64,000 bases of DNA from NCBI GenBank assembly GCA_024698045.1, contig JAILRS010000028.1:1-64000 (forward strand), given 5' to 3'. The DNA is from Selenomonadaceae bacterium. GTDB lineage: Bacteria > Bacillota > Negativicutes > Selenomonadales > Selenomonadaceae. Each line of letters begins with the position of its first letter. Position 1 is the stretch's first letter. The notes under the pieces are model-generated. The model saw only the letters and a list, made by a program, of their open reading frames with translations. It was not told the origin of the DNA and did no database searches. The position numbers and the translations under genes were made by a program. Positions 1 to 64,000 of the stretch are shown here, one piece after another.

Positions 1-348
1 CTTGACTGCCGAAACGTAGATATCTGCCTTGATGTGATCCGCCAAAGGTCCCGAAGGTCCCGTAGCGTTAAGATTTATCGTGTAAATTCTTTTCTGCGGA
101 TAAATACCGCAGCGAAGAGTACCGCCGCAATCAATTACCACTACTAAAATTTCATCATCGGGTACACGCGTTTTGAAGCCGTCAACCAATTCGCAGCCCG
201 TCATTTCCGCCAAAGTCTTTGCAACCTGCGACATTACTCCGCCCGTGATGTTGACTACTTTATTTTTCTTACCGTCGGGCACAAGAGTTAAAGACGCTCC
301 GAATCCACCGCTACCGGCCTTGACCACTACCGATTTATAGTCCGCCAT
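1..348 (-). CDS. srlE: PTS glucitol/sorbitol EIIB(C) component, C-terminus cut by window edge
   Basis: This gene encodes the sorbitol-specific EIIB component of a phosphotransferase system, which passes phosphate from EIIA to incoming sorbitol at the inner membrane. The first 116 residues are visible. They contain the family motif DCGGTLRCGIYP at about residues 73-84, where Cys74 is the likely phosphorylated residue, followed by INLNATGPSGPLA. I place the start at ATG 348 because a GGAGG lies about 9 nt upstream. An in-frame ATG at 357 sits too close to that site. It follows srlA by 15 bp, so the two are co-transcribed. The family identity is clear, but the 3' part lies outside the window. 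Confidence 0.93.
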   Translation of the reverse strand, partial: MADYKSVVVKAGSGGFGASLTLVPDGKKNKVVNITGGVMSQVAKTLAEMTGCELVDGFKTRVPDDEILVVVIDCGGTLRCGIYPQKRIYTINLNATGPSGPLADHIKADIYVSAVK

Positions 349-363
349 CTTAATCATCCTCCC

Positions 364-912
364 TCAAGCTTTATTGATTGTCTTGCTGAGCGAAATGCCT
401 TGCTGTTTCTGCACGTATGCGGTAGTGAAATCCGTTACCCAGCCGCGGATAAAGTTTATCACGATACCGATTAACAGATAACGCAGAGCCAAATCGACGG
501 AATTAAGTCCGAGTGTTGTGATGCCGTTGGCTATGCCCAGATAGACAAACAATTCGCCGGGATTGATATGCGGAAATAAACCGTTGAGTGTGTGACAACT
601 TGCCGTTGAGGCGGCGTAATAACCGGGCTTATAAAATTCGGGTAAGAATTTGCCGAGCGATAAGCCCATCGGATTGCAGAAGAAGAATACGCCGACAACC
701 GGTAGGACGATATAGCGCGTGAAAGGATTACCGGCGCAAAGTCCCGCAAATTTTTCGATTCGTTCATTGCCCATGATTTTAACAAGAGCATTCATCGCGA
801 CAAGTAAGCAAATCAACGTTGGGATAATTCCGCTGACCCACCCTGCAAGCGTCTCGCCACCCTTGTTGAACATACCTATAAAGGCTTGGGCGAAAGTTAC
901 CATGACATCCAT
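364..912 (-). CDS. srlA: PTS glucitol/sorbitol EIIC component
   Basis: This is the membrane channel subunit of the sorbitol PTS, which carries sorbitol inward while EIIB phosphorylates it. The 182-residue protein is hydrophobic throughout, with several membrane segments. It has the family features [18 protein letters not shown] near the N-terminus and [20 protein letters not shown] in the middle. Its length matches known SrlA proteins. ATG 912 has a GGGGG ribosome binding site 8 nt upstream. It lies between srlM and srlE on the same strand, which is the usual order in glucitol operons. I am confident of the family; the exact sugar is inferred. Confidence 0.94.
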
Positions 913-1042
913 TGAAGAAACCCCCTAAGAAGTTATGATTTATTTTGGTCGAAGAATGCCATACGGCCGCGCGCTCAAATCTCCGACGCCTGCTGAAGTG
1001 TCCTTTATATTTAACGCCTCTGTTCGGCGATTATCTTCCCTT

Positions 1043-1447
1043 TCAATCTGTCGCTAAATTTTCTTCCGACTTCATCAGTTTATAGGATTCGTAATCGTTT
1101 CTTGCCGAGACTACTGCCGCCGTCTCCTGTTTACCTAATTTCATACTCTTGCAAAGTTCTTCGCTCAGTTCAAACAGTGTCAAGCCGTTAAATTTTTCAA
1201 ACGGACTGAAGTCCGCGAAAACCGTACGCCCCGACATAATTTCACCTTTGAGGATTTTACAATTGTCGTCGATAATAAACAGTACTATTACTCCTGCCAG
1301 AAAACTGCCGCGAGCACGACCGATTGCAACTCGTCCTTCTTGACGCAAATCTCTGATGTGATTGCTGAATTTTTTAAACTGCCGCAATCCGAGTACGGTC
1401 TGCGCTATCCACACCACAACCGCCGCCGCTACAAAGTAACTCAGCAT
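1043..1447 (-). CDS. srlM: Glucitol operon activator protein GutM/SrlM
   Basis: This 134-residue protein has one N-terminal membrane segment (about residues 3-20) and a second hydrophobic stretch near residues 45-62 (GSFLAGVIVLFIID). This matches the GutM family of glucitol operon activators. GutM was described as an activator of the enterobacterial gut operon, though how it acts is poorly understood. The start ATG 1447 has a strong GGAGGG site. The gap to srlA is 130 bp, and the sorbitol regulator ends 15 bp upstream, so the regulator, srlM, srlA and srlE probably form one operon. Confidence 0.88.
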   Translation of the reverse strand: MLSYFVAAAVVVWIAQTVLGLRQFKKFSNHIRDLRQEGRVAIGRARGSFLAGVIVLFIIDDNCKILKGEIMSGRTVFADFSPFEKFNGLTLFELSEELCKSMKLGKQETAAVVSARNDYESYKLMKSEENLATD

Positions 1448-1462
1448 ATCATTTCCCTCCGC

Positions 1463-2401
1463 TTACTCGTTGAGCATTATTTTCGCCGTCATTTCGTCGG
1501 TAATTAAGACATTTATTGCTTGACCTTTGCATGCGCCCATTATCGCCGGAACTTTTTCGCGCGACGACGCCATGCCTATACTGTAATTTAAATTGCGCAG
1601 AGTATTTAAATCCACGCCGATTATTCTGTCCGAAAAATCTGTTTTCACTTCGCGCCCGTTCTTGTCGTAAAATACCGAACAAATTTCGCCGACAGTACCG
1701 GTCTTCGATAAACTTTCTATTGCCTGCCGTCCGAAATCGCCCATCCAAATCAGATTTGACGATTTAACGGGAGCACCTATGCCGACAAGACCGATATCCA
1801 GTTTTTTCCAGAATTCCGATATTTTTTCGTAGTTGGCATCCTGCACAATAGCGTTACGAATTTCCGCGGTACGAGTAATGACGGGAGCATATATGTAGTG
1901 ACAGCGTCCGCCGAAAGCACGAGCCAATTCGTAGCACAGTGTGTTGACATGCAAATCGCTGTCTATATTTTCGGGGCCGCCGTCCAATGGTACAAAGTCC
2001 GCATCAATTTTCGCTACTTTGGATTGTTGAGCATAATGAGTTAATTCGCGAATCGATGTCCCCCATGCCAATCCGACTACTTTTTTATCGGCTATCACTC
2101 TGCGTAACAGTTGCAGTCCGGCGCGTCCCATTGCCTGTTTCACTGCCAGTAAATCGTAACTGCGCGGCACTATGAAACATTCTTTCAAGCCGAATCGTTT
2201 TTCCATTGCCGTTTCTATGTCTTCAAAATTTTCATTGGCTACCGTTATCGTTACTATTCCCTGATCCAGTGCTCTTTTCAGATGTTTACTGATTGTCGTG
2301 CGTTCTACTCCCAGACGTTTGGCGATTTCCGTTTGTTTCATGTGTTCCAAATAGTACATTGTCGAAACCTTTATTAAGATTCTGCGTTCTACAGGTGTCA
2401 T
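1463..2401 (-). CDS. SorC/DeoR-type sugar-binding transcriptional regulator
   Basis: This is a predicted transcription regulator of the sorbitol operon. The N-terminus (about residues 1-55) is a helix-turn-helix with TEIAKRLGVERTTISKHLKRA. The rest is a SorC-type sugar-phosphate-binding domain with GLAWGTSIRELTHY in its middle. An upstream reading-frame extension exists, but ATG 2401 is the better start: it is preceded by AGGAGG at 7-8 nt, and that extension would translate the ribosome binding site. The protein is 312 residues, normal for the family. It sits first in the srl operon and probably responds to sorbitol phosphate, which is inferred from context. A promoter is visible at 2447-2475. 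Confidence 0.88.
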   Translation of the reverse strand: MTPVERRILIKVSTMYYLEHMKQTEIAKRLGVERTTISKHLKRALDQGIVTITVANENFEDIETAMEKRFGLKECFIVPRSYDLLAVKQAMGRAGLQLLRRVIADKKVVGLAWGTSIRELTHYAQQSKVAKIDADFVPLDGGPENIDSDLHVNTLCYELARAFGGRCHYIYAPVITRTAEIRNAIVQDANYEKISEFWKKLDIGLVGIGAPVKSSNLIWMGDFGRQAIESLSKTGTVGEICSVFYDKNGREVKTDFSDRIIGVDLNTLRNLNYSIGMASSREKVPAIMGACKGQAINVLITDEMTAKIMLNE

Positions 2402-2446
2402 GTTGTGTTCCTCCTCACGAAAGTCGTCTGCCCTTGTGTTGATGTG

Positions 2447-2475
2447 ATTGTAAGAAAAAAATTTTACCACTGCAA
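2447..2475 (-). promoter_or_regulatory. Sigma-A-type promoter of the srl operon
   Basis: On the minus strand, TTGCAG (2475-2470) and TACAAT (2452-2447) are separated by exactly 17 bp. The -10 box lies about 45 bp upstream of the regulator's ATG at 2401. No obvious operator palindrome was identified beside it. Confidence 0.65.
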
Positions 2476-2508
2476 GAATTTTGAGCTTACAGAGCACGTT
2501 TTGGAGGC

Positions 2509-2560
2509 AAAAAAATAAAAACCGCCGCGACATTGTCACATTTGAGCAAGTAACGGCGAT
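2509..2560 (-). terminator. Possible terminator upstream of the srl operon
   Basis: A GC stem (CGCCG 2523-2527 with CGGCG 2554-2558) is followed on the minus strand by a run of T residues (A-run 2509-2520 on the plus strand). The loop is long and may hold an inner hairpin. It would stop transcription coming from the lytic transglycosylase gene. The evidence is moderate because the stem is short. Confidence 0.4.
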
Positions 2561-2627
2561 TTTGATATTTGTATAATTTATTCGTCACACAACATATAAC
2601 GGCAACGGTAATTTATTAAGTCGAAAG

Positions 2628-2823
2628 TAATCGCTGCGGTTGAAATAAAATTGACTTGGGGTGTTGATTACGGTTGAGGCCGCCCACGGATGGGCGGCCG
2701 CCGGCAACGTGACGTTGCATCCTGAAATCGCGACAAAGTTTTTGCCAACCGTAATTAATGACCGCGATTGTAAAAATACTTAAGTTGACTTTGAACACTT
2801 TCGGTAACCGACTGAAAGTGCCG
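2628..2823 (+). repeat. Intergenic palindromic repeat, copy R1 (short form)
   Basis: This is the shortest of four related repeats. It begins with a block ending in TTGACTTGGGGTGTTG and has the GC hairpin GGCCGCCCA/TGGGCGGCC at about 2681-2702. It then jumps directly to the CAACGTGACGTTG palindrome and the ACCGTAATTAATGACCGCG block, and ends at TTGACTTTGAA plus a terminal hairpin with CACTTTC/GAAAGTG arms (about 2796-2821). The middle modules of the longer copies (the ACATGGATGT palindrome and the CTTTTCTTTG hairpin) are absent. No gene is supported in this stretch. Confidence 0.8.
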
Positions 2824-2832
2824 CTGTCGCAC

Positions 2833-3465
2833 TCAATGAAGTAAATTGCTGAGCCGCGCAAATTTCAACTCATGCAAAGCAATCGGTGTCGGTCTTAAAT
2901 CCTGTGAGCTGTAAAGTTTGGCGTATTTCTTCCGGCAATGCAGTACACGCTTGACATAATCGCGCGTCTCGGCATAAGGAATTTTATCGACGTCCGAGAA
3001 ATCGTAAGACCAATTATTTTTCTCCATCCATTCCCGAACATTTCCGCGCCCTGCATTGTACGCCGCCAGAATTAAAACTTCGTTGCCTTTGAATTCCTCT
3101 TTCAATTCCGAAAGATACCAAGTGCCATATCGAATATTTATTTCGGGATTGTTTAAATGTTCCAAGTCCTCGGCATATTCGTCGGGAGTTTCGCCGAGTT
3201 GATAGGCAATCCATGCCGCTGTTTCCGGCATTATCTGCATTAATCCAATCGCGCCGCTACGTGAACAGGCTTCCTTTGAAAAATTACTCTCTACTTTCAT
3301 GACCGATATCGCTAAAAATTTATCGACATTCCAACGCGCCGAATAATTTTCCACGGTCGAGCGATACGGGAACGGATACAAAAATTTTTTCTGAACGGAA
3401 GGCATACTTATGAAGAAATAAATCGCAAATATGACAACACAACTCATCAACAATTTTTTTATCAT
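2833..3465 (-). CDS. Lytic transglycosylase, SLT domain
   Basis: This is a predicted murein lytic transglycosylase, which cleaves glycan strands of peptidoglycan in the periplasm. An N-terminal membrane anchor or signal (about residues 3-21) is followed by the SLT fold. The catalytic glutamate is probably Glu59 in SVMKVESNF, and the family motif SGAIGLMQIMPETA and the later AYNAGRGNV are both present. At 210 residues it is a compact single-domain form. I chose ATG 3465 because GGAGG lies 7 nt upstream; a TTG one codon earlier is too close. It is monocistronic, and repeat R1 lies just downstream. Confidence 0.9.
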   Translation of the reverse strand: MIKKLLMSCVVIFAIYFFISMPSVQKKFLYPFPYRSTVENYSARWNVDKFLAISVMKVESNFSKEACSRSGAIGLMQIMPETAAWIAYQLGETPDEYAEDLEHLNNPEINIRYGTWYLSELKEEFKGNEVLILAAYNAGRGNVREWMEKNNWSYDFSDVDKIPYAETRDYVKRVLHCRKKYAKLYSSQDLRPTPIALHELKFARLSNLLH

Positions 3466-3556
3466 CAATCCACCTCCCGAATCATTATGAATATTAAATG
3501 ATTGATAATCTTATGTCAATTATTCACGAGTAAGTAAAAAATTTTTTCAGTGTCTG

Positions 3557-3586
3557 TTCATAGCTTAATAAATTTTGTGTTATAAT
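3557..3586 (+). promoter_or_regulatory. Promoter of the mla envelope cluster
   Basis: TTCATA (3557-3562) and a perfect TATAAT (3581-3586) are 18 bp apart. The -10 box lies 25 bp before the TTG start of mlaE, so the transcript has a very short leader. The -35 match is partial. It probably drives mlaE and at least mlaF and mlaD. Confidence 0.6.
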
Positions 3587-3610
3587 ACTTCGCCGAAAGG
3601 GGGCGGCATA

Positions 3611-4384
3611 TTGCTGACGAAATTTTTTGAGAGAATCGGAGCCTTCGTAATAAAACGCTTGGAAGAATTCGGTACGATAGTTCTGTTGTACATGGATACG
3701 ATAAAACAGAGTATGCACAAGCCGCGAATCCATCATATAATTGCGCAGATGTCACATTTGGGCGTCGACTCTTTGATGATTGTTTCGTTAACGCTGCTCT
3801 TTACGGGCGTGGTTTTCACTTTGCAAACGGCACATGAATTTATTAGATTCGGAGCACAATCGACGGTAGGCGGAGTAATAGCAATAGCAATCGGCAGAGA
3901 ATTGGGACCGGTTTTGGTCGGCGTTGTATGCGCTGGACGTGTGGGTGCGGCTATCACTGCCGAAATAAGTACGATGAAAGTCACCGAACAAATAGACGCG
4001 CTCAAAGTTATGGCAGTCAGTCCCGTCAATTACTTAATAGTGCCGCGCATGATTGCCTGCATGATTGCCGTGCCGATTCTTACGGTCTTCGGCGATTTAA
4101 TCGGAGTCTTCGGCGGCTGGTTGGTTGCCACTCAATATTCCGGCATCAGTTCCTACATGTTCACCAATTCCATTAAAATCTTCGCCGATATTTACGACTT
4201 GACCGGCGGCATGATTAAGGCAATATTTTTCGGCAATGTCATTGCGGTTCTCGGCTGCTACTACGGTTTAAATTGTCCCAATGGTGCGGAGGGCGTCGGC
4301 ATTGCCACCACAAAAACAGTCGTAACCTCAATCATAGTTATCTTTATTTTGAACGCGATATTGACTTTTATAATTTACAGGTAA
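3611..4384 (+). CDS. mlaE: Phospholipid ABC transporter permease MlaE
   Basis: This is the inner-membrane permease of the MlaFED phospholipid transport complex. It has five or so membrane segments and the family motifs GRELGPVLVGVVCAGRVGAAITAEISTM (seen at about residues 92-120 in segments) and EQIDALKVMAVSP. TTG 3611 is taken as the start because a GGGGGCGG site precedes it; reading further upstream would include that site. The length of 257 residues is typical. mlaF begins 6 bp downstream, and a promoter lies just upstream. Assignment to the family is secure. Confidence 0.93.
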   Translation: MLTKFFERIGAFVIKRLEEFGTIVLLYMDTIKQSMHKPRIHHIIAQMSHLGVDSLMIVSLTLLFTGVVFTLQTAHEFIRFGAQSTVGGVIAIAIGRELGPVLVGVVCAGRVGAAITAEISTMKVTEQIDALKVMAVSPVNYLIVPRMIACMIAVPILTVFGDLIGVFGGWLVATQYSGISSYMFTNSIKIFADIYDLTGGMIKAIFFGNVIAVLGCYYGLNCPNGAEGVGIATTKTVVTSIIVIFILNAILTFIIYR

Positions 4385-4390
4385 GATTGT

Positions 4391-5116
4391 ATGATAAAAC
4401 TGATTAACTTATCGAAAGCATACGGGCGAAAGTTGGCCTTGAAGAGTATAAATTTGGAGATAGCCGACGGCGAAACATTGGCGATAATCGGCGGCTCGGG
4501 CAGTGGTAAATCAACACTTCTGCGTTTGATGATTGGTTTGGAAAAACCTACGAGCGGTGAAATTTGGATTGGCAATCAAGAAATTTCCAAATTAACCGAA
4601 GAGGAAATGATGCGTGTGCGATTGCGAATGGGAATGGTCTTTCAATATTCCGCGCTGTTTGATTCGATGACCGTGGGCGAAAATGTTGCCTTCGGACTCG
4701 TGGAACATACGACTTACAGTCAAGAGAAAATCAAGGCGATTGTTCGCGAAAAGTTAAAGCAAGTCGGCCTTGAGGGTATAGAAAATCGTATGCCCAACGA
4801 ATTATCCGGCGGCATGAAAAAACGTGTTTCGTTGGCGCGGGCGATTGCTTTCGGTCCCGAAATTATTTTCTATGACGAACCGAGTTCCGGACTCGATCCC
4901 GTCACTACAGGTAAGATTGACGAATTGATAATCGAAACCCAACGGGCTTTGAACGTCACAAGCATAGTCGTCACTCATGACATGGTCAGCGCGTGCAATA
5001 TCGCAAACAGAATCGCAATGGTTTATAACGGTGAACTTATCGCCGTGGATACCGTGGAAAATTTTAAGAAACTGCAGGAGCCGAAAGTTAGGGAATTTTT
5101 CCGCGTGATAAACTAA
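4391..5116 (+). CDS. mlaF: Phospholipid ABC transporter ATP-binding protein MlaF
   Basis: This is the ATPase subunit of the Mla complex, powering lipid movement between inner-membrane MlaE and the MCE protein MlaD. Visible motifs are Walker A GGSGSGKST (about residues 34-42), signature LSGGMKKR and Walker B IIFYDEPSSGLDP. The change of the usual signature to LSGGM is characteristic of MlaF-type ATPases. The protein has 241 residues, and the gene sits 6 bp after mlaE. No outer-membrane lipoprotein MlaA or periplasmic MlaB/MlaC genes are seen nearby. Confidence 0.94.
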   Translation: MIKLINLSKAYGRKLALKSINLEIADGETLAIIGGSGSGKSTLLRLMIGLEKPTSGEIWIGNQEISKLTEEEMMRVRLRMGMVFQYSALFDSMTVGENVAFGLVEHTTYSQEKIKAIVREKLKQVGLEGIENRMPNELSGGMKKRVSLARAIAFGPEIIFYDEPSSGLDPVTTGKIDELIIETQRALNVTSIVVTHDMVSACNIANRIAMVYNGELIAVDTVENFKKLQEPKVREFFRVIN

Positions 5117-5176
5117 AATTTCTTTTGTAGGCAATTATTTATTCACAACTTTAGTAAAAATTCGGGAGGCGAAGCG

Positions 5177-6481
5177 ATGTCACTTGAAGCAAAAGTCGGG
5201 GCGTTTACGGTTGGCGGAATGATGTTACTGGGTGCAACTACTGTGGGACTCAGTCATTTCGATTTTGGTGGTAGTGATGATTATATTTTGTACGCGGGAT
5301 TTAAACAGGTAATGGGATTGCAACCGCAATCGGATGTTCGTTTGAGCGGCGTACCCGTGGGAAGAGTGACGAAAATAGCCAACGAGGGTACGGGCGTCAC
5401 AATCACAATGTCGGTTAATCCCGATGTTCAAATTCCCAAACAGTCGAAACTCACAATTTCTTCAAACGGTGTCATGGGTGATAAGTTTGTTAATTTTCAG
5501 CCGAAAGTCGATAACGGCGAATATCTGAAAAACGGCGATTATCTGTACGGTGCCGACGAAAACGGTCTTGACAATATGTTCGAAAACCTGACCAAAGTCA
5601 TGGATAAAGTCGAAGATTTATTGCTTGATGTTCATGCGATTATCGGCGACGATGTCTTTAAAAATTCCGTCGTGGAAATGAGCAACAATATGAAAGACGC
5701 GTCTGCCCACATGAATAACATGATGGGAAATTTGGATAATACGGTCGCTAACAATCAAGAGACGTTTAACAATATGGTCGGGCAGCTTAACAGCGCAATG
5801 GAAGGCATGAACCGAACAATGGCGAACGTGGAACACATGAGCGCGAATATCGACAAATTTGCAGGGGATCCGAAGACGGCGGAAGATTTACGGACAACGC
5901 TGGACAATATCGCAACCACGTCGAAAAATGTCGCGAACATGGCGGATAATATGAACAAGTTCGCAGGAGATCCGAAGGTAGCCGAAGATTTAAAGGCAAC
6001 AGTCAGCAATGCACGAAGTATCACCGAACGCGCAGATAAACTTCTAAACAAAGTTGACGGCGCAGCCGATAAAGTTTCTAAGATTGACGTGACTCCCTCG
6101 GTTGATATACTATACAGCGGCAAGGCTCACAACTGGAATACCAACTTTAATTTAGATGTCACGAGTGACGATAAATCTTTGTTAATCGGTGCCGAAGATA
6201 TCGGCAATCACACCAAATTAAATTTGCAAGGCGGCAAAAAATTCAATGAAAATTTCGGTGCTCGCGCAGGAATTATCGCAGGTAAACCCGGCATTGGTCT
6301 TGATGCTTATCTCGGCGATAAAGTTAAACTTTCCGCCGAAGCTTACGACTTTAATCATGGCAGAATCCGCTTGAAGTCACAGTTTCAAGTAGCAAAATCC
6401 ACTTACCTTTTGGGAGAATTGCATAACGTTAACAAAAAAGAAGACCGCGCATTTTATTTCGGCCTCAAACAGGAATTTTAA
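5177..6481 (+). CDS. mlaD: MlaD: MCE-domain protein with predicted C-terminal outer-membrane barrel
   Basis: This is the lipid-conducting MCE subunit of the Mla system. A membrane anchor (about residues 9-25) precedes one MCE domain (about 37-115). A long helical region (about 125-310) follows, in which the block FAGDPK-AEDL occurs twice. The last ~120 residues are rich in alternating beta strands and end in FYFGLKQEF, with a terminal aromatic residue like substrates of BamA. Proteobacterial MlaD is about 180 residues and lacks this tail. A fused MCE-helix-barrel MlaD is known from Veillonella parvula, where it bridges both membranes. This protein has the same layout, and the bridging role here is inferred. 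Confidence 0.92.
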   Translation: MSLEAKVGAFTVGGMMLLGATTVGLSHFDFGGSDDYILYAGFKQVMGLQPQSDVRLSGVPVGRVTKIANEGTGVTITMSVNPDVQIPKQSKLTISSNGVMGDKFVNFQPKVDNGEYLKNGDYLYGADENGLDNMFENLTKVMDKVEDLLLDVHAIIGDDVFKNSVVEMSNNMKDASAHMNNMMGNLDNTVANNQETFNNMVGQLNSAMEGMNRTMANVEHMSANIDKFAGDPKTAEDLRTTLDNIATTSKNVANMADNMNKFAGDPKVAEDLKATVSNARSITERADKLLNKVDGAADKVSKIDVTPSVDILYSGKAHNWNTNFNLDVTSDDKSLLIGAEDIGNHTKLNLQGGKKFNENFGARAGIIAGKPGIGLDAYLGDKVKLSAEAYDFNHGRIRLKSQFQVAKSTYLLGELHNVNKKEDRAFYFGLKQEF

Positions 6482-6550
6482 TTTTATTCGTAAAAGGTAA
6501 ATGCACCGATTATTTTTGCGACGGTTATCGACAATTACGAGGTGTTGCCG

Positions 6551-7591
6551 GTGAAAAAATTTTTAATTTTACTTTTCGCAGTAATGCTCTTATTTACAGG
6601 TTGTTCCGAAGATAAAAAGTCGGTAGAAGTTTCCGTTGCAAAAGTTTTGACGAATAACGAGAATGTAACGGTAAATCACGAGGGCAAAATTTCCTTCGCC
6701 GAAGAAATAAAAATAACGTCGCCGATATCGGGTAAAGTAGTTGCAACTTATTTCGAGGCGGGAAAGAAAGTAACCGAGGGGCAACCGCTTTTTAAAATCG
6801 GCGAACGAAAAGACGATGAAGAATTGTTGAGAGCCAAAGAGAATTTGGGGGAATCGATGGCACTTCTTGCAAGAGAACAATCCGAACTTGCAAAACTTTC
6901 CGCCGCACAAAAACCCGATGAAAATCCTACGCCGGAATTAACCGAAAAGAAAATCACGGTTGAAAATCTTCGTGCGGAACTTGACGAACAAAAAGAGTTA
7001 ATCAAGGAGCTGGAAGAAATCGCGTCAAGCGGAACGGTAAACGCTCCTGCGGCAGGAACATTGAGCGGCGAAAAAATTTCGTTGGGCACACAGGTTACGG
7101 CCAATGAAACAGTATTGACTACGTTGGGCGATATCAATCATGTCTCAATATCCTTCGAGACTTCGGACGAAGAAAAACATTTACTGGTATCGTCGCCCGA
7201 AATCAAAGTCAAATTGAAATCAGTCGACGGATCGATTTACAATCACGAAGGCAAAATCAATTTTGTTCATCCCACAATGCTCGAGGCGGTCTTTGATAAC
7301 CCCGACGAGCAATTGATTGTTGGCGATAACGCAGAAATTATTATTGAAGGAATAAAAATCCCCGAAGGCGTTCTCGTGCCGATTGAGGCCGTTGGCGAAC
7401 GCGACGGGAAAAATTTTATCTTCACGGTTGGCAAAGATAACGAAGCAATTTTAAAGGAAATTACGCTCGGCGGTAAACTGGGCAGTTATTATATAATCAA
7501 TGAAGGCTTGAAAGCTGATGATTCGGTTGTTGTCGAGGGTATGACCAATCTGCGCGAAGGCACACCGCTGAAATGCAATTATGAATTATAA
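6551..7591 (+). CDS. HlyD/RND-type periplasmic adaptor lipoprotein
   Basis: This is a predicted membrane-fusion (adaptor) protein that would link an inner-membrane transporter to a TolC channel. The N-terminus is a lipoprotein signal ending in LLFTGC, so Cys is probably lipidated. After it come a biotinyl-lipoyl-like half (SGKVVATYFEAGKKVTEGQP), a coiled-coil hairpin (about residues 85-160) and the second lipoyl half. GTG 6551 is preferred, as GAGGTG lies 6 nt upstream, over a GTG nine bases earlier. It sits between mlaD and tolC without an inner-membrane pump gene, so its partner could be the Mla complex or a distant transporter. This is inference. Confidence 0.85.
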   Translation: MKKFLILLFAVMLLFTGCSEDKKSVEVSVAKVLTNNENVTVNHEGKISFAEEIKITSPISGKVVATYFEAGKKVTEGQPLFKIGERKDDEELLRAKENLGESMALLAREQSELAKLSAAQKPDENPTPELTEKKITVENLRAELDEQKELIKELEEIASSGTVNAPAAGTLSGEKISLGTQVTANETVLTTLGDINHVSISFETSDEEKHLLVSSPEIKVKLKSVDGSIYNHEGKINFVHPTMLEAVFDNPDEQLIVGDNAEIIIEGIKIPEGVLVPIEAVGERDGKNFIFTVGKDNEAILKEITLGGKLGSYYIINEGLKADDSVVVEGMTNLREGTPLKCNYEL

Positions 7592-7671
7592 ACAATTAGG
7601 GTTGAAACATTGGGGCTGATGATAATCATCCCCGAGAGTTTAATTAAACCCAATTCGGAGGAAAGATTAAG

Positions 7672-9210
7672 ATGAGAATTTCCAACCAAGTCAAAAAGAA
7701 TTTTCGCAAAAAGCTGGCGTCAATATTTGCGGCAGGTATAATGACATTTTCTTTGAGTGCAAATTCGGTTTATGCATCCGATGTAGTTAATATTACGCTT
7801 GATGAAGTTGTTCAGCGTGCATTTGAAAACAATCGTACGATAAAAGAATCCGTAGCGGCTCGTGAGCAAGCTTATTGGAATTACAGCGCGGCACGTCGAC
7901 AATCGAATCCGAAGTTGTCGTGGAATTTCACGGGACAAAGGCACGGCGGACTTTATTACGGCACTGACAGTACGGACACCAATGCTTTTACAAATGCCGG
8001 CTCGATAAGTATGCCGATTTATCACGGCGGTCAACTCAAGGAAGGTCGTCGCTCTGCGCAGTACTCTTTGTCTACTGCGGATTTAGATTTGGAAAATACA
8101 ATGCAGACTGTTCGCCTGCAATCCACCGCGCTTTATTTTAACGTCCTGCAGTCTCGTAATTTGATTGATGTTTACGAGGAAGAAGTACTTACGTTACAGG
8201 AACATCTGCGCAATGTTACGGCACAATTCAGGGTTGGCACAGTTGCAAAAGTCGACGTGCTTGAATCTCAAGTCGAGCTTGCCAACGCTCAACAAAATTT
8301 AGTCAATGTGCAGAACGAATATGATGTTGCTGTAGCTACTTTGAATAATTATATCGGATTGCCTGCCGATACTGTTTTGCGTCCGCAAGATACTTTGATT
8401 TACAGAGAATATAATTTACCGTTGGGCGAATGCACAGCGTACGCATTGGAGAATCGCGCAGATGCAGCGATGGCGGATTACGCGGTAAAGATAGCCGAAT
8501 CGAATAAACGCGCGGCAAAAGCAGGTTGGCGGCCTACGGTCGACGCCTCTGTTTATAAGAGTATCACTACCCAAAATCCTTTAAACGAAAAAACTTCGGA
8601 TCAGTGGTATGCGGGTATAACGGCCTCATGGAATATTTTCGACGGCGGCATAACAAGTTCTCAAGTCAAAGCCGCAGATGCCGCGCTTGTCAAGGCTCAG
8701 GAAACCGCCGCCAAAACAAAGGAACAAGTTCAACTTGATGTACAGTCTTATTATCTCGATTTACATTCAGCCGAAAAAAATATCGGGACGACTCAAGCCT
8801 CGGTAGCCTTGGCGGAAGAAAATTATAAAATTGCGCAGGTTCGTTATGCCGCAGGCGTAGGCACTAACTTGGATGTCATGGATGCTTCGCGTAAATTGAC
8901 GGAAGCACGTTCCAATTATTTTACCGCGCTTTACAAATACAATACCGCGAAAGCCTCACTCGAAAGATATATGGGCGTCCCTGTAGAAATTGATGTCAAA
9001 CGTTATTTGAAATCCGATGAAGAAGGCAATAAGCCGAATAAATCGCGTGAAGAGGCAGCATTAAACGATGAGGCGGCGGCAGTACCGGAAACAAAAGAAG
9101 TCGCGCCCGTCGTTACGATAGACTTCGATAATCCTTCTCCGTTGCCTTCAGCCGATGATTCTTCGGGAGCAAATCAGCCGTTTGAAACTCAAAATCAAAC
9201 TCAAAATTAA
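7672..9210 (+). CDS. tolC: TolC family outer-membrane efflux protein
   Basis: This is a TolC-type outer-membrane channel. A signal peptide (about residues 1-36, ending near VYAS) precedes two OEP repeats with long helical coiled coils, for example TAQFRVGTVAKVDVLES and its counterpart QVRYAAGVGTNLDVMDASR near residue 400. A C-terminal extension of about 70 residues is rich in Glu, Pro and Asn and is not part of the core fold. ATG 7672 has a GGAGG site. It follows the HlyD-type gene by 80 bp, so the two probably work together as adaptor and channel. Confidence 0.92.
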   Translation: MRISNQVKKNFRKKLASIFAAGIMTFSLSANSVYASDVVNITLDEVVQRAFENNRTIKESVAAREQAYWNYSAARRQSNPKLSWNFTGQRHGGLYYGTDSTDTNAFTNAGSISMPIYHGGQLKEGRRSAQYSLSTADLDLENTMQTVRLQSTALYFNVLQSRNLIDVYEEEVLTLQEHLRNVTAQFRVGTVAKVDVLESQVELANAQQNLVNVQNEYDVAVATLNNYIGLPADTVLRPQDTLIYREYNLPLGECTAYALENRADAAMADYAVKIAESNKRAAKAGWRPTVDASVYKSITTQNPLNEKTSDQWYAGITASWNIFDGGITSSQVKAADAALVKAQETAAKTKEQVQLDVQSYYLDLHSAEKNIGTTQASVALAEENYKIAQVRYAAGVGTNLDVMDASRKLTEARSNYFTALYKYNTAKASLERYMGVPVEIDVKRYLKSDEEGNKPNKSREEAALNDEAAAVPETKEVAPVVTIDFDNPSPLPSADDSSGANQPFETQNQTQN

Positions 9211-9282
9211 TCCGTCTGCTTTAACCGTGGATGTGTATCAAGTTGCCTCTAAATTTTAAGCGACAGGAGTGATTGACTCGCC

Positions 9283-12200
9283 GTGTTAAAAATTTTCAAG
9301 ATTCTCGGAGGCGCGTTGAGTGTTCTTGTGTTGGGCGGCGGTCTTTACATAAATTCACAGCGAGCGGAAATAATTAGAAGCGTACTGACTACGGCGGAGG
9401 AAACGGCTTCAAAAACATTGAATGTGCCGGTAAAAATCGGCGGTGTGGAAGTAGGCGAACTGAATATTTTCGATGCCGTCAAGAACAGCGATTTGACTGT
9501 TCGCGACATTGATATTTTCGATAAGAATGAAGAACTGATAGCACATGTTAATTCGGCAACGGTGGATTTTAAATTCTTGATGTTGAAAGACGACCCTGTT
9601 GCCGCAATCGACGAAATAAAGATTAACGGTGCGATACTCAACGCAACACAGCGCGAAGATAAATCGTGGAACTTTGACGACATAAATATCGAAAGCGAAG
9701 GTGAATCGACTTTCGACGCGAAAATTTCGGCGGATGACGTCAAAGTGAATGCCACGTATGACGGAAAACTTTTGGCGGTTGAAGATATAAACGTTACAGC
9801 CGATTGCGCAGATATGAACGCGATTGTTACAACGGTTGCCGCAAAAACTTTGGGCTCCAATGTCAAAGCGACGGGCGTTTTAGGTTCCGCGCAACAGATT
9901 GTAAATGCCCAAGTCGATGAAATTTTTCTCGACAAGGTAAAGGGATATTTGCCCGAGAAAACTTTACCGGAAGGTGTCGAGATTTTAAGCGGTACCGCAA
10001 AAGATACGACGTTACACATTTTGCGGCGCGATGACAAATTGACGTACATGGGCAATACCGAAGTCAATTCCGCCTCCGTTAAAGTTGAAGAAACGGATAT
10101 CGAGGAAATCAACGGCACAGTCACGTTCAGCGAAAAGGAAGTTGTTTTAAACGCTTCGGCGACGGCGAACGGACAACGTGCGGCGGCAAGCGGTACAATC
10201 AGACTTGACACCGACGAAACTTTTTTTGATGTCCACGCACAATCAGACAGCTTTGCACCTGCGGCAGTAATCCCCGATATCGGAATCGACGGCGCGGCAA
10301 AAGTAGACGCACATCTTGTCGGCACCGTGAATAATCCGCAAGTCGAGGCAAAAATTTATTCCGATTATTTGGCGTATCAAGATATCGCGGCACAAAATGT
10401 TTCGACAAATCTTCGTTACGTCGGTGACATGCTCTATTTGAGCGAAACGAACGCAAATATTTTAGGCGGTACGATTAGCGGCACGGCGGAAGTCAAAACC
10501 GCTGATTTGTCGTATAATGCAAACGTCAAGGCGAATAATCTTGACGCGGTTACTTTATGCGAATTTATCGGCTCGACGGAAACGGTTTACGGAAAAATTT
10601 CCGGGGACTTGGGTATTAACGGCATCGGTGCCGACGGGCAAAACATGAAAATTTACGGCAACGCAAAGGCGACGACTTTGGATTACAACGGTCTTCATGT
10701 CGACGAAGCGGACGCCTCTTTTTATTGGCATGATAACAATTTGAACATAGATTATTTAAGCGCGAAAATTCCCAACAGAGGCACGCTCGGTCTCGAAGGA
10801 AATATTATCGACGCGAAAAATCTTGACTTGAAATTTTACGGCGCGCATGTCGACATGACTATCTTTAAAAATTTTGACAACGCAATAGAAACAAGCGGCT
10901 TGACGGATTTTAAAGGCACGATTGTCGGCGATATTGAAAATCCGGCTGTCACACTTAAACTTTCCGCCGTGGATAATTCCGAACGCGAAGGCAATCACTT
11001 CAAAGGGAATTTTTTCAAGCAACCTTATGATTCCATTCAGCTGGCGGCTTCGGGGAGTTTAGACGGCATTAATATAGATACATTTGATTTGGTACGCGAC
11101 GGCGAATTGAAGTGGACGGTAATCGAGGGCAATGTAGGTTTGACGGGCGAACGAAATGTAAATGTTCATCTCAAGACCACGGCGGTCAGGGCTGAAGATA
11201 TCGCGGCATTGGTCGCGCCCGATCAAGAAATTACCGGTAACGTATTCAACACGGTCAAAATCACGGGCACTCTCGATAATCCAAAAGTCGGCGGTCATAT
11301 CAGTTTCAGTCGCGGCAGTTATCGCGGTATGTTGCTCAGCGGTATGACGGGCGATTATTTCATGGAAGGCGATACACTTCGTCTGCAGAATTTCCAAATT
11401 ACTTCGCCCATGGTTGATATGTTTATTAACGGCAAAATTAACACGAAAACACAGGTTATGGATTTTGTCGTAGCGGCGAACGATGTCAACCTTGAACGAT
11501 TCAAAGCAAAGTTACCGCAAAATTATATCGCCGAAGGTCACACAACATTTGAGGGAATTATTCAAGGTACTCCCGACGTCCCGATTTTCGACGGCGAATT
11601 GAAATCCGATTCGATATTTTTAAACGGCGTGGAATTAACAGATGTCTACGGTCATATCATGGCGAACGGCATGAATGTTTATCTTGATGATTTTCATTTC
11701 AATGACGGTAACGGCGTTTATCAACTTCAAATCAGTACTAATTTGGATTATCAAACGATAAGCGGCGAAGTCAATGTAAGCGGCGCGGATATAGCCCACA
11801 TGTTGACGATTGCGGATAAGCGTACCGATTTAATCACAGGCAAACTTGACAGCAATATTTTGTTGAGCGGAACACTTGACAAGCCGAGCGGCTCAATTAC
11901 GGGCGAAATTCCCAAAGGTACTTTTGCCGAACACGATATTCACGATATCATTTTGTCCGCCACGTTTAATAACAATGTTCTTTTCATCAATAAGTTGGAA
12001 GGTAAGCAGGGCGACAAGGGTACGATAAATATTTTGGGCTCTACGGATTTGAACGGCGCGATAGATTTGACGATGACGACGCGCGACATTGAATTGGGAA
12101 TGTTCTCCAAGGCTGCCGGTTTCAATACCGAAATGGTAGGCACGTCGAATATCGACGCGAAAATCGGCGGCACAATGAATAATCCGACGGGCGAAGTAAA

Positions 12201-13674
12201 TTTGACGGCGACGGGCGGCATCAAGGGTTCTACTTTCGATTTGTTACGCGGTCACTTCTTGCTCAAAGATTGGCGCGTCAATGTTGAAGAATTGATTGTA
12301 CAGCGCGAATTGGGCGGCAAAAATTACGGTGCCAAGGTTAACGGTTTTATTCCGCTCATAGCTTTGACCGAACACGACAAAGAGAAATTGAAGGTAGACG
12401 AACAATTGAATCTTACCGTTTCTCTTGATGATGCGGATTTGAGTTTGTTACCCGTCCTCAGCAAACAAGTTGCGTGGGCAATCGGCGAATTGGGTGGCTC
12501 GTTGAAAATCACGGGTACTCTTGCGCGTCCGCAGGTAAACGGAAAAATTTCTTTAACCGAAGGCTCCGTGAAAGTCAAAGATATGAAGAGTTTGATAGAA
12601 CACGTGAACATTTCGACTGCCTTTGTGGGCGAACGCTTTGACATAGAAACTTGCGGCGGAAATATCGGCGGCGGTACATTTGCGTTAACGGGCGGATTTT
12701 CTTTCCCCGGGCTCACTATTACCGATTACAATTTCGATTTCGTTGCGGATAAATTGGATATCGACAGCGAAGTATTTGACGGCGAAATCAATGCAAACTT
12801 TAACTTCAGTGAGGGAAAAATTTTCCATTGGCACATGCCCAAACTATCGGGAGCAATTAATTTGGATAAGTGCCGATTCACTGTCCCGTCGATTCCCGAC
12901 AGCGATGAACCTTTGCCGAATATTTTGCTTGACGTGTCATTGAATTTGGGCGAAAAAGTTCATTTCTACAGCTCAAGACTTTACGACATGTATTTAATCG
13001 GCAGCGCAAACTTTAAAGGCACGACGCTCCACCCTAAAACTTCGGGCGCGATTAACGTTAAACGCGGCGGTACCTTGACTTATCTGGAATCAGTGTTTAA
13101 TATTCGGGAGGGCGAAGCGCATTTCAATCAAATAGATACTTTCATGCCTTCATTGCACTTTGCCGCCGAAACAAAAATAGACCGTACTAAAATTTTCCTG
13201 GATATAGACGGCGCACCCGACGCAATGAAATTTAAATTACATTCCAGTCCCGAAATGAACGAAACGGAAATTTTGAGATTGCTGACAATGCGTGAGGCTT
13301 ACGGCAGCGGCGAAAATTTATCGGCGGCGGATGCTTTGGCCATCGGGTTGCAGATGACTATCCTTTCGGATATCGAAGATGCTTTGAAAAAAACATTGGG
13401 CATAGATCAGTTAAGGATATCGCGCGGCAGCGGTTCAATGTTTAATCACAGGACAACCGAAGAGCGTAACAACAGCGGCAATAAAAACGATTATAACTTA
13501 ACGATAGGCAAGTATATTAACGATAAACTCATGATTCGCTACACACACGGATTCGGTAGCCACAAAGTAAATCGTTATGGTATTCAATATGATTTTAACG
13601 ACAATTTAGGGTTCACGATTGAACGCGAAGGAAAAGATTACATTTTCGGTTTTGAGGCGCGTTATAAATTCTAG
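9283..13674 (+). CDS. tamB: TamB/DUF490 family translocation and assembly protein
   Basis: This is a very large AsmA-like bridge protein of 1463 residues. One N-terminal membrane segment (about residues 5-22) anchors it in the inner membrane. Hundreds of residues of repeating beta strands follow, as in TamB and related lipid-transfer bridges. The C-terminal DUF490 region includes SSPEMNETEILRLLTM, and the protein ends in ARYKF. GTG 9283 has GGAG about 12 nt upstream, a slightly long spacing. It directly precedes bamA, the usual arrangement in diderm Firmicutes. TamB-like proteins are linked to outer-membrane protein assembly and to phospholipid transport; which applies here cannot be told from sequence. 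Confidence 0.92.
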   Translation: MLKIFKILGGALSVLVLGGGLYINSQRAEIIRSVLTTAEETASKTLNVPVKIGGVEVGELNIFDAVKNSDLTVRDIDIFDKNEELIAHVNSATVDFKFLMLKDDPVAAIDEIKINGAILNATQREDKSWNFDDINIESEGESTFDAKISADDVKVNATYDGKLLAVEDINVTADCADMNAIVTTVAAKTLGSNVKATGVLGSAQQIVNAQVDEIFLDKVKGYLPEKTLPEGVEILSGTAKDTTLHILRRDDKLTYMGNTEVNSASVKVEETDIEEINGTVTFSEKEVVLNASATANGQRAAASGTIRLDTDETFFDVHAQSDSFAPAAVIPDIGIDGAAKVDAHLVGTVNNPQVEAKIYSDYLAYQDIAAQNVSTNLRYVGDMLYLSETNANILGGTISGTAEVKTADLSYNANVKANNLDAVTLCEFIGSTETVYGKISGDLGINGIGADGQNMKIYGNAKATTLDYNGLHVDEADASFYWHDNNLNIDYLSAKIPNRGTLGLEGNIIDAKNLDLKFYGAHVDMTIFKNFDNAIETSGLTDFKGTIVGDIENPAVTLKLSAVDNSEREGNHFKGNFFKQPYDSIQLAASGSLDGINIDTFDLVRDGELKWTVIEGNVGLTGERNVNVHLKTTAVRAEDIAALVAPDQEITGNVFNTVKITGTLDNPKVGGHISFSRGSYRGMLLSGMTGDYFMEGDTLRLQNFQITSPMVDMFINGKINTKTQVMDFVVAANDVNLERFKAKLPQNYIAEGHTTFEGIIQGTPDVPIFDGELKSDSIFLNGVELTDVYGHIMANGMNVYLDDFHFNDGNGVYQLQISTNLDYQTISGEVNVSGADIAHMLTIADKRTDLITGKLDSNILLSGTLDKPSGSITGEIPKGTFAEHDIHDIILSATFNNNVLFINKLEGKQGDKGTINILGSTDLNGAIDLTMTTRDIELGMFSKAAGFNTEMVGTSNIDAKIGGTMNNPTGEVNLTATGGIKGSTFDLLRGHFLLKDWRVNVEELIVQRELGGKNYGAKVNGFIPLIALTEHDKEKLKVDEQLNLTVSLDDADLSLLPVLSKQVAWAIGELGGSLKITGTLARPQVNGKISLTEGSVKVKDMKSLIEHVNISTAFVGERFDIETCGGNIGGGTFALTGGFSFPGLTITDYNFDFVADKLDIDSEVFDGEINANFNFSEGKIFHWHMPKLSGAINLDKCRFTVPSIPDSDEPLPNILLDVSLNLGEKVHFYSSRLYDMYLIGSANFKGTTLHPKTSGAINVKRGGTLTYLESVFNIREGEAHFNQIDTFMPSLHFAAETKIDRTKIFLDIDGAPDAMKFKLHSSPEMNETEILRLLTMREAYGSGENLSAADALAIGLQMTILSDIEDALKKTLGIDQLRISRGSGSMFNHRTTEERNNSGNKNDYNLTIGKYINDKLMIRYTHGFGSHKVNRYGIQYDFNDNLGFTIEREGKDYIFGFEARYKF

Positions 13675-13717
13675 ACTCCTAAACTCTCTGTCCCTATGCT
13701 TTAAGGAGGTTTTCTTA

Positions 13718-15757
13718 TTGAAAGCAAAGAGAAATTTGCGGAAAAGGAGAGCAACGCTGTTGGCGGCGGCAATGATTTTGCCAATGATGTTCGGCTTTAA
13801 ATGCGTTGAGGCTGCTCCCGAAGTAGACAAACCGTTTTCGGAAACAAATACAACCGCAGTAAAATCGCCGACCGAACAGAAAGTCGACGAAACAAAATCG
13901 ACGATTGAACAGAAAGTCGACGAAACTAAATCGACAATCGAACAAAAAGTCGACGAAACAAAATCGCCAACCGAACAGAAAGTCGACGAAACAAAATCGA
14001 CAATCGAACAGAAAGCCGACGAAACTAAATCGCCTACACCCAAGCCCAAAGCTGCAATACCCGAGCCCTACATTTCCAACGTTGAATCAAACATTTTAAA
14101 TTATCTTAAACAATACGACGGCAAAACAATTGTCGATATTGAATTTGAGGGCGCGGGAGCGGATACATTACCGACGGTAAAAATGGCAGTCACCGAAAAT
14201 GTCGGCGATACCTTTGACGCCGCCGCCGCTCTTCGTGACAGAAATGCACTCATAAACACCGGTTATTTCTACGAAGTCTATCAAACTTTCGAGGTAATTC
14301 CCGAAGGCGTTGTCATGACTTTTCATGTCATGGAAAACGGCATACTTAAAGATGTCGCCTTTTCGGGCAATACGCTTTACACCAACGACGAATTACAGGA
14401 ATTGGTAAAGAGCAAGCGCGGAGAAATTTTGAATAACAACAGCGTTCATGATGATATCGCCGCAATTCAAGAGGACTATCACAAAGAAGGCTTTATCTTG
14501 ATGAAGGTTACCGATATAAATTTCGATGATACCGGTACTTTGCATCTTAAAATAAACGAAGGAACACTCGAAGGTTATTCGGTAAAAGGCAACAGAAAAA
14601 CGAAGGACAAAGTTATCTTGCGCGAAATGCGTCAGGAAGTCGGTACGCCCTTCAACGCAAAATTGGCACGCCGTTCAATGCAACGCGTTTACAATCTGGG
14701 TTTCTTTGAAGACGTCAATATTAAAATGAATCCGGGCGTAGAACCGAATGCAATCGTAATGGAAGTCAACGTTAAGGAAAAACGCACGGGCACATTCGGT
14801 ATCGGCGCAGGTTATTCCACAGCGGACGGCATTATCGGTATGGTCAGTGTCAGCGATACAAACTTCCGCGGCACGGGCGATTTGGTTTCGATAACATATG
14901 AAAAGAGCGGCAGTGAAACAGATGCCCAAGGTTATAATTTCACTTATCGTCATCCGTGGCTCGACAGACATGAAACAGCTATCCGCTTCCAACTTTACAA
15001 TCGTACTTCTGCCTATAACGATTACAACAGCGACGGCGATTTTTTGGAAGAGTATATGCGTAAATACTCGGGCGGCGAAATAACTTTGAGCAGACCGGTC
15101 AGTGAATATTCGACCAACTATATAACTCTGCGCAATAGAAAAGATAAATATGTCAGACACGTATCGAGCGGCGACGCGGGCGATCGTTCAACCGAAGAGT
15201 ATTCCGATTGGCGACACAGCAATTTCGGTTTGACGCGCAGTATTATTCTCGAACATATAACGGATACGCGCGACAATATTTACATGCCGACCGAAGGAAA
15301 CAAAGTTGACTTGTCTTTGGAAGTCGGTGCATTCGGCGGCGATTTTGATTTCCAAAAAATTTCAATAGACCACCAGAATTATCAAAAAGCGGGCGATCAC
15401 GATCAAGTATGGGCGATTCGCGGCATGGCAGGTTACGCACACGGCGAATTAACCGAATTTAATATGTTCCGTGTGGGCGGTCAGAATTCTCTGCGCGGTT
15501 ATCGTGACGATCAATTCCGCGGAAGCAGAATGCTTTTGGGTTCCATCGAATACAGATTCCCGTTGGCGAAAAAAATTCAGGGCTCAATTTTTACCGACTT
15601 CGGTTATGCCTGGGATGGCGGTTTCAAATTCAAGGACATGAAAGCAAGTATAGGCGTGGGTGTTGCGCTCAATACTCCCATGGGGCCGTTGCGCCTTGAC
15701 TACGGTCGCGGTTCGCAGGGCGGAAGATTTCATTTTTCCGTCGGTACTTCGTTTTAA
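13718..15757 (+). CDS. bamA: Outer-membrane assembly factor BamA
   Basis: This is an Omp85-family protein that inserts beta-barrel proteins into the outer membrane. TTG 13718 is chosen because AAGGAGG lies 8 nt upstream. The 679-residue product has a signal peptide (about residues 1-32) and then an unusual low-complexity linker of five 11-residue repeats (residues 49-103). POTRA domains (about 118-350) follow, then a C-terminal barrel containing the motif VGGQNSLRGYRDDQF (the conserved RGY/F element) and ending in GTSF. The POTRA part is shorter than in E. coli, with about three domains visible. It follows tamB by 43 bp. Confidence 0.94.
   Translation: MKAKRNLRKRRATLLAAAMILPMMFGFKCVEAAPEVDKPFSETNTTAVKSPTEQKVDETKSTIEQKVDETKSTIEQKVDETKSPTEQKVDETKSTIEQKADETKSPTPKPKAAIPEPYISNVESNILNYLKQYDGKTIVDIEFEGAGADTLPTVKMAVTENVGDTFDAAAALRDRNALINTGYFYEVYQTFEVIPEGVVMTFHVMENGILKDVAFSGNTLYTNDELQELVKSKRGEILNNNSVHDDIAAIQEDYHKEGFILMKVTDINFDDTGTLHLKINEGTLEGYSVKGNRKTKDKVILREMRQEVGTPFNAKLARRSMQRVYNLGFFEDVNIKMNPGVEPNAIVMEVNVKEKRTGTFGIGAGYSTADGIIGMVSVSDTNFRGTGDLVSITYEKSGSETDAQGYNFTYRHPWLDRHETAIRFQLYNRTSAYNDYNSDGDFLEEYMRKYSGGEITLSRPVSEYSTNYITLRNRKDKYVRHVSSGDAGDRSTEEYSDWRHSNFGLTRSIILEHITDTRDNIYMPTEGNKVDLSLEVGAFGGDFDFQKISIDHQNYQKAGDHDQVWAIRGMAGYAHGELTEFNMFRVGGQNSLRGYRDDQFRGSRMLLGSIEYRFPLAKKIQGSIFTDFGYAWDGGFKFKDMKASIGVGVALNTPMGPLRLDYGRGSQGGRFHFSVGTSF
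13862..14026 (+). repeat. Five tandem 33-bp repeats inside bamA
   Basis: Five in-frame copies of a 33-bp unit encode K-S-(P/T)-(T/I)-E-Q-K-(V/A)-D-E-T. Alternation between PTEQ and TIEQ versions suggests duplication of larger blocks. The unit number is likely to vary between strains. The region lies between the signal peptide and the first POTRA domain, so copy number changes would only alter linker length. Confidence 0.93.
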
Positions 15758-15792
15758 TCGAGGAGAAAAATTTTTCGTAGCATAAACAAAAT

Positions 15793-15827
15793 AAAGTCCT
15801 CTTCTTTCCGGGAAGGGGACTTTTTAT
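15793..15827. terminator. Bidirectional terminator between bamA and a diguanylate cyclase gene
   Basis: A 12-bp stem (15793-15804 with 15812-15823, AAAGTCC...GGACTTT) with a 7-nt loop is flanked by T-rich sequence on the plus side and A-rich sequence on the minus side. It lies between two convergent genes and can end both transcripts. Confidence 0.88.
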
Positions 15828-15839
15828 TTTCACTGACGG

Positions 15840-17798
15840 TCAATCGGTACGCTGTGCCTTCATTGCCAATTTTCTTTCGTACATATCTTTATCGGCGCGT
15901 TTGAAAACATCTTCGACCTTCGTATCGGTGTCGCGTTGATAGATTGAAACACCGACTGCCGCCGAAACTTTTTTCCACGAATCTAATGAAGTATCTGTCG
16001 CAAGTCTGTCGATTTCCGCGCGTATATCGTTAACTGCTTTGTCGCGTCGTTCGTAATCTTCGCCCGTCAAAATCGCCGCAAATTCATCGCCGCCGATTCG
16101 GTAAATGTTATCCACGCCGAAATATTTTGCCGCAAGTCTCCCGGCATTAATCAAATATTCATTGCCGTATTCGTGTCCGTACGTATCATTGACGCGCTTT
16201 AAATAGTTGATATCAATCATGACGATAGCGAAAGCCGCAGTACCTTCGGAAATAGTTCTGTCGAGTTCCGCTACTCTTTCGTTGTAAGCGACTTTGTTTT
16301 TAAGACTTGTCAAGGGATCTTTATGCGCCAATTCATCCATGACCGCCACTTGAATTTTGACACGTTTTAAATTCTCAAAGTAATGCATACTGTCCGCCGT
16401 CGTCTTCAAAAATGCCTCGTAGAGATTTTCAATTTCGTCATGAGTTTTTATATCCAATTCCTTCATGCGTTTGATATTGTCTTCGCGTTCCTCTTCGCTG
16501 TCGTATGCAAAGTTTTTAGCGCAATAAGCCATCGTGTTGACGGGTAAGATAATATTGTTCTCCACAAACGCCAAAGCCATAGCCATAATGAAAATGACTG
16601 CGCTCGCGAATATAGTGATAACTCTTGCGATAAACATTCTACCGTTTTCGGTTATTTCGTCCATGGAAAAGTCTATGCCTGCGTAACAAGTGCAATGCCC
16701 CATAGAATCGTAAACAGGTTTGTAAATGGTGAGCAGGTAACCGAAAGTACCGTGAGAGATTTGGGGCGGAACAGGTTTACCGGCGAACAAATCGGGCAAT
16801 AACGGTTTAAATGACTCATCAAACGGCTGAACATAACCGGGCGGCGAAGCTTGCCAGTCGGTTGTATCCAAATCAAAGACGACATGACAACCGTCCTCCA
16901 TGATTTTGTAGACGTAGAGATATTTGATATCGGAATTGCTGGAACGGATTTTATACAGTTCGCTCTCGATTTCGTTGTAACCTTTTGCTCTACGTCCTTC
17001 GGCGATAAATTCATCAATACGTTTGGGATCCATTTCGTTGACGACCATTGAAATTATTCCGTCGGCGATTCGTGTGCGCTCCCTTACTTCCGATTCGTGA
17101 TAAATCGTGTAGCTTATCATTGTGACAAGTACGGCGGTAAAAATAGTCAGCGAAATTGTATTGAAGACAAGTTTTGTGCGCAGCGACCAAATAGAATTTC
17201 CGTTCTTTTTGATTGCGTCGTAAATGTCTGACGAAATCGGTGCCTGCATTTTCCCGATACGGGTAAATAATATTTTGGTTTCTTCGGGAACAAATTTCAA
17301 TGCCAAGAAAGTAAATACGACACTGATACTTTTGTCGGGGAATTCGATTGAAATTTTATCCATGAAGTGTTCCCAAAGTTTTACGCCGGAATATGACGAG
17401 TCAAACGAAATGTAACAGGTATAACTTAAAAATTCTTCGATTATCATCGCCAAAATCGTGATTGCGAAAATCGTCGGTGCAATCGTCAGAATGGTTTTGT
17501 AAAATTTTTGGTAATAACCTTTCTCGGCGAAATACGCGGTGATTACCGCCAAGAAAATATTGACTGCGCCGTAAAACATTTCGGTTTCGTCGATAAGAGT
17601 GCCGATTAAATTTGTCAGGAAGCCGACTGCAATTCCGGGTACGTAGCCGCCTAAAACCGCGACAAAAACCGTGCCGATTGTATCAAGATAAACCGGTAAG
17701 TTAAAATGTATCGCCAAGAATACACCGATTAAATTCAGTATTATGCCCGACAAATATACGAAGGCAAATTGAAACCGCCAATCTTTTAATCTCTTCAT
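15840..17798 (-). CDS. Membrane diguanylate cyclase with extracytoplasmic sensor domain
   Basis: This is a predicted diguanylate cyclase that makes cyclic di-GMP. About five or six N-terminal membrane segments (residues 1-185) resemble transporter-like sensor membrane domains. A further segment (about 215-240), an extracytoplasmic Cache-like region (about 245-395), a second membrane segment and a HAMP-like linker follow. The C-terminal GGDEF domain has an intact GGDEF motif at about residues 569-573. The inhibitory RxxD site five residues upstream reads FGVD, so product inhibition there is probably lost. ATG 17798 is taken as the start with a weak AGGA site. A promoter with extended -10 lies upstream. 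Confidence 0.88.
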   Translation of the reverse strand: MKRLKDWRFQFAFVYLSGIILNLIGVFLAIHFNLPVYLDTIGTVFVAVLGGYVPGIAVGFLTNLIGTLIDETEMFYGAVNIFLAVITAYFAEKGYYQKFYKTILTIAPTIFAITILAMIIEEFLSYTCYISFDSSYSGVKLWEHFMDKISIEFPDKSISVVFTFLALKFVPEETKILFTRIGKMQAPISSDIYDAIKKNGNSIWSLRTKLVFNTISLTIFTAVLVTMISYTIYHESEVRERTRIADGIISMVVNEMDPKRIDEFIAEGRRAKGYNEIESELYKIRSSNSDIKYLYVYKIMEDGCHVVFDLDTTDWQASPPGYVQPFDESFKPLLPDLFAGKPVPPQISHGTFGYLLTIYKPVYDSMGHCTCYAGIDFSMDEITENGRMFIARVITIFASAVIFIMAMALAFVENNIILPVNTMAYCAKNFAYDSEEEREDNIKRMKELDIKTHDEIENLYEAFLKTTADSMHYFENLKRVKIQVAVMDELAHKDPLTSLKNKVAYNERVAELDRTISEGTAAFAIVMIDINYLKRVNDTYGHEYGNEYLINAGRLAAKYFGVDNIYRIGGDEFAAILTGEDYERRDKAVNDIRAEIDRLATDTSLDSWKKVSAAVGVSIYQRDTDTKVEDVFKRADKDMYERKLAMKAQRTD

Positions 17799-17909
17799 TG
17801 TTCCTGTGTTTATCCTCTTGCAAAAAGTTTTAGCGACGTCCGTCAAAATTGTCGTCGCTTGAATATTTTCGATGCTTATGTTAATCTTGTTGCTACTATT
17901 GTGATGACG

Positions 17910-17938
17910 ATTATAGCACGAAAAAATTTAACCAACAA
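17910..17938 (-). promoter_or_regulatory. Promoter of the diguanylate cyclase gene
   Basis: On the minus strand, TTGTTG (17938-17933) and TATAAT (17915-17910) are 17 bp apart, and TGC immediately precedes the -10 box (extended -10). About 110 bp separate it from the ATG at 17798. Confidence 0.6.
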
Positions 17939-17991
17939 TATTGCCGACAACGTTGCCAAAAACGTTCGGACGGTGCCAAAGGAGATTTCAC

Positions 17992-18639
17992 ATGAAAAAG
18001 ATAATCGCGGTTGACGGTCCCGCGGGCGCGGGTAAAAGTACCGTTTCAAAAATTTGCGCAACAAAATTAGGTTACACGTACATCGATACGGGCGCAATGT
18101 ACAGAGCGGTCGGGCTGAAAGTTTTATCAAGCGGCAAATCCGTTGACGAAGATTTGATAATCGAAATGACGCGCGATATCAAAATAGAACTCGATGAGGC
18201 GGCACGGGTCTTCCTTGACGGGCGTGAAGTAACCAAAGAAATTCGTACACCCGAAGTCAGCCGCGCGGCATCCGATGTCGCGAAAGTCGGATTCGTACGC
18301 CAAAAGTTAACGGAACTCCAAAGACAAATGGCGGTAAGAGGTTCTGTGATAATGGACGGGCGCGATATCGGTACGCAAGTTTTGCCGAATGCGGATTTAA
18401 AAATTTTCTTGACGGCATCGGTTTCCGAACGTGCTCGCAGAAGATTCGAGGAGTTGAAACAAAAGGGCGTCGCGGCAAATTTGGCGACAATCGAAAAGGA
18501 AATAACGGCACGGGATAAACAGGATAGCGAAAGAGAAATCGCGCCGCTTGCTCAGGCGGAAGATGCCGTGTTACTCGATTCGACGACGATGACGATTGAT
18601 GAAGTAGTTGCGGAAATTTTGCGGCTGGCGAAAGATTGA
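17992..18639 (+). CDS. cmk: Cytidylate kinase
   Basis: This enzyme phosphorylates CMP and dCMP to the diphosphates in pyrimidine nucleotide metabolism. The P-loop GPAGAGKST is at residues 9-17, followed by the Cmk signature YIDTGAMYRAVGLK and the MDGRDIGTQVLPNADLKIFL block. ATG 17992 has AAAGGAGA about 8 nt upstream; the frame is open further upstream, but there is no reason to extend it. The length of 215 residues is typical. plsC follows 35 bp downstream in the same operon, an arrangement common in Firmicutes. Confidence 0.95.
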   Translation: MKKIIAVDGPAGAGKSTVSKICATKLGYTYIDTGAMYRAVGLKVLSSGKSVDEDLIIEMTRDIKIELDEAARVFLDGREVTKEIRTPEVSRAASDVAKVGFVRQKLTELQRQMAVRGSVIMDGRDIGTQVLPNADLKIFLTASVSERARRRFEELKQKGVAANLATIEKEITARDKQDSEREIAPLAQAEDAVLLDSTTMTIDEVVAEILRLAKD

Positions 18640-18674
18640 ACGGCGATTGTTAAGAGATTCAAGGAGCGAAATAA

Positions 18675-19271
18675 TTGTTCTACAAGATTTTTAAAATGCT
18701 GTGCCGATTTTGGTACGGGTTGATTCTGCGCACGAAAGTTATCGGCGCGGAAAATATCCCGAACGAAGGCGGATTTATTTTGGCAGCAAATCATTTGAGT
18801 AATTGGGATCCGCCGTTTTTGGGCACGTTCGTTAAACGTGAAGTAAATTACATGGGCAAAGAGGAATTATTTAAAAATCCCGTGATGGCTGCCGTTTGTC
18901 GTGCCCTGCATGTTTTCCCCGTAAAACGCGGAGCCGCCGATAAAACCGCGATTAAGACGGCGATAAAAATTTTGCGCGACGGAAATTGTTTGGGTATTTT
19001 CCCCGAGGGAACACGCTCGAAAACCGGCAAGATGGGTAAACCCGAAACAGGTGTAAGTTTGATTGCCGCGATGACAAAAGCTCCCGTCATTCCTGCCGCA
19101 ATCATCAATACCGAAAAAATTTTTTCGAGCGAAAAGTTTTTGCCGCGACTCGTTGTGGTTTACGGTACTCCGATAAAATTTACCGGCTCGACCAAAGATA
19201 AAGAGTCACTTGAAAATTTTGCGCAGGAAATAATGAACGAAATCGCCAAACTCAAAGAAAGTGCAGAGTAA
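18675..19271 (+). CDS. plsC: 1-acyl-sn-glycerol-3-phosphate acyltransferase
   Basis: This membrane-associated enzyme adds the second fatty acid to lysophosphatidic acid, giving phosphatidic acid for phospholipid synthesis. The catalytic HxxxxD motif is NHLSNWD (His40, Asp45), and the substrate-binding motif FPEGTRS is at residues 109-115. The protein is 198 residues, a normal size. TTG 18675 is used, with AAGGAG 8 nt upstream. It follows cmk and ends at a strong terminator. Confidence 0.94.
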   Translation: MFYKIFKMLCRFWYGLILRTKVIGAENIPNEGGFILAANHLSNWDPPFLGTFVKREVNYMGKEELFKNPVMAAVCRALHVFPVKRGAADKTAIKTAIKILRDGNCLGIFPEGTRSKTGKMGKPETGVSLIAAMTKAPVIPAAIINTEKIFSSEKFLPRLVVVYGTPIKFTGSTKDKESLENFAQEIMNEIAKLKESAE

Positions 19272-19277
19272 AAAAAT

Positions 19278-19308
19278 ATGACCGCCGATAATTGCGCGGT
19301 CATTTTTA
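19278..19308. terminator. Terminator after plsC (probably bidirectional)
   Basis: An 8-bp stem ATGACCGC (19278-19285) with GCGGTCAT (19296-19303) is followed by TTTTT. An A-run before the stem lets it serve the opposing gene that ends at 19321 as well. Confidence 0.85.
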
Positions 19309-19320
19309 TGTTAAGATATA

Positions 19321-19749
19321 TCATTGAAGAAACAATTTGTAGATTGACAATAAGTTTTCGTGAGCCGATTGCCATATCGGGATAAGCGATACGCCGAACA
19401 TCAACACCAAATTTAAAATCAAAGTTGCCACGGATTTTTTCACGACGGCATAAACCGATAAGACTGCGCAGATTCCCCAAAGCGATATTTGCCAAATTTC
19501 CGCGACAAAAACTTTGACGAATACGGCATAAGATAACGCGCCGATAGCAATCAGCACCAAGAGCGATAAGGCTAAAATCCATTTGAATCGCGGCGTCATG
19601 TGAAAAATTCCGTTACCGTTTTCGTCTTTCACTTCATCCAAAGAAGTTACGTCAAAATTGGCGTCTCCTTCGTTGCGCGGCGGTTTCGTTTCTATAATCG
19701 GTTCCTGTTCCGTCGTCGATTCGGTTTTCTTTAATTTATCTTCGTCCAT
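19321..19749 (-). CDS. Hypothetical protein with three membrane segments
   Basis: I do not recognise the family. The 142-residue product has a charged, disordered N-terminus (about residues 1-52, rich in Glu, Lys, Thr and Asp). Three hydrophobic segments follow at about 58-78, 82-101 and 106-125. A GGGGG site precedes ATG 19749 at suitable spacing. It is a single gene, with a terminator shared with plsC at its 3' end and a divergent unknown gene upstream. Real coding is likely from the start signal and the coherent membrane topology; the function is unknown. Confidence 0.7.
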   Translation of the reverse strand: MDEDKLKKTESTTEQEPIIETKPPRNEGDANFDVTSLDEVKDENGNGIFHMTPRFKWILALSLLVLIAIGALSYAVFVKVFVAEIWQISLWGICAVLSVYAVVKKSVATLILNLVLMFGVSLIPIWQSAHENLLSIYKLFLQ

Positions 19750-19828
19750 GTAATCGCCCCCTTGTTGAAATTTTAAATTGGCGGCGGCACTACGTCAAGC
19801 ATATTAATCGAAAGGAGATTGATAATTT

Positions 19829-20431
19829 GTGAATACTCCCACCGAAGAATTAAAAATAATTTTGGCGTCAATAAACAATCGCGATGAGAAAAATTTTAAC
19901 GCGCATGTCGATTTGAAATCGGTTATGGATATAGGTTACGAGGAGACGACTAATTTTTTAGCGGATAACTGCGCAAAATTCCACAAGCTTTATCCGAAAG
20001 ATTTGTTCTTCAAATTCGGCTCGACGATTCTGCGCATATACAACAAAAAATTTCGCGGCGTACATTTGGGCTTGATAAACAAGGTAATCGCGGCGTATTT
20101 TGACGGAAGTTTTGCGGAGGCCAAAAGTTTTTCTCAAACGCCGATAAAATTCATGACTGCTCATTTGGTTAGATTGCTCAAGGCGATTCATGCCGAATAC
20201 GGCGAAGAAAAAATTTCGGGCGATACGGCTACTGTTGCGGTTAAAATGATTGGTGACGGCTCCGAATACGGGCGGATGATTGACACGATAAATTTTGTCG
20301 TCGAATTCAATCGGCACGGCGAACAATGGCACATGATGAAGATAAAAAACGTCGAGGAGGTTGTGCCGAAAATTTTGGATATAGCGGAAACGTATTGGCC
20401 TTCGTCGTGGGATTTGGGCATTAAACTGTAG
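19829..20431 (+). CDS. Hypothetical cytoplasmic protein
   Basis: This 200-residue protein has no signal peptide or membrane segment. The N-terminus (LKIILASINNRDEKNFNAHV, then a conserved-looking DLKSVMD) loosely resembles small DUF2939-like domains in which a helix precedes HVD; this is a weak impression, not an assignment. The C-terminus carries beta-like segments (TVAVKMIGDG, TINFVVEFNRHGEQWHMMKI). GTG 19829 has AAAGGAG about 11 nt upstream. It lies alone between a divergent membrane protein gene and the carD promoter. Confidence 0.7.
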   Translation: MNTPTEELKIILASINNRDEKNFNAHVDLKSVMDIGYEETTNFLADNCAKFHKLYPKDLFFKFGSTILRIYNKKFRGVHLGLINKVIAAYFDGSFAEAKSFSQTPIKFMTAHLVRLLKAIHAEYGEEKISGDTATVAVKMIGDGSEYGRMIDTINFVVEFNRHGEQWHMMKIKNVEEVVPKILDIAETYWPSSWDLGIKL

Positions 20432-20471
20432 TGAATGTGAGCGGCTGAAAATACGCGCGGCGGCGTGATTG

Positions 20472-20500
20472 TTGACTTATTCCCCTATTTTTGCTATAAT
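20472..20500 (+). promoter_or_regulatory. Strong promoter of carD
   Basis: TTGACT (20472-20477) and TATAAT (20495-20500) are 17 bp apart with TGC directly before the -10 box. This is one of the best sigma-A promoter matches in the window. The start of carD lies 50 bp downstream. Confidence 0.85.
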
Positions 20501-20550
20501 CCACGCGGAAGAAGGTTGAAAATTCTTATGATTGCAAAGGGGTGGCAGAT

Positions 20551-21045
20551 TTGAAAATCGGTGATAAAGTCGTCTACCCAATGCACGGCGCCGGAGAAAT
20601 TAGCGGCATTGAAGAAAATGAAGTCGGTGGCGTTACAAGCTCGTACTACGTTTTTCATCTCCCAATGGGTAATATGAAATTGATGTTGCCCGTCGATAAG
20701 GTCGAGGAGGCAGGTTTGAGGGAATTGATTTCGCCCGAACAAGTCGACGAAGTTATCGAGGTGCTGACTGCCAAAACCGAAAACTTGCAAGGCAGTTGGA
20801 ATAAACGTTACCACACGAATTTGGATAGGCTGAAATCCGGCAACATTTTGGACGCGGCGGCAGTGGCAAGAAATTTATCGCGGCAGAATAATAAGAAAAA
20901 AATATCCAGCGGCGAAAGACGTCTGCTTGATTTGTCGCGACAGATTTTAATCAGCGAACTTGTGTATGTTTGTGACAAGACGCCCGAAGAAATTACCACA
21001 TGGGTAGATAATTTGATTGATATGCCGCCGGCTAAAGAGCAATAA
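20551..21045 (+). CDS. carD: CarD family transcriptional regulator
   Basis: CarD-type proteins bind RNA polymerase beta through an N-terminal Tudor-like domain and stabilise open promoter complexes. Here that domain starts KIGDKVVYPMHGAGEISGIE, matching the family. A helical C-terminal domain (about residues 65-160) follows. TTG 20551 is preferred because AAAGGGG lies about 8 nt upstream; a GTG at 20542 falls inside that site. The protein would be 164 residues, normal for the family. It has its own strong promoter and is followed by sstT. Confidence 0.9.
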   Translation: MKIGDKVVYPMHGAGEISGIEENEVGGVTSSYYVFHLPMGNMKLMLPVDKVEEAGLRELISPEQVDEVIEVLTAKTENLQGSWNKRYHTNLDRLKSGNILDAAAVARNLSRQNNKKKISSGERRLLDLSRQILISELVYVCDKTPEEITTWVDNLIDMPPAKEQ

Positions 21046-21123
21046 CCAATATTTGCGCATTGACTTAATCGGTTGTATAATGCAACCGTATTTTTATTTC
21101 AATTAATATAGGAGGCGGAAATT

Positions 21124-22380
21124 TTGTTATCAAAACTTACCAAGGTATACGCCGAAACAGCACTTATAAAATTAATTGCCGTTGGTCTGATTGTCGGTAT
21201 TTTATTGGCGTTATTCGTACCGGCTATTGTGCCCGTCATTTCTGTTTTCGGTAAACTTTTTGTCAACGCGTTGAAAGCTGTTGCGCCTATTTTGGTCTTC
21301 GTATTGGTCATGAACGCAATGAGTCAACGTTCCGAACAGAATGCAACAATGAAACCGATAGTGCAACTTTATGTTGTCGGAACATTTTTGGCGTCGCTGG
21401 TTGCGGTCAGTGCGTCTTTCCTCTTCCCGACACGTTTGGATTTACAAATAGATCCCGATATGACAATTACTCCGCCCGGCGGCATTGTCGAGGTTTTGCA
21501 AAATGTTATCATGAACATTGTCGATAATCCGATTCATGCCTTGACGAACGCAAATTATATCGGAATCTTGGCATGGGGTGTCATATTGGGTTTGGCTCTG
21601 CGCAATGCAGGTGACGAAGCTCACAATATCTTGAGCGATTTGGCGAAGGCTGTCACGAAAGTTGTGCAATGGGTTATCAGAATTGCGCCCTTTGGTATCA
21701 TGGGCTTGGTTGCCGATGCAATTGCCACCAGCGGCATAGATGCACTTTTAGGTTACGCAAAACTTTTGGCGGTTCTTCTCGGCGCGTTCTTCAGTGTCGC
21801 TTTAATCATGAATCCGTTAATCGTTTTCTTTAAGCTCGGTATCAATCCCTATCCGTTGGTATTCGCAACACTCAAAGAGAGCGGCATTTATGCATTCTTC
21901 ACACGTTCCAGCGCGGCGAATATTCCCGTTAACATGAGTTTATGCAAACGTTTGGGATTAAACGAAGATTTATATTCGATATCAATTCCGTTGGGCGCGA
22001 CAATCAATATGGCAGGCGCGTCGATAACGATAGCGGTGTTGAGTTTAGCTGCGGCATATACTTTGGGCATCAATGTTGATATGCCTACCGCGTTGTTGTT
22101 ATGCATTATCTCGACGGTCGGCGCATGCGGTGCTTCCGGTGTCGCGGGCGGCTCGTTACTCTTGATTCCCGTTGCCTGTTCGAGTTTCGGCATAAGCAAC
22201 GATATCGCAATGCAAGTTGTCGGCGTCGGCTTCATAATCGGTGTCTTGCAGGACTCTTGTGAAACTGCTTTGAATTCGTCAAGTGACGCGCTCTTTACCG
22301 CCACGGCGGAATTTGCCGAAAGAAAGAAACAAGGTACCCTTAAGCCTTCCGACTTGATACCTGCTCCCGAAGAAGATTAA
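21124..22380 (+). CDS. sstT: Serine/threonine:Na+ symporter SstT
   Basis: This is a dicarboxylate/amino acid:cation symporter family protein of 418 residues with about eight membrane segments. The motifs [32 protein letters not shown] and [20 protein letters not shown] are characteristic of SstT, which imports serine and threonine with sodium. TTG 21124 has GGAGGCGG about 5 nt upstream. It is followed by a terminator. Substrate assignment rests on family motifs. Confidence 0.93.
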
Positions 22381-22401
22381 AATTTTAAACGCGATAAAAA
22401 T

Positions 22402-22432
22402 AATCGGCTGTCGATAACGGCGGCCGATTTTA
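22402..22432. terminator. Terminator between sstT and an ABC ATPase gene
   Basis: AATCGGC (22402-22408) pairs with GCCGATT (22423-22429), with T-rich sequence after it and an A-rich stretch before it. It sits between convergent genes and can serve both strands. Confidence 0.75.
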
Positions 22433-22437
22433 TGTTG

Positions 22438-23214
22438 CTAAATTTTTTTGACGGGGAAAATAATTTCGTTACCGTCGGCATTTTTGAAAGTATCCGCTAC
22501 GACATTGAAGACTTCGCCCAAAGTTTCCGCCGTCAAAATTTTTTTCGGTTCGCCCGTCGCAAAAATTCCCCTGTCCTTGACGATAACAACTTCGTCGCAA
22601 TACAATCGCGCATGATTGATATCGTGCAAGACCATGATAATAGTTGTGCCGAATCTGCGATTGACATCTGCGACAATATCCATGACTTCCAATTGATGAG
22701 ATATGTCAAGATAAGTGGTCGGTTCGTCTAGCAGTAAAATTTTCGGACGCTGCGCCAAAGTCATGGCAAGCCAAGCGCGTTGACGTTCGCCGCCCGAAAG
22801 TGAGGACACTTGTCGCGATTCAAAATCCGTCAACTTCGTCAACTTCAATGCTTGCATAATTGCGTCCGTATCCTCGGAGGAATCACCGCCGAAAAATTTT
22901 CTGTGCGGAAATCTGCCGAACGAAACAAGTTGGCGGACGGTTGTATCTTGAGGTGCGTCGCGTTCTTGCGGAAGAATTGCCATGACGCGCGATAGATTTT
23001 TCCTACCCATTGCCCGAATATCCTGCCCGTCGATTGTTACCGTACCCGAAAATTTTTCGTTGAGTAAGCATAGAATTTTCAACAGCGTAGATTTTCCTGC
23101 GCCGTTCGCCCCGATTATCGCCGTGCGTTTACCTTCGGGAAAATTATATGTGACACTGCGCAGAATTTCCTTATCGCCCAATGTCACGCCGATTTTTTCC
23201 ACGGATAATTTCAC
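22438..23214 (-). CDS. ABC transporter ATP-binding protein, siderophore/iron type
   Basis: This ATPase of the FecE/FepC/FhuC type would power uptake of iron-siderophore or vitamin B12-like ligands. Walker A is GANGAGKS (residues 35-42), the signature LSGGERQR (139-146) and Walker B LLDEPTTYLD (about 161-170); LHDINHA gives the switch histidine. GTG 23214 is chosen, with GGAGG 7 nt upstream. No permease or binding-protein gene adjoins it, so its partners must be elsewhere or lost. The substrate is not determinable here. Confidence 0.88.
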   Translation of the reverse strand: MKLSVEKIGVTLGDKEILRSVTYNFPEGKRTAIIGANGAGKSTLLKILCLLNEKFSGTVTIDGQDIRAMGRKNLSRVMAILPQERDAPQDTTVRQLVSFGRFPHRKFFGGDSSEDTDAIMQALKLTKLTDFESRQVSSLSGGERQRAWLAMTLAQRPKILLLDEPTTYLDISHQLEVMDIVADVNRRFGTTIIMVLHDINHARLYCDEVVIVKDRGIFATGEPKKILTAETLGEVFNVVADTFKNADGNEIIFPVKKI

Positions 23215-23249
23215 TTTCACCCCTCCGCCGAAATTCCAAACAGAAAATA

Positions 23250-23283
23250 AAATCCCCGTCAACTTTCAACGGGGAATTTTTTT
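23250..23283. terminator. Terminator after pyrG
   Basis: TCCCCGT (23253-23259) pairs with ACGGGGA (23269-23275), with further A-T pairing and T-rich tracts on both sides. On the minus strand it lies just after the pyrG stop at 23297. Confidence 0.82.
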
Positions 23284-23296
23284 ACTGCACTAAATG

Positions 23297-24940
<1,644 letters not shown>

Positions 24941-25045
24941 TCACGGGCTTAACCTCCCCGCTAACGAACGGGTAGCTACCATGTTGACCGTATGCGCAGA
25001 AATTTCGCGCGAATATTTTTCCGAAAAACTTTTGCCGATAAAAAA

Positions 25046-25333
25046 TCATGAAGATAATTTTGTCGTTCTTGTTGTCGAACGCCTTTTTGTTTCGGGCGGA
25101 TACCAATCCGACAATCCCCATTTACCGTCTTTGACGTGCTGAAAACGGCTGTCCATATTTATCAGCGTGTAGATTTCCGAAATTGCCATTGCCTCATTTT
25201 GCACGGTCTTATTTTTTTTCCTGATAACTTCGCGAATCAAAGTCTTAAAGTAAATCGGATTATCCTTACCTGCCGCACTCAAAATTTGGTAGGCGATGTC
25301 AACTTCGCTCATGGATTTAAAATCATCTGCCAT
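25046..25333 (-). CDS. rpoE: RNA polymerase delta subunit
   Basis: The delta subunit is a Firmicute-specific RNA polymerase component that helps recycle the enzyme and sharpens promoter response to the initiating nucleotide. The 95-residue product has the HARE-HTH domain (SEVDIAYQILSAAGKDNPIYFK near the N-terminus, split around residue 30, and GKWGLSDWYP). The usual long acidic tail is missing: after about residue 80 there are only a few basic and Thr/Ser residues. It lies upstream of pyrG as in Bacillus. ATG 25333 has a GGGAGG site. Confidence 0.9.
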   Translation of the reverse strand: MADDFKSMSEVDIAYQILSAAGKDNPIYFKTLIREVIRKKNKTVQNEAMAISEIYTLINMDSRFQHVKDGKWGLSDWYPPETKRRSTTRTTKLSS

Positions 25334-25375
25334 AAATTTTCCTCCCCAAGAATTTTTTTTATTGGTTAAAGGCGA

Positions 25376-26056
25376 TTAAAACGATGCGCCCAAATTTTCA
25401 AAGGAATCGATAACGCATGCACAACCGGGTTTGATATTTTGCATGACGAAAAGCATTTTGGCTTCGGGTAAAGAAACACAGCCGCCCGACCAAGGTTTTG
25501 CGGGACCAAAGCAATGCATAAACAACGCGGCACCTTTGCCGGGAATACATTCGGAATTGTAACCCATGTTCAAGCCGTAAATGTAATGAGGATTGTAGTC
25601 GACAAGATGTTCGCTGTTGGCCGTGTCAAAATTTGCGGGAGCTTCGCGGATATCTACCAGTTGATTGTATTTGTAATTGTTATCGCCCGACCAGTAATAA
25701 TTTTCGTCAACTTGCACGTAGGGAATGGCGCAACCGGGATCTGGCGCGATGCCGAAAGCTTTATCGAATGTAAACGTGCCTACGGGAGTTTTGTTATCGC
25801 CCTCTCTTTCTTTTCCCAAACCGTTTTTGCCGATAAAGCCAGGTGTCGTCATGATTTGTTCCCATTGTCCTGCGGCATTTTTCTCGTGCATTGAAATCCA
25901 CGCCGTAGTTAATCCCAAACCTGCAACTACCACCATTTGATTGTTATAGCGCGCGGCAGGAAGGTTTTTGACCCATTCGGGCGAAGGTGTTGATGCCTGT
26001 GCCGTCTGAAAAACAAAGAGCACCAATACCGCCAATGTCAAAAAGATTTTCCGCAT
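25376..26056 (-). CDS. Secreted L,D-transpeptidase (YkuD family)
   Basis: This is a predicted periplasmic L,D-transpeptidase that could form 3-3 peptidoglycan cross-links or attach proteins to the wall. A signal peptide (about residues 1-21, ending AQA) precedes the YkuD domain. The catalytic cysteine is probably Cys193 in WSGGCVSLPE, with His181 in FMHCFGP. The usual HGxC before the nucleophile is SGGC here, a known variant. It has 226 residues, and ATG 26056 has GGGAGG upstream. argS ends 25 bp upstream, so the two may be co-transcribed. Confidence 0.87.
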   Translation of the reverse strand: MRKIFLTLAVLVLFVFQTAQASTPSPEWVKNLPAARYNNQMVVVAGLGLTTAWISMHEKNAAGQWEQIMTTPGFIGKNGLGKEREGDNKTPVGTFTFDKAFGIAPDPGCAIPYVQVDENYYWSGDNNYKYNQLVDIREAPANFDTANSEHLVDYNPHYIYGLNMGYNSECIPGKGAALFMHCFGPAKPWSGGCVSLPEAKMLFVMQNIKPGCACVIDSFENLGASF

Positions 26057-26081
26057 AACCGATTCCTCCCAAAATTATTCA

Positions 26082-27740
26082 TTACATTTTGTCGGGCGCG
26101 GATACACCCAACAAATTCAAAGCGTGTTTAATCGTGTGCTTGGTAATTTTCAGGAGAGCAAGCCGAGCTTTTGCTAAATCTTCATCAACACCTAAAATTC
26201 TGCAGTCACGGTAAAAACTGCTAAAGGTCGACGCCAAATCATAGACGTACCGCGCAATTCTCTGCGGTGCATATTCCGTCGCCGCCTTGTCGACTTCTTC
26301 GGGGTATTCAAAAATTTTGTTAATCAAATCTATTTCCGCCGAAGAATTCATCAGCGAAAATTTGGGCGCGTCGTCAATCGTCAAGCCTGCTTCTTTTGTT
26401 TGGCGGAAGATTGAACAAATACGCGCGTGAGCATATTGAATGTAGTAGACGGGATTATCGGAGCTCTGCGATTTTGCCAAATCCAAATCGAAATCAAGTT
26501 GGCTGTCGGTCGAACGCATGAGGAAGAAATAACGGGCGGCATCTGTTCCGACTTCCTCCATCAATTCGCGCATTGAAATTGCGTTGCCGGTACGTTTGCT
26601 CATCTTGACCAGTTCGCCGCCACGATACAGCGATACCATTTGCAACAGTAAAATTTTCAACTTGTCGGCATTATAACCCAACATAGTCATAGCCGCCTTG
26701 ACGCGCGGAATGTAGCCGTGATGATCTGCACCCCAAAGGTTGATTAATTCGCCGAAACCTCTGTCGAATTTATTTTTGTGGTAAGCGATATCCGCAGCAA
26801 GATAAGTAGCCTCACCGTTTGCGCGAACTACTACGCGGTCTTTATCGTCGCCGTATTTCGTACTTGCCAACCAAAGTGCGCCGTCCTTCTCGTAAATACT
26901 GCCGTTCGCCTTCAAAGTTTCGATTGCCGCGTTGACTTTATCCGGATGCAAAGTTCTTTCGCTGAACCAAACATCAAATGTCACGCGGAATTTTTCCAAA
27001 TCCTGTTTGAGCTCAAGAAGTTTATCTTCGTAAGCCAAATCGCCCAAAATTTTCAGACGTTCGTTATCGGGCAATGATAAAAATTTGTCGCCGTGTTCCG
27101 CGATAATTCTTTTCGTCGTATCGATTATATCCGCACCTTGGTAACCATCTTCGGGGAAATCAACTTCTTTGCCGAATTGCTCGAGATAACGCGCGTTGAC
27201 CGACACGGCAAGTTTATCCATCTGATTGCCTGCGTCGTTGATGTAATATTCGCTTTCGACATTGTAACCTGCTGCGCGCATGATGTTCACTATTGCGGAA
27301 CCTGCCGCCGCGCCGCGTCCGTGCCCGACGTGTAAAAGTCCCGTGGGATTTGCACTGACGTATTCGATTTGAATCGTGGTATTATTTTTATTCGGCAACT
27401 GACCGAAATTTTCCCCTGCGTCGTAAATGTCTTTCAGTTCGCGATAAATTACATCGCTCTTCAAATAAAAATTCATAAAGCCTGCGCCGGCTATTTCAAT
27501 CTTGTCGATTATATCGGAGTTAATTCGCGCCTTAATCTCCTCGGCGATTTTGCGCGGAGATGTGTGGAAAAGTTTAGCGGTCTTCATTGCGAAATTTGTT
27601 GCGAAGTCGCCGAAATCTTTTTTGGGCGGTACTTCCAATCCTACGGGCGGCAACTCCTCGACGGAATTTAATACGCCGTCTTTCATTGCCGACACGACTG
27701 CTTCATTTATCGCCGCCGTGATTTTGTCCTTACTCTGCAA
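26082..27740 (-). CDS. argS: Arginyl-tRNA synthetase
   Basis: This class I synthetase charges tRNA-Arg with arginine. The HIGH-like motif is HVGHGRGAAAG, preceded by VSANPTGLL, and the KMSKS-like motif is KMSKRTGN. The C-terminal anticodon-binding domain ends with ALNLLGV. The length of 552 residues is normal. The start is TTG 27740 with GGGGG about 9 nt upstream. I looked for a T-box leader between 27741 and 27840 and did not recognise one. Confidence 0.96.
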   Translation of the reverse strand: MQSKDKITAAINEAVVSAMKDGVLNSVEELPPVGLEVPPKKDFGDFATNFAMKTAKLFHTSPRKIAEEIKARINSDIIDKIEIAGAGFMNFYLKSDVIYRELKDIYDAGENFGQLPNKNNTTIQIEYVSANPTGLLHVGHGRGAAAGSAIVNIMRAAGYNVESEYYINDAGNQMDKLAVSVNARYLEQFGKEVDFPEDGYQGADIIDTTKRIIAEHGDKFLSLPDNERLKILGDLAYEDKLLELKQDLEKFRVTFDVWFSERTLHPDKVNAAIETLKANGSIYEKDGALWLASTKYGDDKDRVVVRANGEATYLAADIAYHKNKFDRGFGELINLWGADHHGYIPRVKAAMTMLGYNADKLKILLLQMVSLYRGGELVKMSKRTGNAISMRELMEEVGTDAARYFFLMRSTDSQLDFDLDLAKSQSSDNPVYYIQYAHARICSIFRQTKEAGLTIDDAPKFSLMNSSAEIDLINKIFEYPEEVDKAATEYAPQRIARYVYDLASTFSSFYRDCRILGVDEDLAKARLALLKITKHTIKHALNLLGVSAPDKM

Positions 27741-27917
27741 ATTTTATTCCCCCTGATGTTTTGTGACGAGCTTTTGTCTACTCCGTCTGATTTCACGAAA
27801 AGTATTCTGCGGATATTTCTTAATTCCTGCCGCCCAAACTTTTAAGTGTTAATCATAATGTAATAATGCGCTTGTTGACGTGTAAAGGTAACTAAGTTAT
27901 AATCTGCGCAGTAAAAA

Positions 27918-27999
27918 GCGGATGTGGCGGAATTGGCAGACGCGCCGGACTTAGGATCCGTTGCTTTCGGGCGTGAGGGTTCGACTCCCTCCATCCGCA
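27918..27999 (+). tRNA. tRNA-Leu (UAG)
   Basis: A cloverleaf with acceptor GCGGATG/CATCCGC, a long variable arm (TGCTTTCGGGCG region) typical of leucine tRNA, and anticodon loop CTTAGGA giving anticodon UAG. CCA is not encoded. A run of seven T residues follows and may act as a terminator. One pair at the base of the anticodon stem (27-43) is mismatched. The 339-bp gap between argS and plsY otherwise holds only this gene and the plsY leader. Confidence 0.95.
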
Positions 28000-28062
28000 T
28001 TTTTTTTACCGATTTACACGGAAAGGAAGTGACGGGCGCAAAGTTTTGGTAGGTAAGCCGAA

Positions 28063-28080
28063 ATGTTGCGCCGTTTATAA
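28063..28080 (+). other. Possible 5-codon leader ORF coupled to plsY
   Basis: ATG 28063 opens MLRRL and ends in TAA whose last A is the first base of the plsY ATG (TAATG). AGGTAAG sits 6 nt before the small ORF, while plsY itself has no ribosome binding site. This suggests termination-reinitiation coupling. It is an inference from layout only. Confidence 0.35.
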
Positions 28081-28658
28081 TGAATTGGATACTTTTAATT
28101 CTTGCGGCATATCTTATCGGCTCGATTCCCAACGGGTTGATTTTCGGTAAATTCATTTGGAATAAAGATTTGCGCGAATACGGTTCGCACAATATCGGAG
28201 CAACTAATGCATGGCGTGTTCTCGGTAAGAAGGCAGGCATATTTATCTTCATCCTCGATTTTATCAAAGGTCAGTTGGGCGTTATGCTCGGCGCGATTAT
28301 CGTCGCTACCCCGTTGGCTATGGTTATCGGCGGTCTGCTCGCTATCATCGGACATATTTTCCCGATTTTCCTCGGCTTCAAGGGTGGCAAAGGTGTTGCG
28401 ACTGCTCTGGGTGTTATCGCCGCGCTCATGCCCAAAGTTACTTTGATTGTCTTGGCAGTTTGGGCTGTTATAGTTTTAACCACGAGATATGTTTCGCTCG
28501 GCTCGATTGTCGCCGCCGCACTTGCTCCTATTCTCGTCGCGATTTTTAGGGAGCCGATGATTTTCTTCTGGTTCACACTTGTCGCGGCAATCTTTATCGT
28601 CGTTCGCCATAAGGAAAACATTGCACGATTGAAGGCAGGACGTGAAAACAAAATTTAA
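28080..28658 (+). CDS. plsY: Glycerol-3-phosphate acyltransferase PlsY
   Basis: This integral membrane enzyme transfers an acyl group from acyl phosphate to glycerol-3-phosphate, the first step of phospholipid synthesis in most bacteria. Family motifs are present: AAYLIGSIPNGLIFGK, then DLREYGSHNIGATNAWRVLG and FLGFKGGKGVATALGV. The protein is 192 residues with about five membrane segments. The ATG fits family starts, but there is no Shine-Dalgarno in front of it; a tiny ORF overlaps the start instead. It complements plsC elsewhere in the window. Confidence 0.95.
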   Translation: MNWILLILAAYLIGSIPNGLIFGKFIWNKDLREYGSHNIGATNAWRVLGKKAGIFIFILDFIKGQLGVMLGAIIVATPLAMVIGGLLAIIGHIFPIFLGFKGGKGVATALGVIAALMPKVTLIVLAVWAVIVLTTRYVSLGSIVAAALAPILVAIFREPMIFFWFTLVAAIFIVVRHKENIARLKAGRENKI

Positions 28659-28764
28659 TGAAGATAATTTGTTGAACATTGATTGATACTTTTATGTGAC
28701 AGCGACTTCAATAAGGTAAAAATTTCTTTGAGGTCGCGAAAAATTTTTAAGAGGTGTTTATAAT

Positions 28765-29319
28765 TTGTTGAAAAAATTTGTGTTGATGATTGCGCTGATA
28801 TTTGCGACGGCGACGGCGAATTGTTATGCGGCGGAAAGTGAGTTGCCGTTCGGATTTGTCGGGACGACGTACCAACAGGGCGATAAAAACTTTTTGGCTC
28901 TTGTCAGCATGAAGTCGAATAAATCTTTATTCTTCATGGTGGCGAACGAAAGCGGCAAGACTGTATTTGTCCCCTACTCAAAAGATTTATACGAATTCTA
29001 TTTGAAGACGACGAGTGACGGAAAGCGTTTGCCGATAGCATTTCCGATTTTGATAACGAATCAAGAGCGCGGACAGGTTGATGACAATTTAGGACAGTGG
29101 CGCGATAAATCACATTATATTCCGGTTTGCGTGACGTTTGATTACAAAGACGGACAAGTTATCTGCGAAAAACCTTTTTTAGGGGCGACAAGCGATAAAC
29201 CTAAAGAATTTAACACGCCGATACAAAGTCAAGACACGACAAATTTAATCGAAGTATTCATGACGAAAATGCCGCTCTTACACAAGAAATTTGATGCCGA
29301 CGGCGTGAAATTGCCTTAA
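28765..29319 (+). CDS. Secreted protein of unknown function
   Basis: I do not recognise this family. The 184-residue product has a clear signal peptide (about residues 1-22, ending NCYA) and then a soluble domain with no cysteines besides one near residue 132 (YKDGQVICEK). No membrane segment follows, so it is probably periplasmic. TTG 28765 has GAGGTG 8 nt upstream, with a second TTG just after. It is a lone gene with its own terminator downstream. A domain search could place it; nothing around it suggests a role. Confidence 0.72.
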   Translation: MLKKFVLMIALIFATATANCYAAESELPFGFVGTTYQQGDKNFLALVSMKSNKSLFFMVANESGKTVFVPYSKDLYEFYLKTTSDGKRLPIAFPILITNQERGQVDDNLGQWRDKSHYIPVCVTFDYKDGQVICEKPFLGATSDKPKEFNTPIQSQDTTNLIEVFMTKMPLLHKKFDADGVKLP

Positions 29320-29341
29320 CGAAAAACGAAAATGTAACTTA

Positions 29342-29371
29342 TCCCTGCGCATGCCGTAGGGAAATTTTTTT
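29342..29371 (+). terminator. Terminator after the secreted unknown
   Basis: TCCCTGCG (29342-29349) pairs with CGTAGGGA (29355-29362, one G-T pair) around a CATGC loop and is followed by seven T residues after AA. Confidence 0.85.
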
Positions 29372-29403
29372 GTCTGCTACGTAAAATAAATTTAGTTACA
29401 GGG

Positions 29404-29431
29404 TGCACATCTGAAAATTTTATGGTACAAT
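29404..29431 (+). promoter_or_regulatory. Candidate promoter of the xpaC-telA pair
   Basis: TGCACA (29404-29409) and TACAAT (29426-29431) are 16 bp apart with TGG before the -10 box. The match is partial, but it is the best candidate upstream of the gene starting at 29498. Confidence 0.45.
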
Positions 29432-29497
29432 CTGTAATATTATCACGGGAGAAACTTTTTAAGTCTAATCCTAATTGCCTTTTGGAGGTGTAAAACT

Positions 29498-30454
29498 TTG
29501 GATGAGATTTTAAATTATCTGGTAGTGGTTCTGATGACGGTAGGCGTGATTTTCGGCGGAAAGGCTATTTGGGATTGGAAAAAGAATCGCACGCCCAGAC
29601 TTGATTTGGAAGCACTGGAGGAAGAACGCGCGCAATATCTGCAGGAGAATTTTGACAAGGCGATAGCGGACTTTAATTATCTTGAGGATTCACGCCCCAA
29701 ACTTGTCGATAAAGAATTGGGCGGACAACTTGTTCAGTTACAACGCACGGCGAAAAATTTGCTTAATCATCTGGAGAAAAATCCCTCGCGTATTGCCTTG
29801 GCGTACAAGTTTATCAATTACTATCAAGATCGCGCGGTCAAAATCGTCAAGCAGTATCAAGAAATCGAAGAGACGCAATTATCTACGGACAAAGTGCAAG
29901 ATTTAAAACTGCGTATGAAACAATCACTTGCCGCGTTGGACGAAGCTTATAAAAGTCAATTCGAACACGTCATCAACGACCAAATAATTTCGGTGGACGC
30001 AGAATTGACGGTAATGGAACAACAACTTGACTCGGAAGGAATCAAGCGCAAAACGGTAGACGTCGGGCAGGTGGACGAATACGGCAATGTGCGAATCGAC
30101 AAAGATTTACTCGACCAACCTATCGAGGTGGAGACGCCGAGAAAATTTTTCCCTCAAGGTATGCAAAGACGCGTCCGCAATCGCGGCGGCAATCAAAGTA
30201 CGGCGGTGGAAATATTCCCCGAGGAAGATCGTCCGCAAATTATTCAGACCAAATTAATTCAATCCGCACTTGCAATTTTTTTGGGCACGTTCGGTGCTCA
30301 CAAATTCTATCAGGGCAAAACTTTGCAGGGTGTAATTTATTTCCTGTTGTCGTGGACAAGTTTGCCGATGTGGGTGGGAATTTTGGAAGGCATTCGATAT
30401 TTGTTCATGCCGGTGGAAGATTTTTACGAACAGTATATCAAAGACAATAAATGA
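29498..30454 (+). CDS. XpaC-like membrane protein with C-terminal TM2 domain
   Basis: This 318-residue protein has one N-terminal membrane segment (about residues 5-24), a long helical cytoplasmic region (about 35-185) like XpaC-family proteins (5-bromo-4-chloroindolyl phosphate hydrolysis protein), and a C-terminal TM2 domain (SALAIFLGTFGAHKFYQGK and two membrane segments). telA follows 53 bp downstream; XpaC and TelA genes are frequent neighbours. TTG 29498 has a TTTGGAGGTG site. The biochemical role of XpaC is unclear. Confidence 0.78.
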   Translation: MDEILNYLVVVLMTVGVIFGGKAIWDWKKNRTPRLDLEALEEERAQYLQENFDKAIADFNYLEDSRPKLVDKELGGQLVQLQRTAKNLLNHLEKNPSRIALAYKFINYYQDRAVKIVKQYQEIEETQLSTDKVQDLKLRMKQSLAALDEAYKSQFEHVINDQIISVDAELTVMEQQLDSEGIKRKTVDVGQVDEYGNVRIDKDLLDQPIEVETPRKFFPQGMQRRVRNRGGNQSTAVEIFPEEDRPQIIQTKLIQSALAIFLGTFGAHKFYQGKTLQGVIYFLLSWTSLPMWVGILEGIRYLFMPVEDFYEQYIKDNK

Positions 30455-30507
30455 CAACGCGTGTGGCGTACATAACCGCCGAAATATAAAAATGGGAGAG
30501 ATTCAAT

Positions 30508-31662
30508 ATGGCAGAATTAAATCTTGCTGATTTGATGGCGAAAAAAAATTCGGCTACGCCGGAAACTCAAGCAGTGGCAGTGGTAGAACCTGCGCAGGAA
30601 ATTGCAAAGGTAACACAGCAAGTAGAGACGTTGACGCCCGAAGAAATGTCTAAAGTCCAATCAATCAAAGAGGGAATCGATTTAACCAACACAAATACCG
30701 CTTTGTCTTTCGGTGCACCTGCGCAGAAGGAAATCGCCCAATTCTCCGACAGTATCTTGACAAAAGTCCGCACAAAGGATTCGGGCGAAGTGGGTCCCTT
30801 ACTCAACGATTTGGTATCCAAAGTAAAAGGTTTCGACGTCACGAAGAAAAAAGATAGTTTCTTCAGTAATCTTCCGATTATCGGATCGCTTATCGATAAG
30901 GCCGAAGACATGATGCAGGGTTACGAAAAACTTTCCACGCAGGTAGAAAAAATTCAAGCAGGTCTCGAAAATGCCAAATTGAAAATGATGGAAGACCTCG
31001 CGATGTTTGACACGCTCTACAAAAAAAATCTGACGTACTTCAAAGAATTGCAACTGTATATCCGCGCGGGCGAAGAAAAGTTAGACGAAATGCGCACGGT
31101 TACTTTACCGAAATTGCGCGTACAGGCAAGCGAATCGGGCGACCCGATGGCAGTGCAAGTCGTCAATGACTTCGAACAAAGTGTGGATCGTTTCGAAAAA
31201 AAAGTTCATGACTTAAAACTCAGTAAGACTTTGGCGATACAAACCGCGCCGCAAATTCGTCTGATACAGAATAACGACAGAATTTTAGTCGACCGCGTAC
31301 AATCGGCTATTTATCACACAATACCGCTCTGGAAAAATCAAATGGTTATCGCATTGGGCTTGAGTCACCAAAAGGAAACAATCGAGCTGCAACGAGCTGT
31401 AACCGATGCCACAAATGATTTATTGCGTCGCAATGCCGAAATGCTCAAACAAAATTCAATCGATACGGCTAAGGCGAACGAACGCGGCATTGTCGACATC
31501 GAGACCGTCAAGAAAGTCAACGAAGATTTAATTTCGACGATAGAAGAAACGTTGAGAATACAAAGCGAAGGACGTCAAAAACGTCAAGCGGCAGAAAAAG
31601 AATTGGTAGCGATTGAAGACAGATTGAAAACCGCATTGTTGAAGAATGCCAACAGAACTTAA
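30508..31662 (+). CDS. telA: TelA/KlaA family toxic anion resistance protein
   Basis: This 384-residue, mostly helical, cytoplasmic protein belongs to the TelA family, named for tellurite resistance and also tied to envelope stress tolerance. Typical segments are DKAEDMMQGYEKLSTQVEKI, AQPQ-like TAPQIRLIQNND and IPLWKNQMVIALG. No membrane segment is seen. ATG 30508 has GGGAGAG. It forms a pair with the XpaC-like gene. The chemistry is not established for this family, so the name describes phenotype only. Confidence 0.88.
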   Translation: MAELNLADLMAKKNSATPETQAVAVVEPAQEIAKVTQQVETLTPEEMSKVQSIKEGIDLTNTNTALSFGAPAQKEIAQFSDSILTKVRTKDSGEVGPLLNDLVSKVKGFDVTKKKDSFFSNLPIIGSLIDKAEDMMQGYEKLSTQVEKIQAGLENAKLKMMEDLAMFDTLYKKNLTYFKELQLYIRAGEEKLDEMRTVTLPKLRVQASESGDPMAVQVVNDFEQSVDRFEKKVHDLKLSKTLAIQTAPQIRLIQNNDRILVDRVQSAIYHTIPLWKNQMVIALGLSHQKETIELQRAVTDATNDLLRRNAEMLKQNSIDTAKANERGIVDIETVKKVNEDLISTIEETLRIQSEGRQKRQAAEKELVAIEDRLKTALLKNANRT

Positions 31663-31699
31663 GTAATAAAAATTTTGTTGTGTCAACGTGAGACTAAAC

Positions 31700-33739
31700 A
31701 TGGATAAAATAAAGAAAGACCGGCTTTTTGTTCAGAAGCGAATAATAAGACTGGTATTGATATTGCTTGCGTTAATGGGCGTGGTGGTATTTCGCTATGC
31801 GTGGCTGCAACTGGTGCAGGGCAGCGAATTGGCGGAACGAATGAGATTTCAAGTCGGGCATGATTATTCGGTACAATCTCCGCGCGGCGCGATAATCGAT
31901 AGGAACGGGCGCGAATTGGCAGTAAGCACAATGACAAAATCGCTGTTCGTAGATCCGAATCATGTTGAAAATCCTGCCGAATTGGCAAAAGATTTGGCTC
32001 CGCTTGTCGGGAAAACCGAACAGGAAATTTTAGATGATATAGCAATCGGCGGCGGTTTCTCTTGGGTGAAAAGACGGCTTGAGCAATCGGAATACGAAGC
32101 TATTCGCGCCTTGATTCGCGATAAAAAATATTCTGTCTGTCTTGGTTTCCGCGATGAAGCAAAACGCTATTACCCCAATGACGTATTGGCGGCAAATCTT
32201 TTGGGATTCGTGGGCACCGATGACAAAGGACTTGACGGAATCGAACAGGCTTTGGATAAATACATCAAGGGCGAAGTCACCGAATCATTTATCTACGCCG
32301 ATACGCAGGAACGCCCGATTTTAGATTCGATTTTCACGCCGCATGTTTATCAGGGCGATAGATGTAAGACGATTCAGTTGACGATAGACAGTACTATCCA
32401 ATTTATCGTTGAACAGGAATTAGATCGGGCGATGGCGGAAAATAATCCTGCGGCAATAACTTGTATAGCGATGAATCCGCATACGGGCGAAATTTTGGCG
32501 ATGGCAAGTCGTCCGTCGTATAATCCGAATCGCTTTTGGGATTACGAGCCCGAAATTTGGAAAAACCGCGCGATATCTTCCATTTATGAACCCGGCTCAA
32601 CGTTTAAGGCAGTTGTCGCAGGTGCACTCTTGCAAGAGGGAATTGTCGCGCCTAATCAAAGTTTCGCAGATCCCGGTTATGTTATGTTTTCGGGCAAAAA
32701 AATTCAGAACTGGAACGGAGCAAGTTTTGGCACGGTTACTTTCGCCGATGTCGTCAAACAATCACTCAACACAGGTTTTGCAATTTTCGGTTACGAATTG
32801 GGCGCGGAAAATCTTGTAAGCTACGCCAAACTGTTCGGCTTCGGTGAACCTACGGGAATTGAATTGCCGGGCGAAGAGGCAGGTATTTTGTATCAACCGA
32901 ATGAAATGGTAGACTCCGATATCGCAACAATGTCAATCGGGCAAAGTATCGCCGTCACTCCCCTTCAACTTGTTACTGCTTTCTGCGCTATTGCCAACGA
33001 CGGAATTTTACTCAAGCCGCACATTGTGAAGATGATAAAAAATGCGAACGGCACAACATATTCCGAAACACATGTCGAGGAAGTGCGGCGTACAATTGAT
33101 TCGGCAACGGATAAAACTTTAGTCGGTTTGCTTGAACAAGTTGTAGCGGCAGGCGGCGGCGGTAAGGCATCAGTTCGCGGCTACAGAGTGGCAGGCAAAA
33201 CAGGTACCGCGCAAAAAGTCAGCTCGGACGGCTCGGGATACGTTGACGGTAGTTATATTGCTTCCTTCTGCGGTTTCGCGCCCGTTGAGAATCCGCAAAT
33301 CGCACTCCTCGTGGTAATCGACGAGCCCAGCGGAATTTTCTACGGCGGACAAATTGCCGCGCCCGTAGCAAGCAGAATTTTTTCGCAGGTCTTCCGCTAT
33401 CTTAGAATAGAACCGAATGATGCAATGATAGGTTTGGATACCGAAGCGATTGATGCAGATGTCGGCGAAGGTGATGCGTCAATCAGCAGTCTGCGACAAC
33501 AGGAGAAATTGAAAGAACCCGAGCCGCAGTACACGCCCGAACCAATGGATGATGTTGCACCCGAAGAAGCACGAGTGCCGAATTTTTACGGTAACAGTAT
33601 TCGTGAAGTGGCACGGCTTGCAAACGAAGCAGGTGTATCATTTGTCGCCGAAGGTTCCGGTTTCGCTGTCAGTCAAAGTATAGGAGCCGGCGAAATCGTA
33701 AAGAGAGGCACCACTATCAAAGTTCAATTCAGTCCGTGA
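31700..33739 (+). CDS. Penicillin-binding protein 2 / SpoVD-FtsI type with PASTA domain
   Basis: This is a class B transpeptidase that cross-links septal or spore peptidoglycan. One membrane anchor (about residues 15-33) is followed by the PBP dimer domain and then the transpeptidase domain, with active Ser300 in GSTFK, SLN (in KQSLNTGF) and KTG (in VAGKTGTAQK). A single C-terminal PASTA domain (about residues 615-679) begins with VPNFYGNSIREV. ATG 31700 has only a GTGAG upstream; GTG 31688 is an alternative. It is outside a division cluster, so an FtsI or a SpoVD role cannot be separated. Confidence 0.88.
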   Translation: MDKIKKDRLFVQKRIIRLVLILLALMGVVVFRYAWLQLVQGSELAERMRFQVGHDYSVQSPRGAIIDRNGRELAVSTMTKSLFVDPNHVENPAELAKDLAPLVGKTEQEILDDIAIGGGFSWVKRRLEQSEYEAIRALIRDKKYSVCLGFRDEAKRYYPNDVLAANLLGFVGTDDKGLDGIEQALDKYIKGEVTESFIYADTQERPILDSIFTPHVYQGDRCKTIQLTIDSTIQFIVEQELDRAMAENNPAAITCIAMNPHTGEILAMASRPSYNPNRFWDYEPEIWKNRAISSIYEPGSTFKAVVAGALLQEGIVAPNQSFADPGYVMFSGKKIQNWNGASFGTVTFADVVKQSLNTGFAIFGYELGAENLVSYAKLFGFGEPTGIELPGEEAGILYQPNEMVDSDIATMSIGQSIAVTPLQLVTAFCAIANDGILLKPHIVKMIKNANGTTYSETHVEEVRRTIDSATDKTLVGLLEQVVAAGGGGKASVRGYRVAGKTGTAQKVSSDGSGYVDGSYIASFCGFAPVENPQIALLVVIDEPSGIFYGGQIAAPVASRIFSQVFRYLRIEPNDAMIGLDTEAIDADVGEGDASISSLRQQEKLKEPEPQYTPEPMDDVAPEEARVPNFYGNSIREVARLANEAGVSFVAEGSGFAVSQSIGAGEIVKRGTTIKVQFSP

Positions 33740-33766
33740 GACTAACTCAATAAAAAAATAAAAATT

Positions 33767-33795
33767 ATCTCCGACTTCGGTTGGGGATTTTTTGT
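33767..33795 (+). terminator. UUCG-capped terminator after the penicillin-binding protein
   Basis: A 9-bp stem (33767-33775 with 33780-33788, some G-T pairs) closes a TTCG tetraloop and is followed by TTTTT. This is a strong intrinsic terminator. Confidence 0.9.
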
Positions 33796-33835
33796 TGCCT
33801 CCGAAAATCGCGCCGAAGTTTTCAACATACTCAAC

Positions 33836-34508
33836 AAATCGCCGCGGTTGAAATAAAAATTGACTTGGGGTATTGCTTACGGAAGAGGCCGCCCACGGAC
33901 GGGCGGCCGCCGCACGCTCAAAACATGGATGTTTTGTATGCGGCACATCCGACACGCGTTATCTACACACTATGGATACCGAACGCTACCGCCCCTGCGA
34001 GGTGCCCTTTCTTTTGTTACTTTTCTTTGGACGAGCAAAGAAAAGGCAACGTGACGTTGCATCCAGAAATCGCGTCGAAGTTTTCGATAACTTCAGTCAA
34101 TCATCGCGGTTGAAATAAAATTGACTTAGGGTATTGCTTACGGAAGAGGTCGCCCATGGATGGGCGGCCGCCGCACGCTCAAAACATGGATGTTTTGTAT
34201 GCGGCACATCAGACACGCGTTATCTACACACTATGGATAACGAACGCTAACGCCCCCGCGAGGCGTCTTTTCTTTTGTTACTTTTCTTTGGACGAGCAAA
34301 GAAAAGTATTCACAGCCAATAAAAAATTTTTCTTAACTAAGTTAGAAATTGCCGCCACGTTTAGCAACAAATCAATCGCAGCAAAGAAAAGGCAACGTGA
34401 CGTTGTATCCAATAGTCGCGATAAAGTTTTCGACAACCGTAATTAATGACCGCGCTTGTAGCGATACTTAAATTGACTTTGAGTCCTTTTGTTAACCGTA
34501 CGAAAGGA
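33836..34508 (+). repeat. Intergenic palindromic repeat, R2: two tandem long copies
   Basis: Two copies lie head to tail: R2a about 33836-34100 and R2b about 34101-34508. Each runs GCGGTTGAAATAAAA, TTGACTT(G/A)GGGTATTG, the GC hairpin (33887-33908; 34148-34169), the CAAAACATGGATGTTTTG palindrome (33919-33936; 34179-34196), a variable stretch, and the CTTTTCTTTG/CAAAGAAAAG hairpin (about 34019-34044; 34281-34306). A CAACGTGACGTTG module follows. R2b alone has an extra block (about 34307-34370) and the full end with TTAACCGTACGAAAGG. Open frames here are not supported as genes: none has a ribosome binding site, and all three frames are open in places. Confidence 0.88.
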
Positions 34509-34509
34509 G

Positions 34510-34543
34510 CAAAAAAAATACCCGCCGAAATCAATCGACGGGC
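34510..34543 (-). terminator. Terminator of the glucose PTS gene
   Basis: CCCGCCG (34521-34527) pairs with CGACGGG (34536-34542) and is followed on the minus strand by T residues (A-run 34511-34518). It is located 47 bp after the EIICBA stop codon. Confidence 0.87.
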
Positions 34544-34589
34544 TCTATTACGGAAGGATAAAATTCACTCGAAATTAAAAACCAAGGAA

Positions 34590-36785
34590 TTAACCGAGAA
34601 GTTCAACCAAATCATTTTCGCCTGCTTTGACATCGCCTGTCTTGAGCGGACGAACTGTGCCGTAAGCAGACGAATTAGTGACGATAAGCGGCGTGGTAAC
34701 AGGATAACCGGCTTTCTTGATAGCGTCGATATCGAACGTGACCAAAAGATCGCCGCGTTTGACTTCCTGTCCTTCGGTGACATGTGTCTCGAAGTGTTCG
34801 CCGTTCAGTTTAACAGTATCGATACCGATATGCATGAGCAATTCGGCACCTTCGGGAGTAACCATACCGACAGCATGTTTTGTCGGGAATACAAGACTAA
34901 TGGTACCATCGGCAGGAGCAACAAGTTTGCCTACGGTAGGCTCAACGGCAACGCCGTCGCCCATAGCACGAGAAGCAAAACCATCGTCGGGAACTTCATT
35001 CATGAGCATCATACAACCTGTCAAGTGAGCACCGAGAATGCAATCTTGCATCTTGGGAGCAGCTTCCTCGGCAGGAGCAGCAGCACCGCCACCGCTTGCA
35101 CCTTCAAGCATCGAACGATCAATCTTGCCTGCGCGGATATCTTCGACAAATTCCTCAAAGTTAGCTTTAACGATAGTGACGCTGGGTCCGTAAATGACTT
35201 GGATAGCGTTGCCCTTGATGACGACGCCGCCCGCGCCCGTGGATTTGAGAATAGCTTCGTTGACTTTGGAACCGTCAACCAAAGTTAAACGCAAACGAGT
35301 AGCACAGCAATCGATTTCGGTAACGTTGTCGACACCGCCGACACCACTGAGGATAACAGCAGATTTTTGCTGATCGGGAGTGAGATTTGCCAGAGCCGCA
35401 GCACCTGTGCCGCCTGCAACGCCGACGCCCGTAGCTTTGCGGTATTCGTCTTTAGACATCATCTTGACTTCTTCGTCATCTGCTTCACGACCGGGAGTCT
35501 TCAAATCCCATTTGAGGATGAAGAATTTAAATGTTACGAAGTAAACAACGGCGAAGACGGCGAACAACGGCAACATCATCATCCAATTGGATTTTGCTTG
35601 ACCGGGCAATACGCCGTAAAGAATGAAGTCGATTAAACCATCGGAGAAGGTAGTACCCATTGCAATGCCGAGGAAGTGGCAAGCTGCGAAGGAAATACCT
35701 GCATAAACAACGTGGATAGCAAAAAGTTCTTTAGCAAGGAAAAGGAAAGTAAATTCGATAGGCTCGGTGATACCTGTAAGGAACGAAGTCAAACCAACCG
35801 AGAACAACAAGGAACCTGCTGCCTTTTTCTTTTCGGGACGTGCGCAAGTGTACATAGCGAACGCCGCCGCGGGAAGACCTGCCATCATGAAGGGGAATTT
35901 ACCCATCAAGAAACGGCAAGCGTCAACGGAGAAATGTTCGGTGTTGGGCGAAGCCAATTCGGCAAAGAAGATATTCTGTGCGCCCATAACCGTTTGACCA
36001 TCAATGATAGCAGTACCGCCAAGACCTGTCTGCCAGAAGGGGAGATAGAAAATGTGATGCAGACCGAAGGGGATAAGAGCACGTTCACAGCAACCGAAGA
36101 AGAAAGTACCGAAATATCCGGACGCTTGGACAATGCCGCCAAGAGCGAAGATACCATTCTGAATGAACGGCCAAACGAAGTACATGATAACACCGGTAAC
36201 AATACCGAAAATCATGCAAACGATAGGAACGAAACGAGTACCGCCAAAGAAAGAAAATGCAGGCGGTAATTGTTGTTTGTAGAAACGATTGCAGAGTTCT
36301 GCGGCAACAAGACCGGTAACGATACCGGCGAAAACGCCCATCTGCAAAGTGGTGATACCGAGAACGGAAGTTATCGCGCCTTCCTTAACACTGGGGTCGA
36401 TAGAACCGTCAGCGTGAATGGATCCGTCAAGACCCAAAAAAACGTGAATTGTCGTTAACATAACGAGATAGAAAATTGCTGCGCCGAGAACTGCGATACC
36501 TTTTTCTTTCTTCGCCATACCAAGGGCAACAGCCAGAGCGAATATCAACGCCAAATTGCCGAAGATTGCGCCACCAACGTTAGAAAGAATAAGCATGAAA
36601 CTAAAAATTGCACTGCCGGGGTGAAGAACACTCTCCAAACCGTAAGCGGCGATTGTTGTAGGATTGGAGAAAGAAGCACCAATACCCAACAAGACACCGG
36701 CGAACGGCAAAACGGCAATCGGCAGGAACAATGATTTACCGATTTGTTGAGCTACCGCAAATGCGGAACCGCCTCCGTCACTCAT
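34590..36785 (-). CDS. PTS glucose/N-acetylglucosamine-type EIICBA
   Basis: This single-chain PTS permease imports and phosphorylates a hexose, probably glucose or N-acetylglucosamine. The order is EIIC (about residues 1-425, ~10 membrane segments), EIIB with the phosphocysteine in DCCATRLRL (about 480-490), an Ala/Gly/Glu linker, then EIIA with His in FPTKHAVG and the active His in LLMHIGIDTVKL. ATG 36785 has AAGGAGG about 8 nt upstream. The 731 residues carry all three domains. Gly-Thr-Ala rich linkers join them. A promoter and a leader of about 270 nt lie upstream. The exact sugar cannot be read from sequence. Confidence 0.92.
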   Translation of the reverse strand: MSDGGGSAFAVAQQIGKSLFLPIAVLPFAGVLLGIGASFSNPTTIAAYGLESVLHPGSAIFSFMLILSNVGGAIFGNLALIFALAVALGMAKKEKGIAVLGAAIFYLVMLTTIHVFLGLDGSIHADGSIDPSVKEGAITSVLGITTLQMGVFAGIVTGLVAAELCNRFYKQQLPPAFSFFGGTRFVPIVCMIFGIVTGVIMYFVWPFIQNGIFALGGIVQASGYFGTFFFGCCERALIPFGLHHIFYLPFWQTGLGGTAIIDGQTVMGAQNIFFAELASPNTEHFSVDACRFLMGKFPFMMAGLPAAAFAMYTCARPEKKKAAGSLLFSVGLTSFLTGITEPIEFTFLFLAKELFAIHVVYAGISFAACHFLGIAMGTTFSDGLIDFILYGVLPGQAKSNWMMMLPLFAVFAVVYFVTFKFFILKWDLKTPGREADDEEVKMMSKDEYRKATGVGVAGGTGAAALANLTPDQQKSAVILSGVGGVDNVTEIDCCATRLRLTLVDGSKVNEAILKSTGAGGVVIKGNAIQVIYGPSVTIVKANFEEFVEDIRAGKIDRSMLEGASGGGAAAPAEEAAPKMQDCILGAHLTGCMMLMNEVPDDGFASRAMGDGVAVEPTVGKLVAPADGTISLVFPTKHAVGMVTPEGAELLMHIGIDTVKLNGEHFETHVTEGQEVKRGDLLVTFDIDAIKKAGYPVTTPLIVTNSSAYGTVRPLKTGDVKAGENDLVELLG

Positions 36786-37056
36786 TTGTATAAACCTCCT
36801 TACCACTAAACAAAAAAATTTTTTTAGTCAATTCCTCAGTAAGAGTTCGCGGCTAATTTTTTTGCCGTCTTTGGCTGATTGACCGCAGCCTTTTCACCGC
36901 AGAGCCGTCAATTTTTTTACGCGGTCTGTCGGCGGTTTTCGAGTGAAATTTTTCTCCTCCCTATGTTAGATTTTTATTTTCGGAGCATTTTTGTTTAAAG
37001 CCCCTATTTGCAAAAAGAGGACGCTCGTTTATAAGCTTCCTCCTTGCAAGACATTT
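36786..37056 (-). promoter_or_regulatory. Long 5' leader of the PTS gene, possible regulatory RNA
   Basis: Between the predicted promoter and the ATG lie about 270 nt without a gene. On the minus strand several hairpins can form, for example TTGCAAGGAGGA with TCCTCTTTTTGCAA (about 37008-37048), and GGCTGCGGTCAATCAGCC (about 36876-36893), and some are followed by A/T-rich tracts. This could be an antiterminator or attenuator as in glucose PTS genes. I recognise no known riboswitch. Confidence 0.45.
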
Positions 37057-37061
37057 TCAAA

Positions 37062-37090
37062 AGTATACACGACGAGCATCTTTTTGTCTA
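37062..37090 (-). promoter_or_regulatory. Promoter of the glucose PTS gene
   Basis: On the minus strand TAGACA (37090-37085) and TATACT (37067-37062) are separated by 17 bp. Both boxes match sigma-A consensus at five of six positions. The promoter sits about 280 bp before the ATG and 26 bp after the end of the upstream NYN gene. Confidence 0.75.
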
Positions 37091-37115
37091 CAGATTGTTT
37101 TAACTATTTTTAATT

Positions 37116-38477
37116 TTACTTACAGCGATAACGGAATTTTTGACCGCAATCATCACTCAAAATTTCGTAGCGATTCGGGAACGCGGAAACAAAATCCCGC
37201 AACTGATTAAAGCCGAAATCTTTCACTCCGAAACCAAAAGATTTACTCTTCAAAGTTTGCCCGGCATAGTTGAGCAATGAAAATCCGTCACTGTCCTTAT
37301 GCCTTTCGGCGGATTCTTTCAGCGCGGCATGAAGTTGCTCAAGTTTAGCTTTATCCGAATTTTTTGGCGGCTTAACATTAACACAACGATAACAGTCTTT
37401 GGATATGTCACGCGTGATAAATTCGTAACGATTGGGAAATGCTTTGATGAATTTACTCAACGAACTATAGCCCGAATCTTTGATGCTCAAATTATTTTGA
37501 CTGATTGAACTTCCTGCCGTACTTAATAAGACATAGCCGTCGGGCTCCGCATTATTTTTTGCAATCTCCTCAAGCGCGACATGAAGTTGCTTAACTTTTG
37601 TGTTTTCCGTAACTTTTGGCGGATTCTGATTAACGTCAATGCAACGATAATAATAGTTGTGCATTTCACGGAAAATAATTTCATAGCGGTCGGGAAATGC
37701 CGCGATAAATTTATTCAGCGAACTGTGTCCAGAACCTTTTATGCTCAAATTTTTTTGACCGATTAAAGTCCCGGTGGTGCTCAGAGAAACATAACCATCT
37801 GATTCCGCATTACTTTTGAAAATTTCCGCTAAAGCATCATGCAACTGCTTGACTTTTGCCGCGTCGACAATTTTATTTCCTTCATCAATCGGCACGACTT
37901 TGGGATTTAAAATTTTTTCGGGCGGCATTGAATCTTCATCAAACAAAGATATTTGCGTCGGAGTTTTTGTATTCTGCGCAGCGGTTGAAATTTTGACTTC
38001 GGGCGGTTTGACAATAGGCGCGGAAGTTTCGATATCTGCGTCGGATTTCGGATTTGCATCGAGCTCGATAAATTCGGTGCACGCCGCACGAAAGGCATTG
38101 GAGGCGTGTCCCATACCCATGCCGATGATATTTACACCACCTTCGCGCAAACGAATGACAAGAGGAGTGAAATCGCTGTCGTTTGATACCAACGCAAAAG
38201 TATCTGCCTTGCCTTCGTGCAAGACATCCATTGCGTCAATCGTCAAAGACATATCGGTTGCATTCTTACCGGTTACGAAATCATTTTGCTGGACAGGCTT
38301 CAGAGAAAAATCCAAGATACAACTGTTCCAACCGTGCAAGGTAGTTTTTTCCCAATTGCCGTAAATTCTTCTGATAAAAATATCTCCGCGTTCCTGCAAT
38401 GTCTCGATGATTTGTCTGCCGTTTTTCGCCGAAATATTATCTGCGTCTATGAACAGTGCTATTTTACTTGCCGCCAT
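37116..38477 (-). CDS. NYN-domain putative RNase with three OST-HTH/LOTUS domains
   Basis: The N-terminus (about residues 4-140) is a NYN/LabA-like PIN-fold nuclease domain: FIDADNIS with Asp11 and Asp13, NATDMSLTIDAMD (Asp75, Asp81) and SNDSDFTPLV (Asp100, Asp102). All expected acidic residues are present. A linker (about 141-215) precedes three tandem winged-helix LOTUS domains (about 218-290, 302-373, 380-453), each with QLH-AL near its start and FPNRYE or FPDRYE near its end. LOTUS domains bind RNA, so RNA cleavage is a fair inference. ATG 38477 has GAGG 7 nt upstream. A small unknown gene lies 22 bp upstream. Confidence 0.87.
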   Translation of the reverse strand: MAASKIALFIDADNISAKNGRQIIETLQERGDIFIRRIYGNWEKTTLHGWNSCILDFSLKPVQQNDFVTGKNATDMSLTIDAMDVLHEGKADTFALVSNDSDFTPLVIRLREGGVNIIGMGMGHASNAFRAACTEFIELDANPKSDADIETSAPIVKPPEVKISTAAQNTKTPTQISLFDEDSMPPEKILNPKVVPIDEGNKIVDAAKVKQLHDALAEIFKSNAESDGYVSLSTTGTLIGQKNLSIKGSGHSSLNKFIAAFPDRYEIIFREMHNYYYRCIDVNQNPPKVTENTKVKQLHVALEEIAKNNAEPDGYVLLSTAGSSISQNNLSIKDSGYSSLSKFIKAFPNRYEFITRDISKDCYRCVNVKPPKNSDKAKLEQLHAALKESAERHKDSDGFSLLNYAGQTLKSKSFGFGVKDFGFNQLRDFVSAFPNRYEILSDDCGQKFRYRCK

Positions 38478-38499
38478 TGTCAAACCTCGGGAAAAAATA

Positions 38500-38775
38500 T
38501 CAATAACAGTCAATCTCGCGAATCGTGCCGAATTGGATAAAATCGCTTGCGGAAACGGGATCGCCTTCGATTATTTGGAATTCAACTTCATGAAGTTTAT
38601 CGAAAGGTATTTGAATACGTTCCGCGCCGTATTCCTCTTTGACTTTCTTCCAAAGATTTTTACGCGAAAGTTTTGTATCCTTATAAACCGCATTGTTATA
38701 AAAAATGTTCATGGATGCTTCGCTTTTGTTGGCATCGCAATTGAAAAAGATAAATGCTTTACGTGGATTAGCCAT
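38500..38775 (-). CDS. Small conserved-looking hypothetical protein, partner of the NYN gene
   Basis: I do not recognise this 91-residue protein. It begins with a beta-like stretch (KAFIFFNCDA), has basic and acidic residues throughout and no membrane segment or signal. ATG 38775 has AAAGGAG at good spacing. The stop is 22 bp before the NYN gene start, so the two form an operon. It may regulate or assist the RNase; that is only a guess from position. Confidence 0.72.
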   Translation of the reverse strand: MANPRKAFIFFNCDANKSEASMNIFYNNAVYKDTKLSRKNLWKKVKEEYGAERIQIPFDKLHEVEFQIIEGDPVSASDFIQFGTIREIDCY

Positions 38776-38812
38776 AAAATAAAACTCCTTTCAGTTTGTA
38801 AAATACATGATT

Positions 38813-38818
38813 ATTATA
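38813..38818 (-). promoter_or_regulatory. -10 element upstream of the NYN operon
   Basis: A perfect TATAAT on the minus strand lies 38 bp before the ATG at 38775. No good -35 box is present at 16-18 bp, so the promoter is only tentative. Confidence 0.4.
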
Positions 38819-38861
38819 GCCAATTTTGGAATTGAATGGAAGTGAATCGAAAATTTTCTTT

Positions 38862-38965
38862 GAGCCGACTACACTTTGGTCGGTTATCGAAAGTCTTCAA
38901 AGTCAATGGGTTACGGGCGCGGTCTTTAATCACAGACGCCGAAACATTTGTCAACAATCGGCTTG
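38862..38965 (-). repeat. Degenerate fragment (R5) of the intergenic repeat family
   Basis: Read on the minus strand, this stretch contains TTGACTTTGAAGACTTTCG and ATAACCGACC, close to the end module of R1 (TTGACTTTGAACACTTTCG, GTAACCGACT). It also has a block on the plus strand, GCGCGGTCTTTAATCAC, close to GCGCGGTCATTAATTAC of R3. The hairpin and GC modules are absent. It appears to be a decayed end of the repeat and reaches into the obgE promoter. Confidence 0.6.
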
Positions 38966-38976
38966 TAGGTTATAAT
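38948..38976 (+). promoter_or_regulatory. Promoter of obgE
   Basis: TTGTCA (38948-38953) and TATAAT (38971-38976) are 17 bp apart, 36 bp before the obgE ATG. The -35 box lies inside a decayed copy of the repeat family. Confidence 0.75.
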
Positions 38977-39012
38977 TTTGCCGATGTGATAAATTTTTTC
39001 GGAGGAAGTAAA

Positions 39013-40293
39013 ATGCAATTCATAGACAGAAGTAAAATAAGTGTGCGAGCAGGTGACGGCGGTAGCGGTAAATCTTCATTCCGTCGTGAAAAATTTGTGC
39101 CGAAGGGTGGTCCCGACGGCGGCGACGGCGGTAAGGGCGGCGATGTCGTTCTTGAAGTCGATGCCAATGTCAACACGCTTTTAAATTTCCGATTCAATCG
39201 CAGATACACCGCGGAAAACGGTGACGCAGGAGATCGCAAAAAACAGTACGGGCGCGGCGCGGAAGATTGTATCATCAAAGTTCCGCAGGGAACAATAGTA
39301 AAGGATGCGAACACGGGCGAACTGATTGCGGATTTAACGGAATTGGGGCAACGTGCGATAGTTGCAAAGGGTGGTCGCGGCGGTCGCGGTAATGCAAAAT
39401 TCAAATCGGCGTCACGTCGTGCGCCAACCTTCGCGGAATTCGGCGAGCCCGGTGAAAGTCGCGATTTACTTCTTGAATTAAAACTTTTGGCGGATGTCGG
39501 TCTTGTCGGCTATCCCAGTGTCGGCAAATCCAGTTTGATTGCCGCGGTTAGTTCGGCGCGTCCCGAAATAGCCGATTATCATTTCACGACATTGGTGCCG
39601 GTTTTGGGCGTGGTAAGTTTGGGCTACGAAAAATCTTTCGTCATGGCGGATATCCCCGGGCTGATTGAGGGCGCGGCGGACGGTGTCGGATTAGGTCATG
39701 ATTTTTTGCGGCACATTGAGCGGACGAAATTGATTTTGCATATGGTTGACGCGGCGGCGGTTGACGGAAGAGATCCCGTCGAGGATTTCGACAAGATTAA
39801 TATTGAGCTGAAAAAGTACAGCGATAAACTTGCCAAACGTCCGCAAATACTGGTCGCCAATAAAATCGATTTGCCACAGGCCGCGGAAAATATTTCCAAA
39901 CTTGAGGAGCTTGCCAAACGTGAGGGCATAGAATTTTTTGCGGTATCGGCGGCGGCTCATGAAAATCTCGACGTGCTGATAAATTACGTCGGCAAACGTC
40001 TTGAGGAAATCGGCGATGATGTCGAGCCCGTTGTAGAGGCAGTGAAAGTTTTCGACGTCGAGAAAGAAGACGACCCCGTGATTATCGAGCGTAATGATGC
40101 CGCCGAATTTATCGTCCGCAACAAGAACATAGAAAAAATTGTCGCCATGACCAATTTCGATAACGATGAAGGTCTGCGCCGTTTCCAATTCATTTGGCGT
40201 ATGAAAAATCTTGACGCGTTATTAAAGGAGCGCGGCATTAAAGAAGGTATGATTGTCCATATCGGCGACATTGAATTCGAGTGGCACGAGTGA
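39013..40293 (+). CDS. obgE: Obg GTPase
   Basis: This essential ribosome-associated GTPase takes part in 50S assembly and stress control. The glycine-rich Obg fold covers about residues 1-158 (GDGGSGKSSFRREKFVP, then PDGGDGGKGGD). The G domain has G1 GYPSVGKSS (166-174), DIPGLIEGA and NKID. A C-terminal OCT domain (about 345-426) is present, as in Firmicute Obg. ATG 39013 with GGAGGAAG upstream is clear; the frame is open for 177 bases more upstream, but the promoter lies there. rlmN follows 28 bp downstream. Confidence 0.96.
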   Translation: MQFIDRSKISVRAGDGGSGKSSFRREKFVPKGGPDGGDGGKGGDVVLEVDANVNTLLNFRFNRRYTAENGDAGDRKKQYGRGAEDCIIKVPQGTIVKDANTGELIADLTELGQRAIVAKGGRGGRGNAKFKSASRRAPTFAEFGEPGESRDLLLELKLLADVGLVGYPSVGKSSLIAAVSSARPEIADYHFTTLVPVLGVVSLGYEKSFVMADIPGLIEGAADGVGLGHDFLRHIERTKLILHMVDAAAVDGRDPVEDFDKINIELKKYSDKLAKRPQILVANKIDLPQAAENISKLEELAKREGIEFFAVSAAAHENLDVLINYVGKRLEEIGDDVEPVVEAVKVFDVEKEDDPVIIERNDAAEFIVRNKNIEKIVAMTNFDNDEGLRRFQFIWRMKNLDALLKERGIKEGMIVHIGDIEFEWHE

Positions 40294-40321
40294 TTTTTAA
40301 TTCGGAGGACAGATAATCAAG

Positions 40322-41359
40322 ATGAAAAATTTATTTGGTTTGACACTGCCCGAACTCGAAACGGAATTAAAATCTTTGCCGAAGTTCCGCGTCAAACAAA
40401 TAGCCGCACATATTTACAAACACGGTATGAAAACATTCGACGAGATGAACGATTTGCCGAAGAGTTTACGTGCGGAAATGTCGACACGCTACGAAATAAA
40501 GACGGCGGAACTTTTGACGCAATTGGATTCGGCTGACGGACTCACGACAAAATTTTTGTTGGGATTATCCGACGGCGCGGCGGTTGAAATTGTTTTGATG
40601 CGGCATGATTACGGTAACAGTGTATGTATTTCAAGTCAAGTAGGCTGTCAAATGGGTTGCAAATTCTGCGCCTCGACGCTTAAAGGACTTCAAAGAAATT
40701 TGACGGCGGCGGAAATGTTAGGCGAAATTTTATTCGCCGATGAATATCTGCGCAGATTCGGAAAGACATTGGATTCGATAGTAGTGATGGGTACGGGTGA
40801 ACCGCTGATGAATTACGACGAATTGATGAAAATGTTGAGGCTCTTACACGAGGATTATTGTCTTGGCATGAGTTACCGCCGAGTTACAATATCAACCTGC
40901 GGAATAGTACCGGCGATAAAAAAATTACGCGACGAGAAAATTCCCGTCACGCTGTCGATATCTTTGCACGCGCCCGATGATAAATTACGTTCCGCGCTCA
41001 TGCCGATTAATTCCGCCTTCGGTATAAAAAGTCTGCTTGAGGCGGCGAACGATTACGCACAAACAACGGGTCGGCGCGTCACCTACGAATACATTTTAAT
41101 CGGCGGAGTAAACGACACGGAAGAACACGCAAGACGTTTGGCAAAAATTTTGAGCGGACAACTTGCCAACGTCAATTTGATTCCGTTTAATCCCGTCAGC
41201 GAACGCGATTTTAATCCGCCCACGCGTAACGCCGTACAGAAATTCTTTCACTTCCTGAATACGCACGGAATCGGCGCGACAATCCGTAAGGAGATGGGCG
41301 CGGATGTCAATGCCGCCTGTGGTCAATTGAAAGCCAATTGGCAAAATCAAAATCATTGA
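40322..41359 (+). CDS. rlmN: 23S rRNA (adenine-2503-C2)-methyltransferase / tRNA methyltransferase
   Basis: This radical SAM enzyme methylates A2503 of 23S rRNA and A37 of some tRNAs. The iron-sulfur motif is Cys109, Cys113 and Cys116 in GCQMGCKFCAS. A GTGEPL motif and the second catalytic cysteine near the C-terminus (VNAACGQLK) are present. The length of 345 residues is normal. Its stop codon overlaps by 7 bp with the stop of the convergent ctpA gene. Confidence 0.96.
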   Translation: MKNLFGLTLPELETELKSLPKFRVKQIAAHIYKHGMKTFDEMNDLPKSLRAEMSTRYEIKTAELLTQLDSADGLTTKFLLGLSDGAAVEIVLMRHDYGNSVCISSQVGCQMGCKFCASTLKGLQRNLTAAEMLGEILFADEYLRRFGKTLDSIVVMGTGEPLMNYDELMKMLRLLHEDYCLGMSYRRVTISTCGIVPAIKKLRDEKIPVTLSISLHAPDDKLRSALMPINSAFGIKSLLEAANDYAQTTGRRVTYEYILIGGVNDTEEHARRLAKILSGQLANVNLIPFNPVSERDFNPPTRNAVQKFFHFLNTHGIGATIRKEMGADVNAACGQLKANWQNQNH

Positions 41360-42588
41360 GCCGCAGAATTTTCCTCAGGTTTCACCCAAAAGTTATCGTC
41401 AAATAAAATTTTCCCTGCGTCAATTTGATGATTTAACAATGCTTCGGCTTCCGCAAGTTGGGCATCTTCGTTATCATCAAGTTTGAGGTCGTACATTTGA
41501 TGCGCCGACGCAGGGGATTTTATTTCCACATCGGGCGTTATTCCCAAGCCGTCGATACATTTGCCGTTCGGCGTGTAATATTTCGCAATCGTCAATTTTA
41601 ATCCGTCTTCGTGCGCCATTGGGATAAGAGTTTGAACGGAGCCCTTACCGTAAGAAGTTTCGCCGACAACAATCGCCGCCTTTGTATCTTGCAACGCACC
41701 CGCCAACAATTCGGCGGCACTGGCACTGTTTTTATCGAGCAGAACAACTATCGGGAACTGCGCAGCTTCCAAATCGGATTTGTAAACTTCGGCGGAACCG
41801 TCGCGCATGATAACCGAAGTAATTTTACCTGCCGGAACAATCCTGCGAGCGATTTGTACGCAACTCGTTATGACTCCGCCAGGATTCTGTCGCATATCCA
41901 AGATAAGTCCTTTCAAACCTTGCTCCTTCAACTCCTTAATTGTCGTATCGAATTCGACGCCCGTATCTTCGCTGAAGTTTGAAATTTTTATGTAGGCAAG
42001 TCGATCGTCAATCATTTGTCCCGCGACGGTTTTGACATGAATATTATCGCGCGTCAAACTGTAGAGTGTATCTTCGGAACCTTCGCGGCGAATAAGAAGT
42101 TTAACGTTTGTGCCGATTTGACCGCGAATTTTCAAAGCGACTTCACCGGGTGCCATTTTGGAAACAGGTTTACCGTCCACCTCTAAAATTTCATCGTTCG
42201 CCAAAAGCCCGACACGTTGCCCGGGACCGTCGGGTATGACGTTCATGATTTGCACACCGCCATTTTTGAAACTCATGTAGACACCGATTCCGCCAAATTC
42301 TCCGCTGGTTTCCGCGCGCAATTGGCTGTAAAGTTGGGGAGCCAAATAAATTGAGTGCGGATCTCCCAACGAATTAACCATGCCGCTAATCGCTCCATCT
42401 ATCAATTTACCGCGCTCGACCGATTCAACATAATTGCCTTCGATAAATCTCATTGCCACGAAAAATCTTCCGAGGTCGAAAGCATTTTTTGAATTCAAGC
42501 CCAATAAAAACGCAATAATTCCCAAAGTCAAAACTATGCTTACTAGTGCCGTTATCGCTATTCCGATAAAAAATTTTTTATTGCTCAA
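41353..42588 (-). CDS. ctpA: C-terminal processing peptidase (S41 family)
   Basis: This is a secreted or membrane-anchored serine protease that trims C-termini of exported proteins. A membrane segment (about residues 5-27) precedes a PDZ domain (about 85-165, with GIGVYMSF and VIPDGPGQRVGLL) and the S41 domain. The catalytic Ser is in NSASAAELLAGAL and the Lys in SYGKGSVQ. I choose TTG 42588 with GGGAAG 8 nt upstream; the frame is open 81 bases further. The 262-bp stretch up to kdsB holds no clear gene or promoter. Confidence 0.9.
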   Translation of the reverse strand: MSNKKFFIGIAITALVSIVLTLGIIAFLLGLNSKNAFDLGRFFVAMRFIEGNYVESVERGKLIDGAISGMVNSLGDPHSIYLAPQLYSQLRAETSGEFGGIGVYMSFKNGGVQIMNVIPDGPGQRVGLLANDEILEVDGKPVSKMAPGEVALKIRGQIGTNVKLLIRREGSEDTLYSLTRDNIHVKTVAGQMIDDRLAYIKISNFSEDTGVEFDTTIKELKEQGLKGLILDMRQNPGGVITSCVQIARRIVPAGKITSVIMRDGSAEVYKSDLEAAQFPIVVLLDKNSASAAELLAGALQDTKAAIVVGETSYGKGSVQTLIPMAHEDGLKLTIAKYYTPNGKCIDGLGITPDVEIKSPASAHQMYDLKLDDNEDAQLAEAEALLNHQIDAGKILFDDNFWVKPEENSAAQ

Positions 42589-42850
42589 ATCGCGACTTCC
42601 CTTCGTTAAAGTAGGTACGAATATATCATTCGCACATGAAAAAAATATTAAAACTTGTTTGCCGCGCATAAGCTATTGTGTTAAGATAATCGCCGTGAGT
42701 AAAATTTCCAAAACTTCCGCGGCTCGAGTCCGCACCATTAAAATTTTCAACCGTGATAAATGATAATATGGAAATAAAAACTAACGAAGAAAGGATGTGA
42801 CCGACGAGACTTATCCCGTGAATACGGGAATTTTTGTCACGTCAAAGCTA

Positions 42851-43588
42851 ATGAAATCTATCTGCGTAATTCCTGCGCGTTATTCCTCAACGCGCTTGCC
42901 GGGTAAACCGCTCAAAGATATTTGCGGTCTGCCGATGATATGTCGTGTATGGCAACGCGCCAGCAAAGCGGAATCGGTATCCGAAGTGGTTGTCGCCACG
43001 GATGACGACAGAATTTTGCAAGCGGTCGAAAAAAATTCGGGTCACGCCATGATGACGCGCGCCGATCATAAAACGGGTACCGACAGACTTGCCGAAGTTG
43101 CCGAAAAATTTCCCGATGCCGATGTTGTTGTCAATGTTCAGGGCGATGAACCTTTGATAGATCCCGGGTTGATTGATAATCTTGTTGCCGAATTTGCTAA
43201 GGACGACGAATTGCAGATGGCTACCGTCGCGACGGAATTAAACGACGAAAACGATATGAAAAACCCGAACAACGTCAAAGTTGTTTTGGACAGATACAAT
43301 GACGCGCTTTATTTTTCGCGTTCGCTTATTCCCTACCCGAGAAATGCCGGCATCGCGTCAGTATTCAAACACATAGGCATTTACGCCTACCGCAGAAATT
43401 TTTTGATTGATTACGCGAAAATGGAGCCGACACCCTTGGAGCAAACCGAATCGCTCGAACAACTTCGCGCCTTGGAGAACGGATTCAAAATTCGCGTGAT
43501 AAAAAGTTCGTGTCGTTTCGTAGGTGTGGACACCGAGGAAGATTTACGGCTTGTCAACGAAATTTATCGACGGGAGGAGATTGCATGA
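42851..43588 (+). CDS. kdsB: 3-deoxy-manno-octulosonate cytidylyltransferase
   Basis: This cytosolic enzyme activates KDO to CMP-KDO for lipopolysaccharide inner core synthesis. The nucleotide-binding start [15 protein letters not shown] and the [10 protein letters not shown] motif identify it. ATG 42851 matches family starts, yet no good ribosome binding site precedes it; AAAGGA at 42790 is too far away, so the true start could be an earlier GTG. The product has 245 residues. The stop overlaps the kdsA start (ATGA). Confidence 0.94.
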
Positions 43589-44403
43589 ACAAAGTCAAAG
43601 TCGGAGATATAGAATTCGGCGGCGGCAAACTTGTCTTGCTTGCAGGACCTTGCGTACTTGAAGGTTACGAGCGTAGTTTGATGATTGGGCGTCGCGCCAA
43701 AGAAATCGCCGAACGTTTGGGCATCCCCTACATTTTCAAGGCGTCCTTTGATAAGGCAAATCGTTCGTCGATAGAAAGTTACAGAGGTCCCGGGCTTGAA
43801 GAGGGCTTGAAAATTTTAGCGGATATCAAACGCGAATTGAATGTCCCGATAGTCACGGATATTCACGAATCGTATCAGGCGGCACGTGTTGCGGAAGTCG
43901 CCGATATCCTGCAAATTCCCGCGTTCCTTTGCAGACAAACCGATTTACTTGTCGCGGCGGCGAAGACCGGCAAAGTTGTCAACGTCAAGAAGGCGCAATT
44001 TTTATCCGCGAAAGATATGACTAACGTTGTCGGGAAATTGAGAGCGAGCGGCACCGAAAAAATTTTGCTGACCGAACGCGGTACTTCCTTCGGTTATAAT
44101 AATTTGGTTGTCGATATGCGCGGCTTACCGATTATGCGCGGCTTTAATTGTCCCGTGATTTTCGACGGCACTCACAGCGTACAATTACCGGGAGGCGCAG
44201 GAACAAAGTCGGGCGGTCAACGTGAATTTGTCGAATACCTTGTAAGAGGTGCTTGCGCGGTTGGAATTGACGGATTATTCCTCGAGGTGCACGATAAACC
44301 CGAAGAAGGTCTTTCCGATGGTGCTAACATGATTCCGCTTGATAAACTCGAAAAACTTTTGGCGGATGCTTTGGCGATTCACAATGTCGCGAAAAATTTG
44401 TAA
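43585..44403 (+). CDS. kdsA: 3-deoxy-8-phosphooctulonate synthase
   Basis: This enzyme condenses phosphoenolpyruvate with arabinose-5-phosphate to form KDO-8-phosphate. Motifs include [22 protein letters not shown], and [16 protein letters not shown] 43585 overlaps the kdsB stop by 4 bp and has GGGAGGAGA upstream. The product is 272 residues. It is the second gene of the KDO operon, with kdsD 27 bp downstream. Confidence 0.96.
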
Positions 44404-44430
44404 GACCATAAAAAATTTTGGAGTACTGAT

Positions 44431-45399
44431 ATGATAAGAGAAAAGGCGATTGAAACTTTAAAGATAGAGGCGTCGGCGGTTGCCGCATTGGAAAATCGCA
44501 TAGATGATGAATTTGTCGAGATAGTCAAGAAAATAATGTCATGTAGTGGTCGCGTCGTGGTGACCGGCATGGGAAAATCGGGACATATCGGCAAAAAAAT
44601 TTCCGCTACTTTGGCGTCAACGGGTACGCCGTCATTTTTCATGCATCCTGCCGAAGCTTATCACGGCGACTTGGGTATGTTAACCGAGCGCGATATTTTG
44701 ATTGCGATTTCAAACAGCGGCGAATCTTCCGAGATTGTAAACATCTTGCCGGTAGTACGCAGAATCGGCGCGTTAATCATAGCAATGAGCGGCAAGAGAA
44801 CTTCAACTTTGGGTAACAACTGCGATTATTTTATCGACATAGGAGTTGAGCGTGAAGCGTGTTCGTTGGGACTCGCGCCTACTGCCTCGACAACTGCAAC
44901 TTTGGCAATGGGTGACGCATTGGCGATGGCTCTTATGGACGAAAGAAATTTCACATCGAAAGATTTTGCGTTATTCCACCCCGGCGGCGCGTTGGGCAGA
45001 AAACTTTTGTTGAGTGTCGGCGATGTCATGCATAGCGGCGAAGATAATCCTATCGTCAAGATTGGAGCTACGGCAAAAGATGCGTTGTTCGAGATGACCG
45101 CAAAAGGTTTGGGCGCGGTATCGGTTGTGGATGAACACGATAAATTTGTCGGACTTGTCACCGATGGAATTATTCGCCGTGCCTTGGAGAAGAGTCGCAG
45201 TTTCTTGGACGAACCTGTAGAACATATTATGTTTGAAAATCCATTGATTATCAGTGCGGATAAATTGGCGGCGGCAGCACTTTCGGTCATGGAGAAACAT
45301 AAGCCGCGTCCCGTTACGGTTTTGCCCGTTGTCGACGAGAATAAATATCCCGTGGGCATGATTCACTTGACCGATTTGTTGCGTCAAGGTGTCGTGTGA
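44431..45399 (+). CDS. kdsD: Arabinose-5-phosphate isomerase (KpsF/GutQ family)
   Basis: This enzyme converts ribulose-5-phosphate into arabinose-5-phosphate, the KDO precursor. A SIS domain (about residues 30-165, with GMGKSGHIGKKISATLASTG and ISNSGESSE) is followed by two CBS domains (about 205-320). The protein is 322 residues. Repeat R3 begins right after the stop and separates this gene from kdsC. Confidence 0.94.
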   Translation: MIREKAIETLKIEASAVAALENRIDDEFVEIVKKIMSCSGRVVVTGMGKSGHIGKKISATLASTGTPSFFMHPAEAYHGDLGMLTERDILIAISNSGESSEIVNILPVVRRIGALIIAMSGKRTSTLGNNCDYFIDIGVEREACSLGLAPTASTTATLAMGDALAMALMDERNFTSKDFALFHPGGALGRKLLLSVGDVMHSGEDNPIVKIGATAKDALFEMTAKGLGAVSVVDEHDKFVGLVTDGIIRRALEKSRSFLDEPVEHIMFENPLIISADKLAAAALSVMEKHKPRPVTVLPVVDENKYPVGMIHLTDLLRQGVV

Positions 45400-45401
45400 T
45401 G

Positions 45402-45776
45402 CTCCTTTCGTTGGTTAACAAAAGGAGTCAAAGTCAACTTTGTAATTGCTATAAGCGCGGTCATTAATTACGGTTAATGAAAACTTTGGCGCGACAGCAG
45501 GATGCAACAACCTCGCTACGGTTTCTAAGTTAGTTAATGAATACTTTTTATTGGCTGTGCATACTTTTCTTTGCGTGTCCAAAGAAAAGTAACAAAAGAA
45601 AGGACGCCTCGCAGGGGCGGTAGTAATCGTAGCCGTAGTGTGTAGGCTACCCGTGTCGAATGTGCCGCATACAAAACATCCATGTTTTGAGCGTGCGGCG
45701 GCCGCCCATCCATGGGCGGCCTCAACCTTAATCAACACCCCAAGTCAAGGTTACGACTTTGTTATTTCAATCCGTG
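45402..45776 (-). repeat. Intergenic palindromic repeat, copy R3, between kdsD and kdsC
   Basis: This copy is read on the minus strand. From the right it has the CCCCAAGTCAA end, the GC hairpin (45700-45721), the CAAAACATCCATGTTTTG palindrome (45672-45689), the CTTTTCTTTG-type hairpin (45564-45589), the TTAACTAACTTAGAAAC block, a degenerate CAACGT-type module and the CCTTTCGTTGGTTAACAAAAGG terminal hairpin beginning at 45404. The 401-bp gap contains only this repeat and the kdsC ribosome binding site. Confidence 0.87.
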
Positions 45777-45800
45777 ACTGACTTCAAAGGAGGCAGGCAA

Positions 45801-46373
45801 ATGAAAATTTCCGGTGACGCTCTTGACAGGGCGAAGAAAGTTAAGCTAATAATATTCGACGTTGACGGAGTACTGACCGACGGCGGAATTTATCACAGCG
45901 GTAACGGCGAACTGTTCAAGGCTTTTCATTGCCGCGACGGATTCGGAATAACGTTGTTACACAGTTGCGGAATAAAGACGGCGATAATAACGGGCAGGAC
46001 TTCGACAATGACCGAATGGCGCGCCAAAGAGTTAAACATTTCAGCCGTCATGCAGGGTCAAATGAATAAGCGTGACGCTTACAAAAAAATTAAGATGCAA
46101 TTCGGTTTGAGTGATGATGAAATTGCTTATGTGGCTGATGATTTGATAGATTTGCCGGTATTGGTGCAGGTCGGATTTCGTGCGGCGGTAGGTGATGCCG
46201 CGCCCGAAGTTGTCGACCGTGCTCATTTTGTCGCGAATAATTTCGGTGGTCGCGGCGCCGTTCGTGAAGTGATAGAATTTATTTTGAAAGCCAAAGGACT
46301 TTGGCAGGAGATTATCGAACGCTACACGACGCCCGAGTTTGACGATAAAGAGTTGACTGCACTTAATCGGTAA
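45801..46373 (+). CDS. kdsC: 3-deoxy-manno-octulosonate-8-phosphatase
   Basis: This HAD-family phosphatase releases KDO from KDO-8-phosphate. The catalytic motif is DVDGVLTDGG, followed by KAFHCRDGFGI, TGRTS, and DDLIDLPVL. ATG 45801 has AAAGGAGG upstream; a longer frame extends into the repeat but is unlikely. At 190 residues it is standard length. It begins just after repeat R3 and leads into lpxL-lptC-lptA-lptB-lptF. Confidence 0.95.
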   Translation: MKISGDALDRAKKVKLIIFDVDGVLTDGGIYHSGNGELFKAFHCRDGFGITLLHSCGIKTAIITGRTSTMTEWRAKELNISAVMQGQMNKRDAYKKIKMQFGLSDDEIAYVADDLIDLPVLVQVGFRAAVGDAAPEVVDRAHFVANNFGGRGAVREVIEFILKAKGLWQEIIERYTTPEFDDKELTALNR

Positions 46374-46392
46374 AATATTTTCGGAGGATGAC

Positions 46393-47325
46393 ATGCTTTA
46401 CAATACGCTGATGATAATGAGCAAGATAATTCGATTAATACCCTATGACGTGTTACTTTTTTTGGGTCGCGTCTTAGGGAATTTGTATTACATGCTTGTC
46501 AAAAAACAGCGTGAGCGAGCAGTAGCGCAGATGATGCCGGCGTTGAATATCGGCGAAGAGGAAGCGCGTCAACTCGTGCGAAAATCTTTCGTGAATTTGG
46601 CGCGCAATGTGCTGGATATATTTTACATGCCGAATCTGAACGAAAAAAATTTATCGGAATACATAGAAATAGATCATCTCGAACGCATGAAATCGGCACT
46701 TGCCGAAGGTCATGGCGTCGTAGTGTTGACGGGTCATATCGGTACGTGGGAATGGTTGAGCGCGTCATTTACATTGAACGGATTGCCCGTGACGGCGATA
46801 GCGAAATTGCAACCAAATGCGGAGTATTCGCGAGTGCTGGACGATTTACGCGCAACGATTCACGTGGAAATATTTAACCGCGGAACAAATGAATTACGCG
46901 CGGCAGGACGAGCATTGAAGGACGGAAAAATTTTGGGCTTTTTGGCGGATCAAGATGCGGGACCGGGCGGAGCGTTTATAAATTTTCTGGGTAAGGTAGC
47001 ATCAACGCCGTTGGGACCTGCGGTTTTCTCAAGACGTTTCAACGCGCCCGTAGTGCCTGCATTTATAATTCGTAAGGAAGACGGTCGGCATATTGTGAAA
47101 ATCGGTGAGCCAATGCATTTCGAGGATACGGGCGACACCGATGCCGATTTATTACGCTTCACGGAGAAAATGACTGCAATATTGGAAAACGTAATACGCG
47201 AAAATCCGACGCAATGGCTGTGGTTTCAAAAACGTTGGAACACGCCGCCCGAACGTCAAAACAAAAATAAACATCACACGGTAAAAGTGCGAAAAGAAGC
47301 GGCGTCGGAGGCAGATGAATCATGA
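46393..47325 (+). CDS. lpxL: Lipid A biosynthesis lauroyl acyltransferase (LpxL/HtrB family)
   Basis: This inner-membrane enzyme adds secondary acyl chains to KDO-lipid A. A membrane segment near residues 5-35 precedes the catalytic motif GHIGTWEW (Hx4E). LADQDAGPGGAFINFLGK and a later PVVPAFIIRK match the family. It has 310 residues. It lies 19 bp after kdsC and overlaps lptC by 4 bp. The C-terminal ~25 residues are basic and probably disordered. Confidence 0.93.
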   Translation: MLYNTLMIMSKIIRLIPYDVLLFLGRVLGNLYYMLVKKQRERAVAQMMPALNIGEEEARQLVRKSFVNLARNVLDIFYMPNLNEKNLSEYIEIDHLERMKSALAEGHGVVVLTGHIGTWEWLSASFTLNGLPVTAIAKLQPNAEYSRVLDDLRATIHVEIFNRGTNELRAAGRALKDGKILGFLADQDAGPGGAFINFLGKVASTPLGPAVFSRRFNAPVVPAFIIRKEDGRHIVKIGEPMHFEDTGDTDADLLRFTEKMTAILENVIRENPTQWLWFQKRWNTPPERQNKNKHHTVKVRKEAASEADES

Positions 47326-47903
47326 GCACACGCGGGAAAATATTTGCGGCAATAGCGACGATTTTTTTTGTGTGCTTGGTAGTGTGGGCAGTGCGTACCG
47401 TGCCCGATGCTCCGCCGTTCCAGGAAAAGATAGAACCGCCCAAAGTCATGGAATACGAAGGCAATACAATCGTCGAGGAGAAAGACGGAAAAATAATTTG
47501 GGAATTGAGTTCGGATAAAATTCGCGTCGATTCGACAACACAGGATATCGAACTTACAGGCGTCAAGGGAAAATTTTATCAGTACGAACAGGGCGAAGAC
47601 GGCGAAGAAGTAAAGACATGGGAACTAATCGCCAAGACCGGAATTTATTATCAGGTTGACAGTAAAGTCTACGTTGAGGGCGATGTGGATTTTTCCAACA
47701 GCGACGGCGCAAAACTCAAATGTGACAGCCTTGAATGGTTATCGAAAGACGACAAAGTGTATGCCAACGGAAATGTAAAAATATCCAAAGAGGATATGAG
47801 AGCATACGGCGATATGGCTTATTCGGATAACGGTTTTGAACATTTCGGGCTTGTGGGTAACGCAAAAGTTTTAAAGGGCGTCGAGGACGACGAAGATATT
47901 TGA
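47322..47903 (+). CDS. lptC: LPS export protein LptC
   Basis: This bitopic inner-membrane protein receives LPS from LptBFG and hands it to LptA. One N-terminal membrane segment (about residues 7-24) is followed by a periplasmic beta-jellyroll domain. The protein has 193 residues, with GKFYQY and VDFSNSDGAKLKCDSL strands typical of the YrbK fold. The start overlaps the lpxL stop (ATGA). Sequence conservation in this family is low, so position supports the call. Confidence 0.88.
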   Translation: MSTRGKIFAAIATIFFVCLVVWAVRTVPDAPPFQEKIEPPKVMEYEGNTIVEEKDGKIIWELSSDKIRVDSTTQDIELTGVKGKFYQYEQGEDGEEVKTWELIAKTGIYYQVDSKVYVEGDVDFSNSDGAKLKCDSLEWLSKDDKVYANGNVKISKEDMRAYGDMAYSDNGFEHFGLVGNAKVLKGVEDDEDI

Positions 47904-47940
47904 TATAATCCCTGTAAAAAAATTCGTGGGGAGTTTGAAG

Positions 47941-48972
47941 ATGACTACGATAAAAAAAATCTGCGCAGCGATGGCGGCAACAATGGTCGTCAGTTCTTCG
48001 GCAATGTTAATCGTTTCGGCGGAACCTGTCGAAAAGGAAAAATTGCCTTCCGAAGTAAATGCCGACGTTATCGAATACGATATGAAAACCGGATTGGTAA
48101 CGGCGGAAGGAAATATCTTACTCAAGCACGGTACGACAAAGGCGACGGGTCTACACGCGCTTTTTAATGTGAATACGAAAGAGGCACATTTAATCGGCGA
48201 CGTAATAGTAGTGCGTGAGGATATGCGTATAACTTGCAATTCTCTGATAAATAACGGTCAGGGACATATGGCGGCGGACGGGAATGTAATAGCGATACAA
48301 ACTGTTACTCCGACGGAAAAATATCCCGAAGGAGATACGCGAACATTCACGGGCGAACACGTCGATTATTTCCCCGATGATAAGAAACATGTCGTGATAC
48401 CTGCCGGCGGTATGGCAGAAAGTAAAGTAGAGGGAACATTTACCGCCGATCATATGGAAGGCTGGATTGACGACGAACATTATATCGGCACGGGTAACGC
48501 GCATTTGGTGAGCAAGACGCGCAATTTGGAGGCAGGCGGCAATCAAGTCGATTATTCGGGCAAAGAGGCCGGCAAAGCAGTCCTTTCGGGTAATGCATGG
48601 GCGTATCAAGATAACAATACAATTCGCGGCAATCGTCTTGTCGTTTACATGGCGGACGACGGAAATTTAAAGGCGGAGGCTCCTCCGAAACTTGACTTGT
48701 CTCAATTCCCGAATCCGTTCGCAATCGACAGTAAACCGGTAGAAAATAAATCTGCGCAGGTTACGGATAAAACCGTAGAAAAAATTTCCGAAGATGTTGA
48801 TAAAGTTTCCGAGGACATCAAAAAAGTTACCGGCGAAAAAAATGTTGATAACAAGGCGGTTGAAATTGACAAACCGTTCGGCAATAAGGTTACCGAAGAA
48901 AAATCCGCGGAAGAAGATATAACAATCAATCCCGAAGATATAAAAAACGAGGCGGCCGAAAATGAACATTGA
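47941..48972 (+). CDS. lptA: LPS transport periplasmic protein LptA (OstA-like) with long acidic tail
   Basis: This periplasmic bridge protein carries LPS to the outer membrane. A signal peptide (about residues 1-28) precedes an OstA domain that runs further than usual, with repeating beta strands to about residue 240 (VNADVIEYDMKTGLVTAEGN at the start). The last ~100 residues are a Glu/Lys/Asp/Val-rich tail with repeated EKISED-DKVSED-like segments, not part of the fold. E. coli LptA is about 185 residues. ATG 47941 has GGGGAG upstream. lptB overlaps by 11 bp. Confidence 0.88.
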   Translation: MTTIKKICAAMAATMVVSSSAMLIVSAEPVEKEKLPSEVNADVIEYDMKTGLVTAEGNILLKHGTTKATGLHALFNVNTKEAHLIGDVIVVREDMRITCNSLINNGQGHMAADGNVIAIQTVTPTEKYPEGDTRTFTGEHVDYFPDDKKHVVIPAGGMAESKVEGTFTADHMEGWIDDEHYIGTGNAHLVSKTRNLEAGGNQVDYSGKEAGKAVLSGNAWAYQDNNTIRGNRLVVYMADDGNLKAEAPPKLDLSQFPNPFAIDSKPVENKSAQVTDKTVEKISEDVDKVSEDIKKVTGEKNVDNKAVEIDKPFGNKVTEEKSAEEDITINPEDIKNEAAENEH

Positions 48973-49681
48973 GGCGCGGAAATTGGTCAAGTCGTTCAAA
49001 GGGCGTACGGTTGTAAACGAAGTATCACTGAAAGTTGAAACGGGACAAGTTGTCGGATTATTGGGACCGAACGGCGCAGGCAAAACAACTTCATTCTATA
49101 TGATAGTCGGATTGGAACGCCCCGATTCGGGCGAAGTTTTTATTTCCGATGTTAACATATCGAAACTGCCGATGTACCGCCGCGCAGAATTGGGGATAAG
49201 TTATCTGACACAAGAGGCATCGATTTTCCGCAAGCTGACAGTCAAAGAAAACATCATGGCGATTTTGGAAACATTGGATTTGAATAAAGAGCAGCGTAAC
49301 CAAAAACTTGATGAACTGCTAAACGAATTCAGCATAAAACACGTGGCGACGCGTAAGGGAACAGAATTATCGGGCGGTGAGCGGCGACGCGTGGAAATCG
49401 CGCGGTGTTTGGCACTTGAGCCGAAATTTATTTTGCTTGACGAACCTTTTGCCGGTGTCGATCCGTTGGCTGTCGCCGATATTCAAGAAATCATCAAGTA
49501 CCTGAAAAATCGCGGCATGGGTATTTTGATAACAGATCATAACGTCCGCGAAACTTTGCATATCGTAGATCACGCTTATATTTTGAGTGAAGGCAAAATT
49601 TTGCTCGAGGGTTCCGCGGAAGAAATTGCCAACAGTGAAATTGCCAAAAAATTCTATCTCGGAGCCAACTTTACTTTGTAA
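48962..49681 (+). CDS. lptB: LPS export ABC transporter ATP-binding protein LptB
   Basis: This cytosolic ATPase drives LPS extraction from the inner membrane. Walker A GPNGAGKTTS, signature LSGGERRRVE, Walker B FILLDEPFAGVDPLAV and ITDHNVRET are present. The length of 239 residues is typical. It overlaps the end of lptA by 11 bp, which suggests translational coupling. The permease gene follows 70 bp downstream. Confidence 0.96.
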   Translation: MNIEARKLVKSFKGRTVVNEVSLKVETGQVVGLLGPNGAGKTTSFYMIVGLERPDSGEVFISDVNISKLPMYRRAELGISYLTQEASIFRKLTVKENIMAILETLDLNKEQRNQKLDELLNEFSIKHVATRKGTELSGGERRRVEIARCLALEPKFILLDEPFAGVDPLAVADIQEIIKYLKNRGMGILITDHNVRETLHIVDHAYILSEGKILLEGSAEEIANSEIAKKFYLGANFTL

Positions 49682-49750
49682 GAAACGGCGTGATGTTATT
49701 AAAATTTTTATCGGATTGCGCGTTGCGCGAAACTCGGCGGGGGTATTTTA

Positions 49751-50845
49751 ATGCGCTTCAGGATACTTGACAGATATATTTTGCAGGAAGTTATATTTGC
49801 TTTTTTGTTTGCGATATGTGCGTTCACGGCGGTATTTATCGGCTCGGGGACGCTCTTTAAAATTTCAAGGTATATCACTGATTACGGCGCAAGTTTTACT
49901 TCCGTACTGAAAATTTTTGTTTACGGGCTGCCGAGTATAATCATGTGGACATTTCCGATGTCAATGCTATTGTCAACACTGCTGACATTCGGGCGTCTTT
50001 CCAGCTCCAGTGAAATTACCGCGATGAAGTCATGCGGAATAAGTTTCAGCAGAATAGCCGCGCCCGCGATTTTCCTCGGTGTCGTCGTCACAATAGTCGC
50101 GATTCTATTTAATGAACATGTTGTGCCGTGGGCTAATACCGCCTATAACAATGTTGTTTACTTTGAGATTCAGGGCAATACGGAATTAAAATCGCAGGAT
50201 CATATTATCGTTAAGGAAATTACGGGCGATAAGATACAGCGACTTGTTTACGCGCGCGAATACAAGGCAAGCGAAGAAAAATTGGAAGGCGTAACGATGC
50301 AAGTGTTTAACGAGGACGGCAAAGTTACACATGTGGAGAATGCGACTTATGCGGAGTGGAAAAATTCCGAGTGGATTATGCACGACGGAATGATTTACGA
50401 TTTGGATGACGAAGAGCGTACTCACACAATGAAATTCGATCGTCAAATTTTACCTGTCAAAGCAAGTCCACGGCAAATAGTCCGTGAGCAAAAGAAGACA
50501 GAAGAATTGACGATGGCGGAATTGAAAGCGCAAATAGAGATAATGAAATCGCAGTACGCCAATACAAATAAATTGGAAACGGAATTGTATCAGCGTATAA
50601 CAGTACCGATGGCAAGTTTGATTTTCGCGTTGATAGGTGTTCCGCTCGGTTTACAGCCGACAAGAACTCCGTCATCAATGGGTTTCGCGTTGAGTGTCGT
50701 AATAATTTTTCTGTACTATACAGTAATGACTTTGGCGAATGCAATCGCGCGTAGCGGAGCGATTCCGCCAATGTATGCCGTTTGGATTCCGAATATAATC
50801 GGATTGATAGCCGGCATTGTATTAATTTATCGAGCATCAAAATAA
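49751..50845 (+). CDS. LPS export permease, LptF/LptG (YjgP/YjgQ) family
   Basis: This inner-membrane permease of the LPS exporter has three N-terminal and three C-terminal membrane segments around a periplasmic beta-jellyroll domain (about residues 130-265). It has 364 residues. Typical features are LDRYILQEV at the start and PMASLIFALIGVPLGLQ. Only one such gene lies here, whereas proteobacteria use an LptF and LptG pair; the second may be elsewhere or this one may form a homodimer. It cannot be called F or G with confidence. Confidence 0.9.
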   Translation: MRFRILDRYILQEVIFAFLFAICAFTAVFIGSGTLFKISRYITDYGASFTSVLKIFVYGLPSIIMWTFPMSMLLSTLLTFGRLSSSSEITAMKSCGISFSRIAAPAIFLGVVVTIVAILFNEHVVPWANTAYNNVVYFEIQGNTELKSQDHIIVKEITGDKIQRLVYAREYKASEEKLEGVTMQVFNEDGKVTHVENATYAEWKNSEWIMHDGMIYDLDDEERTHTMKFDRQILPVKASPRQIVREQKKTEELTMAELKAQIEIMKSQYANTNKLETELYQRITVPMASLIFALIGVPLGLQPTRTPSSMGFALSVVIIFLYYTVMTLANAIARSGAIPPMYAVWIPNIIGLIAGIVLIYRASK

Positions 50846-50860
50846 ACGGAGGAAATTTAA

Positions 50861-51082
50861 GTGAGAAAATTTTTGATATCAGTAATTACGTTTGCAGCTA
50901 TTGTAACTACATTTGCTACGGTTTTATCAGCCGCTTACGTAGGTAACAGCAACACGGGAAAATTTCATTATTACGATTGTTATTTTGCAGGTAAGATGAA
51001 TCCCAACAACCGCATTAGTTTCAGCACACGTGACGAGGCAATTAACAGAGGTTATACTCCCTGTAAGCGTTGCAAGCCGTAA
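50861..51082 (+). CDS. Small secreted Cys/His-rich protein
   Basis: This 73-residue protein has a signal peptide (about residues 1-25) and then a compact domain with His36, Cys40, Cys68 and Cys71 (HYYDC ... CKRCKP), which looks like a zinc-binding HxxxC...CxxC site. The end motif EAINRGYTPCKRCKP resembles the Ada-like metal-binding tail found at the C-termini of some secreted nucleases; here it stands alone. GTG 50861 has GGAGG upstream. It is 15 bp after the LPS permease, so they may share a transcript. Its role is unknown. Confidence 0.75.
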   Translation: MRKFLISVITFAAIVTTFATVLSAAYVGNSNTGKFHYYDCYFAGKMNPNNRISFSTRDEAINRGYTPCKRCKP

Positions 51083-51088
51083 AATTTT

Positions 51089-51530
51089 TACTCCTTTCGT
51101 ACGGTTAACAAAAGGCAACGTGACGTTGCATCCTGAAATCGCGATTAGGTATTCGATAATCGAAAGAGATGACCGCGTTTGCAACGTATAGAATTTTCAG
51201 TGCGGCGGTTCCCCTTTCGTACGGTTAACAAAAGGAGTCAAAGTCAACTTAAGTTGCGATTAGTTTTTGCAGAACGTGGCGGCAGTTTCTAACTTAGTTA
51301 GGAAAAATTTTTTATTGGCTGTGAATACTTTTCTTTGCTCGTCCAAAGAAAAGTAACAAAAGAAAGGACGCCTCGCGGGGGCGGTAGTATTTAGTAGGCG
51401 AAGTGAGCAGGTAAAACATGTCGAGTGTGCCGCATACAAAACATCCATGTTTTGAGCGTGCGGCGGCCGCCCGTCCATGGGCGGCCTCTTCCGTAATCAA
51501 CACCCCAAGTCAATGTTACTTTTACTGTTG
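51089..51530. repeat. Intergenic palindromic repeat, mosaic R4 between the lpt cluster and fmt
   Basis: This copy is a mosaic. The first part (about 51089-51200) carries, on the plus strand, the terminal CCTTTCGTACGGTTAAC hairpin, the CAACGTGACGTTG palindrome and GATGACCGCG. A second CCTTTCGTACGGTTAAC element at about 51212 starts a full copy on the minus strand, with the TTATTGGCTGTGAATAC block, the hairpin at about 51329-51354, the ACATCCATGT palindrome (about 51437-51454) and the GC hairpin (about 51464-51486). It ends near CACCCCAAGTCAA. The 520-bp gap has no supported gene. Confidence 0.85.
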
Positions 51531-51602
51531 TGATTTTGAGAGTGTTTATTCTATTTGGTTGTCGAAAACTTTGGGCGGCAACCGCATTTCAAAGGAGCTA
51601 AT

Positions 51603-52532
51603 ATGAATAACTTAAGAGTCATTTTTATGGGTACGCCCGATTTTGCTATTCCGAGTTTGGCGTCATTAATTGACGAAACAAAAGTTATTTGCGTAGTGAC
51701 ACAACCAGATAAACCGAAGGGACGCGGTCATAAACTTCAGCCGTCACCGGTAAAAATTTTCGCCGAAGAAAATGACATCCCCGTTATTCAACCGATAAAA
51801 GTCAAAGCGCCCGAAGTAGTAGAGCAACTTGCGGCAATGAAACCCGATTTGATTGTCGTGGTGGCATTCGGTCAAATCCTTTCGCAGGAAATTTTAGATA
51901 TACCGCGTTTAGGTTGCATAAATGTTCATGCGTCATTGTTACCGAAATATCGAGGCGCGGCTCCCGTGGAATGGTCGATGATAAACGGCGAAAAAGTCAC
52001 GGGTATAACGACAATGCAGATGAATGCAGGATTAGATACGGGCGACATACTTTTATCCGAAGAAGTAAAAATCGGCGACGAAATGATTTTACCTGAATTG
52101 AGAGAACGATTAATGACGGTCGGCGCGGATTTATTAATGCAAACGATTTACAAGTTGAATATCGGAGAATTGCACCCGATAAAGCAAGATGACGCGCTTA
52201 TGACATACGCACCGATGTTGAAGAAAGACACGGGGTTAATTGATTGGCAGAAATCTGCGCAGGAGATAAACAATTTGATTCGCGGACTCTACGGCGGAGC
52301 ATACACATTTGAGCAGGAGAATAAATTTAAAATCTTCCGCGCACGAATCGCCGAAGAAAAAATTTCGTTGAAGTCAGGCGAGATAAAAGTAGACGGGCAA
52401 AAACTTTTTGTCGGGACGGGCGACGGCTTGATTGAAATTTTGGAGATACAGGCACCGAATGCAAAGAAGATGGGTACGGGCGATTATCTTCGCGGTCACA
52501 AGGTTGGTGAACGGTTTTGGACGAAAGAATAA
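51603..52532 (+). CDS. fmt: Methionyl-tRNA formyltransferase
   Basis: This enzyme formylates initiator methionyl-tRNA. The N-terminal domain has [12 protein letters not shown], the family motif [18 protein letters not shown] and [14 protein letters not shown] 51603 has AAAGGAG about 7 nt upstream; the longer frame would include that site. The product has 309 residues. The 3' end overlaps ruvB by 16 bp. No def or priA gene is next to it. Confidence 0.95.
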
Positions 52533-53551
52533 TCGCAACCGACGAACAATCTGCCGACGATTGGCAATACAGTTTACGTCCGCGCCGATTGAGCGAATAC
52601 ATCGGGCAGGATAAAGTAAAACAAAATTTATCAATCTTCGTAAAGGCAGCAATGTCCAGACGCGAAGCATTGGATCACGTTTTACTCTATGGTCCCCCGG
52701 GTTTGGGCAAAACTACATTGGCGGCGATAGTTGCAAATGAATTGGGTGTAAACTTCCGTCAAACTTCGGGGCCTGCAATAGAACGTTCGGGAGATTTGGC
52801 GGCGATTTTGACCAATCTGCAAGAACGAGATGTATTATTCATAGATGAAATTCATCGCCTGAGTCGACAAGTCGAAGAGATTTTATATTCGGCAATGGAA
52901 GATTTTTCGTTAGACATAATAATCGGTAAAGGACCCTCGGCGCGAAGTATTCGGCTTGACATTGCGCCGTTTACTTTGATTGGAGCGACGACCAAGGCAG
53001 GCGCGTTATCGGCTCCGTTGCGCGACAGATTCGGAGTAATTTCGCGGCTTGAATACTATTCGGTCGACGCACTGACGGAAATAATCACACGAGCGGCGGA
53101 GATTTTGCGCATACCTATAGAGGCGAACGGGGCGCAGGAAATTGCAAGAAGATCGCGCGGCACACCGCGTATAGCCAACAGATTATTAAAACGTGTCCGC
53201 GATTTTGCGCAGGTTGAAGGTTCCGACATAATTACGGACGAAATTGCAGACCGTGCTTTACTTGCATTGGAAGTAGACCGCGCAGGTCTCGACCATACAG
53301 ACCGCCGTATGCTTGACGCTATGATAAAAAAATTTCGCGGCGGTCCCGTCGGGCTGGATACTATTGCCGCCTCCATCAGCGAAACACGCGAAACGATTGA
53401 AGATATTTACGAGCCGTATTTATTGCAGTTGGGATTCATTATGCGTACGCCGCGCGGCAGAGTCGTCACCGAATCGGGTTACCTGCATATGGGCGTCGCC
53501 TATCCGAAGAGCGATAACAAGCCGATTACGTTTGATTTTGAGGACGTTTGA
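52517..53551 (+). CDS. ruvB: Holliday junction helicase RuvB
   Basis: This AAA+ motor moves Holliday junctions with RuvA. Motifs are [16 protein letters not shown], Walker [10 protein letters not shown], Walker [11 protein letters not shown] and the arginine-finger region [16 protein letters not shown]. The product has 344 residues. It starts at TTG 52517 inside the last codons of fmt, so translation is probably coupled. ruvA and ruvC are not adjacent. Confidence 0.95.
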
Positions 53552-53582
53552 CCTTGACGGAAAAATTTTTTTAAAAAAGTAC

Positions 53583-53611
53583 TTGCAATCTTTAAAAATG
53601 TATGATACATT
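53583..53611 (+). promoter_or_regulatory. Promoter of the tRNA cluster
   Basis: TTGCAA (53583-53588) and TACATT (53606-53611) are 17 bp apart and lie just before the first tRNA at 53629. Confidence 0.5.
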
Positions 53612-53628
53612 ACAGCACGTTGGTTATC

Positions 53629-53704
53629 GGTTCGCTAGCTCAGTTGGTAGAGCACCTGACTTTTAATCAGGGTGTCCCGGATTCGAGTTCCGGGCGAGCC
53701 ACCA
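53629..53704 (+). tRNA. tRNA-Lys (UUU)
   Basis: A complete cloverleaf with acceptor GGTTCGC/GCGAGCC (one G-T pair), anticodon loop CTTTTAA giving UUU, and the T-loop TTCGAGT. CCA is encoded at the 3' end. Confidence 0.97.
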
Positions 53705-53712
53705 TATCGATT

Positions 53713-53784
53713 GGCGCCATCGTCAAGTGGTTAAGACACCGCCCTTTCACGGCGGGTTCGTGGGTTCGAATCCCGCTGGCGTCA
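53713..53784 (+). tRNA. tRNA-Glu (UUC)
   Basis: The acceptor GGCGCCA pairs with TGGCGTC, the anticodon stem is CCGCC/GGCGG with loop CTTTCAC giving UUC, and the T-loop is TTCGAAT. CCA is not encoded. Confidence 0.97.
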
Positions 53785-53792
53785 CTATAAAC

Positions 53793-53869
53793 GGCCCGGT
53801 AGTTTAGTTGGTTAGAATGCCGCCCTGTCACGGCGGAGGTCGTCGGTTCAAGTCCGATCCGGGTCGCCA
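53793..53869 (+). tRNA. tRNA-Asp (GUC)
   Basis: The acceptor GGCCCGG pairs with CCGGGTC, and the anticodon loop CTGTCAC gives GUC. G discriminator and encoded CCA are present. Confidence 0.97.
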
Positions 53870-53880
53870 TTTCATTTCTC

Positions 53881-53953
53881 GCCTCGGTACCTCAGTTGGT
53901 AGCGCAGGGGACTGAAAATGCCCGTGTCAGTGGTTCGATTCCGCTCTGAGGCA
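53881..53953 (+). tRNA. tRNA-Phe (GAA), with unusual stem mismatches
   Basis: The acceptor GCCTCGG pairs with CTGAGGC, the anticodon loop CTGAAAA gives GAA, and the T-arm is regular. The D stem reads CCTC/GCGC, with mismatches at 10-25 and 12-23, and the anticodon stem has a G-G at 30-40. The rest of the molecule is intact. CCA is not encoded. It may be functional or decaying. Confidence 0.85.
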
Positions 53954-53962
53954 TTCAAATTG

Positions 53963-53992
53963 AAAGCTCACTCATGCAGTGGGCTTTTTTAT
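53963..53992 (+). terminator. Terminator of the tRNA cluster
   Basis: A 10-bp stem AAAGCTCACT (53963-53972) with AGTGGGCTTT (53978-53987) closes a CATGC loop and is followed by T residues. Confidence 0.93.
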
Positions 53993-54029
53993 TTCTCCCG
54001 TGGTTGTAAAAAAATAAGCCGTCGATTTC

Positions 54030-54181
54030 GACAAGCCTACCAAAAATTTCACTGCAAAGTCATTGGTTGAAGTTGACGCCGATAAATTTTGCCGAACAGT
54101 CAAGCCGACAAGTTTTGTCACCGTCGCCGATAAGCCAACTAAAATTTTTCCGCAAAGTTATTCGTTGAAGTTGATGCCGAC
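54030..54181 (-). repeat. Imperfect direct repeat of the maf 3' end
   Basis: About 52 bp at 54129-54181 (last codons of maf, its stop and the sequence beyond) are echoed at 54030-54082, offset 99 bp, with roughly three quarters of the bases the same (AAGCC, AAAATTT, GCAAAGT, GTTGAAGTTGA, GCCGA in the same order). The 3' copy lies outside the gene. The rest of 53993-54157 shows no gene. Confidence 0.65.
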
Positions 54182-54721
54182 CGATTCCGCCAAACGTTTC
54201 AAACGATAAACCGGTAAGCCGACGACGTTAGACCAATCGCCGCAAATTTTTTCGATAAACTTCGTCGCGCCGCCCTGCAAGGCATAAGAGCCCGATTTAT
54301 CCAAAGGTTCGCCCGTCGCTACGTATTCGCGAATTTCCTCGGTTGTCATCTCCCCGAAAAATACTTCGGTCACTTCCGCCGCGGTAAAAATTTTCCCGTC
54401 GACGATTAACGCCAAGCCCGTTATGACTTCGTGACGATTCCCCGACAATTCCGCCAACATTTTTTCCGCACCCGCTATGCCGTCGGGTTTGCCGAAAATT
54501 TTCCCGTCCTTAACAACAATGGTATCCGCGCCTATAACAATCGCCTCTGGATTTTTTGCGGCGACCGATTGGGCTTTCATCACGGCATTTGTTACCGCCA
54601 AATCTTTCGGGTTATCGGATTGTTGTACCTCATCGGCATCGCTCACTTCCACGATAAAATTATCGCACAACTTTTTTAACAGCTCATGTCTTCGCGGCGA
54701 ACCCGAAGCTAAAATTATCAT
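54158..54721 (-). CDS. maf: Maf-type nucleoside triphosphate pyrophosphatase
   Basis: This house-cleaning enzyme hydrolyses non-canonical nucleoside triphosphates such as dTTP/UTP analogues; in Firmicutes it is linked to septum inhibition. Motifs are LASGSPRRHELLKKL at the start, GADTIV, GKP and SYALQGGATKFIEKI. ATG 54721 has GGGAGG 7 nt upstream; the open frame before it is not needed. The product has 187 residues. Its 3' end is partly duplicated downstream. Confidence 0.94.
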   Translation of the reverse strand: MIILASGSPRRHELLKKLCDNFIVEVSDADEVQQSDNPKDLAVTNAVMKAQSVAAKNPEAIVIGADTIVVKDGKIFGKPDGIAGAEKMLAELSGNRHEVITGLALIVDGKIFTAAEVTEVFFGEMTTEEIREYVATGEPLDKSGSYALQGGATKFIEKICGDWSNVVGLPVYRLKRLAESVGINFNE

Positions 54722-54804
54722 CACATTGCCTCCCAAAAAATTTTTCCCGAACATATTACCCGACCGCACGGGATTTGTCACTACCGTCGCGCCGCAGAAA
54801 ATTT

Positions 54805-54833
54805 TTGCAATTTGTTCCGCCACGGTTTACAAT
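54805..54833 (+). promoter_or_regulatory. Promoter of the unknown gene at 54867
   Basis: TTGCAA (54805-54810) and TACAAT (54828-54833) are 17 bp apart, 34 bp before the TTG start. Confidence 0.65.
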
Positions 54834-54866
54834 GAACGCGAAATTATTTTGAGGGGAGCAAGTATC

Positions 54867-55502
54867 TTGAAATTTTATCCGAAAATCTTAGCGATGTTGA
54901 CGTTATGTGTATTCATTCCGCCGCTCGGTTGGCTTGTCATGTATAAAGTTTCGCCGTTCGATAGGAGGACGAATATTTTTATCGCGATTGCATGCGCGGC
55001 TTTTTTTGTCTACGCACAAGTTGCCGCCGGTAATCTCGATGCGATTTTGGGTACCGAGCGCAAAAGTTTTGAAGTTCGTTTGACGCCCGAAGAATTCCGT
55101 AAAAATTTTAACTCCTCTGCGCAGAAATTCGCGCCTAATCTTTCATTGGAAATCCCCGACTCTTTTATCGTTAAGGACAGGAAGTTTAACTACTCTTTCG
55201 CAACGAATATCACGCTTGAGGGCACGATTAACGACGAGGATAAAATTACCGAGCTGAAAATTTTCGCCGCGCCCGTCAATAAAGATGAATCATTTCAAAC
55301 TATAAACGTCCTCGGCTTGCTGATTGCAACTTTAAATCCCGAATTGGATATTGACGATCGCAGTGAAGTTATTCGCGACCTGCGTATGTTGAAAAACGTA
55401 TCTACGGAAGAGGCTTACGATTGGACGACAACACGCGGCAAAGTCAAATATTCCGTACATTCCGACAAGGGACAATCTACTTTCACCGCGGAACTTTTGT
55501 AA
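54867..55502 (+). CDS. Membrane-anchored protein of unknown function
   Basis: I do not recognise the family. The 211-residue product has two hydrophobic segments (about residues 7-24 and 34-52) and then a soluble region from about residue 60 with FEVRLTPEEFRKNFNSSAQ and several beta segments (FNYSFATNITLEGTIND). The layout is of a small anchored periplasmic protein. TTG 54867 has GAGGGGAG about 8 nt upstream, and a promoter is present. A bidirectional terminator follows. Confidence 0.75.
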   Translation: MKFYPKILAMLTLCVFIPPLGWLVMYKVSPFDRRTNIFIAIACAAFFVYAQVAAGNLDAILGTERKSFEVRLTPEEFRKNFNSSAQKFAPNLSLEIPDSFIVKDRKFNYSFATNITLEGTINDEDKITELKIFAAPVNKDESFQTINVLGLLIATLNPELDIDDRSEVIRDLRMLKNVSTEEAYDWTTTRGKVKYSVHSDKGQSTFTAELL

Positions 55503-55530
55503 ACGACGACACAAAAATTTTTCGACAAAA

Positions 55531-55575
55531 AAAACTTCGGCAACCGTGATTCACTCACCGCCCGAAGTTTTTTTA
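55531..55575. terminator. Bidirectional terminator
   Basis: AAAACTTCGG (55531-55540) pairs with CCGAAGTTTT (55562-55571), with A- and T-runs on the outer sides. It serves the unknown gene and the convergent symporter gene. Confidence 0.87.
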
Positions 55576-55591
55576 TATTACTGCGCAGAAA

Positions 55592-57043
55592 TTATTTCTT
55601 GGTCTTATCGATACCCCACGCAAAAATTCCGTCCTTATTCGGTATGATATTCGGATTAAATACGGGCTCTTTGATTCCGCGTTTTTTCTGCGAAATATAA
55701 TCGTCAAGCGCAATGAAAACATATTTACTCAGCTGCGCGATTGCGTAAAGGTTGGTAACAGCAAGCATAGCCATAAATAAATCCGATAAATCCCAAATAA
55801 AATTCAATTCGGCGAAGGCACCAAACAAAACCATAGCAATAACCCCGACGCGGAAAATATTCATGCCGTGCCGATAAAATATGCCGTCATTCCTGTCGGA
55901 GTCGACACATTTTAAAAATTCGATGTTGATTTCGCCATAGTAATAGTTACCGATAATCGAACTTAATGCAAACATGAAAACTATTACCGCCAAAACTTGC
56001 ATGGCATAATCGCCGTAAACTCCGGCAAGAGAAATTTGCACAAGCGATACACCCGTTAAATTTCCGCCGATAACATATTGTTCCGAAAGTAGGACAGCGA
56101 ACGCCGTAGCACTGCAAACGATTATTGTATCGACATAGACGCCTGCCGCTTGAATAAGACCTTGACGAACGGGATGATTTGCATTTGCGGTCGCCGCGGC
56201 ATTCGGTACGGTACCTTCTCCGGCTTCGTTTGAAAATAAACCGCGTCGCACACCCGTCATTAAAACGGTAGCGAAACCACCGCCGACAGCTGCCTGCGGA
56301 GTAAAGGCATCGTGAATTATCATCGCGAACATGCCGGGTACTTTGTCAATGTTTATGATTGCGACAATCAAAACGCTGATTAAATAAAATCCTGCCATGG
56401 ACGGGACAATCATTTCGGTAAACTTTGCGACACGATGAGCACCGCCGAAAATTGTCATTGCCGTCAAGGTTGCGACAACAAAACCCGTGACGACATGATT
56501 TATGTTAAAGGCAGTTTCAAAAGCATTGACGATTGTATTTGTCTGCACGGCGGCGCATATAAATCCGAAAGTACACAAAATCAGAACGGCAAACAATTTC
56601 GCCAAATTTTCCATGTGCAGAGTGTTGCAAATGTAATAGGCGGGGCCTCCGTAAAAACCGCCGTCCTCTTTGGGTAATTTGTAAATCTGCGCCAATGTAC
56701 TCTCAACAAAACCCGTAGCGCAACCGATAAAGGCGACAACCCACATCCAAAAGATTGCGCCTGCGCCGCCCATGACAATCGCAATTGCGACACCTGCAAT
56801 GTTACCGACACCGACGCGCGCCGCCGTAGATACGCAAAACGCTTGAAAGCCGCTGATTTCTTTGCCGACGGTTGTATCTCCGGCACTGCTCAAAATCAAT
56901 CTGAACATTTCTTTTATCAAACGTAACTGAACAAATTTAGTGCGCAGAGTGTAAAAGATACCCGAACCGATTAGCGCGATTATTACTACGTAAGTCCAAA
57001 GAAAATAATTAATGTTGTTAACTATGTCGTTTAAAATTTCCAT
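55592..57043 (-). CDS. Alanine or glycine:Na+ symporter (AGCS family)
   Basis: This 483-residue protein has about ten membrane segments. The motifs GVGNIAGVAIAI, NEAGEGTVPNAAATA and the CTFGFICAAVQTN region are typical of the alanine or glycine:cation symporter family, which imports alanine or glycine with sodium. ATG 57043 has AAAGGAG. It is a lone gene, with the terminator at 55531-55575. Confidence 0.93.
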   Translation of the reverse strand: MEILNDIVNNINYFLWTYVVIIALIGSGIFYTLRTKFVQLRLIKEMFRLILSSAGDTTVGKEISGFQAFCVSTAARVGVGNIAGVAIAIVMGGAGAIFWMWVVAFIGCATGFVESTLAQIYKLPKEDGGFYGGPAYYICNTLHMENLAKLFAVLILCTFGFICAAVQTNTIVNAFETAFNINHVVTGFVVATLTAMTIFGGAHRVAKFTEMIVPSMAGFYLISVLIVAIINIDKVPGMFAMIIHDAFTPQAAVGGGFATVLMTGVRRGLFSNEAGEGTVPNAAATANANHPVRQGLIQAAGVYVDTIIVCSATAFAVLLSEQYVIGGNLTGVSLVQISLAGVYGDYAMQVLAVIVFMFALSSIIGNYYYGEINIEFLKCVDSDRNDGIFYRHGMNIFRVGVIAMVLFGAFAELNFIWDLSDLFMAMLAVTNLYAIAQLSKYVFIALDDYISQKKRGIKEPVFNPNIIPNKDGIFAWGIDKTKK

Positions 57044-57177
57044 GTATCAAACTCCTTTAACCGAAATAAATTGTGGCGCTAAAGATAATCCGCCGCAACA
57101 TTCGCGATAAATTTTAACATACTATCGGAAACCCTGTAGCAAAAAATCCGCGCCATCTTTTGCAAAATATGTTTTCG

Positions 57178-57206
57178 TTGACGCGAAAAGACAACTGGTT
57201 TAATAT
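57178..57206 (+). promoter_or_regulatory. Promoter of the yggS-sepF-ylmH-divIVA cluster
   Basis: TTGACG (57178-57183) and TAATAT (57201-57206) are 17 bp apart, 38 bp before the TTG start of yggS. Confidence 0.6.
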
Positions 57207-57244
57207 AAGCACGTGAAAAATTTTTCATCGGAGGTGTAGAGAGC

Positions 57245-57934
57245 TTGAACATAGCAGAAAACTTTCGGACGGTGCTGGACGAAATTGAAACTGCTAGACA
57301 AAAACGCACTTCAAATGTTGACGAGCCGATAAAGTTGATTGCGGTCACGAAAAATCACGACGTGACGGCAATGCGCGAGGCAATAGATGCCGGCGCAACC
57401 GATATCGGAGAAAATCGAGTGCAGGAGGCGACGGAAAAATTTCCCGTCCTCGAGCGCAACGTAACTCGTCATTTAATCGGACACCTGCAGACAAATAAAG
57501 TCAAACAGGCAGTCAAACTTTTCGATGTAATTCAATCGGTGGACAGTATTCGCTTGGCGACGGCTCTTGATAAAGCGGCGTCGGGCACGGAAAAAATTCA
57601 AGATGTGTTGATTCAAGTCAACGCGGCACGAGAACCGCAAAAGTCGGGCGTACTGCTCGAGGATTTCGATTCGCTGATTCAATTCGTCGACGGCGCGGAT
57701 AATCTTCGTCTGCGCGGTTTGATGATGATCGCGCCGATTGTATCCGATGCCGAAGAATGCAGACCGCTTTTCAAGAAGATGCGTGAGATTTTCGACGCGC
57801 TCAAACCCTCGCGAAAAGATTTTGATTTGCTGTCGATGGGTATGTCACATGATTACGGCGTTGCGGTGCAAGAAGGCGCAAACGTTGTAAGAGTGGGCAC
57901 GGCGATTTTCGGCGCAAGAAACTATCAAAACTAA
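57245..57934 (+). CDS. PLP homeostasis protein YggS/YlmE family
   Basis: This pyridoxal-phosphate-binding protein keeps PLP balance. Motifs are KLIAVTKNHD with the PLP lysine, GENRVQEATEKF, HLIGHLQTNKVK and the C-terminal LSMGMSHDYGVAVQEGANVVRVGTAIFG block (in pieces). It has 229 residues. TTG 57245 has GGAGGTG. The order yggS-sepF-ylmH matches the Firmicute ylm cluster. Confidence 0.93.
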   Translation: MNIAENFRTVLDEIETARQKRTSNVDEPIKLIAVTKNHDVTAMREAIDAGATDIGENRVQEATEKFPVLERNVTRHLIGHLQTNKVKQAVKLFDVIQSVDSIRLATALDKAASGTEKIQDVLIQVNAAREPQKSGVLLEDFDSLIQFVDGADNLRLRGLMMIAPIVSDAEECRPLFKKMREIFDALKPSRKDFDLLSMGMSHDYGVAVQEGANVVRVGTAIFGARNYQN

Positions 57935-58008
57935 ACAAGATATCAACGAAAATTTTCCTGCTGTTTATAGCGGCTTAAATTATTTTTTCCGGAGAGGAGT
58001 TTCATTGA

Positions 58009-58530
58009 ATGGAAATAATAGACAAATTCAGTAAATCGCTCGGACTTGCCGAACAGGAAGAGGGAACGGACGAAGCGCAAACAATTAACGAAACACAAAC
58101 AGTTAAAGAAGAGCCGCCCGAGCAAAAACGTAGAAAAAATTCCGTGGGACGCAATGTGATAAATTTTAATACGGCGGTGAGGGATAATCTAATGACAAAT
58201 TCAAATAACAACAATATCAACTTCAAGAATACTAACAAGTCAAAAATAGCGACGGTATGTCCGAAAAGTTTTGATGACGACGCGAAAGTTATTGCGGATT
58301 TTCTGCGCGACGATATTCCCGTTATCATCAATCTTGATAATGTAAATCCCGAAGAGGCACGCCGTATAATTGACTTTGCGCTCGGTACGACTTACGCGAT
58401 AGAGGGCGATGTGCAACAGGTTAACCCGAAGGTTTTTGTTTGTACGCCACAAACCTCAATGGTTACTTTCCATAGAGACGAAGAAAAACAAAACGATCGC
58501 GATTTTTCTTGGCTCACGCGCAAAATATAA
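58009..58530 (+). CDS. sepF: Cell division protein SepF
   Basis: SepF binds FtsZ and membrane and helps shape the division ring. An N-terminal membrane-binding helix (MEIIDKFSKSLGLAE) is followed by a long charged Asn/Gln-rich linker and the SepF core (about residues 80-160, PKSFDDDAKVIADFLRDDIPVI and NPEEARRIIDFALGTTYAI). It has 173 residues. ATG 58009 has GGAGAGGAG. The linker includes an Asn-rich stretch (SNNNNI). Confidence 0.93.
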   Translation: MEIIDKFSKSLGLAEQEEGTDEAQTINETQTVKEEPPEQKRRKNSVGRNVINFNTAVRDNLMTNSNNNNINFKNTNKSKIATVCPKSFDDDAKVIADFLRDDIPVIINLDNVNPEEARRIIDFALGTTYAIEGDVQQVNPKVFVCTPQTSMVTFHRDEEKQNDRDFSWLTRKI

Positions 58531-58545
58531 GTAGGTACAGTCAAT

Positions 58546-59337
58546 ATGCATGATGACGCAAGAGAAAAAATTATTCGCTACTACAAAGGTACAGAAGGCG
58601 AAGATATTGCCGTCAAGCTGGTTGACTTTGCCGTGCAGGCGATAAAAAATCGCAGATGCAAACTCGTCGGATTCCTGTCACCATTCGAACAGGAGATGGC
58701 GGGGACGATTGCAAAAAGTTTGGGCGAACTGAATATTGATTTTGACGGAGGATATCGCGGCGCGGAAAGACAACGCGCGGCGTTTTGTCATGAAGATTTT
58801 CGGGGCACGCCAAATTTTGAGATTGCAGTGGTAAAGGCCGAATGGAACGGAGAATTTGCCAGGCTGGGGCATCGTGACGTATTGGGCTCGATAATGAGTT
58901 TGGGTGTGGATCGTTCTTGTATCGGCGATATCATTGCGACAAAAGACAATGCGCGGCTTATCGTCGACCAAAAGATGTGTGATTACTTCGTTGCGAATCT
59001 AACGCAAATCGGCTCAACACCCGTCAAGACAACCGTCGACGAATTGGAAAACATTTCGCCTAAGGAAGAGCGTACGAAAGAAATAAAATCTACGGTGGCA
59101 TCGCTCAGAATCGATTCGATAGCGGCGGTAGGCTTTGGGATGTCGCGCAGCAAGGCGGCACAAGAAATTTCCGCCGAAAAAATAAAATTGAATTGGCAGA
59201 CTGTAAAGAGTGCTTCGCAGACAATAAAGGTCGGCGATATCTTGAGTATGCGCGGTCGCGGTCGTTTGGAGGTCGCCGAAATTCGCGGACAGACTAAAAA
59301 AGGGCGCGTAGGTGTTTTGTTGAAAAGATTCTTTTGA
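58546..59337 (+). CDS. ylmH: S4-domain RNA-binding protein YlmH
   Basis: This is a YlmH family protein of 263 residues with a C-terminal S4 RNA-binding domain (about residues 185-258: SIAAVGFGMSRSKAAQEIS and VGDILSMRGRGRLEVAEI). In Bacillus it lies in the ylm division cluster and has been linked to rescue of stalled ribosomes. ATG 58546 has only a weak AGGT site. It follows sepF by 15 bp. Confidence 0.9.
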   Translation: MHDDAREKIIRYYKGTEGEDIAVKLVDFAVQAIKNRRCKLVGFLSPFEQEMAGTIAKSLGELNIDFDGGYRGAERQRAAFCHEDFRGTPNFEIAVVKAEWNGEFARLGHRDVLGSIMSLGVDRSCIGDIIATKDNARLIVDQKMCDYFVANLTQIGSTPVKTTVDELENISPKEERTKEIKSTVASLRIDSIAAVGFGMSRSKAAQEISAEKIKLNWQTVKSASQTIKVGDILSMRGRGRLEVAEIRGQTKKGRVGVLLKRFF

Positions 59338-59382
59338 TAAATTTTTCCCTACAAAAAATTTTCGGAAAGGGGCGATTTGTAA

Positions 59383-59802
59383 ATGACGGACGAAGAAATG
59401 AGTAAGTGCAGAAAAATAATTCACGGACACGCGGCCGCGGCGGCGGCAGGAAATTTAGTGCCGATACCCGGAGTAGGTTTGGCAGCGGATACCGTGACAA
59501 TGACTACAATGGCAATGGCGTTGGCCTCGGTCTTCGGCGGCTCGATAACCGAATCGGTCGCAAAAAATATGGCTACCAACGCAATCATTGCCGCGATAAA
59601 AAAGCAACCTGCTAAAATCATAGCAAAGGAAATTTCAAAGGTAGTGCCGTTTGTGGGACAACTTGTCGCGCCGTCAATCAGCGTGGCAATGCTTGAATCC
59701 GCAGGTTGGTTGTTGGCGGAAGATTTGGATGCCCGTCGTACAAATCCGAATCCTCACCCCGTATTGTTGAACGACGAAAACCCTAAACCAAAGGGCTTTT
59801 GA
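59383..59802 (+). CDS. DUF697-like protein with glycine/alanine-rich membrane helices
   Basis: This 139-residue protein has a hydrophobic core (HGHAAAAAAGNLVPIPGVGL, then TMTTMAMALASVFG) like DUF697/YcjF domains, plus a second hydrophobic helix pair (VVPFVGQLVAPSISVAMLES). A polar tail rich in Asn and Pro follows. It sits inside the ylm cluster, where ylmG is absent. GAAAGGGG precedes ATG 59383. A role in division is not established. Confidence 0.8.
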   Translation: MTDEEMSKCRKIIHGHAAAAAAGNLVPIPGVGLAADTVTMTTMAMALASVFGGSITESVAKNMATNAIIAAIKKQPAKIIAKEISKVVPFVGQLVAPSISVAMLESAGWLLAEDLDARRTNPNPHPVLLNDENPKPKGF

Positions 59803-59837
59803 TAATTTATTTAGTTTGAAATTTGGAGGCGATATTT

Positions 59838-60629
59838 TTGCTTACGCCAATGGAAATTCACGATCATGAGTTTAAAAAAAGTTTTCGCGGTTACAGTGAA
59901 AACGAAGTTGATGATTTTCTTGATATCGTGGTAAGAGATTTTGAACAGCTTTTACGCGATAAAGAACAGTTACAACAGATGTTAAAGACCAACGATAAGG
60001 AATTGGCACATTATCGCAGTTTGGAAAAGACATTAAACGAAACATTGATGGTGGCGCAGCGTACCAGTGACGAGATAATCGGCGCCGCAAAGAAAAACGC
60101 CGAAGAGTTACGCGAAAATGCAAAGACCGAATGTAAAAATATGCGCGACAAAGCCGAACACGAGGCAAAACAAATGTTAGACAGTGCCAACGCAAAACGT
60201 GACGCGGTCTTGCAGGAATACGATAAATTTGTTCGCGATAAAAATGCCTTCTTGATGAAACTGCGTACGATTCTCGAATCGGAACTGTCAATCACCGTGC
60301 AGATGTTGGAAGATGTTCCGCATGTCGACGAGTTTGTCGGAGCTGCTCCGGTTGACGAGAAAACCACTGAGCCCAAAGTCGAGCCCGTTGAAAAAAACCC
60401 CGTCGAAGAAAAGACAGTCGAGCCCGCTGTTAAACCTGTTGCCGCCGAAATGTCTTTGCCCGAAATTCTCAAAAGTAAGTTGGAGAAATCCGTGGCAGCT
60501 GCTTACAACAAAAAAGTTACCGATGAAAATAAATCAACTGTCGTCGAGAAAAGCGAGGAGGTAACGGACAACACGAAGACTTATCCGCCCGTTAATCCCG
60601 TGTATCAACTCAAGGAGAATTCAAAGTGA
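59838..60629 (+). CDS. divIVA: DivIVA domain cell-division protein
   Basis: This is a DivIVA family protein that marks curved membrane at poles and septa. The N-terminal membrane-binding domain is MLTPMEIHDHEFKKSFRGYS, with ENEVDDFLD. A coiled coil (about residues 25-155) and a Pro/Val/Glu-rich linker (about 175-215) with a short C-terminal helix follow. TTG 59838 has TTTGGAGG 9 nt upstream. It has 263 residues, longer than Bacillus DivIVA because of the C-terminal region. It overlaps lspA by 4 bp. Confidence 0.92.
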   Translation: MLTPMEIHDHEFKKSFRGYSENEVDDFLDIVVRDFEQLLRDKEQLQQMLKTNDKELAHYRSLEKTLNETLMVAQRTSDEIIGAAKKNAEELRENAKTECKNMRDKAEHEAKQMLDSANAKRDAVLQEYDKFVRDKNAFLMKLRTILESELSITVQMLEDVPHVDEFVGAAPVDEKTTEPKVEPVEKNPVEEKTVEPAVKPVAAEMSLPEILKSKLEKSVAAAYNKKVTDENKSTVVEKSEEVTDNTKTYPPVNPVYQLKENSK

Positions 60630-61117
60630 AATTTATCGCCAAAGCATTCGCGCATTGGGATAGAATATTATTTTTATTCATTGTCTTGCTGGATCAATTG
60701 ACGAAAGCAATAGTAGTCAAAACAATGGTTCCGGGTCAAACCGTTTCGCTGATACAAGATGTTTTTCATTTGACATACGTCTTGAATCCGGGGGCGGCAT
60801 TCGGAATCCTGTCGAATCAACGAATCTTTTTACTGTTAATCGGCGCGGTGCTGATTGTGGTTACCGCATATTTTTATCCCATGCTGAAAAAAGCAAGTCT
60901 TTGTTTGCAAGTCGGTGCGTCAATGATTTTGAGCGGCGCAGTCGCAAATTTAATCGACAGAATACAAACCGGTTACGTGGTTGACTTCCTTGACTTCAGA
61001 ATTTGGCCGGTCTTCAATATTGCGGATATAGCAATCGTATCGGGTATGGTGCTCATGGTTTACACGATAATATTTCGCCTCGACGAGTCGACGGTAAAAA
61101 TTCGGCGGGTGCGTTGA
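60626..61117 (+). CDS. lspA: Lipoprotein signal peptidase
   Basis: This membrane aspartic peptidase removes signal peptides from lipid-modified prolipoproteins. The catalytic Asp111 (VANLIDR) and Asp134 (FNIADIAI) are present, with DQLTKAIV and NPGAAFGIL. It has 163 residues and four membrane segments. The start GTG 60626 overlaps the divIVA stop. It would process the lipoprotein encoded at 6551. Confidence 0.96.
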   Translation: MKFIAKAFAHWDRILFLFIVLLDQLTKAIVVKTMVPGQTVSLIQDVFHLTYVLNPGAAFGILSNQRIFLLLIGAVLIVVTAYFYPMLKKASLCLQVGASMILSGAVANLIDRIQTGYVVDFLDFRIWPVFNIADIAIVSGMVLMVYTIIFRLDESTVKIRRVR

Positions 61118-61118
61118 T

Positions 61119-62036
61119 ATGTCAAAATCATTGCTTGCGGAAGCCGCGGATAAGGGTAAACGTTTAGACAGTTGGCTTAACGAAAAATTTCCCGATAATT
61201 CGCGTTCGCATATTCAAAAATTAATTTCCGACGGACTTGTAACAGTTGACGGTAAAAACGTCAAGGCAAGTTATAAAATTTCGGGAGGTGAGATGATTGA
61301 CGTTGACGAGGGTACGGCGAAAGAGGTCGAGTATCTGCCCGAAAATTTGCCGCTCGATATTCTTTACGAAGACGCCGATATAATTGTCGTGAACAAAGCG
61401 CGCGGCATGACGGTACACCCTGCCGAAACCGTCGCCAACGGGACATTGGTTAACGCTTTACTTTATCATTGCAAAGATTTGTCGGGCATTAACGGCGTTA
61501 AGCGTCCCGGCATCGTCCACCGTTTGGACAAAGATACTTCGGGCGTTATGGTTGTGGCTAAAAACGATAACGCTCATATTAATTTAGCCGAGCAGATTAA
61601 AAGCAAAACGGCAACGAGAACTTATTTGGCTATCGTTTACGGCGTTGTTACCGACAGCAAGGGAATTATCACGGGAGCTATCGGGCGCGATAAGAACGAT
61701 CGTAAAAAAATGGCAATCACGCCCGACGGAAAACCGGCAATAACCGAATTTAAAGTCCTTGAACGTTTCGACGGTTATACTTACGTCGAATGTAAATTAC
61801 AGACGGGAAGGACTCATCAAATTCGCGTTCACATGACGGCAATCGGGCATCCTCTTATCGGTGACACAAAGTACACCAAGAGAAAAAATTTCTTTGATAT
61901 CGACGGACAAGCATTACATTCGCATACTTTGACCTTAACACATCCCGTCACGGGCGAAGTATTAAGCTTTACTGCTCCCCTACCCGATGACATGAAAAAT
62001 ATTTTGACGCAGTTGAAATCATCGCGCGAAAAATAA
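61119..62036 (+). CDS. rluD: 23S rRNA pseudouridine synthase RluD-type
   Basis: This enzyme isomerises uridines in 23S rRNA. An N-terminal S4 domain (about residues 12-60) is followed by the RluA catalytic domain with HRLDKDTSGVMV (Asp137 catalytic), and GRTHQIRVHM near residue 228. It has 305 residues. It begins 1 bp after lspA, the conserved lspA-rluD (ylyB) pairing of Firmicutes. Confidence 0.95.
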   Translation: MSKSLLAEAADKGKRLDSWLNEKFPDNSRSHIQKLISDGLVTVDGKNVKASYKISGGEMIDVDEGTAKEVEYLPENLPLDILYEDADIIVVNKARGMTVHPAETVANGTLVNALLYHCKDLSGINGVKRPGIVHRLDKDTSGVMVVAKNDNAHINLAEQIKSKTATRTYLAIVYGVVTDSKGIITGAIGRDKNDRKKMAITPDGKPAITEFKVLERFDGYTYVECKLQTGRTHQIRVHMTAIGHPLIGDTKYTKRKNFFDIDGQALHSHTLTLTHPVTGEVLSFTAPLPDDMKNILTQLKSSREK

Positions 62037-62108
62037 TGTGTCACCGTTATATTTTGGTTGATTCATAATCCGAAATTAACAATGTTTCTACGAAAGGATT
62101 GAGTAGAT

Positions 62109-63638
62109 TTGTTTATCGAAGCGTTATCACCAATCCTGTGGCTTGTTATCGCGCTGAGCATTTTGAAATTGCCTGCGTGGAAAGCTTGTCCCGTTGCCCT
62201 GGTAATTTCTTTTATCATGGCAAATCAATTTTTCTACTTACCGTTGCAAGATACGATTACCGCAACTTTGGAAGGCGTCGCGCTGGCGTGCTGGCCTATT
62301 TTGGCTGTCATCATCGCGGCGATTTTTACTTATAACTTGTCCGTTTCCACAAAGAATATGGACAAAATCAAAGACATGTTAAGTTCGGTGAGTACCGATA
62401 AACGCATGTTAATTTTAATCATTGCGTGGGGATTCGGCGGCTTTTTGGAATGTATGTCGGGATTCGGCACGGCAGTAGCTATCGGCGCAAGTATGTTGGT
62501 TAGCGTCGGAGTAAATCCTATTGCCGCGATTATTGCCTGTCTGCTTGCCAATTCAGTTCCCACCGCTTACGGCTCAATCGGTTTGCCGCTTACAACGTTA
62601 TCGAAACTTACCGAATTCGACGCCTCGCAAATCGCAACCTACGCCACAATACAATTAGGTTTCGTCATGATAATAATGCCGTTCATTATGGTCATCGCGT
62701 TCGGCGGTGGTCTCAAAGCTCTGCGCGGAATGATTCCGGCTTGTTTAATCGCGGGTGTCTTTTACTTTATTCCGTCGCTTGCCACTTCCTATTTCATGGG
62801 CGCAGGTCTTGCGGGTGTCGCGGGCGCAATTTTCTCGATGGGTTTTCTCGTCCTCTACGCTAAAAAATTTCCCGTCAAAGATTCCGAATACGAAATCGAC
62901 GACTACGACGCAAACTTTTCTGTCACACCCGGCGAAGCTATCAAAGCTTGGCTCCCGTTCATTCTGATATTTATTTTCTTGATGTTGAGTTCAAAACTTT
63001 TCCCGACGATTCACAATGCGTTGAGTCAAGTAGTTACACGCGTAATGATTTACACGGGCGAAGGCGCAACACCGTATACATTCAGTTGGTTGACCGCCCC
63101 GGGTACTCTGATAATGGCGGCGGCTTTAATCAGCGGTTTTATTCAAAAAGCGTCCGTGAGCGAAATGGCAGGAGTTTTTTCGCGTACGATTAAAACACTC
63201 GTGCCGACGTTTATAACAATCATAACGATAATAAGTACGGCGCGAATCATGGGCTACAGCGGTATGACAACTACAGTCGCAGAAACAACCGTTGCCGCTA
63301 CGGGTATGCTTTATCCGCTGATATCGCCATTTATCGGCTCTGTCGGCGCATTTATAACGGGTTCGGCTACATCAAGTTGCGTACTGCTCGGTAAATTGCA
63401 GGTAGATTCAAGTATCGTTATCGGAGCAACTCAAAATGCTCAGGCGTGGATAGCGGCGGCAAATGCTACCGGTTCGTGCATAGGTAAAATTATTTCTCCG
63501 CAAAGTATAGCGATAGGCGCGGCGGCTGTCGGTGCATTCGGTGTCGAAAGTCAAATCATGAAGTTCGCCGTTAAAGTTTACTTGCCGTTCATTTTGATTA
63601 TGGGTTGCATAATTTATTTCGGGCAGGTCTTATTGTGA
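62109..63638 (+). CDS. lctP: L-lactate permease family transporter
   Basis: This 509-residue protein has about 12 membrane segments and matches the LctP family (ECMSGFGTAVAIGASML, ANSVPTAYGSIGLPLTTLS, TGSATSSCVLLGKLQ near the C-terminus, GKIISPQSIAIGAAAVG). It probably carries L-lactate or a related acid with protons. TTG 62109 has AAAGGATTGAG upstream. A separate BCCT gene begins 70 bp later. Confidence 0.93.
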   Translation: MFIEALSPILWLVIALSILKLPAWKACPVALVISFIMANQFFYLPLQDTITATLEGVALACWPILAVIIAAIFTYNLSVSTKNMDKIKDMLSSVSTDKRMLILIIAWGFGGFLECMSGFGTAVAIGASMLVSVGVNPIAAIIACLLANSVPTAYGSIGLPLTTLSKLTEFDASQIATYATIQLGFVMIIMPFIMVIAFGGGLKALRGMIPACLIAGVFYFIPSLATSYFMGAGLAGVAGAIFSMGFLVLYAKKFPVKDSEYEIDDYDANFSVTPGEAIKAWLPFILIFIFLMLSSKLFPTIHNALSQVVTRVMIYTGEGATPYTFSWLTAPGTLIMAAALISGFIQKASVSEMAGVFSRTIKTLVPTFITIITIISTARIMGYSGMTTTVAETTVAATGMLYPLISPFIGSVGAFITGSATSSCVLLGKLQVDSSIVIGATQNAQAWIAAANATGSCIGKIISPQSIAIGAAAVGAFGVESQIMKFAVKVYLPFILIMGCIIYFGQVLL

Positions 63639-63708
63639 ACATTGGTACATAAAATAAAAGCATAAGGATTTAGTTTTTTTATTGGTTGATTGTATAAAGG
63701 AGTTACGA

Positions 63709-64000
63709 ATGACAAAGAAAAGAGAATCACTTATCTCAAAAGTTTTACCGTCAAATACTTCGGTAGGTTTGGCGGCCATTGTCTTGTTGGCTGTTATGTC
63801 GATATTGGGCGTGGTATTCCCGAATGAATTTCAACGAATAACACAACAAATGCGCGACTATATCACATATGGTTTGGGCTGGTATTATCTGCTTTTGGTC
63901 ACGGGCATTGTTTTACTTTGCCTGTTTTTTATCTTCAGCCCCGGCGGCAATATCAGATTGGGTGATCCCGGTTCAAAGCCCGAACACTCAAAAAAATCTT
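63709..64000 (+). CDS. BCCT family transporter, 5' part only (runs off the window)
   Basis: The first 97 codons match the betaine/carnitine/choline transporter family: the second membrane segment is GLGWYYLLLVTGIVLLC, followed by FSPGGNIRLGDPGSKPEHS, a typical BCCT pattern. ATG 63709 has AAAGGAG at good spacing. The C-terminal membrane core lies beyond the window, so substrate and length are unknown. Confidence 0.88.
   Translation, partial: MTKKRESLISKVLPSNTSVGLAAIVLLAVMSILGVVFPNEFQRITQQMRDYITYGLGWYYLLLVTGIVLLCLFFIFSPGGNIRLGDPGSKPEHSKKS

What the first reader, a model, noticed from the sequence alone, without database searches (positions are those of the whole stretch)
33836..34508. Family of modular palindromic intergenic repeats with no obvious coding
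At least four loci (2628-2823, 33836-34508, 45402-45776, 51089-51530) share an ordered set of modules: a GC hairpin (GGCCGCCC.../GGGCGGCC), the CAAAACATGGATGTTTTG palindrome, a CTTTTCTTTG/CAAAGAAAAG hairpin, CAACGTGACGTTG, a TAATTAATGACCGCG block and a terminal TTAACCGTACGAAAGG hairpin. Copies occur in both orientations and with different modules missing. Locus R2 holds two copies in tandem, of about 260 and 400 bp. This could be a non-autonomous mobile element, a bacterial interspersed mosaic element, or a structured RNA. I know of no described family with this module set.
Basis: partly seen in the sequence, partly recalled or inferred. Interest (0 to 1): 0.72.

Follow-up and report, generated by a model that had tools for sequence, protein, structure and literature searches.

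The report
Mobile CsrA-site repeats with RNA triplex
These repeats are small mobile elements scattered between genes whose RNA would carry docking sites for the global regulator CsrA followed by a conserved three-stranded RNA knot, a combination that recurs in several bacterial phyla and that I could not find described.

Summary
The repeats are real and genome-wide: 83 matches at about 40 loci in this Quinella-like genome, in fixed module order. They are more specific than "palindromes".

Two hairpins have ANGGAN hexaloops (GGCCGCCC-AYGGAY-GGGCGGCC and CAAAAC-ATGGAT-GTTTTG), the loop bound by CsrA/RsmE. They are a divergent, below-threshold relative of Rfam's TwoAYGGAY RNA.

The CTTTTCTTTG hairpin is an H-type pseudoknot. 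Its loop pairs with a covarying tetranucleotide 5' of a pyrimidine tract, and that tract is the parallel Hoogsteen complement of the hairpin's purine arm, predicting a major-groove triple helix. The triple rule holds at 133 of 140 positions over 31 distinct stems (shuffled maximum 99). The pseudoknot occurs in Proteobacteria, Desulfobacterota, Bacteroidota and Negativicutes. In gammaproteobacteria it lies about 80 nt after TwoAYGGAY, whose Rfam model stops where it starts. GGA hairpins precede it almost only in genomes with csrA (22 of 23, against 14 of 40).

Two in-operon copies in the window are absent from most or all congeners examined, so the elements insert.

Best reading: a mobile intergenic repeat encoding a CsrA decoy with a 3' triplex pseudoknot. 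Structure and insertion are well supported by comparison. Transcription, CsrA binding and 3' protection are inferred.

The parts
2636..2701 (+). R1 module A with one GGA-loop hairpin (GGCCGCCC-ACGGAT-GGGCGGCC)
2703..2818 (+). R1 module C (CAACGTGACGTTG ... terminal hairpin)
33844..33910 (+). R2 copy 1, module A
33887..33908 (+). R2 copy 1, GGA hairpin 1: GGCCGCCC-ACGGAC-GGGCGGCC (candidate CsrA site)
33919..33936 (+). R2 copy 1, GGA hairpin 2: CAAAAC-ATGGAT-GTTTTG (candidate CsrA site)
34003..34006 (+). R2 copy 1, pseudoknot P1 5' strand TGCC (this copy pairs imperfectly with loop GACG)
34007..34016 (+). R2 copy 1, third strand L1 CTTTCTTTTG
34020..34045 (+). R2 copy 1, S2 hairpin CTTTTCTTTG-GACGAG-CAAAGAAAAG; loop carries the P1 3' strand
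34106..34171 (+). R2 copy 2, module A (GGA hairpin 1 at 34148-34169)
34180..34197 (+). R2 copy 2, GGA hairpin 2
34264..34306 (+). R2 copy 2, triplex pseudoknot: P1 CGTC (34264-34267), L1 (34268-34277), S2 5' (34281-34290), loop GACGAG, S2 3' (34297-34306)
34307..34392 (+). R2 module D
34391..34512 (+). R2 module C with terminal hairpin CTCCTTTTGTTAACCGTACGAAAGGAG region
45400..45748 (-). R3, complete C-D-B-A copy inserted between kdsD and kdsC; absent from 21 of 24 congeners with both genes
45564..45606 (-). R3 triplex pseudoknot
45672..45689 (-). R3 GGA hairpin 2
45700..45721 (-). R3 GGA hairpin 1
51088..51522 (-). R4, copy (with an extra inverted C fragment at 51114-51186) between an Ada-like ORF and fmt; absent from 23 congeners
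51328..51370 (-). R4 triplex pseudoknot
51437..51454 (-). R4 GGA hairpin 2
51465..51486 (-). R4 GGA hairpin 1

Best explanation
The repeats are copies of a mobile, non-coding intergenic element. When transcribed in the A-to-C direction, each full copy gives an RNA with two domains. The 5' domain has two (in tandem copies more) hairpins with ANGGAN loops, which would bind the two faces of a CsrA dimer. The 3' domain is an H-type pseudoknot: a tetranucleotide (P1) pairs with the loop of a 10-14 bp stem (S2), and the pyrimidine tract between them (L1) lies in the major groove of S2 as a run of U.A-U and C+.G-C triples. Most likely the elements spread by insertion into gene junctions, are transcribed by read-through from neighbouring genes, act as dispersed decoys for CsrA, and the triple-helix pseudoknot shields the RNA from 3'-5' decay. 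Shown by comparison: GGA loops, pseudoknot covariation, triple covariation, insertion polymorphism. Inferred: transcription, CsrA binding, titration, 3' protection, and the enzyme that moves the element.
For: P1: 56 distinct copies average 3.45 of 4 pairs against 1.96 after shuffling (maximum 2.39 in 5000); 42 double-change cells against 13.9 (0 of 500 shuffles; 3-12 in slid controls); within this one genome P1 occurs as CGTC/GACG, TGTC/GACA, TGCC/GGCA, CGCC/GGCG. Triple rule: 696 of 711 inner positions; over 31 distinct stems 133 of 140 against a permuted mean of 75.7, maximum 99 of 20000, and purine-arm G matched by L1 C at 34 of 36; in 20 asymmetric tracts the parallel (mirror) prediction is perfect in 14, the direct-repeat prediction in 0 at the same register (2 at any register). 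GGA: of 64 trinucleotides, GGA is the commonest in hairpin loops 5' of the pseudoknot (57 of 117; next TGG 31, overlapping); stems differ while the loop is kept. ANGGAN hexaloops are the RsmE/CsrA site (PMC7652899). csrA: present in 22 of 23 genomes with GGA hairpins against 14 of 40 without, Fisher p 1.2e-6, and in 14 of 14 high-quality congeners. TwoAYGGAY: RF01731 hit 78-131 nt 5' of the pseudoknot, same strand, for 10 of 13 pseudoknot pattern matches in one genome. Mobility: kdsD-kdsC gap 401 bp here, 0-3 bp in 16 congeners; Ada-like ORF-fmt gap 520 bp here, 0-73 bp in 23 congeners, none with the element.
Against: No transcript evidence. Orientation to neighbouring genes is close to random in a rough count and the two in-operon copies in the window are antisense to their operons, so many copies would not be read in the GGA sense by the neighbouring gene. 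The csrA association is confounded with phylogeny, and 14 csrA-positive genomes sampled have pseudoknots without GGA hairpins. GC stems of 7-10 bp are stronger than most SELEX CsrA ligands. Own-genome copies score below Rfam's threshold (25.5 and 20.7 against 43 bits). G.U versus A.C mismatches in GGA stems give no strand signal (17 against 14). S2 does not vary in the own genome, so triple covariation comes from relatives. One copy in the window (34003-34045) has an imperfect P1.
Confidence: 0.55

Rival explanations
1. DNA-level MITE/REPIN-like element: hairpins, pseudoknot and triplex fold in single-stranded DNA and are recognised by a trans-acting transposase. GGA loops and any CsrA binding are incidental.
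For: Dispersal on both strands, insertion polymorphism, near-random gene orientation. In Dyella, Pseudomaricurvus and Thalassocella 14 of 14 neighbouring pairs under 1 kb are divergent 5'-5' with the pseudoknots outside, like REP doublets.
Against: GGA hairpins track csrA, which a transposase signal does not predict. The S2 base carries U-A and U.G in near-equal numbers (TTA/TAA 87, TTA/TGA 76), tolerated in RNA on this strand only, although this may be one inherited change. No transposase was linked.
Confidence: 0.25
2. RNA-mobilised (SINE-like) element: the 3' pseudoknot is the recognition site of a reverse transcriptase that inserts cDNA copies.
For: Fixed polarity, conserved 3' part with different 5' modules joined to it in the own genome, pseudoknot near the 3' end in gammaproteobacteria.
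Against: In the own genome the constant 3' module is C, not the pseudoknot, and many copies lack the pseudoknot. No reverse transcriptase was searched for or linked. No target-site duplication was found at the own kdsD site.
Confidence: 0.08
3. Each copy is a dedicated CsrB-like sRNA gene or a cis-regulatory leader (Rfam lists TwoAYGGAY as Cis-reg).
For: Same clan as CsrB; GGA loops in pairs; TwoAYGGAY already proposed as CsrA-binding sRNA (PMC4333381).
Against: About 40 copies here, 140-174 pattern matches in two congeners. No consistent gene or orientation 3' of the copies. Copies sit inside operons in antisense.
Confidence: 0.07
4. Conserved sequence without function: neutral repeats whose mirror and inverted symmetry arises from slippage or gene conversion.
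For: Low-complexity T-rich tracts; species-specific sequence families.
Against: Double changes in P1 and matched C placement in L1 across phyla far exceed shuffles; direct-repeat origin fits 0 of 20 asymmetric tracts at fixed register.
Confidence: 0.03

Closest known systems
TwoAYGGAY RNA (Rfam RF01731, clan CL00106)
   Same: Two adjacent hairpins with AYGGAY loops; its best hit in this genome lies on an element; proposed CsrA ligand (PMC4333381).
   Different: Own copies score 20-25 bits against a gathering score of 43. The Rfam model stops at the first bases of the pseudoknot (L160) and is listed as Cis-reg, not as a dispersed mobile repeat.
CsrB/CsrC/RsmXYZ decoy RNAs
   Same: Several GGA-loop hairpins on one RNA; same Rfam clan.
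   Different: Those are one or a few dedicated sRNA genes; here tens of intergenic copies with few sites each plus a triplex pseudoknot.
BIME/REPIN and MITE-type repeats, and the modular BOX elements of Streptococcus (from own knowledge)
   Same: Intergenic, hairpin-rich, many copies, mosaic of modules, inverted doublets in some hosts.
   Different: Strand-specific GGA loops and pseudoknot; no REP tetranucleotide, no RAYT link tested.
Major-groove triplex pseudoknots: telomerase RNA, SAM-II and preQ1-II riboswitches; triplex stability elements such as MALAT1 ENE (from own knowledge)
   Same: L1 pyrimidine tract predicted in the major groove of S2 with U.A-U and C+.G-C triples; same strand polarity.
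   Different: No sequence relation, multi-copy mobile context, S2 of 10-14 bp, up to about 8-10 predicted triples, several bacterial phyla.

Membership tests
TwoAYGGAY RNA (RF01731) | Score at or above the Rfam gathering threshold | tested here: not met
   Own genome best 25.5 bits, window 20.7 bits, threshold 43. Met in gammaproteobacterial copies with the same pseudoknot, 43-69.5 bits.
TwoAYGGAY RNA (RF01731) | Two neighbouring hairpins with AYGGAY-type loops | tested here: met
   Hairpins 33887-33908 and 33919-33936 and equivalents.
TwoAYGGAY RNA (RF01731) | Outer stem enclosing both hairpins | tested here: inconclusive
   MFE fold encloses them (z -3.9) but no covariation test was made in Quinella; PMC4333381 calls the external stem poorly conserved.
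CsrA-binding RNA | ANGGAN hexaloop closed by a stem | tested here: met
   loops ATGGAT, ATGGAC, ACGGAC, ACGGAT, AAGGAT, AGGGAT, AAGGAC.
CsrA-binding RNA | csrA in the same genome | tested here: met
   G000:C8:56744-56902 and 59 of 66 congeners.
CsrA-binding RNA | Physical binding to CsrA | not testable with these tools
   Needs gel shift or CLIP.
H-type pseudoknot with major-groove triple helix | S1 (P1) covariation | tested here: met
H-type pseudoknot with major-groove triple helix | L1 is the parallel Hoogsteen complement of the S2 purine arm and changes with it | tested here: met
H-type pseudoknot with major-groove triple helix | Triplex seen by structure or probing | not testable with these tools
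   Needs SHAPE/DMS, melting or a solved structure.
CsrB/RsmZ-type sRNA gene | Own promoter, terminator and Gac-type control | not tested
   No expression data; promoter scan not run.
BIME/REP | REP hairpin with GTAG-type tetranucleotide and RAYT transposase | not tested
   Not searched for; a short GTAG motif was not examined.
MITE | Terminal inverted repeats and target-site duplication | tested here: inconclusive
   No duplication of 9 bp or more at the own kdsD site; inverted doublets with pseudoknots outside in other genomes.

The most novel reading that the evidence does not exclude
A cross-phylum class of mobile bacterial elements whose RNA ends in a triple-helix pseudoknot that protects it from decay. 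In csrA-bearing hosts the element has acquired CsrA-binding hairpins, so that a selfish repeat tunes, or is tamed by, the cell's global post-transcriptional regulator through copy number and read-through transcription.
Probability: 0.3. Interest if true: 0.92.

Novelty: new variant of a known kind. Interest (0 to 1): 0.8.

Why it matters
If the triplex forms, it would be a widely distributed natural RNA triple helix in bacteria, present in tens to more than a hundred copies per genome in some hosts, with compensatory triple changes that make it a ready model for triplex folding. It would also complete the described TwoAYGGAY RNA, whose Rfam model ends just before the pseudoknot, give Negativicutes a candidate CsrA decoy system, and show a mobile repeat carrying binding sites for a global regulator.

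Tried and rejected
Rfam at gathering threshold finds only tRNAs in the window, and nothing for the pseudoknot at permissive E-values. Direct-repeat or antiparallel pairing of L1 was rejected: 0 of 20 asymmetric tracts perfect at the same register. A first register-free version of that test included the fixed terminal G and was not informative, so I repeated it without it. Strand test by G.U versus A.C in GGA stems was uninformative (17 against 14). Presence of csrA could not be tested inside the genus because nearly all genomes have it, so I tested it across phyla. A target-site duplication was sought and not found at the own kdsD site. The element was not found in E. coli genomes by a distant blastn search with a 56-nt pseudoknot query, and only short matches were found in plasmids. 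No matching sequence string or description turned up in the paper library; subscription papers and supplements were not available. One alignment (A1) misplaced the single-base gap of the Quinella-type copies and was replaced by A2, so the tool-based P1 count rests on non-Quinella copies; own-genome P1 is.

Full report
OBSERVATION. The four loci and their ordered modules are as described. A search of the whole genome (2.08 Mb, 40 contigs) with R2 gives 83 matches on both strands, forming about 40 loci. Mapping of modules over fetched loci gives one polarity and order, A-B-D-C, with A, B or D (and in a few copies C) missing and with tandem A-C units. C is joined at several different points of A or B, so the family is a mosaic. 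Several contigs end in or near a copy, as expected of repeats that break assemblies.

TAXON. One congener, G003, has its csrA at the same contig coordinates as the genome of a record titled Quinella sp. 2Q5 (L176, G125). The window is therefore from that genus, Selenomonadaceae; this is an inference from matching handles.

GGA HAIRPINS. Module A is GGCCGCCC-ANGGAY-GGGCGGCC and module B begins with CAAAAC-ATGGAT-GTTTTG. Loops in the own genome are ATGGAT, ATGGAC, ACGGAC, ACGGAT, AAGGAT, AGGGAT and AAGGAC, all ANGGAN. A hairpin with an ANGGAN hexaloop is the structure seen bound to RsmE, and the CsrA SELEX consensus is RUACARGGAUGU (PMC7652899). Rfam's TwoAYGGAY (RF01731) gives its only genome hit on an element, 25.5 bits, E 0.1, and 20.7 bits in the window, both under the gathering score of 43. 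RF01731 is in clan CL00106, the clan of CsrB. Gardner and Eldai had already proposed that TwoAYGGAY binds CsrA (PMC4333381).

PSEUDOKNOT. Aligning these by eye showed a tetranucleotide 5' of the pyrimidine tract that is complementary to the first bases of the hairpin loop. Over 56 distinct canonical copies the mean is 3.45 of 4 pairs; shuffling partners gives 1.96, never above 2.39 in 5000. On alignment A2 the P1 helix has 42 cells changed on both sides against 13.9 in shuffles (0 of 500 as high) and 3-12 when partners are slid. Within the own genome the pair occurs as CGTC/GACG, TGTC/GACA, TGCC/GGCA and CGCC/GGCG. Because the partner lies in the loop of a stem that is itself conserved, the two helices form an H-type pseudoknot. 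Bacteroidales copies lack a clear P1.

TRIPLE HELIX. The tract between P1 and S2, L1, is CTTTCTTTTG, while the S2 5' arm is CTTTTCTTTG: mirror images. Read 5' to 3', L1 is what a parallel Hoogsteen third strand on the purine arm CAAAGAAAAG must be (U on A, C on G). In an H-type pseudoknot L1 runs along the S2 major groove in exactly that direction (established geometry, for example telomerase RNA and SAM-II). I tested this on stems found by patterns that fix only the outermost S2 bases and the last bases of L1. Of inner positions, 696 of 711 obey the rule. Counting each of 31 distinct stems once, 133 of 140 positions obey it, against a permuted mean of 75.7 and a maximum of 99 in 20000; a G in the purine arm is matched by C in L1 at 34 of 36 positions, permuted mean 12.5. 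In 20 asymmetric tracts the parallel prediction is perfect in 14, the direct-repeat prediction in none at the same register and 2 at any register. Examples: S2 CTTCTCTTTG with L1 CTTTCTCTTG (L182); CTTTCTCTTG with CTTCTCTTTG (L118, L133); CTTTTCTC with CTCTTTTG (L322).

LINK BETWEEN THE TWO DOMAINS. In Pseudomaricurvus (G077) 10 of 13 pseudoknot pattern matches, of which one is probably chance, have an RF01731 hit 78-131 nt upstream on the same strand. In Psychromonas the Rfam model, aligned over its full length, ends at the first bases of the pseudoknot (L160). So TwoAYGGAY as described appears to be the 5' part of this element.

CSRA. Among loop trinucleotides of stable hairpins in the 200 nt before the pseudoknot, GGA is the most frequent (57 of 117 elements), and the runners-up are overlapping words. 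Stem sequences differ almost completely between taxa while the loop is kept. Of 63 genomes scored, csrA is present in 22 of 23 with GGA hairpins and in 14 of 40 without (Fisher p 1.2e-6). The single exception is an incomplete metagenome bin. Burkholderiales, Bacteroidota and most Desulfobacterota sampled lack both. The test is confounded with ancestry, and csrA is clearly not sufficient.

MOBILITY. R3 lies between kdsD and kdsC, 2 nt after the kdsD stop, in antisense. Of 24 congeners with both genes in reach, 16 have 0-3 bp between them, 5 have 19-89 bp without an element, and 3 hold other element copies at the same junction, at least one of them in the opposite orientation to R3. R4 lies between an Ada-like ORF and fmt: 520 bp here, 0-73 bp in 23 congeners, none with an element. 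Insertion is the simplest reading. No duplication was found at the own kdsD site. In Dyella, Pseudomaricurvus and Thalassocella all 14 neighbouring pairs within 1 kb are divergent with pseudoknots outside, like REP doublets. Within Negativicutes the pseudoknot pattern, which misses the own variant, is found in 86 of 380 genomes, up to 174 matches.

HOW IT WORKS. Shown by comparison: hairpins with CsrA-type loops, a pseudoknot under selection, L1 tracking S2 as a third strand, and insertion. Inferred: sense transcription (probably by read-through), CsrA binding, titration of CsrA by many copies, and 3' protection by the triplex, by analogy with triplex stability elements and REP hairpins. The near-random gene orientation (rough ORF calls) fits dispersal better than a leader role. 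A DNA-level role of the folds in transposition remains the main rival.

NOVELTY. The GGA part is a divergent relative of a known RNA family with a published CsrA hypothesis. The triplex pseudoknot, its spread over phyla, its fixed place after TwoAYGGAY and the mobile nature of the composite were not found in Rfam or in the open papers searched. Not finding it there is not proof that it is undescribed.

Noticed in passing
L092, L111, L119, L123, L166 (upstream of pseudoknot): In Burkholderiales, Silvimonas and Nevskiaceae the pseudoknot follows a different conserved hairpin with TGTTTGAG...GAGTT flanks in place of the GGA hairpins, as if another ligand site had been swapped in.
   Followed up: no
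L365, L366, L356, L331 and 3' flanks: In gammaproteobacteria the pseudoknot is followed at once by a short hairpin of type CTCGCC-N-GGCGAAA; its role is unknown.
   Followed up: no
L408 (kdsD-kdsC gap): Besides two element copies the gap ends in a diverged duplicate of the kdsD 3' end, with synonymous differences, suggesting an old duplication or allelic recombination at insertion.
   Followed up: partly
L409, L416, L419, L454: Quinella intergenic gaps carry a micro-repeat CAATTAGGAATTAGGAATG, another dispersed repeat of the genus.
   Followed up: no
window 50900-51083: ORF end resembling an Ada-type metal-binding peptide (...YTPCKRCKP) between lptG and fmt, conserved next to fmt in at least 23 congeners.
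   Followed up: partly
window 43510-50845: kdsA-kdsD-kdsC-lpxL-like-lptC-lptA-lptB-lptG-like gene run, the Kdo/LPS export set expected of a diderm Negativicute (names from sequence and own knowledge).
   Followed up: no
L080, L112, L116, L127: Bacteroidales copies keep S2 and L1 but have no clear P1 and a longer invariant loop TGTGGTTGA; they may be a separate subtype.
   Followed up: partly
L378-L384: Other Negativicutes families carry short versions (CTTTTGG-GGCAATG-CCAAAAG with GGCCTAGACC upstream), possibly a reduced form of the same pseudoknot.
   Followed up: no
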